Positions 1 through 22,400 of a stretch of DNA of 22,400 nt are shown piece by piece (position 1 is the stretch's first letter; each line of letters starts with the position of its first letter). This DNA comes from a virus. The stretch spans positions 1 through 22,400 of IMG/VR virus record IMGVR_UViG_3300046001_008050; one strand, given 5' to 3'. The notes beneath the pieces are model-generated. The model saw only the letters and a list, made by a program, of their open reading frames with translations. It was not told where the DNA came from and did not search any database. A program made the translations under genes and the position numbers.

Positions 1-364
1 GCGCTTTAATGGCATCAGCTTGTGATTGCGTCAGCAATGAGCCAACCATTAAATCAATACCATCGCGCACGCCTTGATTGCCGACATCAAAGCCAACACG
101 GTTGATTGAGCGCCATGCTTGACGGCAAATAGCAATCTGTGCGATTTGATCCGGTGTCATTTCAGCAACGACTGGTGTGTTAGCGACGCCTTCCAGTTGC
201 AGCATGAAGAGAGGGCCAGCGGGATTACCAAGGGCAAGCGAGATGGCACCATCACCAATCTCTTTATTGACTACCTTAGTACGCCCTTGTGACAGCGCAT
301 CAGCAATCGCACCGTGGTCATCTAGCGGCATGGAGAGGGCCAGGATTTCAGCGAGCGTAATCAT
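1..364 (-). CDS. Phage late-region protein of unknown function (partial, C-terminus outside window)
   Basis: The reading frame opens with ATG at 364 and stays open for 121 codons to the window edge, so the C-terminus is missing. The product begins MITLAEILALSMPLDDHGAI. It is a soluble, Ala/Gly/Asp-rich protein with no signal peptide or membrane segment. Its start lies two bases past the stop of the 133-aa structural protein upstream, so the two are co-transcribed and probably translationally coupled. The style (acidic, with a helix ending in LLTQSQADAIKA) resembles uncharacterised proteins often found among tail genes of betaproteobacterial phages. That resemblance is from memory and gives no function. 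Frame confidence is high; functional assignment is not possible. Confidence 0.7.
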   Translation of the reverse strand, partial: MITLAEILALSMPLDDHGAIADALSQGRTKVVNKEIGDGAISLALGNPAGPLFMLQLEGVANTPVVAEMTPDQIAQIAICRQAWRSINRVGFDVGNQGVRDGIDLMVGSLLTQSQADAIKA

Positions 365-366
365 GA

Positions 367-768
367 TTAGGTATTCGACGCGTTGAGGGTGAATGACGAA
401 ATCGTGATGGTCTGGCCGGAAGTGACCGCACCATTCAGCGACAGGTCGCCAGAGCTAACACCGGAAGTGCCTTGCACATGCACGGTCGAACCCGCGTTAT
501 TCTTGATGCGGAAATGTGTCGGCGCAGTCGCAGAGCCACCCGATGCGGTGCCTGTCCATGATCCTGCGAGGACTTTGCTGGTGCCCGAGGCTGCGGCCAT
601 CCAGTCAGCAGGCAGCGTCAGCGTTGCCAGTAGCGTGCCGGTGTCAGCAGCGCCACAGTTAGCGGGGGCAGCGCCGGAGAAAATGTACAGCTTAGCCGAT
701 GCGCCGGCTGAAGATTCAACCAGGTCAAGCTGGCCGAGATAGATCGTGTCTGAGTATTGAATAGCCAT
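367..768 (-). CDS. Phage structural or tail-associated protein, beta-rich, 133 aa
   Basis: ATG at 768. The protein is rich in Gly, Ser, Thr and Ala with alternating hydrophobic and polar residues, as in a beta-sandwich. Landmarks are LYIFSGAAPANC (about residues 27-38), LPADWMAAASG (53-63) and a C-terminal GQTITISSFTLNASNT. This arrangement is seen in a widespread family of uncharacterised phage proteins encoded close to tail and tail-fibre genes. It lacks charged enzymatic motifs, a signal peptide and membrane segments. Downstream, the next gene starts two bases after its stop; upstream, the 72-aa gene ends three bases before its ATG. A virion role is inferred from family style and position only. 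Confidence 0.7.
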   Translation of the reverse strand: MAIQYSDTIYLGQLDLVESSAGASAKLYIFSGAAPANCGAADTGTLLATLTLPADWMAAASGTSKVLAGSWTGTASGGSATAPTHFRIKNNAGSTVHVQGTSGVSSGDLSLNGAVTSGQTITISSFTLNASNT

Positions 769-771
769 TGT

Positions 772-990
772 TTATTGCTCCTTGCGGTAAGCGGGGGGAA
801 GTTGTTTGCGCTCTATCTCGGCCATGAAGCTCTTGCGGCAATGGTCACGGTCAAAGAACAGGGCATTGATGTATTTCTGGGTCTTGCTGTTTGTTCTGTA
901 CGAACGTGCGGAAAGCGTCTCGTCGCTGTACCCGCCGAGTAGCGTGTTCGCGAGTTGATCAATCGCGATGGCGATCTGCATCAGTTTCAT
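772..990 (-). CDS. Small conserved phage protein, lysis/tail junction, 72 aa
   Basis: Starts at ATG 990, overlapping the last bases of the upstream gene by four (ATGA arrangement). The product has the order IAIDQLANTLLGGYSDETLSARSYR, an aromatic stretch around INALFFDRDHCRKSF, and an ERKQLPPAYR end. Small proteins with this order (IDQLANTLL, DETLSARAYR, LFFxxDHC, ERxQLPPxYR) are common in lysis regions of betaproteobacterial phages and have no assigned function. The family link is recalled, not searched. It is predicted soluble. The single Cys next to His in DHC is the only feature suggesting metal or nucleic acid binding, which is too little for a call. Confidence 0.7.
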   Translation of the reverse strand: MKLMQIAIAIDQLANTLLGGYSDETLSARSYRTNSKTQKYINALFFDRDHCRKSFMAEIERKQLPPAYRKEQ

Positions 991-1202
991 TTCTTGAATG
1001 AACCAGCGATATTGCTCAGTTTGACGAACGAGGTGATCAAGGCCTCAAGCTGTGGCCAGAGGTTGCCGATGTCGCCCACTGCCTGCTCTGCCAACTGACG
1101 AACAAGGGTGAGCTTGCTAGCACCTTGACCCGACTCAGGGATCAGCTTCTCGACAATCTTGACGATTTCGATGATGGTGAGGACGATCTGTAGGTATTGC
1201 AT
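987..1202 (-). CDS. Small phage protein with hydrophobic N-terminal helix, 71 aa
   Basis: ATG at 1202; its stop overlaps the start of the next gene by four bases. The N-terminus MQYLQIVLTIIEIVKIVEKLI is a hydrophobic, amphipathic helix. A GQGASKLTLVRQLAEQAVGD segment and a second helix ending FVKLSNIAGSFKK follow. Similar small proteins occur beside lysis genes in many phages without known function. Nine bases separate it from the end of the lipoprotein reading frame upstream. It could be a membrane-associated accessory lysis protein, but there is no clear transmembrane segment with flanking charges, so function is left open. Confidence 0.65.
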   Translation of the reverse strand: MQYLQIVLTIIEIVKIVEKLIPESGQGASKLTLVRQLAEQAVGDIGNLWPQLEALITSFVKLSNIAGSFKK

Positions 1203-1211
1203 GTCAGGCTC

Positions 1212-1418
1212 CTAAAACGTGCATTCGATACCAGGACTAACCCCGGCTTTTAAAAATGTCTGCATCAAATCCTGCGTCATGACTTCCTGTAATGTCGGAG
1301 GGTTCAAGAGGCTCAGGCTTGGCTGGCAGTCCGATTTTGTCGGTAGTAACGACATGCACCCCGCTGCTAAGCAAAAACAACACAGCAGCAAGGCCAGAGG
1401 CCAGCGCTTCAATGACAT
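1212..1418 (-). CDS. Candidate outer-membrane spanin-like lipoprotein embedded in the holin-like gene
   Basis: This frame lies out of register inside the holin-like gene (1237-1581) and extends 25 bases past its end. From ATG 1418 it encodes 68 residues: MSLKRWPLALLLCCFCLAAGC, then a short polar tail. The basic start, hydrophobic core and LAAGC form a type II (lipoprotein) signal with the lipidated Cys at about residue 21; Ala at -3 is tolerated but less usual than Leu. Rz1-type outer-membrane spanins are short lipoproteins encoded in overlapping frames, so this is a candidate o-spanin. Normally, though, they overlap an i-spanin gene and are proline-rich, and neither holds clearly here. No strong Shine-Dalgarno precedes 1418. 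The frame stays open up to 1535, which would add a very hydrophobic leader; I prefer the internal start because it yields a canonical lipoprotein signal. Confidence 0.5.
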   Translation of the reverse strand: MSLKRWPLALLLCCFCLAAGCMSLLPTKSDCQPSLSLLNPPTLQEVMTQDLMQTFLKAGVSPGIECTF

Positions 1419-1581
1419 GAGAATCCAGATCGAGGCGATACCCAAAGGCAGCAGCAACAGCCAAAGCAGAGGTAACAAGGCCAGCCAGAACAGAACTAGT
1501 CGCGCCAATGTTTTTCCAGAGCATAGGGTTAGCAATCATCTTCCCCTTGCGAAATACGTCCAGAGCGTCAGGTATCAGCAT
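1237..1581 (-). CDS. Holin-like two-helix membrane protein, 114 aa
   Basis: ATG at 1581, preceded on the coding strand by GAGGATGGA as ribosome-binding region. The product starts MLIPDALDVFRKGKMIANPM. It has two hydrophobic segments at about residues 27-47 (SSVLAGLVTSALAVAAAFGY) and 60-80 (EALASGLAAVLFLLSSGVHV), then a soluble Pro/Asp-rich tail. This layout matches small holin-like proteins encoded beside the endolysin in betaproteobacterial phages. Its start codon overlaps the stop (TAATG) of the stranded endolysin 3' end at 1581-1613. Before the HNH insertion it would therefore have been translationally coupled to endolysin. A coiled-coil/TM holin candidate also exists at 3156-3392, so which protein triggers lysis is undecided. 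Confidence 0.65.
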   Translation of the reverse strand: MLIPDALDVFRKGKMIANPMLWKNIGATSSVLAGLVTSALAVAAAFGYRLDLDSHVIEALASGLAAVLFLLSSGVHVVTTDKIGLPAKPEPLEPSDITGSHDAGFDADIFKSRG

Positions 1582-1613
1582 TATTTTCCATCCTCAGAAA
1601 AATGGGCAGTCTC
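1581..1613 (-). pseudogene. Stranded 3' end of the endolysin gene (codons for ETAHFSEDGK plus stop)
   Basis: Read on the minus strand, these 33 bases encode ETAHFSEDGK and a TAA stop. The present endolysin (2287-2679) ends ETAHFSEDGR. Over the nine shared residues, five codons differ only at synonymous third positions and four are identical. The TAA overlaps the ATG of the holin-like gene as TAATG, an arrangement expected of the ancestral operon. I read this as the original end of the endolysin gene, cut off when the HNH gene entered. Upstream of the GAG codon there is no further similarity to endolysin, which places the insertion boundary at or just before the codon for catalytic Glu. Confidence 0.75.
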
Positions 1614-1621
1614 TCCAGAAA

Positions 1622-1630
1622 TGGTATAAT
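1622..1630 (+). promoter_or_regulatory. Extended -10 promoter for the HNH gene
   Basis: TGGTATAAT is a perfect TATAAT with the TGn extension, 30 bases upstream of the HNH start codon. No good -35 is visible about 17 bases upstream, which an extended -10 can tolerate. It lies outside the phage late operon and on the opposite strand, so the HNH gene can be expressed by itself. Confidence 0.6.
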
Positions 1631-1659
1631 TCTTCTTAACCATTTTGAGGTGCCTCCCC

Positions 1660-2304
1660 ATGATTACAGCTATTTGCGAACAATGCTCTTCCCCATATGA
1701 AACTCATGCTTGTTGGTATAAGAAACACAAACACCACTACTGCTCCAAGGCATGCAAGGACCTGCACCACGGGGTTCTTTTTAGTAACGAGAACCACCCG
1801 CAATGGGTTGGAAGAAGAATTAGCAAGGGGTACGTTATGATTCATGACAAGTCGCACCCAAACGCTGACCCGCAGGGCTATGTTCAGGAGCATGTGGTTG
1901 TTATGTCTGAACACATTGGGCGGGCGCTTACTGATGTTGAGGTTGTGCACCACATCAACCACATAAAAAACGACAACCGCCTTGAGAACCTTGTACTCAT
2001 GCACTACGTTGACCACAATACGCTTCACGCAAGGGAGCCACGACCAAAAGGCCCAAGTCGCGCAAAACCGAAGCCAATCGCGCAATGCAAAAGTTGCGGC
2101 AAAGACTTCCCAGTACTGTACAAGGGGAAGATTTTCTGCAACCGCAAGTGCTTCGGGGCGTCCAAGAAACTCCCCGCGATCATCTGTGCTACATGTGGCA
2201 AGTCTTTCGTACCGGCTCTTAGCCACTACGTAACGTGCTCCCATTCGTGCGGAGCAAGGTTGCGTGTAAAGCGCCGGAGAGAACATCTAGCGTCCATCCT
2301 CTGA
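1660..2304 (+). CDS. HNH homing-type endonuclease with three zinc ribbons, 214 aa
   Basis: I chose ATG 1660 because GAGG at 1647-1650 gives a proper ribosome-binding site; TTG at 1645 is an alternative. Zinc ribbons use C6/C9/C28/C32, C143/C146/C160/C164 and C176/C179/C193/C197. The HNH core lies between: EHVVVMSEHIGR (about 77-88), VVHHINHIKNDNRLENL (95-111) and HNTLHA (119-124). The His-His pair at 97-98 and Asn at 106/110 are the expected catalytic and metal ligands. Free-standing phage HNH enzymes of this kind cut conserved genes and spread by repair. The gene is antiparallel to every neighbour, has its own promoter, is visibly AT-richer than flanking genes, and ends 18 bases inside the endolysin gene. 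Its TGA stop overlaps the recoded Ser codon (TCA) of endolysin. It therefore looks like a recent mobile arrival. Target site and activity are inferred. Confidence 0.9.
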   Translation: MITAICEQCSSPYETHACWYKKHKHHYCSKACKDLHHGVLFSNENHPQWVGRRISKGYVMIHDKSHPNADPQGYVQEHVVVMSEHIGRALTDVEVVHHINHIKNDNRLENLVLMHYVDHNTLHAREPRPKGPSRAKPKPIAQCKSCGKDFPVLYKGKIFCNRKCFGASKKLPAIICATCGKSFVPALSHYVTCSHSCGARLRVKRRREHLASIL

Positions 2305-2679
2305 GAAGTGGGCGGTTTCCCGCAGTCTCCCTGTAAAACGTCCGCTCCACTTGAGGCCGACAGACTCGGCAATCTCACCCATCTTGAGGTAGGTCGCTGC
2401 GTCGTTCCACTGCGGCTTACCGTGCAGCAACGGAACGCAGTCGAAGGCTTTGGACTTGCCCTCTTTCCCCGGATTGTGGCTGGAATAGCCCGCGCGAGCA
2501 TTGGTCACAATCGGCCCCGGCTTAGTGCGGCCATGGGAATACAGCTCATCCTGTTCTGCGTTTGAACGCAACGTGCAGTAAATCAAGCAGTCAATTTGAG
2601 CCTGTGCGCACTTGTCGATGAACTTGACGGTCAGTTCGCGCATGCTTGGCGTTAGGTCGTCGATTGAACGGGAGCTCAT
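2287..2679 (-). CDS. Endolysin, M15-family L-alanyl-D-glutamate-type peptidase, 130 aa
   Basis: ATG 2679 overlaps the stop of the upstream gene (ATGA). The fold signature is complete: CLIYCTLRSNAEQDELYSHGR (31-51), a VTNARAGYSSH stretch with zinc-binding His68, FDCVP with zinc-binding Asp80, and the terminal ETAHF with catalytic Glu121 and zinc-binding His124. M15 endolysins cut the peptide cross-bridge of peptidoglycan. There is no signal peptide or SAR helix, so export through a holin lesion is expected. The protein ends six residues after the last ligand. Its final 11 codons, including both C-terminal catalytic residues, overlap the HNH gene and duplicate the stranded fragment at 1581-1613. 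The present 3' end therefore appears to be a graft that keeps the enzyme whole despite the insertion. Confidence 0.9.
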   Translation of the reverse strand: MSSRSIDDLTPSMRELTVKFIDKCAQAQIDCLIYCTLRSNAEQDELYSHGRTKPGPIVTNARAGYSSHNPGKEGKSKAFDCVPLLHGKPQWNDAATYLKMGEIAESVGLKWSGRFTGRLRETAHFSEDGR

Positions 2680-2996
2680 GCGATTTCCGCTAATACCTGA
2701 ACGTCGGTTTCGTGGGCGGCTTCGATGGCGTCGACAAGCACGCGGACAGCATGGCTGTCTGGAAGCAAGCCACGCTGCGAACGCACTCGACCCACCACAA
2801 TCGCGCAGAGATCATCATCCCCAGCGAATCCAATACCATCGATGAAGGGGAGAACGCGCCCGAAGTTGTGCGCATATCGCGCTTCGACCGGATAACTTCC
2901 GGGCTGTAAATCTTTGCTTGCATCTTGAGTGACCTCATAATGACAAAAACGGACGTTATCGATGTACAGCTTGCCGTGTTCAAAACTGAGTTTCAT
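2676..2996 (-). CDS. Conserved lysis-cassette protein of unknown function, 106 aa
   Basis: ATG 2996 overlaps the stop of the 28-aa membrane peptide; its own stop overlaps the endolysin start. The sequence opens MKLSFEHGKLYIDNVRFCHYEV, followed by a PGSYPVEARYAHNFGRVLPF stretch and an acidic loop GDDDLCAIVVGR. It reads as a small all-beta domain without signal or membrane segment. Proteins with this opening, tightly linked to endolysin, occur in many Gram-negative phages and remain unassigned; the link is from memory. Coupling to endolysin on one side and membrane peptides on the other suggests a lysis or cell-wall role, but no catalytic motif is visible. Confidence 0.7.
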   Translation of the reverse strand: MKLSFEHGKLYIDNVRFCHYEVTQDASKDLQPGSYPVEARYAHNFGRVLPFIDGIGFAGDDDLCAIVVGRVRSQRGLLPDSHAVRVLVDAIEAAHETDVQVLAEIA

Positions 2997-3079
2997 TCGT
3001 CACGCCCGAAGTAAGATGCAATCCAAATCAGGGCAATGACTACCCCGGCGTAGGCAGCAACAGCGGCAAGCGTCATCAT
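2993..3079 (-). CDS. 28-aa single-span membrane peptide of the lysis cassette
   Basis: ATG 3079 has a good GAGG ribosome-binding site seven bases upstream; a second ATG follows at once. The product reads MMTLAAVAAYAGVVIALIWI then ASYFGRDE. It is one hydrophobic helix with a polar, charged C-terminus. Start and stop overlap the neighbouring genes (TGATG and ATGA types), so it sits in an unbroken coupled chain from the 118-aa gene to endolysin. Tiny membrane peptides in such cassettes can be holin partners or antiholins. The function here is unknown, and coding status rests on phase, ribosome-binding site and overlap pattern. Confidence 0.6.
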   Translation of the reverse strand: MMTLAAVAAYAGVVIALIWIASYFGRDE

Positions 3080-3159
3080 TGGTGCGCCTCATAAACTAGC
3101 CAGACTGCCACGGCGATGAATGCGATCAGACCTGTGCCGAAAATGATTTCACCGCTCAT
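3076..3159 (-). CDS. 27-aa single-span membrane peptide of the lysis cassette
   Basis: ATG 3159 overlaps the stop of the XhlA-like gene, and its TGA overlaps the start of the next membrane peptide. The product is MSGEIIFGTGLIAFIAVAVW followed by LVYEAHQ: a short acidic N-terminus, one transmembrane helix (about residues 5-21), and a short C-terminus. Two adjacent single-span peptides of almost equal length, both exactly phased into the operon, argue that they are real genes. Likely membrane-located, perhaps modulating holin timing; this role is inference from position. Confidence 0.55.
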   Translation of the reverse strand: MSGEIIFGTGLIAFIAVAVWLVYEAHQ

Positions 3160-3392
3160 TTGATGTGATCCTTGGCCCAGGCCCAGACCGCCCATAACAT
3201 CGCGGCGCCGCTGGCCAGCATGGGGATGATCAGCTTCGAGCCTTTCCATAGTGAAATCAGCTCATCGAGCGCGGGCTTGATTGCGTCTTCCTTAGCAATG
3301 TGCGCCGTCATCGTGTCGCGGATTTCAAGCAATATCTTGTCTTGGTTATCGAGACGGCGATGGACGTTTTGAATAGCTTCGTGGTCGGTCAT
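3156..3392 (-). CDS. XhlA-like coiled-coil/transmembrane protein, holin candidate, 78 aa
   Basis: ATG 3392 is directly adjacent to the stop of the 118-aa gene. Residues 1-50 form a charged heptad-like helix with NVHRRLDNQDKILLEIRDTM and an EDAIKPALDELISLW segment. Residues about 52-72 (LIIPMLASGAAMLWAVWAW) form a single C-terminal membrane helix followed by AKDHIK. N-terminal coiled coil plus C-terminal membrane span is the architecture of the XhlA/haemolysin-type phage holin-associated family. It would sit in the inner membrane and, with the small peptides downstream, help release the endolysin. Family placement rests on architecture rather than conserved residues. Confidence 0.65.
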   Translation of the reverse strand: MTDHEAIQNVHRRLDNQDKILLEIRDTMTAHIAKEDAIKPALDELISLWKGSKLIIPMLASGAAMLWAVWAWAKDHIK

Positions 3393-3749
3393 TTAGGCCA
3401 CCGAAAAAATAAAGGTTTCGATCATTACGTCACCATCCTTGACGAGCTGTTTTGTTTTGAATGCCATGTCGGGTTTTGGCTTGTCCGATCGGTGGCCGGC
3501 GGTGCCGGTTAGCACGCGGCGCAGGTTTTGGCCGTAGGCTTCAAAGCGAAACGGCACGCCGTCGTTTTCGGCAATGGCCGGCGCGAATGGGTAGCCGGTT
3601 AAAACGCCGTCTTGCGATGCGTTAAACCCGTTGAATTTTGCGGAGGCCAGGCGCTTGCCGTCTTTGTCGAATATTTCGACCATGCCACCTTCAAGCATTT
3701 GGGCCATTTCATCAGCCAGGCGGTTTGCGGCGTAGGGTTCAAGCTGCAT
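3393..3749 (-). CDS. Phage protein of unknown function downstream of portal, 118 aa
   Basis: ATG 3749 lies inside the last codons of the portal gene (11-base overlap). The N-terminus MQLEPYAANRLADEMAQMLE is helical. The rest is beta-rich: VEIFDKDGKRLASAKF, an aromatic FRFEAYGQNLRRVLTGTAGH segment and a closing GDVMIETFIFSVA. The pattern of a tag-like GTAG turn followed by a final strand with GD resembles small tail-associated beta proteins of phages. In most lambda-like phages portal is followed by a head protease and capsid. Here this protein and then the lysis genes follow, so it marks a rearranged module border. No enzymatic motif is present. Confidence 0.65.
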   Translation of the reverse strand: MQLEPYAANRLADEMAQMLEGGMVEIFDKDGKRLASAKFNGFNASQDGVLTGYPFAPAIAENDGVPFRFEAYGQNLRRVLTGTAGHRSDKPKPDMAFKTKQLVKDGDVMIETFIFSVA

Positions 3750-5418
3750 CGCCGCTCTCTATGTCGACTTCGCGCATTTCAATGCTGCCATCGTCCAGGC
3801 GGCGACCGACGCGCATGGTGGGTTTTCCGGGCGGGGGCAAATGTACGGTGAGCTGCGGCGGCTGTTGGTCTTTGAGGCCGGCATAGATGCTTTTTGCCAA
3901 GCCACCGATGGCGCCGATCATTTCTTCGTTGCTGCGATCTTGAAGCTGACGGGTTGGCGCTGTATCCGGCTTGGTTGGCTCAACGGGCGCCGCGCCGGCT
4001 TCGACAGCGATCACATCGGAGATAATGCCGAGGCTTTCCAGTAATTTGCGCTCGGCGGCGATTTCGGCAAACACTTTGTCGGGGTCTTCGCCACGGGTGC
4101 GGATGGTTTCGCTAATGCTGACGATACCGGCGGCGATTTCCTGCCGGGCGGCGTTGACGTCTTTGAGCGGGTCGACCCACTGGCGGCGCGGCGGCGTCCA
4201 GGAGGCTTGGGCGATTGGCGGCTTTTTGATGACGCGCAGGGCATAGGCGGTTTTTGACCAGCGTTGCCAGATGGGTTGCAGCATCATCGGCACCAGGGTG
4301 TGCCATTGGAGCATTTCGACGGTGCGGTTGAATTCGATCATGCCGGCGCGGATGCTGGAGTAATTGACGCCGGTTAGGTCGCCAGTGAGCTGCTCATAGG
4401 TGATGCCGATGCCGGCGGCGATGGCGCGTAGTTGCGTGCGGGTGTAGGCGCCGTAGTCGCCACCGTTGGCCGGTGCGCCAAATTGAATATCTTGACCCGG
4501 CTTGAGGTATTGAATGAGGCCGGCGCCCAGAGACTCGATTCGGTTGCCGTTGACGTCCGTGGTGCCTTCAGTGAGGCCGACGCCCGTATCTTCGGTGGTG
4601 ACAATGGCGCTGAAACAGGATTCGATACCTTTGCGTACCAGTTCGGCCTCTTCGTAATCGTCCAAATCGCGCATTTTGAGCAGGACGGAGGCCATGCGGG
4701 ACACGCCACGGGTTTGGCCGGGCCTGCTGCGTTCGTAAATGTGCAGGACTTCTTCAGCGGGGACGCGCTTGGATTCGAGCGCCGCGCCGCGATTGACTGA
4801 ATCGCCGGGGTGTTGGTTGTAGAGGTGATAGGCAACGCGCTTGCCGATGGCATTGTATTCAACGCCGGCGACGATCCATCCGCCACCTTTGAGGGCGCCG
4901 ACTTTGGTGGCGTCGAGGTAATCTGGCTCTAGCACTTGTAATTGAAGCGGGACAATCAGGCCGTCTTCTGGCCGGCGCTCGCGGTAACGAATCAGGCACT
5001 CTCCGGATTCAAACATGCAGCGCATGACCAGCGCCTGAATGCCGTAGAAATCTAGCAGGCCGTCTGCGTCACATTCGGTGATCCATTGTTCCCATGCCTG
5101 TTTTGCTTCGCCCACTTTGGCGGCGATGCCGGTGCCGACGACATTGGCGACAAAGACATCGCGGGCGCGGCTGGCGTAGGGGTTGTCGCGCACCAGGGCG
5201 CGGGCGCGGTCGCGGAGTTTGACGGCGCTGCTGCTGACTTCGGCGTCGGCACTGGTGGCGCCGGTAATCCACCCGCCGGTGCGGCGCCCGGTTTTTGCGC
5301 CTTCATAGGCGCGGGCTTCGGTGATTTTTCCAATACGCGAGAGCGCTTCACGGGCGCGGACACGCTTGAGGCCGGATTCCGGGCTGAAGATGGAAACGAG
5401 TTTATCGAGCGGGTTCAT
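3739..5418 (-). CDS. Portal protein, lambda gpB family, 559 aa
   Basis: I start at ATG 5418, whose A overlaps the TGA of gpW (TGATG); a TTG one codon earlier is possible. The N-terminal third carries LRDRARALVRDNPYASRARD and FVANVVGTGI, typical of the lambda-family portal. A central region has EPDYLD, the GVEYNAIGKRVAYHLY strand and VLHIYERSRPGQTRGVSRMA, which is the hallmark loop region. The C-terminal third (GIGITYEQLTGDLTGVNYSS and IRAGMIEFNR) matches the conserved clip and stem region. The protein would form the dodecameric vertex ring through which terminase pumps DNA. Length fits the family (about 500-560). The tail after residue 460 is less conserved and Pro-rich. It is coupled to gpW upstream and overlaps the 118-aa gene downstream. 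Confidence 0.95.
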   Translation of the reverse strand: MNPLDKLVSIFSPESGLKRVRAREALSRIGKITEARAYEGAKTGRRTGGWITGATSADAEVSSSAVKLRDRARALVRDNPYASRARDVFVANVVGTGIAAKVGEAKQAWEQWITECDADGLLDFYGIQALVMRCMFESGECLIRYRERRPEDGLIVPLQLQVLEPDYLDATKVGALKGGGWIVAGVEYNAIGKRVAYHLYNQHPGDSVNRGAALESKRVPAEEVLHIYERSRPGQTRGVSRMASVLLKMRDLDDYEEAELVRKGIESCFSAIVTTEDTGVGLTEGTTDVNGNRIESLGAGLIQYLKPGQDIQFGAPANGGDYGAYTRTQLRAIAAGIGITYEQLTGDLTGVNYSSIRAGMIEFNRTVEMLQWHTLVPMMLQPIWQRWSKTAYALRVIKKPPIAQASWTPPRRQWVDPLKDVNAARQEIAAGIVSISETIRTRGEDPDKVFAEIAAERKLLESLGIISDVIAVEAGAAPVEPTKPDTAPTRQLQDRSNEEMIGAIGGLAKSIYAGLKDQQPPQLTVHLPPPGKPTMRVGRRLDDGSIEMREVDIESGDAA

Positions 5419-5624
5419 CAATTTCGTACCCGCTGCACGTAGCTTTGGGTGGTGGGGCGCGTGACCTGGCCGGCGGTGGCGAGGCTGGCCTCAATGACGT
5501 TGCGCGCTTTGATCAGGTCGCTGATTGAGCGATAGGTGACGCTGCGCCCATCGACTTGCACGGTTAGCTCGCCCGTGGCGATAGCGGACTCAATGGCCGC
5601 GAGGTGGTCGGTGGTGTATGCCAT
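5418..5624 (-). CDS. gpW-like head-tail connector, 68 aa
   Basis: ATG 5624. The small alpha/beta protein matches lambda gpW in length and layout. Helix 1 is TTDHLAAIESAIATGE, the beta hairpin is LTVQVDGRSVTYRS, helix 2 is ISDLIKARNVIEASL, and a flexible tail ends YVQRVRN. gpW binds the portal after packaging and provides the surface for tail attachment. Its place between terminase and portal is as in lambda. Upstream is an 85-base gap holding the left half of a 10-bp inverted repeat (see 5627-5699), so it may begin a new transcript driven by the Mor-like protein encoded just before it. Confidence 0.85.
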   Translation of the reverse strand: MAYTTDHLAAIESAIATGELTVQVDGRSVTYRSISDLIKARNVIEASLATAGQVTRPTTQSYVQRVRN

Positions 5625-5626
5625 GG

Positions 5627-5699
5627 TTCCCTATTTCCGTTGATGCCCTGTACTGCCCGCGTCGATTGTCGCCGGGCTGGCACGGACAAAAATAGGGAA
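5627..5699. promoter_or_regulatory. 10-bp perfect inverted repeat between Mor-like gene and gpW; possible late promoter operator
   Basis: TTCCCTATTT at 5627-5636 and AAATAGGGAA at 5690-5699 are exact reverse complements. A shorter dyad, CGGACA (5683-5688) with TGTCCG, surrounds the right half. The left half is immediately upstream of gpW. Mor/C-type activators bind dyads upstream of late promoters, and the gene just upstream encodes a Mor-like protein. No convincing -35/-10 pair is visible, which would fit an activator-dependent promoter. A transcript hairpin is an alternative reading. Confidence 0.4.
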
Positions 5700-5709
5700 A
5701 ACTGTCCGG

Positions 5710-5958
5710 CTAACGACCTTTTCTCACTCGTCTTACAGTGCGCTCATTGACATCGAACATCAGCGCAATCTCTTCTGCCGTGCCGGTGGCTGCCCTGATT
5801 GCATCCCGGTAACAAGGCCCACGTTTTTTGATGTAAATCATCTCTCCAGAGAAGCGAAAGCGCAGCGTTTCGTCTATTTTGTCTTTGTCTTTTTTGCTGA
5901 TCTTGGCAATTTCTGCGACGGATTCAATAACGGCGGTTACAAAATCATCTTGCTGCAT
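5710..5958 (-). CDS. Mor-family transcriptional activator-like protein, 82 aa
   Basis: ATG 5958 overlaps the end of the large-terminase gene by 14 bases. Upstream codons in this frame are a shadow of terminase and have no suitable start. The product starts MQQDDFVTAVIESVAEIAKI. The C-terminal half shows the Mor signature: a GEMIYIKKRG strand, then the helix-turn-helix DAIRAATGTAEEIALMFDVN and ERTVRRVRKGR. Mor proteins are DNA-binding activators of middle or late phage transcription. At 82 residues it is shorter than Mu Mor (about 129), so the N-terminal dimerisation region is reduced. A second inverted repeat lies directly downstream. It is unusual to find such a regulator between terminase and gpW. 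It may instead act as a repressor. Confidence 0.65.
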   Translation of the reverse strand: MQQDDFVTAVIESVAEIAKISKKDKDKIDETLRFRFSGEMIYIKKRGPCYRDAIRAATGTAEEIALMFDVNERTVRRVRKGR

Positions 5959-8107
5959 GGCGGCTCCGAATTCTTGAAAGGAGGTTGTTGCTTCGGGTTT
6001 GGCTGGGGGTTGGGGTTGGTGCTTCTGATTTTTTTGGGGTGATTTCGGCGTTGACCGTGACACATTCGCCATCGATAGCGCGGCCTTGGGGTGCGATGCC
6101 GGCCAGGCGCAGGGCGGCGAGCGCGTAGACCAGGCAGTCCAGTGCTTCATTTCGCGCGCGGGTTTTGATCCACTCCTGGAACGGGCGCGTGCCTTTGATG
6201 CGGGTGACCAGCTTTTCGCCGCCGAGCTGGGCGAAATATTCGTCATCAAATGCGGCAGATTGCGGGAAATGGACGTAGCCGGCGCCGTGTTTTTGCAGTT
6301 TCAGGCGCTGGTAAACGGTCACTTTGGCACCGTCGACCCCGACCGGCTCAACGGGTGCGCCTTTTTTGCGCTTGGTGCGCAGGCGCTGTTTGCGTTTTTT
6401 GTCGTCTTCAACCACCGGGCGCGCCATGCCTTGCACGCCTTTGACGGCAAAGCACCAGGCGAGCGGCTTGACGAAGGCGTAGACGGCGCTGGCGTTGTAG
6501 CCGCTGTCGATGGCGGCGACGCGCACGCCGTATTCCTTGAGTTCTTCGTGCAGTTCAAGATAAACACCGGGCGCGGTGGTGTCGCCGGGGATAATCAGGT
6601 GATCAACTAGCCAGCCCTCTTCGCCATCGCCCCAGGCGACGATGGTGGCTTCGAGGCGGTCTTTTTGGACGTCGACCCCGGCGGTAATCAGCAGGCCGGC
6701 CACGTTTTCCAGCCCGTAGGCTTCGAGGCGGGTTTGCAGGGCGGTGGCTTCGATGCTGTCGCCGATTTCCTTCCAGACTTCGCCCAGGTAGGTATTCACA
6801 AAGGCTTTAAGTTCGGCGCTGTCGCCTTGGCAATTCAGCCATTTTTGAGCGATTTGCTTCCAGCCGAGGCCGAGGCCAATCGGCGCATAGAGGGCGTTGA
6901 GGTGGTAGCCACGTGCCAGCGTGATGTTGGGGCGGTCGGCGATCCAGCGTCCATGGGTGAGCATGTCGGTTTTGTGGCCTTCGTGGATTTCTCCACCGCA
7001 TTCACGGCAAACCAGCCAGGCGTCGATCACTTGCGCGGCTTCGCCTTCCGGCGTGCCTTCGGCGTGCGGGGCGGTGCGGTATTTGAGCATGGGCCATTCC
7101 ATCGGCCATTCGGCGGCGCAGTGCGGACAGGCGACGTGGTAGCGGCGGCGGTCGCTGCGTTTGTAGAGTTGGTCGATGCGGCTGGCGCCATCGACGGTGG
7201 GGGTGCTGACGTAGTAGCCCTTGGCGCGGCTGTAGGTGCGCTGGCGGTTTTCGATCAGCGTCATCGGGTCGCCCTCGCCGCCGACGTCCCAGGGGAAGGC
7301 GTCGACTTCATCGCAGATCACATACGGCAGGTGATCGGAGCGCAGGGAGTCGGGTGAGTTGGCGCCGGCTTTGATGACACGGGCGCGGGCGCCGTATTCG
7401 AGCAGGTCGCCCCGGTTTGCCTTGTTGCGGCTGGCGGTGACGGTGAGTTCGGCCAGCGCTTCGGTTTCTTCCAGCATTTTGCTGAGGCGCGGGTTGAATG
7501 AGCGGTCGCGCAGCTCGAGCGTTGGCACCACCACCAGCAAATCCTTGTTTTGCAGGTGGTGCATGATGTAGCCGAGCCAGCAATACATGGCCTCGGTGCC
7601 ACCTAGGCCGCTGGATTTGATGAATGAGACGGTGCGCACGGGCGAATGTTCGCTGAGGCTGTCCATGATTTCGCGCAAGTAGGGCGTTAGCGCGGTGTTC
7701 CAGCGGCCGGGTGCGTTGGTGCCGGATTTTATCCAGCGGTGGCGGTCTGCCCATTGGCTGACGGTGAGCAGGTCGCGCGGTTTTGCGCCGCGCTTGAAGC
7801 GTTCGCCGAGTTCCGGCAGCGCGCCGCTGGCGGCTTCGACATCGCAGCCGATGCCGGTGAGCAGCTCGTGGGCGGCGTCGGACATCAGGTAGTGCACGCG
7901 GGTTTCGTCTTGCGTTCCTTCTATCGCCGATAAAAAGCGCTCGACCATGGCGTCGACCGCATTAAGCAGGACGGCGCGCACCGAGGCGGCGGCGCGGGCG
8001 AGATCGTCGGCGCTGCGCGTGGCGGCCAGCGCTTTGTCGTAGTCTTCGCGGGCAGAGAGCGCCCGGAGTTTGTCGCGCTCGGTTTGAAGTTCGGCGATGG
8101 TGGCCAT
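5945..8107 (-). CDS. Terminase large subunit, GpA family, with N-terminal extension, 720 aa
   Basis: ATG 8107. Residues 1-100 are a helical extension. The GpA-type ATPase starts near residue 112 (LLTVSQWADRHRWI). The Walker A region is the deviant KSSGLGGTEAM (164-174), with the lysine at the front of the loop as in lambda gpA (KSARVGYSK) rather than the usual GKT. Walker B is YVICDEVDAF (262-271). CPHC and CREC pairs near residues 333 and 375 form a zinc ribbon. The nuclease half has AGVDVQKDRLEATIVAW (first acidic cluster) and AAIDSGYNASAVYAFV. A Gln/Thr/Pro-rich tail follows. The enzyme cuts concatemeric DNA and drives it into the prohead through the portal. The usual partner, a Nu1-like small subunit, is encoded upstream at 10733-11302. 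Confidence 0.95.
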   Translation of the reverse strand: MATIAELQTERDKLRALSAREDYDKALAATRSADDLARAAASVRAVLLNAVDAMVERFLSAIEGTQDETRVHYLMSDAAHELLTGIGCDVEAASGALPELGERFKRGAKPRDLLTVSQWADRHRWIKSGTNAPGRWNTALTPYLREIMDSLSEHSPVRTVSFIKSSGLGGTEAMYCWLGYIMHHLQNKDLLVVVPTLELRDRSFNPRLSKMLEETEALAELTVTASRNKANRGDLLEYGARARVIKAGANSPDSLRSDHLPYVICDEVDAFPWDVGGEGDPMTLIENRQRTYSRAKGYYVSTPTVDGASRIDQLYKRSDRRRYHVACPHCAAEWPMEWPMLKYRTAPHAEGTPEGEAAQVIDAWLVCRECGGEIHEGHKTDMLTHGRWIADRPNITLARGYHLNALYAPIGLGLGWKQIAQKWLNCQGDSAELKAFVNTYLGEVWKEIGDSIEATALQTRLEAYGLENVAGLLITAGVDVQKDRLEATIVAWGDGEEGWLVDHLIIPGDTTAPGVYLELHEELKEYGVRVAAIDSGYNASAVYAFVKPLAWCFAVKGVQGMARPVVEDDKKRKQRLRTKRKKGAPVEPVGVDGAKVTVYQRLKLQKHGAGYVHFPQSAAFDDEYFAQLGGEKLVTRIKGTRPFQEWIKTRARNEALDCLVYALAALRLAGIAPQGRAIDGECVTVNAEITPKKSEAPTPTPSQTRSNNLLSRIRSRHAAR

Positions 8108-8110
8108 GGG

Positions 8111-9619
8111 TTAGCCGGGGAATTTCTCGCCGGTTTCGGCGTTGACCGCGACGTTGCCGGTGTATTGCTGCCAGCGGCGGACGGCAACGTCGACGTAGGC
8201 GGGGGATAGTTCCATGGCGAAGCAAATGCGGGCGGTTTGTTCGGCGGCGATCAGGGTTGTTCCGCTGCCGCTGAATGGTTCAACACATAAACCACCTGCA
8301 GGAATGGTTGATTTAATACATCTGGCAATCATGTCCACCGGCTTTGGCGTAGCATGACCATGGCGAACTTCGCCAGTCACTCGCCCAAACTCCCACACAT
8401 CGGTCATATTGTCGTGGGTGTTGTCGAAATAAGCGCGGGTGGCGTAAAAGTCGCGCTTTAATGCGTCGTGGTCGCGCTTGAATGCGTCGTGGTCGCGCTT
8501 GAATGCGTCGTGGTCGCGGGCAGCTTGCTGAATTTTTTTATAATGCTCTGCTGTTATCAGCGTCCATTGGCTTTTTGTAACCCAATGGCTTCCCATTTGC
8601 GTTCCAGTTACACGGTTTAAATCCCTTACCGTCCAGCCGGCCTTTTTCATTTCGGCATCAAGATAGCCGCGCACAGGTTCCCATCCTTCCCAATAATTGT
8701 CGGAATTGGTGTTGAAACCCTGCTCGCCGAGGACAAAGAAAAGGCAACGCTCTGTTTGCGGTGGGTATCCGCGCATTTCTGCCGATGTAATACCAAACCC
8801 GCCTGCCTTTTTCCAGACGATTTCATTTCGCAGCGTCATCCGCTCAGAGATGGATAACCCGCCTTGATACCAAAGCCGCCAAAGTTCCGGCGCGTTTCCC
8901 CATATATATGCGCTGGCGTTGTCTTCTGCGTGCGGCCTTAATACCTTCCACCACGCCATCTGGAACGCATCCAGCTTGTCGGCGTATAAGTTATCGTTTT
9001 CTACACCGTCTTTTTCTTTTCCCATGCCATATGGCGGGTCGGCATGAATCAACGCGGCTTTTTTCCCGTCCATTAAGGCGTTGACCGCAACAGACGAGGT
9101 CGAATCACCACACATAATCCGATGCTTGCCCAGCGTCCATATATCGCCCAACTTGCTGATGACCTCAGCCTGCACGGCGGGCGTGGCGTCGGCGTCGGTG
9201 TTGCCTTCTGGCGTAGCGTCCAGGCTGGCGATCATGGCGTTGATGTCTTTGTCGTCAAAGCCGGTGAGGTCGAGATCAAAGCCCATGTCTTGCAGGTCTT
9301 TGAATTCCAGCGCGAGCATTTGCTCATCCCACCCGGCATTGGCGGCGAGTTTGTTGTCGGCGATGACATAGGCGCGTTTTTGCGCTTCGCTGAGGTGGCC
9401 GAGGCGGATGCACGGCACGCTGTCCATCTCCAGCTTGCGCGCCGCCATGACGCGACCGTGGCCGGCGATGATGCCGCCCTGCCCGTCGATCAGCACCGGG
9501 TTGGTAAAGCCAAACTCGACAATGCTGGCGGCGACTTGCGCCACTTGCGCGTCGCTGTGCGTGCGGCTGTTGCGGGCGTAGGGGATGAGCGCATCGAGCG
9601 CGATGTTTTCGATTTTCAT
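8111..9619 (-). CDS. ParB-domain / beta-class DNA methyltransferase fusion, 502 aa
   Basis: ATG 9619 overlaps the stop of the gpZ-like gene. Residues 1-115 are a ParB/Srx-like domain: NSRTHSDAQVAQVAASIVEF, then GGIIAGHGRVMAARKL (48-63). A methyltransferase follows with catalytic DPPY at 194-197, a target-recognition region, and the SAM-binding EPFSGSGTT at 447-455. Motif IV before motif I is the order of beta-class enzymes, which methylate exocyclic amines of adenine (or N4 of cytosine). A short repeat, three units of DHDA-F/L-KR, interrupts the recognition region near residues 370-391. Such ParB-MTase fusions are common in phage packaging regions and probably protect phage DNA or mark it for packaging. 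The target sequence cannot be read from the gene. Confidence 0.9.
   Translation of the reverse strand: MKIENIALDALIPYARNSRTHSDAQVAQVAASIVEFGFTNPVLIDGQGGIIAGHGRVMAARKLEMDSVPCIRLGHLSEAQKRAYVIADNKLAANAGWDEQMLALEFKDLQDMGFDLDLTGFDDKDINAMIASLDATPEGNTDADATPAVQAEVISKLGDIWTLGKHRIMCGDSTSSVAVNALMDGKKAALIHADPPYGMGKEKDGVENDNLYADKLDAFQMAWWKVLRPHAEDNASAYIWGNAPELWRLWYQGGLSISERMTLRNEIVWKKAGGFGITSAEMRGYPPQTERCLFFVLGEQGFNTNSDNYWEGWEPVRGYLDAEMKKAGWTVRDLNRVTGTQMGSHWVTKSQWTLITAEHYKKIQQAARDHDAFKRDHDAFKRDHDALKRDFYATRAYFDNTHDNMTDVWEFGRVTGEVRHGHATPKPVDMIARCIKSTIPAGGLCVEPFSGSGTTLIAAEQTARICFAMELSPAYVDVAVRRWQQYTGNVAVNAETGEKFPG
8451..8513 (-). repeat. Three tandem 21-bp units inside the methyltransferase gene
   Basis: Units at 8451-8471, 8472-8492 and 8493-8513 are identical except for one base (TTA versus TGA in plus-strand reading), with a partial fourth. 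They stay in frame and encode DHDAFKR, DHDAFKR and DHDALKR. Near-identity suggests a recent slippage expansion. Confidence 0.9.
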
Positions 9620-10287
9620 TGGGCTGTCCTGAGGGCTTCGGTGAGTGCGGCGTCAAATTGCGCTGGCCATTCGCGCAGGGCGATGGCTTTGGCTTTGCCT
9701 TGAAAGTCAAAGCGCGGTTTGTAGTGGGCGGCGGTTTGCGGAAAGATGATCAGCGGGATCAGCGCGCCGTTGGCGATCTTGTAGATGCCGCGCGGCCAGT
9801 TTTTGCCGGACTGGTCTTTGGGGTCACCGTAGAACAAATCCAGCTTGGCCGAGACTTTGACTTTGCGGCTGGTGGCTTTTTTCAGCCCTTGCTCTTTGCG
9901 GGCGACGGCGACGAGCTGGGCGATGATGCCGCGCGGGATGTTGCCGTATTCGTTGAGCTTGATGGCCGCCGGTAGCTTGAGGCCGGCTTTACCGGGCTGG
10001 CGGGTGCCGCCGGCGATCTGGTATTCCATGTATTTGGCTTGCGCGGCCATGAATCCGACGGTGGTTTCGAGCTTTGCCTTATTGGCATAGCTGAGAACGC
10101 GCACGCCCCTTTTGGTGAAGGGCGTCGGTTTATCAATGGCGCGCTCTATTTCTGCTGGCATGGCGTCGGCAATGGCTTTGCCGGTGGCGTTGAGGGCTTT
10201 GCTGGCGGCAAAGGCGACTTGCTTTCCCAGGCCAGCGACGTGCGCTTTGACGGCTTCCAGCCCTTTGATGTCGACTTGGATTTTCAT
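9616..10287 (-). CDS. Minor tail protein Z-like / head-tail joining protein, 223 aa
   Basis: I start at ATG 10287, four bases into the end of the upstream zinc-finger gene. The longer open frame upstream is an Arg/Pro-rich shadow. The sequence starts MKIQVDIKGLEAVKAHVAGL. It then has FAASKALNATGKAIADAMP, PTPFTKRGVRVL, a MEYQIAGGTRQPGKAG turn and KLNEYGNIPRG. The order 'KALN.TG', 'DKPTPFTKRGVRV', 'YMEYQIAGGTR' fits the gpZ-like family of lambda-type phages, which are small neck or tail-completion proteins. In lambda gpZ lies with the tail genes. Here it sits between the two terminase subunits, so either it moved or it has a packaging-linked role. The final third is basic and aromatic with no catalytic motif. 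Confidence 0.65.
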   Translation of the reverse strand: MKIQVDIKGLEAVKAHVAGLGKQVAFAASKALNATGKAIADAMPAEIERAIDKPTPFTKRGVRVLSYANKAKLETTVGFMAAQAKYMEYQIAGGTRQPGKAGLKLPAAIKLNEYGNIPRGIIAQLVAVARKEQGLKKATSRKVKVSAKLDLFYGDPKDQSGKNWPRGIYKIANGALIPLIIFPQTAAHYKPRFDFQGKAKAIALREWPAQFDAALTEALRTAQ

Positions 10288-10490
10288 CGCCCTGCCCTTT
10301 CCCGCTTTTGCAGGTCTTGCAGGCATTCGCGCCAGGCTTCGCAGGTTGGGCCGAAGTTGGTTCGCGTGGCGTAGTTGCAGCCGGTGCAGATTTCGCCGGG
10401 GTAGTCGCGTTGTGGCTGGTTGCGGGCGTGTGCCAGGCAGAGGGCGCGGTCTTGTTGCTCGCGCTCTTGGCCGCGTTCGATGTCGTCCAT
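10284..10490 (-). CDS. TraR/DksA-like small zinc-finger protein, 68 aa
   Basis: ATG 10490 abuts the end of the upstream gene. The N-terminal helix MDDIERGQEREQQDRAL leads to ICTGCNYATRTNFGPTCEAW and then RECLQDLQKRER. The cysteine pairs CxxC near 35-38 and C/C near 50-55 resemble the zinc site of the short TraR/YbiI-type relatives of DksA, which bind in the RNA polymerase secondary channel. The second pair is spaced CEAWREC, wider than the typical CxxC, so the metal site may be altered or the protein may be a different small zinc finger. It is co-translated with the gpZ-like gene. A role in adjusting host transcription is an inference. Confidence 0.6.
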   Translation of the reverse strand: MDDIERGQEREQQDRALCLAHARNQPQRDYPGEICTGCNYATRTNFGPTCEAWRECLQDLQKRERAGR

Positions 10491-10736
10491 TTAGCGGATT
10501 TCCTTTTTTGGTTTGGCCCATGGGCCGACGTGGGTTTCGTTGAGGGCGATTGTTTTGTTACGGTCAACGGTGAATTTGCAGCCGATTTCCCGCCCGTTTT
10601 CGCGGGCGTAAAAGTCGCTGCTGCCGGCCATGCCGTTGCGGATGGACGGGTCGATCTGGTCGCGGCCAAATGCGTCGCGCAGTTCGTCGATCCAGGCGGC
10701 GACGGTGGGCATGGTTTTGCGTAGGGGCTTGGTCAT
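10491..10736 (-). CDS. Conserved phage protein of unknown function, 81 aa
   Basis: ATG 10736 overlaps the stop of the small terminase gene by four bases. The sequence has TVAAWIDELRDAFGRDQIDPSIR, then GMAGSSDFYARENGREIG, and ends with VGPWAKPKKEIR. Small proteins with this AWIDxLRxAFG...FxAxENG pattern are frequent in phage packaging regions. The match is recalled and no function is established. It has no signal, membrane or metal motif. The tight coupling from small terminase through this gene to the zinc-finger gene suggests a shared packaging or late-stage role. Confidence 0.65.
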   Translation of the reverse strand: MTKPLRKTMPTVAAWIDELRDAFGRDQIDPSIRNGMAGSSDFYARENGREIGCKFTVDRNKTIALNETHVGPWAKPKKEIR

Positions 10737-11302
10737 TGGCCGGCCTTTCGCATGCGGCGCAGGGCGGCGGGGAATTCGGCTTTGAGGTGGCGGCGCAGGG
10801 TGGCGAGTTCGCTGGCGAGCAGGCGGCGGCGTTCTTCTTTGCTGCTGGCGACGGCCAGGCGCGGGGCGGTTTGGTCGATGACGCGCTCGATGCTGGCGCG
10901 GAGCATGGCGCCGAGGCCGGTGGCTTCGTGGCGGATTTGCTCGAGCGGGTAGCGGGCGTGCCGGCGCAGGGCGATTTCCAGCTTGATGCTTTGGTTTTCA
11001 AAATGCAGCAGCAGGGCCTTGTAGCGCGTTCTGTTGCTTTCCCCGCCTTCTGCTATATCCGGCGCAACGTTTTCGCGCTGTGGCGCAACGCTGACAGTTT
11101 GGCCGCGCTTTTCGGCGTGCTTTTCGGCCATGTCGGTGCGGTGGCCTTGGGTTTGTTGCCAGAGTTTCAGACTGGGTTCAACGAGGATTTGGCCGTTGTC
11201 GGATTTGACGAGGCGGCCAGCGGCCAGGGCGCGGTTGATGGTGGAGCGATTTACGCCCAGGCGACGGGCGAATTCGGCTTGGGTTTCGGTTTTGGCGGTC
11301 AT
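10733..11302 (-). CDS. Terminase small subunit, Nu1-like DNA-binding protein, 189 aa
   Basis: I take ATG 11302. Upstream codons in frame only read through the repeat array and have no coding character. Residues 5-35 form a helix-turn-helix, TQAEFARRLGVNRSTINRAL, like the winged-helix DNA-binding domain of lambda Nu1. A long charged region follows: residues 85-130 include LEIALRRHARYPLEQIRHEA, and residues 140-189 are Arg/Leu-rich (RASIERVIDQ, EERRRLLASELATLRRHL). This matches the coiled C-terminal part that binds the large subunit. It would recognise the packaging site and recruit the large terminase. The dyad box array starts 17 bases upstream of its ATG, as lambda cosB adjoins nu1. No strong Shine-Dalgarno is visible. 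Confidence 0.8.
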   Translation of the reverse strand: MTAKTETQAEFARRLGVNRSTINRALAAGRLVKSDNGQILVEPSLKLWQQTQGHRTDMAEKHAEKRGQTVSVAPQRENVAPDIAEGGESNRTRYKALLLHFENQSIKLEIALRRHARYPLEQIRHEATGLGAMLRASIERVIDQTAPRLAVASSKEERRRLLASELATLRRHLKAEFPAALRRMRKAGQ

Positions 11303-11318
11303 TGGCTTGTCTTTTGGG

Positions 11319-11586
11319 TTGACGTTCCAGACGTTCCGGGCGACGTTCCATAGGTGACCGCTTGTAAGTCTTTGATTTTTTGTATACGTTCCAGACGTTC
11401 CAGACGTTCCATAGGGGGTACACGTATACGCGAGGGGCATGTGTGCATAGGTGTGGTTTTGTTGTGTGTGATGTGTACACGTGCGCGGGGGTATGGAACG
11501 TCTGGAACGTCTGGAACATGCCTTGTGCCGCAAGGGTTTCCGGTTTTGGGGGTATGGAACATTGCCTGGAACGTCTGGAACGTCAA
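11319..11586. repeat. Dyad-symmetric array of twelve ACGTTCC boxes; candidate packaging site or replication origin
   Basis: Six ACGTTCC boxes start at 11322, 11331, 11343, 11386, 11395 and 11404. Six in reverse orientation (GGAACGT, or GGAACAT at two places) start at 11495, 11504, 11513, 11556, 11568 and 11577. Spacings are 9, 12, 43, 9, 9 and then the mirror image 9, 9, 43, 12, 9, exactly symmetric about 11452.5. The two 92-bp arms align without gaps (62 of 92 identical). Boxes are conserved while the 36-bp spacers within the arms are not. The array fills the whole gap between primase and small terminase, and its outer right box overlaps the primase stop. It could be a Nu1 binding site (cosB/pac), an iteron-type origin or an RNA hairpin control element. 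Confidence 0.9.
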
Positions 11587-14018
11587 CCGGCGCCAGTGAG
11601 CGCTTGTTGAAACTCGAAAAAACAGTCGGTGAGCCACTGCGACTGGGTTTTGTCGCTTGGGGCGGTGGCGCTGGGCGGCATGATGGTGGCGAGTGGGCGG
11701 GTCTTGCCCATGTAGTGCGTGTTGTCGTAACGGTGGTGTTTGGCGTTTGACCAGCCAACGCGCCGCCCTATTTTGCTGATGAAGTCGGGCGCCCGCCGGG
11801 GGTGCCGTTCGCCGTTGGTTTTGCACCAGGCTTCGTAGGCGCTGTAGATCTGGCCGCTGCCGCAGGGCACGAGCGGGTAACTGGTTTGCCCTTCTTCCCA
11901 TTCGTCAATGAAGCGGTCGTCGCTGGCTTTTGAGAGGGCGATGAGGTCGTGTTTGGCAATGGTCATTGGCGGCGGGGTGTGTGGGCCGAAGTCACCAAGG
12001 TCTAGATTGAGCAGGTAGTGGTAGAAGGCGGCAACCCCGCCGGTGTCGAGCTCTTTTTGAACGTCGAGGTAGTATTGCTTTGTCAGGGGTGGCGGCGTCC
12101 AGATGACTAGGTGCCGGCGATCATCGTTGTCAAGCGGGAGCGGCATGCCTTCGTTGGATAGAAAGGCGAGCTGTAGTTGGTTTTTTTGGCGATAGGCGTC
12201 GGTGAATACTTTGCGGATGCGCAGGCGCTCGCCGGTGACCAGTTCCTTTAATTCATTTTTGAGCTGCCATTTGTCGGAGGAGTTGACGACTTCCTCGGCC
12301 AGCACGAAGAGTTTGTTTTCCCAATCGGCGTTGAAGTTGTCTTGCAGCGCTTTTTGATCGAGCACGACCGAGTAGTCACGGTAGGGGTGTCCCATGCCGT
12401 AGATTTTGGCAAGTGCTTTGAAGACCATGCTTTTGCCGGTGCCTTGCAGGCCGTGCATGATGACGGCGCTGGCCATCTTGGCGCCCGGATGTTGCAGCGG
12501 ATAGGCCATCCAGCAGAGCAGCCAGTATCCAATTTCTTCGCCCTTGCCTTCGCCGTTGCAGAGGTAGTGGATCAGTTCAAGGATGCGCCCGTAGTTGCCT
12601 TTTTTGGCTTTGAGCGGCCAGCCCTTCCAGGTGTTGAGCTTGACGTATTCATCCTCGCCGCTTGGGTCAAAGCCAATTTGGTCGACGTAGTAGCTGCCGC
12701 GCTCGATCCAGACGGGGTGGCGCTTGATGTCGTCGCCCTTGCTGCCCGCTGGCATTAGCGCGGCCATCTGGTCGCGATGTACCAGGTCTTTGCGCCATAG
12801 GTCGAACAGGCATTTCCCTTTGCCATCGTCGATAGGTACGAACCTGCCGACCGCTTCATCCAAGGTCATGATGCTGACGGCGGCTTTGCGCCCTTCCCCG
12901 CTCCCCTCTGATGATGACCCCGCGCATGTTGCGAGTGCGTCGCGCCAATTCAGGCTGTCGAGCTTGGCGTTGATCTGGTTGGCCAGGACGAGGGGGAGAC
13001 CTGTGAGGGCGGCGAGATCGTTGTAGTCGGTGAGCTTCTTGCCGTTGCGCTGATCGATGCCGTCGGCGTTGGTGAAATCGGGCTTGGTCCAGTTGCTGCC
13101 TTCAATCTCGGCGCTGGCTTTTGACGCGGCGCTGATGCCTGGGTTGCCATCGGTGAGGTAATCATCGTCGGCACAAAACAGAATCTTGAGTTTTGCGTAG
13201 TGCTTGCGTAGCAGCTTTCCGGCTTTGCCGAGGTTGTTGGCGCTGAAGGCGTAGGCCACTGCCTGGCCGGTGGTTTCGTGCAGGCTGGCGGCGGTGGCGT
13301 AACCTTCAGCGATCAGCAGCACGCCGTCGCGGCGCACGTGGCCGATCAGCCCGAAGGTGCCGCCCATGCCCATGCCGGACGGCCAGAATTCTTTGTCACG
13401 CTCGATCTTGATCCGGCGCGGGTGGCCAGCCGGGTAGATAAATTGCAGGCCGCAGACGTTGCCGTGCTCGTCGTGCATCGGCACCACCAGCGCGCCATCG
13501 GCTTGTTTCAGGCGGTAGATATTGGATTCATCAATGCCGGTGAGCAAAATGTCGGCGCTGTCGCCCAGGATGCGCAGGCCGTGTGGCTTGATCTGCTTGC
13601 GCGTCAGGTAGTCATGATCGGCGACCGGCGCACAGCTTGACCAGACGACCGATGCCCAGCGCGCCGCCGTCTTGGCTTCAGCCAGGCGGGTCTGAGCGAT
13701 ACGGCGTTGCGCTTCTTTATGCGCCTCGCGCATGGCGGCGATGTCTTCTTGGCTCAAGGCCGGCTTGTCGCCATCCTTTGCCGGAAGCTCAACGCGGATA
13801 CGGCCATCATCATTGCCATGCCACACGCCGTAGTCGCCGACGATGTATGTGGCGCCCGACTTCGACGTCCACTCGCGCAGGCGAGACCACCCGCGCTTTT
13901 CGTGATCCTCGCCTTCAGCCCGCCAGCGCTGAATCACCGAGTCAAATCGCAGCGACTTGTCAATGACAAGCCCCGCCACCTCCAACTGCTTAACTACGTC
14001 GTCCAGGTTGATATACAT
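11583..14018 (-). CDS. Phage primase-helicase: Toprim-type primase plus D5/SF3-like ATPase, 811 aa
   Basis: ATG 14018. Residues 1-100 contain MYINLDDVVKQLEVAGLVID and WTSKSGATYIVGDYGVWHG, an N-terminal primase region without visible zinc cysteines. The Toprim core has LLIAEGYATAAS near 230 and ILFCADDDY near 280. A linker rich in Ser and Gly follows near 370. The ATPase half has Walker A GLQGTGKS near 520, Walker B LFVLAEEVVNS and the sensor region LAFLSNEGMPLPLDNDDRR, typical of VirE/DUF5906-type SF3 helicases of phages and plasmids. It would prime and unwind phage DNA at the origin. It is the first large gene leftward of cro. A structured 50-base element lies 24 bases before its start and the box array immediately follows its stop. 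Confidence 0.9.
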   Translation of the reverse strand: MYINLDDVVKQLEVAGLVIDKSLRFDSVIQRWRAEGEDHEKRGWSRLREWTSKSGATYIVGDYGVWHGNDDGRIRVELPAKDGDKPALSQEDIAAMREAHKEAQRRIAQTRLAEAKTAARWASVVWSSCAPVADHDYLTRKQIKPHGLRILGDSADILLTGIDESNIYRLKQADGALVVPMHDEHGNVCGLQFIYPAGHPRRIKIERDKEFWPSGMGMGGTFGLIGHVRRDGVLLIAEGYATAASLHETTGQAVAYAFSANNLGKAGKLLRKHYAKLKILFCADDDYLTDGNPGISAASKASAEIEGSNWTKPDFTNADGIDQRNGKKLTDYNDLAALTGLPLVLANQINAKLDSLNWRDALATCAGSSSEGSGEGRKAAVSIMTLDEAVGRFVPIDDGKGKCLFDLWRKDLVHRDQMAALMPAGSKGDDIKRHPVWIERGSYYVDQIGFDPSGEDEYVKLNTWKGWPLKAKKGNYGRILELIHYLCNGEGKGEEIGYWLLCWMAYPLQHPGAKMASAVIMHGLQGTGKSMVFKALAKIYGMGHPYRDYSVVLDQKALQDNFNADWENKLFVLAEEVVNSSDKWQLKNELKELVTGERLRIRKVFTDAYRQKNQLQLAFLSNEGMPLPLDNDDRRHLVIWTPPPLTKQYYLDVQKELDTGGVAAFYHYLLNLDLGDFGPHTPPPMTIAKHDLIALSKASDDRFIDEWEEGQTSYPLVPCGSGQIYSAYEAWCKTNGERHPRRAPDFISKIGRRVGWSNAKHHRYDNTHYMGKTRPLATIMPPSATAPSDKTQSQWLTDCFFEFQQALTGAG

Positions 14019-14041
14019 GTTGCCTATCCAATCAGGCCAAA

Positions 14042-14091
14042 CCCTAGCGGAATCACGCGGTGCGAATTACCCGCACGCGAGGATGCTAGGG
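14042..14091. promoter_or_regulatory. Two-tier stem-loop upstream of the primase gene
   Basis: CCCTAGC (14042-14048) pairs with GCTAGGG (14085-14091). Inside, CGCG (14056-14059) pairs with CGCG (14076-14079) and TGCG (14061-14064) with CGCA (14072-14075), leaving a 7-base loop and one bulged G. The element lies 24-73 bases before the primase ATG, in the 157-base gap 14019-14175, which otherwise shows nothing. It may be an mRNA leader structure limiting primase translation, or a DNA cruciform. There is no T-run after it, so it is not a simple terminator. Confidence 0.55.
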
Positions 14092-14175
14092 AGGACCCGC
14101 CATCTGGTTTGTTGTTGTGTTGTGCGTTCATGTTGTGCGCACACTCTCTGCCTGCTGCCTGCATGGGGCGCGGGG

Positions 14176-14388
14176 TTATTGTTGGGACTGATCTGGTGCC
14201 GGGGTGGGCATAGCGTCGGCGCTTTGATCTAGCGCAGACTGAGCATCAGATCGGATACGAACGAGGAGCAAGCGCCGCATGAAAGCTGATTGCGTGATGT
14301 CGTCATCCTCTGCCATGCGCACCAGGTGCAGGTATTGGTCGGCGGTCAGTCCTACCTTGACGATGATGTCGTGGCCTGGCTTGCTCAT
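14176..14388 (-). CDS. Ribbon-helix-helix-like small protein, 70 aa
   Basis: ATG 14388 with AAGG about ten bases upstream. Residues 8-46 read DIIVKVGLTADQYLHLVRMA then EDDDITQSAFMRRLLLVRI. This is a strand, helix, turn, helix order consistent with Arc/MetJ-type ribbon-helix-helix DNA-binding proteins, which act as dimers. A Gln/Pro/Ala-rich disordered tail follows. It lies third in the leftward early operon after cro and before primase, where phages often carry accessory regulators or replication helpers. The ribbon strand is short, so DNA binding is probable but unproven. Confidence 0.6.
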   Translation of the reverse strand: MSKPGHDIIVKVGLTADQYLHLVRMAEDDDITQSAFMRRLLLVRIRSDAQSALDQSADAMPTPAPDQSQQ

Positions 14389-14391
14389 GGG

Positions 14392-14490
14392 TTACTTGCC
14401 TTGGAATAAAAAGGCCAGGGCCGAAGCCCCGGCAAAGGCGATTGACCCGAGGGGGGATAGGTCAAGCGGCAGAGAAAAGGTGGCGCGCAT
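14392..14490 (-). CDS. Small membrane or hydrophobic peptide, 32 aa
   Basis: ATG 14490 follows the cro stop by one base (TGACATG), so reinitiation is possible although no Shine-Dalgarno is seen. The product MRATFSLPLDLSPLGSIAFA then GASALAFLFQGK is basic at the start, with one hydrophobic stretch (residues 15-29). It ends three bases before the ATG of the RHH-like gene. Fit to the operon spacing is the main support; short length makes chance possible. If real it would be an inner-membrane peptide of the leftward early operon. Confidence 0.4.
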   Translation of the reverse strand: MRATFSLPLDLSPLGSIAFAGASALAFLFQGK

Positions 14491-14491
14491 G

Positions 14492-14677
14492 TCAGGCGGC
14501 CTGCTGTTGGTTGGTATCAAAGAGGTCAGGATAGGCAAGGCGCAGGTACATCAAACGGGCATCGGGGATGCCATCGTTTCGCCACTTTGATACCGCTTGG
14601 CTGGATACATTGAACAACTTGGCAACGGCAGTATTGCCGCCCAGTTGGTCAATGATTAAGGAGTCGATATGTTTCAT
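14492..14677 (-). CDS. Cro-like / YdaS-type helix-turn-helix regulator, 61 aa
   Basis: I prefer ATG 14677. It opens MKHIDSLIIDQLGGNTAVAK then LFNVSSQAVSKWRNDGIP, a compact lambda-repressor-like helix-turn-helix of the YdaS/Cro type (first helices plus recognition helix SSQAVSKWR). The C-terminus is ARLMYLRLAYPDLFDTNQQQAA. It is encoded divergently from cI across three operators, as Cro is. TACAAT (14685-14690 on the minus strand) is a five-of-six -10 hexamer whose start point would fall at the ATG itself, suggesting a leaderless message. ATGs further upstream lie within that promoter. It would repress cI and open the lytic pathway. Confidence 0.8.
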   Translation of the reverse strand: MKHIDSLIIDQLGGNTAVAKLFNVSSQAVSKWRNDGIPDARLMYLRLAYPDLFDTNQQQAA

Positions 14678-14687
14678 ATGCGCCATT

Positions 14688-14749
14688 GTAACCATAGTTG
14701 CACCGTAAACGCAAACCATAGTTGCACAAATATCTGTAACGATAGTTAC
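14688..14749. promoter_or_regulatory. Three CI/Cro operators, spaced 24 bp
   Basis: The 14-bp sites are GTAACCATAGTTGC (14688-14701), CAAACCATAGTTGC (14712-14725) and GTAACGATAGTTAC (14736-14749). The last is a nearly perfect palindrome (GTAAC/GTTAC). Each starts exactly 24 bp after the one before, near 2.3 helical turns. The first overlaps the cro -10, and the third ends at the base before the cI ATG, so it must affect cI expression. The same motif recurs at 15662-15706. Confidence 0.9.
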
Positions 14750-15190
14750 ATGGGAAATCATCTTGCCAATAGGTTCAAAGAAATCCGCACCGCTGCCGGT
14801 GATACGCCTGCCAGAGCTGCGGAGAAGATCGGCATCTCGCGCCAGGGTTACGTCAAGTGGGAGAACGGCGATACCAAAAACATGACGCTAAATAACCTGC
14901 TGATCTTCTGCGATAAATATAATGTCGAGGTTGAGCCGCTGATTCGCTGCGCTCGCGCTGACGATGGCAAGGCCGGCGCGGTTTATTACCATGACAAGGC
15001 CACCGTTCTGACGCTACAAGAATCGTCGGCCGGCGATGTGATCGATTTCCCCAACGGCCACCTAACTGAACTAATGGCCATTGCCAGGAAGATCAACGAC
15101 ACCGGGCTGATCCGGCTCACTGAGCGCGCCGCGCAACTGGCTGAAGATTACCCGGTGCAGTCATTAGGAAATGCCCCGTCATCTCATTGA
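14750..15190 (+). CDS. CI-like repressor without a peptidase domain, 146 aa
   Basis: ATG 14750 directly follows the third operator, leaving no room for a Shine-Dalgarno, so a leaderless message like that of lambda cI is likely. Upstream ATG 14669 would run through the operators and is rejected. Residues 6-60 are an HTH_3/XRE domain: ANRFKEIRTAAGDTPARAAE, then KIGISRQGYVKWENGDTKNM. The remaining 85 residues include TVLTLQESSAGDVIDFPNGH and MAIARKINDTGLIRLTERAA, probably for oligomerisation. There is no Ser-Lys S24/LexA peptidase region and no Ala-Gly cleavage site, so induction by RecA-stimulated self-cleavage is not expected. It should bind the five operators and hold both early operons silent in the lysogen. 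Confidence 0.85.
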   Translation: MGNHLANRFKEIRTAAGDTPARAAEKIGISRQGYVKWENGDTKNMTLNNLLIFCDKYNVEVEPLIRCARADDGKAGAVYYHDKATVLTLQESSAGDVIDFPNGHLTELMAIARKINDTGLIRLTERAAQLAEDYPVQSLGNAPSSH

Positions 15191-15215
15191 CGGATTGGCG
15201 CAGCACGAATATATG
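15187..15215 (+). promoter_or_regulatory. Sigma70-type promoter for the superinfection-immunity gene
   Basis: TTGACG (15187-15192) is separated by 17 bases from TATATG (15210-15215), a five-of-six -35 and four-of-six -10. It starts at the 3' end of cI and would begin a transcript near 15222, about 90 bases before the immunity gene. None of the CI operator motifs overlap it, so it could be active in a lysogen. The rest of this gap is AT-rich with nothing else recognised. Confidence 0.5.
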
Positions 15216-15313
15216 ACAAATAGCATATACGACAAAGGCAATAATTCACACATTGCATATTGATTGCAAGGCAGCATCAAAGTAGCATTGGGCTTTTACC
15301 AGTGAGAATGATC

Positions 15314-15610
15314 ATGGAATTAGCCCCGTTCATAACCTTGATGATTGCTGTGTTTATCTATTTCGTCCCGGCAGCCACCGCGCATAGTAGGAAACACCCA
15401 AACACCACTGCCATATTTATGCTTAATTTGATATTAGGCTGGACAATACTTGGCTGGATTATTGCATTGGTATGGGCATACATGAAGCAAGCCACACCGG
15501 CCCAGGCCGAGTCACCCGATACGCACGTCAAATGCCCGGATTGCCGTGAGCTAGTGCTGAAAGACGCCCGAAAATGCAAGCATTGCGGGTGTGCGCTGAT
15601 GCCCCAATAA
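15314..15610 (+). CDS. Superinfection immunity protein (Imm_superinfect family) with C-terminal zinc ribbon, 98 aa
   Basis: ATG 15314 has GAGA about six bases upstream; ATG 15308 is an alternative. Two membrane helices span about residues 4-22 and 35-58. The second contains the family signature, HPNTTAIFMLNLILGW followed by TILGWIIALVWA. T4 Imm-type proteins sit in the inner membrane and block DNA entry by related phages. Fused behind it is a zinc ribbon with C74/C77 and C88/C91 (CPDC and CKHC), probably cytoplasmic. The gene follows cI on the same strand, with its own promoter and terminator, which fits expression from the prophage. The zinc ribbon is an addition to the minimal family and could bind nucleic acid or a partner. 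Confidence 0.85.
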   Translation: MELAPFITLMIAVFIYFVPAATAHSRKHPNTTAIFMLNLILGWTILGWIIALVWAYMKQATPAQAESPDTHVKCPDCRELVLKDARKCKHCGCALMPQ

Positions 15611-15628
15611 CCCGCAAACAATAGAAAT

Positions 15629-15650
15629 CCGCTTGATAGCGGTTTTTTTT
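15629..15650 (+). terminator. Rho-independent terminator after the immunity gene
   Basis: CCGCT (15629-15633), loop TGAT, AGCGG (15638-15642), then eight T (15643-15650). It ends the cI/immunity transcript and insulates it from the early promoter that begins about 20 bases later. Confidence 0.85.
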
Positions 15651-15661
15651 CGCTTTGGATA

Positions 15662-15706
15662 GCAACCATAGTTGACGAATGGTGGCTTATGTGTAACTAT
15701 GGTTAC
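15662..15706 (+). promoter_or_regulatory. Early rightward promoter overlapped by two CI operators
   Basis: GCAACCATAGTTGA (15662-15675) and GTAACTATGGTTAC (15693-15706, a near-perfect palindrome) repeat the operator motif of the cI/cro gap. TTGACG (15672-15677) lies in the first site, and TAACTAT (15694-15700) at 16-17 bases spacing lies in the second. CI binding would cover both promoter elements. It drives the operon from 15730 to integrase. Confidence 0.8.
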
Positions 15707-15729
15707 GCCCCAACAAACGAAAGCCAACC

Positions 15730-15903
15730 ATGACCCACCACGAAACCCAACTCAAAGCAGCCTACCAGCGCTCGGGCTTGTCGTTTCTCGGCATGTCGTT
15801 CGCTCAGGCAGTCAGCATCAAGGCCATCCGCATTGCGCTTGAGTGCGCAGTGAAGGCCGGCACCAAGGGCAAACCGGCGCCCATTCAGCCGGGTTTGATT
15901 TGA
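15730..15903 (+). CDS. Early phage protein of unknown function, 57 aa
   Basis: ATG 15730 is the first start after the early promoter. The ribosome-binding site is weak (GAAAG nearby). The product MTHHETQLKAAYQRSGLSFL, then GMSFAQAVSIKAIRIALECA and a basic Pro-rich tail, is predicted helical and soluble. It is followed seven bases later by the next gene. First genes of CI-controlled operons often encode inhibitors or antirepressors, but nothing in this sequence identifies one. Confidence 0.65.
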   Translation: MTHHETQLKAAYQRSGLSFLGMSFAQAVSIKAIRIALECAVKAGTKGKPAPIQPGLI

Positions 15904-15910
15904 GGGTTTT

Positions 15911-16129
15911 ATGATGAAAACCACCCTAAAAACCACGTTGACCGTAACGCTTCGCTTTTTCCGCCGTATCGGCTTGTGGATTCAAATCCGTGCGCTTGAA
16001 ACGACGATGGCGGGGCGTGAGCAGGTGTTCCCGCTGGTGACTTGCCGCGTGACGCTGGCGGGCATGGAGATGATGCAAGCCATTGCCGCTGCTGAGGTGC
16101 GTCGGCTGAAGCGGGAGTATTTGGCATGA
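15911..16129 (+). CDS. Early phage protein of unknown function, 72 aa
   Basis: GAGGG at 15902-15906 serves ATG 15911 or, with better spacing, ATG 15914. The N-terminal half is basic with Arg/Phe clusters (TVTLRFFRRIGLWIQIRALE), and the C-terminal half is helical and ends AEVRRLKREYLA. No clear membrane segment is seen, but the aromatic-basic stretch could be peripheral. The stop overlaps the next start by four bases. Function unknown. Confidence 0.65.
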   Translation: MMKTTLKTTLTVTLRFFRRIGLWIQIRALETTMAGREQVFPLVTCRVTLAGMEMMQAIAAAEVRRLKREYLA

Positions 16130-16263
16130 CGACCGCTCAATACCGCCAACGCCAGCGCGAGATTAATGACTTTTACGACCGCGCCGCTGGCTGGTTTGTG
16201 GGCATCACGTGCACGCTGGCCATGCTGGTTGTTGGGGCTTATGTCGTCAAGGTGATGCTGTGA
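16126..16263 (+). CDS. Small single-span membrane protein, 45 aa
   Basis: ATG 16126, overlapping the upstream stop, with GGGAG eight to nine bases before it. The first 20 residues are charged (MTTAQYRQRQREINDFYDRA), then one transmembrane helix spans about residues 23-42 (WFVGITCTLAMLVVGAYVVK). Inner-membrane location with a cytoplasmic N-terminus is likely from the charge pattern. Comparable early membrane peptides in phages affect superinfection or host membrane proteins. No function can be assigned. Confidence 0.6.
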   Translation: MTTAQYRQRQREINDFYDRAAGWFVGITCTLAMLVVGAYVVKVML

Positions 16264-16457
16264 GTGTGCGGCTATCCGAAATTGCGGTGATTAAGGCGAT
16301 GTTGGATTCGCTGATTGCCACCGAGGAAAAGAGCCTTGAGGAGATTATCCGTAATCACCAGTTTCACAGCATGGAGGCGCGGCGCTTTGAGATGCGCATG
16401 ATTGAAGCTAACAACGCCCGCAATCAATGGAAAACTTTACTTAAAGGATTGTCATGA
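16260..16457 (+). CDS. Early coiled-coil protein of unknown function, 65 aa
   Basis: I choose GTG 16260, which overlaps the preceding stop (GTGA); GTG 16266 is an alternative. The product continues RLSEIAVIKAMLDSLIATEE, then KSLEEIIRNHQFHSMEARRF and NNARNQWKTLLKGLS, almost wholly alpha-helical with Glu/Lys heptads. It ends in the ATGA overlap with the following wHTH gene. Soluble, unknown function, plausibly a dimeric accessory factor. Confidence 0.6.
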   Translation: MSVRLSEIAVIKAMLDSLIATEEKSLEEIIRNHQFHSMEARRFEMRMIEANNARNQWKTLLKGLS

Positions 16458-17323
16458 GCAGCAAACGTAAGCAGATTTTGAAGGCTATTGCCTTGTCGGG
16501 CAGCGCCACGATGGATGATTTGGTGCTGTCGACTGGCATGGAGCGCAAAAACGCGCACGACAATATTAAGGCCACGATGCGCGATGCGCTGATTGAGCGC
16601 ATGCGTGATGACGTGACCGGCCAGCCGGCCTACAAGCTGACGCCCAAGGGCCGCCAGTGGCTGGAAGATGACCAGGATGATGAATCATGTGTGAAGCCCC
16701 AGGCGCAGGTGGGCACCAACAGCGCCAGCAAAGACACGGGTTCTACCGTCGGTAGCAGCGGCATTGGTGCTGATCCTCTCCCTGTGGGCAATGCCGTTAA
16801 TGCGCCGCCAAAGCCGGACCAAAAGCCGGTGGCGGCGTGCGCTGACGATCAACTGAGCGCGGCCGGCAAGACTATTACGGACTTCTGCGAATGGCTGGCC
16901 GGCAAAGCCAAGGTGCGCTGCCCGATGAATCTATGGGAGTGCAGAGCGATCGTCATGGACTTGATGCAGGCCGGTGAGGTGAATGCGGATCTGGAAGCCA
17001 TGGCGCTGGCGCAGGCGATGACGATCAAAGACCAGGCGGCCGAGATTGAAACGCTGATGGGCGTCAGTGCGGAAATGAGCGTGCGCATTGCTTTGCTTGA
17101 AAGCAATGCTGAGTTACCGCTGCAAACCAAGGCAGAGCCTTACGAAAGCCAACTCGGCTACGCCGTCATGGAATACAGCGACGAGGACGTAGAAAAGAAC
17201 ATCCTGCGACTGGTAGAAGCCCGAGATAAGGCCGCAGTTCATGCCTTGCGAACGGGTCAAAAGACCGCCGTCTTTGCGATTATCGACCGCGTTGAGAACG
17301 TCAACGTGGAGTGGGCAGCATGA
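16454..17323 (+). CDS. Winged-helix protein with C-terminal helical domain, 289 aa
   Basis: ATG 16454 with AAGGA upstream. Residues 1-70 form a winged helix: KRKQILKAIALSGSATMDDL, then STGMERKNAHDNIKATMRDA and a wing ending KLTPKGRQWLE. A Ser/Gly/Pro-rich linker (75-125) separates it from a second region with FCEWLAGKAKVRCP, a coiled-coil MTIKDQAAEIETLMGVSAEM, and a C-terminal segment VEKNILRLVEARDKAAVHAL. It could be a replication-associated or regulatory DNA-binding protein of the early operon. The C-terminal 60 residues look like a separate small domain. It is coupled on both sides (ATGA overlaps). Specific family not recognised. Confidence 0.65.
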   Translation: MSSKRKQILKAIALSGSATMDDLVLSTGMERKNAHDNIKATMRDALIERMRDDVTGQPAYKLTPKGRQWLEDDQDDESCVKPQAQVGTNSASKDTGSTVGSSGIGADPLPVGNAVNAPPKPDQKPVAACADDQLSAAGKTITDFCEWLAGKAKVRCPMNLWECRAIVMDLMQAGEVNADLEAMALAQAMTIKDQAAEIETLMGVSAEMSVRIALLESNAELPLQTKAEPYESQLGYAVMEYSDEDVEKNILRLVEARDKAAVHALRTGQKTAVFAIIDRVENVNVEWAA

Positions 17324-17856
17324 AACCCGCCATCATGATCGATCTGGAAACCCTAGGCCAAGCGCCGGGGTGTGCCATTGCCAGCATTGGCGCCGTTAAG
17401 TTTGACCCACACAGCGATTGGATAGGCGCCATGTTTCATGTCCATATCTCGCTCGAATCCTGCCAGCAGCACGGCCTGAGCATGGACGCGTCGACGGTGT
17501 TGTGGTGGCTGCAACAAGATGAGCAGGCGCGCGTGACGCTACTCAGTGGCCAAAGCAACGCCACCAACCTGATTACCGCGCTGGATGCCTTTGAAGGCTA
17601 CTTTGGTGCGGGCGAGGCCATCTGGTGCAACGGCGCCAGCTTTGATTTCCCCATTTTGACGGCCGCTTACAAGGCCATCAACCACCAAGCCCCGTGGCTG
17701 TATTGGCACGAGCACGATCTGCGCACGCTTAAAAACCTCAACAAAGGCCAGCGCATTGAGCGCCACGGCACGCACCACAACGCGCTCGACGACGCCATCC
17801 ACCAGGCGCGCCTGGTGCAACACATTCTGCAAGCTAACCCGGATATGGACGCCTAA
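17320..17856 (+). CDS. DnaQ-like DEDDh 3'-5' exonuclease, 178 aa
   Basis: ATG 17320, overlapping the wHTH gene stop. Motif I is MIDLETLG (residues 5-12, Asp/Glu metal ligands). Motif II lies in WCNGASFDFPILTAAY (about 104-119, Asp). Motif III is HNALDDAIHQARL (about 153-165), with His four residues before the last Asp, so all DEDDh residues appear present. The surrounding SIGAVKFDP and STVLWWLQQDEQAR match the Rv2179c-like/DUF5051 branch common in phages. It should trim 3' ends of DNA or RNA. In an early phage operon it may help recombination, replication or host nucleic acid turnover. Substrate preference cannot be read from sequence. Confidence 0.85.
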   Translation: MKPAIMIDLETLGQAPGCAIASIGAVKFDPHSDWIGAMFHVHISLESCQQHGLSMDASTVLWWLQQDEQARVTLLSGQSNATNLITALDAFEGYFGAGEAIWCNGASFDFPILTAAYKAINHQAPWLYWHEHDLRTLKNLNKGQRIERHGTHHNALDDAIHQARLVQHILQANPDMDA

Positions 17857-18068
17857 TGATCACCCTACCGCCCGAAATGACGCGCTGCCTGGCGCACGAC
17901 AATAAGCCCCGCGCCTTCTGGGATTGCGCCAATACCTGCGCCCGCGCCGTGCAAATTCGCCACGATGCGCGCCCCTCAGAAAACGTCGCGCTCAACTTCT
18001 GCGCCTTCCACACCAAGCGCCCGATGTTTATCCCGCTCGACGGCTTCCCGCAGGACGATACGCAATGA
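17856..18068 (+). CDS. Cys/His-rich small early protein, 70 aa
   Basis: ATG 17856 uses the last A of the exonuclease stop (TAATG), so reinitiation is likely. The sequence has MTRCLAHDNKPRAFWDCANT, a CARAVQIRH segment and FCAFHTKRPMFIPLDG. Cysteines at 11, 24, 28 and 49 with neighbouring His residues could form one zinc site. The spacing does not fit a known finger that I can name. It is predicted soluble and coupled to the HTH gene downstream. Unknown function. Confidence 0.6.
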   Translation: MITLPPEMTRCLAHDNKPRAFWDCANTCARAVQIRHDARPSENVALNFCAFHTKRPMFIPLDGFPQDDTQ

Positions 18069-18370
18069 GCCTCGTCACCACCCTGCTGCTAAACCAGCCG
18101 GTCACCTTGCCCATTGGCCGCCAGCGCAGTCACTACATGGACAACAAACCGCCCCAGGTGCCCGCCTATGCCGCCGCTAACCGGGCGGTCACCATTGCCC
18201 GTGTTGCCGCCGTTATTCGCACCCCGCAAACCATTGAGGCTGTCGCTGAAGCCACCGGGGTTAGCCGCGCCACCGTCTGCCACGCACTCAGCGAACTGCG
18301 CGACACCTACCGCGCGACGACGGAGAAGCGCGGTCGGAAGACATTTTATTGCTTGGCGGAGGGGGTATGA
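18065..18370 (+). CDS. Helix-turn-helix early regulator, 101 aa
   Basis: ATG 18065 overlaps the previous stop (ATGA). Residues 1-40 are a less ordered N-terminus with MSLVTTLLLNQPVTLPIGRQ. Residues 52-95 form a winged helix: TPQTIEAVAEATGVSRATVC, HALSELRDTYRAT and a wing with KRGRKTFYCL. The shape matches DeoR/IclR-type DNA-binding heads. A local regulator for the early operon is probable; target sites are unknown. Confidence 0.65.
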   Translation: MSLVTTLLLNQPVTLPIGRQRSHYMDNKPPQVPAYAAANRAVTIARVAAVIRTPQTIEAVAEATGVSRATVCHALSELRDTYRATTEKRGRKTFYCLAEGV

Positions 18371-18579
18371 CCGATAAAGAGCGACAAGAGGAAGCGTTGA
18401 TAGAGGCATTCTCGTCATTTGCTGCCCAATACCCGCAAAGCGCACTATCTATGATGACCGGCTTATTTGTCGGCTTGCTTGAGCATTCCATCCGAGAGCA
18501 AGGCGGCGATGAGACGAATTACATCAAAATCGACAGCTGCGGCGCTCGAGATATTACGGTTTCAGCGGTGAGGCAATGA
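18367..18579 (+). CDS. Conserved small early protein, 70 aa
   Basis: ATG 18367 with GGAGG upstream. The product MTDKERQEEALIEAFSSFAA continues QYPQSALSMMTGLFVGLLEH, a moderately hydrophobic helix. It then has SIREQGGDETNYIKIDSCGA and RDITVSAVRQ. Proteins of this pattern (helix, GLFVGLLEH, a GGD turn, a final strand) occur in early regions of betaproteobacterial phages without function. Overlaps both neighbours by four bases. Confidence 0.65.
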   Translation: MTDKERQEEALIEAFSSFAAQYPQSALSMMTGLFVGLLEHSIREQGGDETNYIKIDSCGARDITVSAVRQ

Positions 18580-18746
18580 CTGCAAAAGAACACCAGCGCA
18601 TGCAGCGCCTTGAGATTGAGAACGCGGAATTACGCGAGCGCGTCAGAAAAGACATGGGCGTTTGTGCCAAGAACCTCACCGAGATAATCGAACTGAAAGC
18701 CACTTTGGAACTAATCCGCGTGGCGATGGAGGATTCATGCCGCTAA
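18576..18746 (+). CDS. Small coiled-coil early protein, 56 aa
   Basis: ATG 18576 with GAGG five bases upstream, overlapping the preceding stop. The product MTAKEHQRMQRLEIENAELR, then ERVRKDMGVCAKNLTEIIEL and KATLELIRVAMEDSCR, is one long charged helix with leucine heptads, so a coiled-coil dimer is likely. Its last ten bases overlap the next gene. Function unknown. Confidence 0.6.
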   Translation: MTAKEHQRMQRLEIENAELRERVRKDMGVCAKNLTEIIELKATLELIRVAMEDSCR

Positions 18747-19204
18747 CCCGCCAACAACTCCGCCACCAAGCCGCCATCGCACGCTATCAAGCTGGGCGCC
18801 ACAAGCCGCCAACGCGCAAGCAAATGCAGGCATGGCTTGATCCCATCCGAAAAGCCCTGGCCGAGATTCGCACCGGCGAAGTCGACGCCTATCGCGGCTA
18901 TCCGATTACCCGCATTCACCACGCGGACAATGATTTCGCGCGTGTCGATTTTGCCATCAACGGCTTTTTGGCGCTGATCACTCGCTTGATGCCCGACTAC
19001 AACGTAACGCCCCTACAGCGCCTGAGCAAAAAGCTGGAAAACGGCGTGATGCTGGACATTATCGACGTGAATGATTGCAGCCTGTTGCTTAACGCCATCG
19101 AGAACAAGCTGCTGACATTCACCAGGGCGCAGCTCAAGGACGCGGCTGATCTGGAAATGATCATCATAGAGCTTGAGAGACTGGATTTGCAGGAGGCTGC
19201 GTGA
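18737..19204 (+). CDS. Early phage protein of unknown function, 155 aa
   Basis: ATG 18737 has GGAGG five bases upstream; an earlier in-frame ATG at 18662 lies inside the coiled-coil gene. The N-terminus is basic (MPLTRQQLRHQAAIARYQAG and KPPTRKQMQAWLDPIRKAL), suggesting nucleic acid contact. The rest is helical: DFAINGFLALITRLMPDYNV, KLENGVMLDIIDVNDCSLLL and a leucine-rich end LEMIIIELERLDLQEAA. No catalytic or metal motif is seen. Conserved in style with early genes of related phages; function unknown. Confidence 0.65.
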   Translation: MPLTRQQLRHQAAIARYQAGRHKPPTRKQMQAWLDPIRKALAEIRTGEVDAYRGYPITRIHHADNDFARVDFAINGFLALITRLMPDYNVTPLQRLSKKLENGVMLDIIDVNDCSLLLNAIENKLLTFTRAQLKDAADLEMIIIELERLDLQEAA

Positions 19205-19593
19205 CCATGCAAATTAACCTAGGATTCGCCGAGCCCGTCGTTGATCGCCGAACAATGCGCGATATCGAACGCGAGCGGCTAGACAATCTCGCACGCTCAC
19301 CAGCAGTCACCAGCGAAGTGATGGCCGTATTCATGGCTCGCCCTGAAGAATGGCTGAACTACGGGGTCTTTCATCAGATCAAGGAAAAATACGATCTTGG
19401 GTTTGATTTCGGAACCACGCTTCGCATTTTGGTGCGCGACGGAAAGATCGAAGAGAAGCACATTTACCACGGCGCCGAAAGTCCGGGCATGACCAAAGAC
19501 TTGATCGGAAAACGCAAACTGAAAAAAGGAGAGAAACCGCCGCTGCCTTACATGGGCTACTACAGCGTTTATAGATTGAAGGAGGTCGCATGA
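19201..19593 (+). CDS. Early phage protein, possible winged-helix fold, 130 aa
   Basis: AGGAGG at 19191-19196 precedes GTG 19201 by four bases and ATG 19207 by ten. GTG gives the overlap with the preceding stop (GTGA) and is taken; ATG is equally possible. The central part AVFMARPEEWLNYGVFHQIK followed by FDFGTTLRILVRDGKIEEKH reads as helix, helix, wing, so a winged-helix domain is plausible. The end is basic (KDLIGKRKLKKGEK) with a final strand YMGYYSVYRL. Coupled to the next gene by a four-base overlap. No known family recognised. Confidence 0.6.
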   Translation: MTMQINLGFAEPVVDRRTMRDIERERLDNLARSPAVTSEVMAVFMARPEEWLNYGVFHQIKEKYDLGFDFGTTLRILVRDGKIEEKHIYHGAESPGMTKDLIGKRKLKKGEKPPLPYMGYYSVYRLKEVA

Positions 19594-19898
19594 AAATCCA
19601 GACGGGCGACATCGTGGTGACGAACTATGACACCGGACCTTATGTAATCGTCGAGATTCTCGGGCCGTTCACTGAGCCTCACTATCTTGATCAAATAAAC
19701 GGCGTTGACCGCGACAGCGAGCCGCACTACAGCCTGCGCTGCGGCTGGGCTGGGCCGCGTGCTGAGGGTCATTGCTACAAGGACGACTACTGGCTAAATG
19801 GCTTTCGCCTTGACGGCACCAGCGTTTGGGACGATGACCGCCTGACAATTGTTGGCTATCAACCTGGTGTGCAACTTGGTTTACTGGAGGCCGCATGA
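19590..19898 (+). CDS. Early beta-rich (SH3-like) protein, 102 aa
   Basis: ATG 19590 with an almost ideal GAAGGAGGT four bases upstream, stronger than its neighbours, so it may be highly made. MKIQTGDIVVTNYDTGPYVI, then VEILGPFTEPHYLD, alternates strands with Gly/Pro turns as in small SH3 or KOW barrels. The later part YDW-like DDYWLNGFRLDGTSVWDDDR is acidic and aromatic. The two cysteines are too far apart for a clear metal site. Function unknown. Confidence 0.65.
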   Translation: MKIQTGDIVVTNYDTGPYVIVEILGPFTEPHYLDQINGVDRDSEPHYSLRCGWAGPRAEGHCYKDDYWLNGFRLDGTSVWDDDRLTIVGYQPGVQLGLLEAA

Positions 19899-20098
19899 GT
19901 ACCCAAGCTGAACTGCACCTGCTGCATACCCGCATCGCAGAACTTGAAAGCACCGTTCAAATTATCGACAAAGGCCACAAGCGCCAGGAGGACAAATTGC
20001 GCGATCGGCTGGCCTGTGCGTTTGTTATTGCCGGGGCTTTGCCTGTGGATGTTTACGGGCTGGCGGATCAGGTGCTGAAACATCGGGGGCCACCATGA
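19895..20098 (+). CDS. Small early protein with N-terminal coiled coil, 67 aa
   Basis: ATG 19895 with GGAGG four bases upstream, overlapping the previous stop. Residues 1-40 (MSTQAELHLLHTRIAELEST then VQIIDKGHKRQEDKLRDRL) are a heptad-like helix; the end CAFVIAGALPVDVYGLADQV is mildly hydrophobic. It overlaps the DUF4224 gene by four bases. Unknown function. Confidence 0.6.
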   Translation: MSTQAELHLLHTRIAELESTVQIIDKGHKRQEDKLRDRLACAFVIAGALPVDVYGLADQVLKHRGPP

Positions 20099-20346
20099 GC
20101 GCCCTATTTGAATTTCCGATTTTCAGCGAAACACTTGGGCCAGCGGAAATCGAAGAAATCACAGGGGCCAAGACCAGCGCCAATCAAATATCGTGGCTGA
20201 AAGAAAACGGCTGGGCCTATCTCGTCAAGAAAAGCGGACATCCGGTCGTTGGGCGCATGTACGCCAGGCTCAAACTGTCCGGCATCACCCCGGCAGACAT
20301 GGCCCCCAAAGCGGCGTGGCGTCCTGACTTTTCAGCGCTATCGTAG
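20095..20346 (+). CDS. DUF4224-type protein, candidate excisionase, 83 aa
   Basis: ATG 20095 overlaps the upstream stop. The core AEIEEITGAKTSANQISWLK followed by ENGWAYLVKKSGHPVVGRMY fits the DUF4224 pattern: an (E)EIxxLTG start, an xQxxWL(xx)NG turn, then a strand with GxPxVxR. Small proteins of this family commonly lie directly upstream of phage integrases. Their size, helix-wing shape and position suggest recombination directionality factors. Fourteen bases separate it from integrase. Family link by remembered pattern; an Xis role is inference. Confidence 0.65.
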   Translation: MSALFEFPIFSETLGPAEIEEITGAKTSANQISWLKENGWAYLVKKSGHPVVGRMYARLKLSGITPADMAPKAAWRPDFSALS

Positions 20347-20360
20347 TGGAGTAACCTGAA

Positions 20361-21419
20361 ATGATGCGCCCAAAATCCACCGCCCGTGATTTGCCACCGA
20401 AAATGCTTCGCCGCACGAAGCGACTGGCCAGCGGTAAGATTTGGGAGGGCTACTACTACAATGGGCGCGACGAGCAGGGGGAAAGGCAAGAAATCCCGCT
20501 CGGGACCGACCTGAACGAAGCAAAAAGGAAGTGGGCGGAGTTTGAATGCCAGAAGCCAGCAGACGACACGGGGCTGATGTCGTTCATCTTCGACCGCTAC
20601 CTTCGCGACGCGCTGCCCACCAAGGCGCCCAAAACCCAAGAGGACAACCGTAGCTGCATCAAGTACCTTCGCAAGGTATTCGGCAATGCTCCTATCGAAT
20701 CCATTACCCCGCAACACATCGCCCAATACCGAGATGCGCGAGGGGCGAAGGCACCAGTACGTGCCAACCGCGAGGTGTCTCTGCTTTCGGCTATCTTCAA
20801 CATGGCCCGGGAATGGGGCTATACCGCCAAGGAAAACCCAGCCAAAGGCGTGCGCAAGAACAAGGAAAAGCCACGTGACTACTACGCTGATGACGCCGTT
20901 TGGGCCGCCGTATACAAAACGGCATGCCCGGAATTGCAAGACGCGATGGACATCAACTACCTGACCGGCCAGCGCCCTGCCGACGTTCTAAAGATGCGCC
21001 ATGCCGATATCGTCGACGGCGCGCTTGAGGTCCAGCAGAACAAAACGCAGATGCGGTTGCGCATCCTGCTGACCGTCGACGGCGTGCGGTCGGAGCTTGG
21101 TAGAGTGATAGACCGTATCAAGCGCCGTAAGGTGACCGGCCTGTTTATCGTGGCCACCGCCAAAGGGGCTGGCCTCAACAAATGGACGCTGCGTGACCGA
21201 TTCGAAAAAGCCAGAGAAGATGCCGCCACGGCAGCGATAGAGGCAGAGAACGAAGCTCTAGCCAACAAGATCAGAAAATTCCAGTTTCGCGACATCCGCC
21301 CGAAAGCCGCCAGCGAAATGGACCTGGAACACGCCAGCGATTTGCTGGGGCATACCAACCAGCAGATCACTAAACGTGTGTATCAGCGCGTTGGAAAAAC
21401 CGTTTCACCAACGAAATAG
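20361..21419 (+). CDS. int: Tyrosine integrase, 352 aa
   Basis: ATG 20361 (or 20364) with GGAG about nine bases upstream. Residues 1-62 are an arm-binding domain (RTKRLASGKIWEGYYYNGRD). Residues 70-165 are the SAM-like core-binding domain (IFDRYLRDALPTKAPK, REVSLLSAIFNMAREWG). The catalytic domain has Arg205 in TGQRPADVLKMR, Lys228 in QQNKTQMRLR, RDIRPKAAS with Arg313, His331 in LLGHTNQQ and nucleophile Tyr341 in KRVYQR. The usual His of HxxR is Arg310 here, a variant seen in some phage integrases. It inserts and, with a directionality factor, excises the phage. A gap rich in AGTTGCGG repeats follows at once. Last gene of the rightward operon. Confidence 0.95.
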   Translation: MMRPKSTARDLPPKMLRRTKRLASGKIWEGYYYNGRDEQGERQEIPLGTDLNEAKRKWAEFECQKPADDTGLMSFIFDRYLRDALPTKAPKTQEDNRSCIKYLRKVFGNAPIESITPQHIAQYRDARGAKAPVRANREVSLLSAIFNMAREWGYTAKENPAKGVRKNKEKPRDYYADDAVWAAVYKTACPELQDAMDINYLTGQRPADVLKMRHADIVDGALEVQQNKTQMRLRILLTVDGVRSELGRVIDRIKRRKVTGLFIVATAKGAGLNKWTLRDRFEKAREDAATAAIEAENEALANKIRKFQFRDIRPKAASEMDLEHASDLLGHTNQQITKRVYQRVGKTVSPTK

Positions 21420-21445
21420 GGGGCAGTTGCGGTATATTTGCCCCC
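21419..21445 (+). terminator. Hairpin at the integrase stop codon
   Basis: GGGGGCA (21419-21425) pairs with TGCCCCC (21439-21445), a 7-bp GC-rich stem with a 13-base loop. No T-run follows, so it is a weak or non-classical terminator. The loop contains the first AGTTGCGG motif, so it may also be part of the integrase-binding region. Confidence 0.45.
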
Positions 21446-21670
21446 CTGATTATGTGGTGAGTTGCGGAGATGATTGCGGCAAGTTGCGGAGATTATAAAA
21501 TAAAACCCTTAATAATTAATGGCTTACAAAATACCCCTCTGCATCGAGGACCGACGAGATAATCCAATAATTCAATCACTTGGCTTAAAATCGTTTCCGC
21601 AACACCCCTGTTTTTTACCCGCTGAAAGCCCCTATTTGCGGGGGCCTCGTGTCTAGTTGCGGAGATGATT
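21425..21670. other. Probable attP region with repeated integrase arm-type sites
   Basis: This 308-base gap (21420-21727) has no gene. AGTTGCGG occurs at 21425, 21460, 21482 and 21655 and inverted (CCGCAAC) at 21597. The copies at 21460-21475 and 21655-21670 share a perfect 16-mer, AGTTGCGGAGATGATT; that at 21482 is a near copy. An IHF-like sequence (one mismatch, 21570-21582) lies between. The AT-rich middle (about 21500-21595) is where a core crossover site would lie. Arm sites flanking a core next to int are the usual form of attP. No tRNA end is recognisable; the core itself is not identified. Confidence 0.65.
21628..21645 (-). terminator. Possible terminator of the leftward tail operon
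   Basis: GCCCC (21628-21632) and GGGGC (21641-21645) form a 5-bp GC stem. Read on the minus strand it is followed by TTTC, a short T-run. It lies just after the 3' end of the minus-strand tail gene (21728) and before the integrase arm sites, a fitting place to end late transcription. Weak by sequence. Confidence 0.4.
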
Positions 21671-21727
21671 TTTGGTCACTTCCCCCCGCTCATCTTCTTC
21701 TGAAACTATTCGGAAACCAAAAATGGA

Positions 21728-22150
21728 CTACAACATCACCCCCGTCACAATCTCAGCCTTCCTTTCAGCCGCGATCAGGTTGGTATAGATCATGTAATCC
21801 AGCGCAGCCAGTGTCGATCCCAAACTTAGATTCACGAATGTCAGGCGAGGGTCTTCGATGATGTCCAGAAAGTCATCGATGATCGGATCAGTCAGACGGG
21901 CCGCTTTGATGGCCACACGCTCGGGCGAGGTGAAGAGCAGCATGAACTCGACGGGGGAGACGAGGATGGGTTGCGGTGCAACTACAACAGGTATGGGTGG
22001 CGTGAAAAGTCCGTTGTTAAACACCCATCCCTGCTGAGCCTCGTCGGGGGCATCAATAAACAAGGCGGCATAACCCTGCCCGAACAGTTGGAATGGGTTT
22101 GATTGCACGACTTCTTTAACGATATTGTTTTCGATATAAGCGTATTTCAT
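21728..22150 (-). CDS. Tail-fibre accessory or assembly protein, 140 aa
   Basis: ATG 22150 with AAAGGA upstream. The N-terminus MKYAYIENNIVKEVVQSNPF then GYAALFIDAPDEAQQGWVFN and NGLFTPP is typical of small proteins encoded after tail-fibre genes. These open with a beta strand 'YA.IENNIV..V'. They then carry an 'APDEAQQGWVFNNG' turn. The C-terminal half is helical (VEFMLLFTSPERVAIKAARL and DPIIDDFLDIIEDPRLTF). It would help fold or attach the fibre, or be a minor fibre part. It is the last gene of its operon: 308 bases of att-like DNA follow its stop. Confidence 0.7.
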   Translation of the reverse strand: MKYAYIENNIVKEVVQSNPFQLFGQGYAALFIDAPDEAQQGWVFNNGLFTPPIPVVVAPQPILVSPVEFMLLFTSPERVAIKAARLTDPIIDDFLDIIEDPRLTFVNLSLGSTLAALDYMIYTNLIAAERKAEIVTGVML

Positions 22151-22160
22151 GGGTTATCCT

Positions 22161-22400
22161 TTAGTAAAAAATCACGACACAAGCCGCACCACCGCCGCCG
22201 CCGACAGTAGAACTACCACCGCCGCCGCCACCAAAGCCACCATAGCCACCCCCACCCCCACCTCCACCACCAAACCCTCCTGTTCCAGGGTAACCATGGC
22301 CTGCGCCACCGGCACCGAACCCGCCCGAACCGCCGCCGTTTCCGCTAACAGCAATGCCGCCACCTCCGCCTGGGCCTCCGTCTATGTTTGTGGCAGCTTC
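22161..22400 (-). CDS. Glycine-rich C-terminus of a tail fibre/adhesin (partial, N-terminus outside window)
   Basis: The frame enters from the right edge and ends at TAA 22161-22163; 79 residues are visible. They are about half glycine: runs such as GGPGGGGGIAVSG, GGSGGFGAGGAGHG and GGGGYGGFGGGGG lead to the end GGAACVVIFY. Gly-rich C-termini closing on a short hydrophobic strand are known from phage receptor-binding tips that pack polyglycine helices (as in T-even type gp38) and from other fibre proteins. Another frame over the same bases is a Val/Ala-rich shadow. It is cotranscribed with the accessory gene ten bases downstream. Receptor-binding is inferred. Confidence 0.75.
   Translation of the reverse strand, partial: EAATNIDGGPGGGGGIAVSGNGGGSGGFGAGGAGHGYPGTGGFGGGGGGGGGYGGFGGGGGGSSTVGGGGGAACVVIFY

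Follow-up and report, generated by a model that had tools for sequence, protein, structure and literature searches.

A mirrored twelve-box array behind a phage primase-helicase gene: a probable replication origin with a purine-pyrimidine core

Results

The window analysed here is the whole 22.4 kb stretch (22,400 nucleotides) of the virus record IMGVR_UViG_3300046001_008050, which encodes an integrase, a repressor, Cro-like genes, a primase-helicase, both terminase subunits and a ParB-methyltransferase fusion. The fusion gene (8111-9619, minus strand), just upstream of the large terminase gene, joins a ParB-like N-terminus to a DNA methyltransferase and carries the short tandem repeat RDHDAFK in its second half. 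A YdaS/Cro-like gene and a divergent HTH repressor (14492-15190) adjoin the primase, and phages PG1 and PS3 likewise have YdaS-type genes ahead of the primase. The features around the array are as follows.

10733-11299, minus strand: terminase small subunit (TerS), phrog_57; a neighbour that the array does not need
11322-11349, plus strand: outer arm, terminase side; ACGTTCC boxes at 11322-11328, 11331-11337 and 11343-11349; its spacing grammar recurs in relatives
11365-11377, minus strand: perfect match to the IHF consensus, AATCAAAGACTTA, in the terminase-side spacer (11350-11385)
11386-11410, plus strand: inner arm, terminase side; ACGTTCC boxes at 11386-11392, 11395-11401 and 11404-11410
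11411-11494, no strand: core, with alternating purine-pyrimidine runs at 11418-11432, 11437-11449 and 11471-11487
11495-11519, minus strand: inner arm, primase side; boxes at 11495-11501, 11504-11510 and 11513-11519 (the last GGAACAT)
11528-11540, plus strand: CCGCAAGGGTTTC (CAANNNNTT), within the primase-side spacer (11520-11555), which mirrors the IHF-like site in degenerate form
11556-11583, minus strand: outer arm, primase side; boxes at 11556-11562 (GGAACAT), 11568-11574 and 11577-11583
11583-14018, minus strand: primase-helicase, the proposed cognate initiator; Toprim and DUF5906 SF3 helicase, phrog_2249
11595-11876, minus strand: C-terminal winged-helix region, the proposed box reader (AlphaFold2 pLDDT 91.5; covariation with the boxes)

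Read directly from the sequence, positions 11319-11586 hold six ACGTTCC boxes that face six GGAACGT or GGAACAT (GGAACRT) boxes, at spacings of 9-12-43-9-9 and 9-9-43-12-9 that mirror each other about 11452.5. An earlier note on this DNA had described exactly this layout, together with the overlap of the last box (11577-11583) with the stop codon of the primase-helicase (11583-11585), and all its coordinates hold. Ten exact ACGTTCC copies occur in the whole window and all ten lie within the array, against a mean of 2.4 and a maximum of 6 in shuffled windows (none of 100 shuffles reaches ten); elsewhere in the 22.4 kb there is no second box cluster. The note had also held that the spacers of the two arms had diverged in sequence while keeping their length. 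The kept length stands, but the spacers are not wholly unrelated: both 36-bp spacers carry an outward-pointing CAANNNNTT, placed equally far from the inner boxes on either side (offsets of 29 and 30).

Relatives were surveyed in a set of 250 loci, drawn from phages, viral contigs and bacterial genomes and seeded from the window’s primase family, with a non-redundant subset of 118 loci. In 244 of the 250 loci the most frequent 7-mer behind the primase has more copies than in any shuffle (typically 8-12 versus 2-3), in 232 it also outnumbers all other tiles of the same locus, and at least two plus two facing boxes are present in 224. All nine close viral relatives have a two-arm array between the primase stop and TerS, mostly built from other words. 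In the closest relative (contigs L010/L011; L011 3998-6432), two frames share the primase between them, which reflects a frameshift or an assembly error; the box word of L010 is GTGCAAG. Named phages whose primases are only about 29-41% identical have an array right after the primase stop as well; TerS is adjacent in Stenotrophomonas S1, and the next gene is not TerS in Halomonas H4907, Pseudomonas pAN and PG1, Marinobacter PS3 and Moraxella Mcat9. Arrays likewise follow the primase in a further primase subfamily, and are absent or weak in Achromobacter Mano and a few genome loci (L138, L167, L168, L170). A DNA-level search for the array in named phages gave no match, as would be expected if the words change, and a profile search using more distant primases (A1) gave no conserved stretch. 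A protein search for TerS in named phages gave no match.

The words differ widely, with 79 different ones among the 118 non-redundant loci. The same 9/12/43 geometry with different box sequences, which the earlier note had proposed looking for in relatives, is found. Box steps cluster at 9 (306), 12 (149), 42-43 (62) and 32 bp (46), the last being the 43-bp step with an extra box about 11-12 bp in. One locus with the word TGTCACA (L058) repeats the 9-12-43-9-9 / 9-9-43-12-9 plan of the window exactly, and another with GCGTTCC (L056) has a mirrored 11-11-42-8-9. Box positions are mirrored within 1 bp in 402 of 954 cases, against 256±15 when the gap order is permuted and 292±16 when arms are taken from different loci. 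Most arms have five or six detectable boxes and rarely seven, as counted by automated calling that misses degenerate boxes, finding fewer than twelve in the window itself and wrongly placing the core of pAN. This conservation of geometry under changing words supports the idea of an ordered nucleoprotein complex, which the earlier note had put forward.

Inner boxes point towards the core in 502 of 503 cases; for the innermost pair (236 of them) this orientation follows by construction. Outer boxes can be turned, and 37 of 117 loci have some that point away from the core. The turned boxes bear on the possibility that the array forms a long RNA (or cruciform DNA) hairpin, acting between the early and the late genes as a terminator or a switch for read-through; an RNA hairpin was the third reading of the earlier note. 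Positions 11315-11590 fold as RNA at -132.7 kcal/mol, compared with -64.9±4.0 in shuffles; however, a stable fold follows from the inverted boxes alone, the spacers are not complementary and do not pair, and turned outer boxes would break a long hairpin. A pure hairpin, moreover, leaves the match of box words to the primase C-terminus (below) unexplained, and we consider this explanation highly improbable. As a class, a structured RNA element with conserved pairing of the whole array was rejected on the same 37 loci and on the Rfam scan, which was empty, as was a tRNA scan.

The core between the arms, of about 85 bp, is of unusual composition. It holds the three longest runs of alternating purines and pyrimidines in the 22.4 kb, the third tying with one 13 bp run elsewhere. 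Across the survey the median longest run is 16 bp in cores and 6 in random and intergenic windows, and 98 of 118 cores exceed the intergenic 99th percentile of 12; this control was redone with intergenic windows only, since coding sequence could bias random ones, and the result held. Runs of 8 or more take up 46% of the cores versus 3% elsewhere, and in a related primase subfamily the runs reach 38 bp. The core is not A+T-rich (GC 0.59, compared with 0.60 for the loci), which counts against an origin, where an A+T-rich stretch is expected. A+T excess along the arms is modest and peaks at about 0.13 in the terminase-side spacer, not in the core; that spacer also holds the region’s most A+T-rich 25-mer (11362). 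In Moraxella phage Mcat9 (L019 7349-7709) the array is kept and the core is A+T-rich by eye, with no alternating purine-pyrimidine run, making it a natural contrast to the purine-pyrimidine cores.

The IHF consensus is WATCAANNNNTTR. Pointing outward and with at most one mismatch, it occurs in 26 of 118 loci on the right and, mirrored, in 21 of 118 on the left, against 0.7% of control windows; perfect matches number 10 and 11 of the 118, against 0.06%. The relaxed form CAANNNNTT is found in at least one spacer of 54 of the 118 loci, where about 4 would be expected per spacer, and motif positions cluster 21-22 or 30-32 bp from the innermost box. These mirrored motifs suggest a bend in each spacer, though not a universal one. 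In the spacers of many arrays (for example L142, L157, L163 and L176) another mirrored motif, GCGGGTTT / AAACCCGC, often takes the place of the IHF-like site. The origin of the phage-inducible chromosomal island (PICI) EcCICFT073 (L264 14175-14240) and the left spacer of the array of phage L010 both contain something close to CCGCGCCANTACTGGCAT, a hint that they descend from a common ancestor or use the same host factor.

An AlphaFold2 model of the helicase part and C-terminus of the primase-helicase, built from 57 sequences (pLDDT 91.5), has an SF3 core followed by a winged helix, the latter fold being assigned by reading the secondary structure. Its structural matches are NrS-1 (6k9c, Z 25.9), SaPI5 PriRep1 (Z 18.1, residues 1-349), ASFV PrimPol, D5/E5, E1 and AAV Rep; NrS-1 also matches the helicase part in sequence (E 3e-27). 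Box similarity was compared with protein similarity in 40-residue windows of the primase, after partialling out the remainder of the protein. Only over the last ~110 residues does the correlation depart from near zero, reaching 0.22, the locus pairs in these tests not being phylogenetically independent. In partial Mantel tests on the 73 non-redundant loci where TerS adjoins the array (500 permutations), the primase C-terminus gives 0.29 (null sd 0.03; reached by 0 of 500 permutations) and the TerS HTH 0.06 (20/500), falling to 0.03 (90/500) given the primase C-terminus. The primase C-terminus is encoded beside the array and linkage may therefore add to the covariation, yet TerS lies about as near with little signal, so linkage alone is no explanation and its contribution is limited, not removed. 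From this covariation we infer that the C-terminal domain reads the boxes.

The same figures weigh on a cos site, in which the boxes would be cosB-like sites for TerS, as the earlier note had considered, and the core would be cosN. In the window and many relatives the array does lie just upstream of TerS and a GpA-type large terminase, and the cosB of lambda similarly combines repeated sites with an IHF bend. But TerS is 1.5-3 kb from the post-primase array in Halomonas H4907 and Pseudomonas PG1, and no TerS-like helix-turn-helix was found within 3 kb of 70 arrays (12 non-redundant); the further primase subfamily also has arrays without TerS close by. With the primase C-terminus taken into account, the words cease to track the TerS HTH. 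Thus the terminase reading is very unlikely, and the class of lambda-type cos sites read by the terminase small subunit was set aside on the arrays without TerS and on the covariation, an indirect test. A parS-like partition site for the ParB-like domain that the phage encodes, fused to the methyltransferase, is barely conceivable, given that the words follow the primase C-terminus and that the arrays adjoin the primase and not parB.

Discussion

Facing arms directly after an initiator gene, with words that shift with the C-terminal winged-helix domain of that initiator, argue at the level of sequence that the array is very probably a replication origin read by the phage’s own SF3 primase-helicase, as in PICIs of the SaPI and EcCICFT073 type. 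An origin for this enzyme was among the possibilities raised by the earlier note, and it is supported by arrays that follow the primase and words that track its C-terminus. The same pairing of protein and DNA would yield the same covariation at a control locus (an operator, a copy-control site like crr of P4, or a handcuffing site for the primase-helicase) that is not the start site, and iteron arrays often act both as origin and as control site. Against a control locus alone, the window has its one box cluster only, and the cognate origins of homologous initiators sit at exactly this place (PMC7581432, PMC6092414); we judge it improbable.

If the array is an origin, we speculate that the C-terminal domains of one hexamer would bind the boxes of one arm, while a second hexamer would bind the facing arm head to head. 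That most arms have five or six detectable boxes, with seven rare, is the reason to propose one hexamer per arm, a proposal we hold tentatively. IHF or an equivalent bend would fold each 43-bp spacer and bring outer and inner boxes into one complex; such folding would account for a spacer that has kept its length but not its sequence. We give IHF-bent spacers about even chances. Against them, IHF-like motifs occur in no more than about half of the loci, even in relaxed form. The core between the hexamers would be the site of duplex opening and loading. Alternating purine-pyrimidine sequence can adopt Z-DNA under negative supercoiling, and we infer that the core may do so; opening would then be aided by this alternation and not by A+T richness, a role for the core that is plausible but on the doubtful side. 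The two helicases would finally depart in opposite directions and prime with the Toprim domain. Taken as a whole, an origin class of bacterial viruses in which a Z-DNA-prone purine-pyrimidine core replaces the A+T-rich element between two facing six-box arms, with one helicase hexamer per arm and IHF-bent spacers, is something we offer with less than even confidence. The literature search, with most subscription journals outside its reach, found no description of these arrays or of a Z-prone phage origin. The purine-pyrimidine core is widely conserved and unexplained, and makes the opening of a G+C-rich origin directly testable; the 79 box words, with their sequenced winged-helix domains, are in turn a data set for how initiators read origins and switch specificity.

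Several known systems share parts of this plan. The SF3 helicases SV40 T antigen and papillomavirus E1, the latter among the fold matches, form a pair of hexamers that face each other on short inverted sites, but they use an N-terminal origin-binding domain, far fewer sites and A+T-rich melting elements. The alpha protein of P4 is a fused primase-helicase reading short iterons, and differs in having two separate cis regions, ori1 and crr. Phage NrS-1 primase-polymerase is the closest solved structure for the helicase part (6k9c), with an archaeo-eukaryotic-type primase domain where the present enzyme has Toprim. An iteron plasmid origin with a RepA/Rep WH1-type initiator was rejected, the adjoining initiator being an SF3 primase-helicase. 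In the putative SCCmec origin, Cch2 is likewise an initiator helicase with a C-terminal domain and short iterons just downstream of its gene (PMC7581432); only three direct iterons are present there, and facing arms are not described.

The nearest likeness is to the PICI origins (SaPIbov1, SaPI5, EcCICFT073), and these give a precedent for a two-arm plan, where the earlier note had no described cos, pac or ori with this exact plan to name. These origins lie directly 3' of the initiator gene, with two iteron sets round an A+T-rich region (PMC7581432, PMC6092414); SaPI Rep and SCC Cch2 use their C-terminal domains to bind iterons that closely follow their own genes (PMC7581432), and in E. coli a plasmid is replicated from a GN-PICI rep-ori with this layout (PMC6092414). 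The phage arrays agree in their place directly 3' of the initiator helicase gene, in two iteron sets flanking a central presumed melting site and in a D5/DUF5906-type helicase with C-terminal DNA reading, for which the phage side offers family and fold, the reading itself being indicated by covariation only. The EcCICFT073 boxes, read here, are also mirror-laid, with gaps of 9-45-23-11 and 11-23-45-9 around the middle. The phage arrays appear to function as PICI origins do. They differ in fine spacing (9/12/43 here), in having the alternating core of ~85 bp where PICIs have an A+T-rich centre, and in belonging to full phages with both terminase subunits, whereas PICIs are satellites without a large terminase of their own; because the A+T-rich centre is missing and the phages are not satellites, we do not count the arrays as members of the PICI origins. 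The two-arm plan has been stated to be common to no other known replicon than PICIs (PMC6092414). The present survey finds it to be general in a large group of Proteobacteria phages and prophages, which points to related replicons in phages and satellites.
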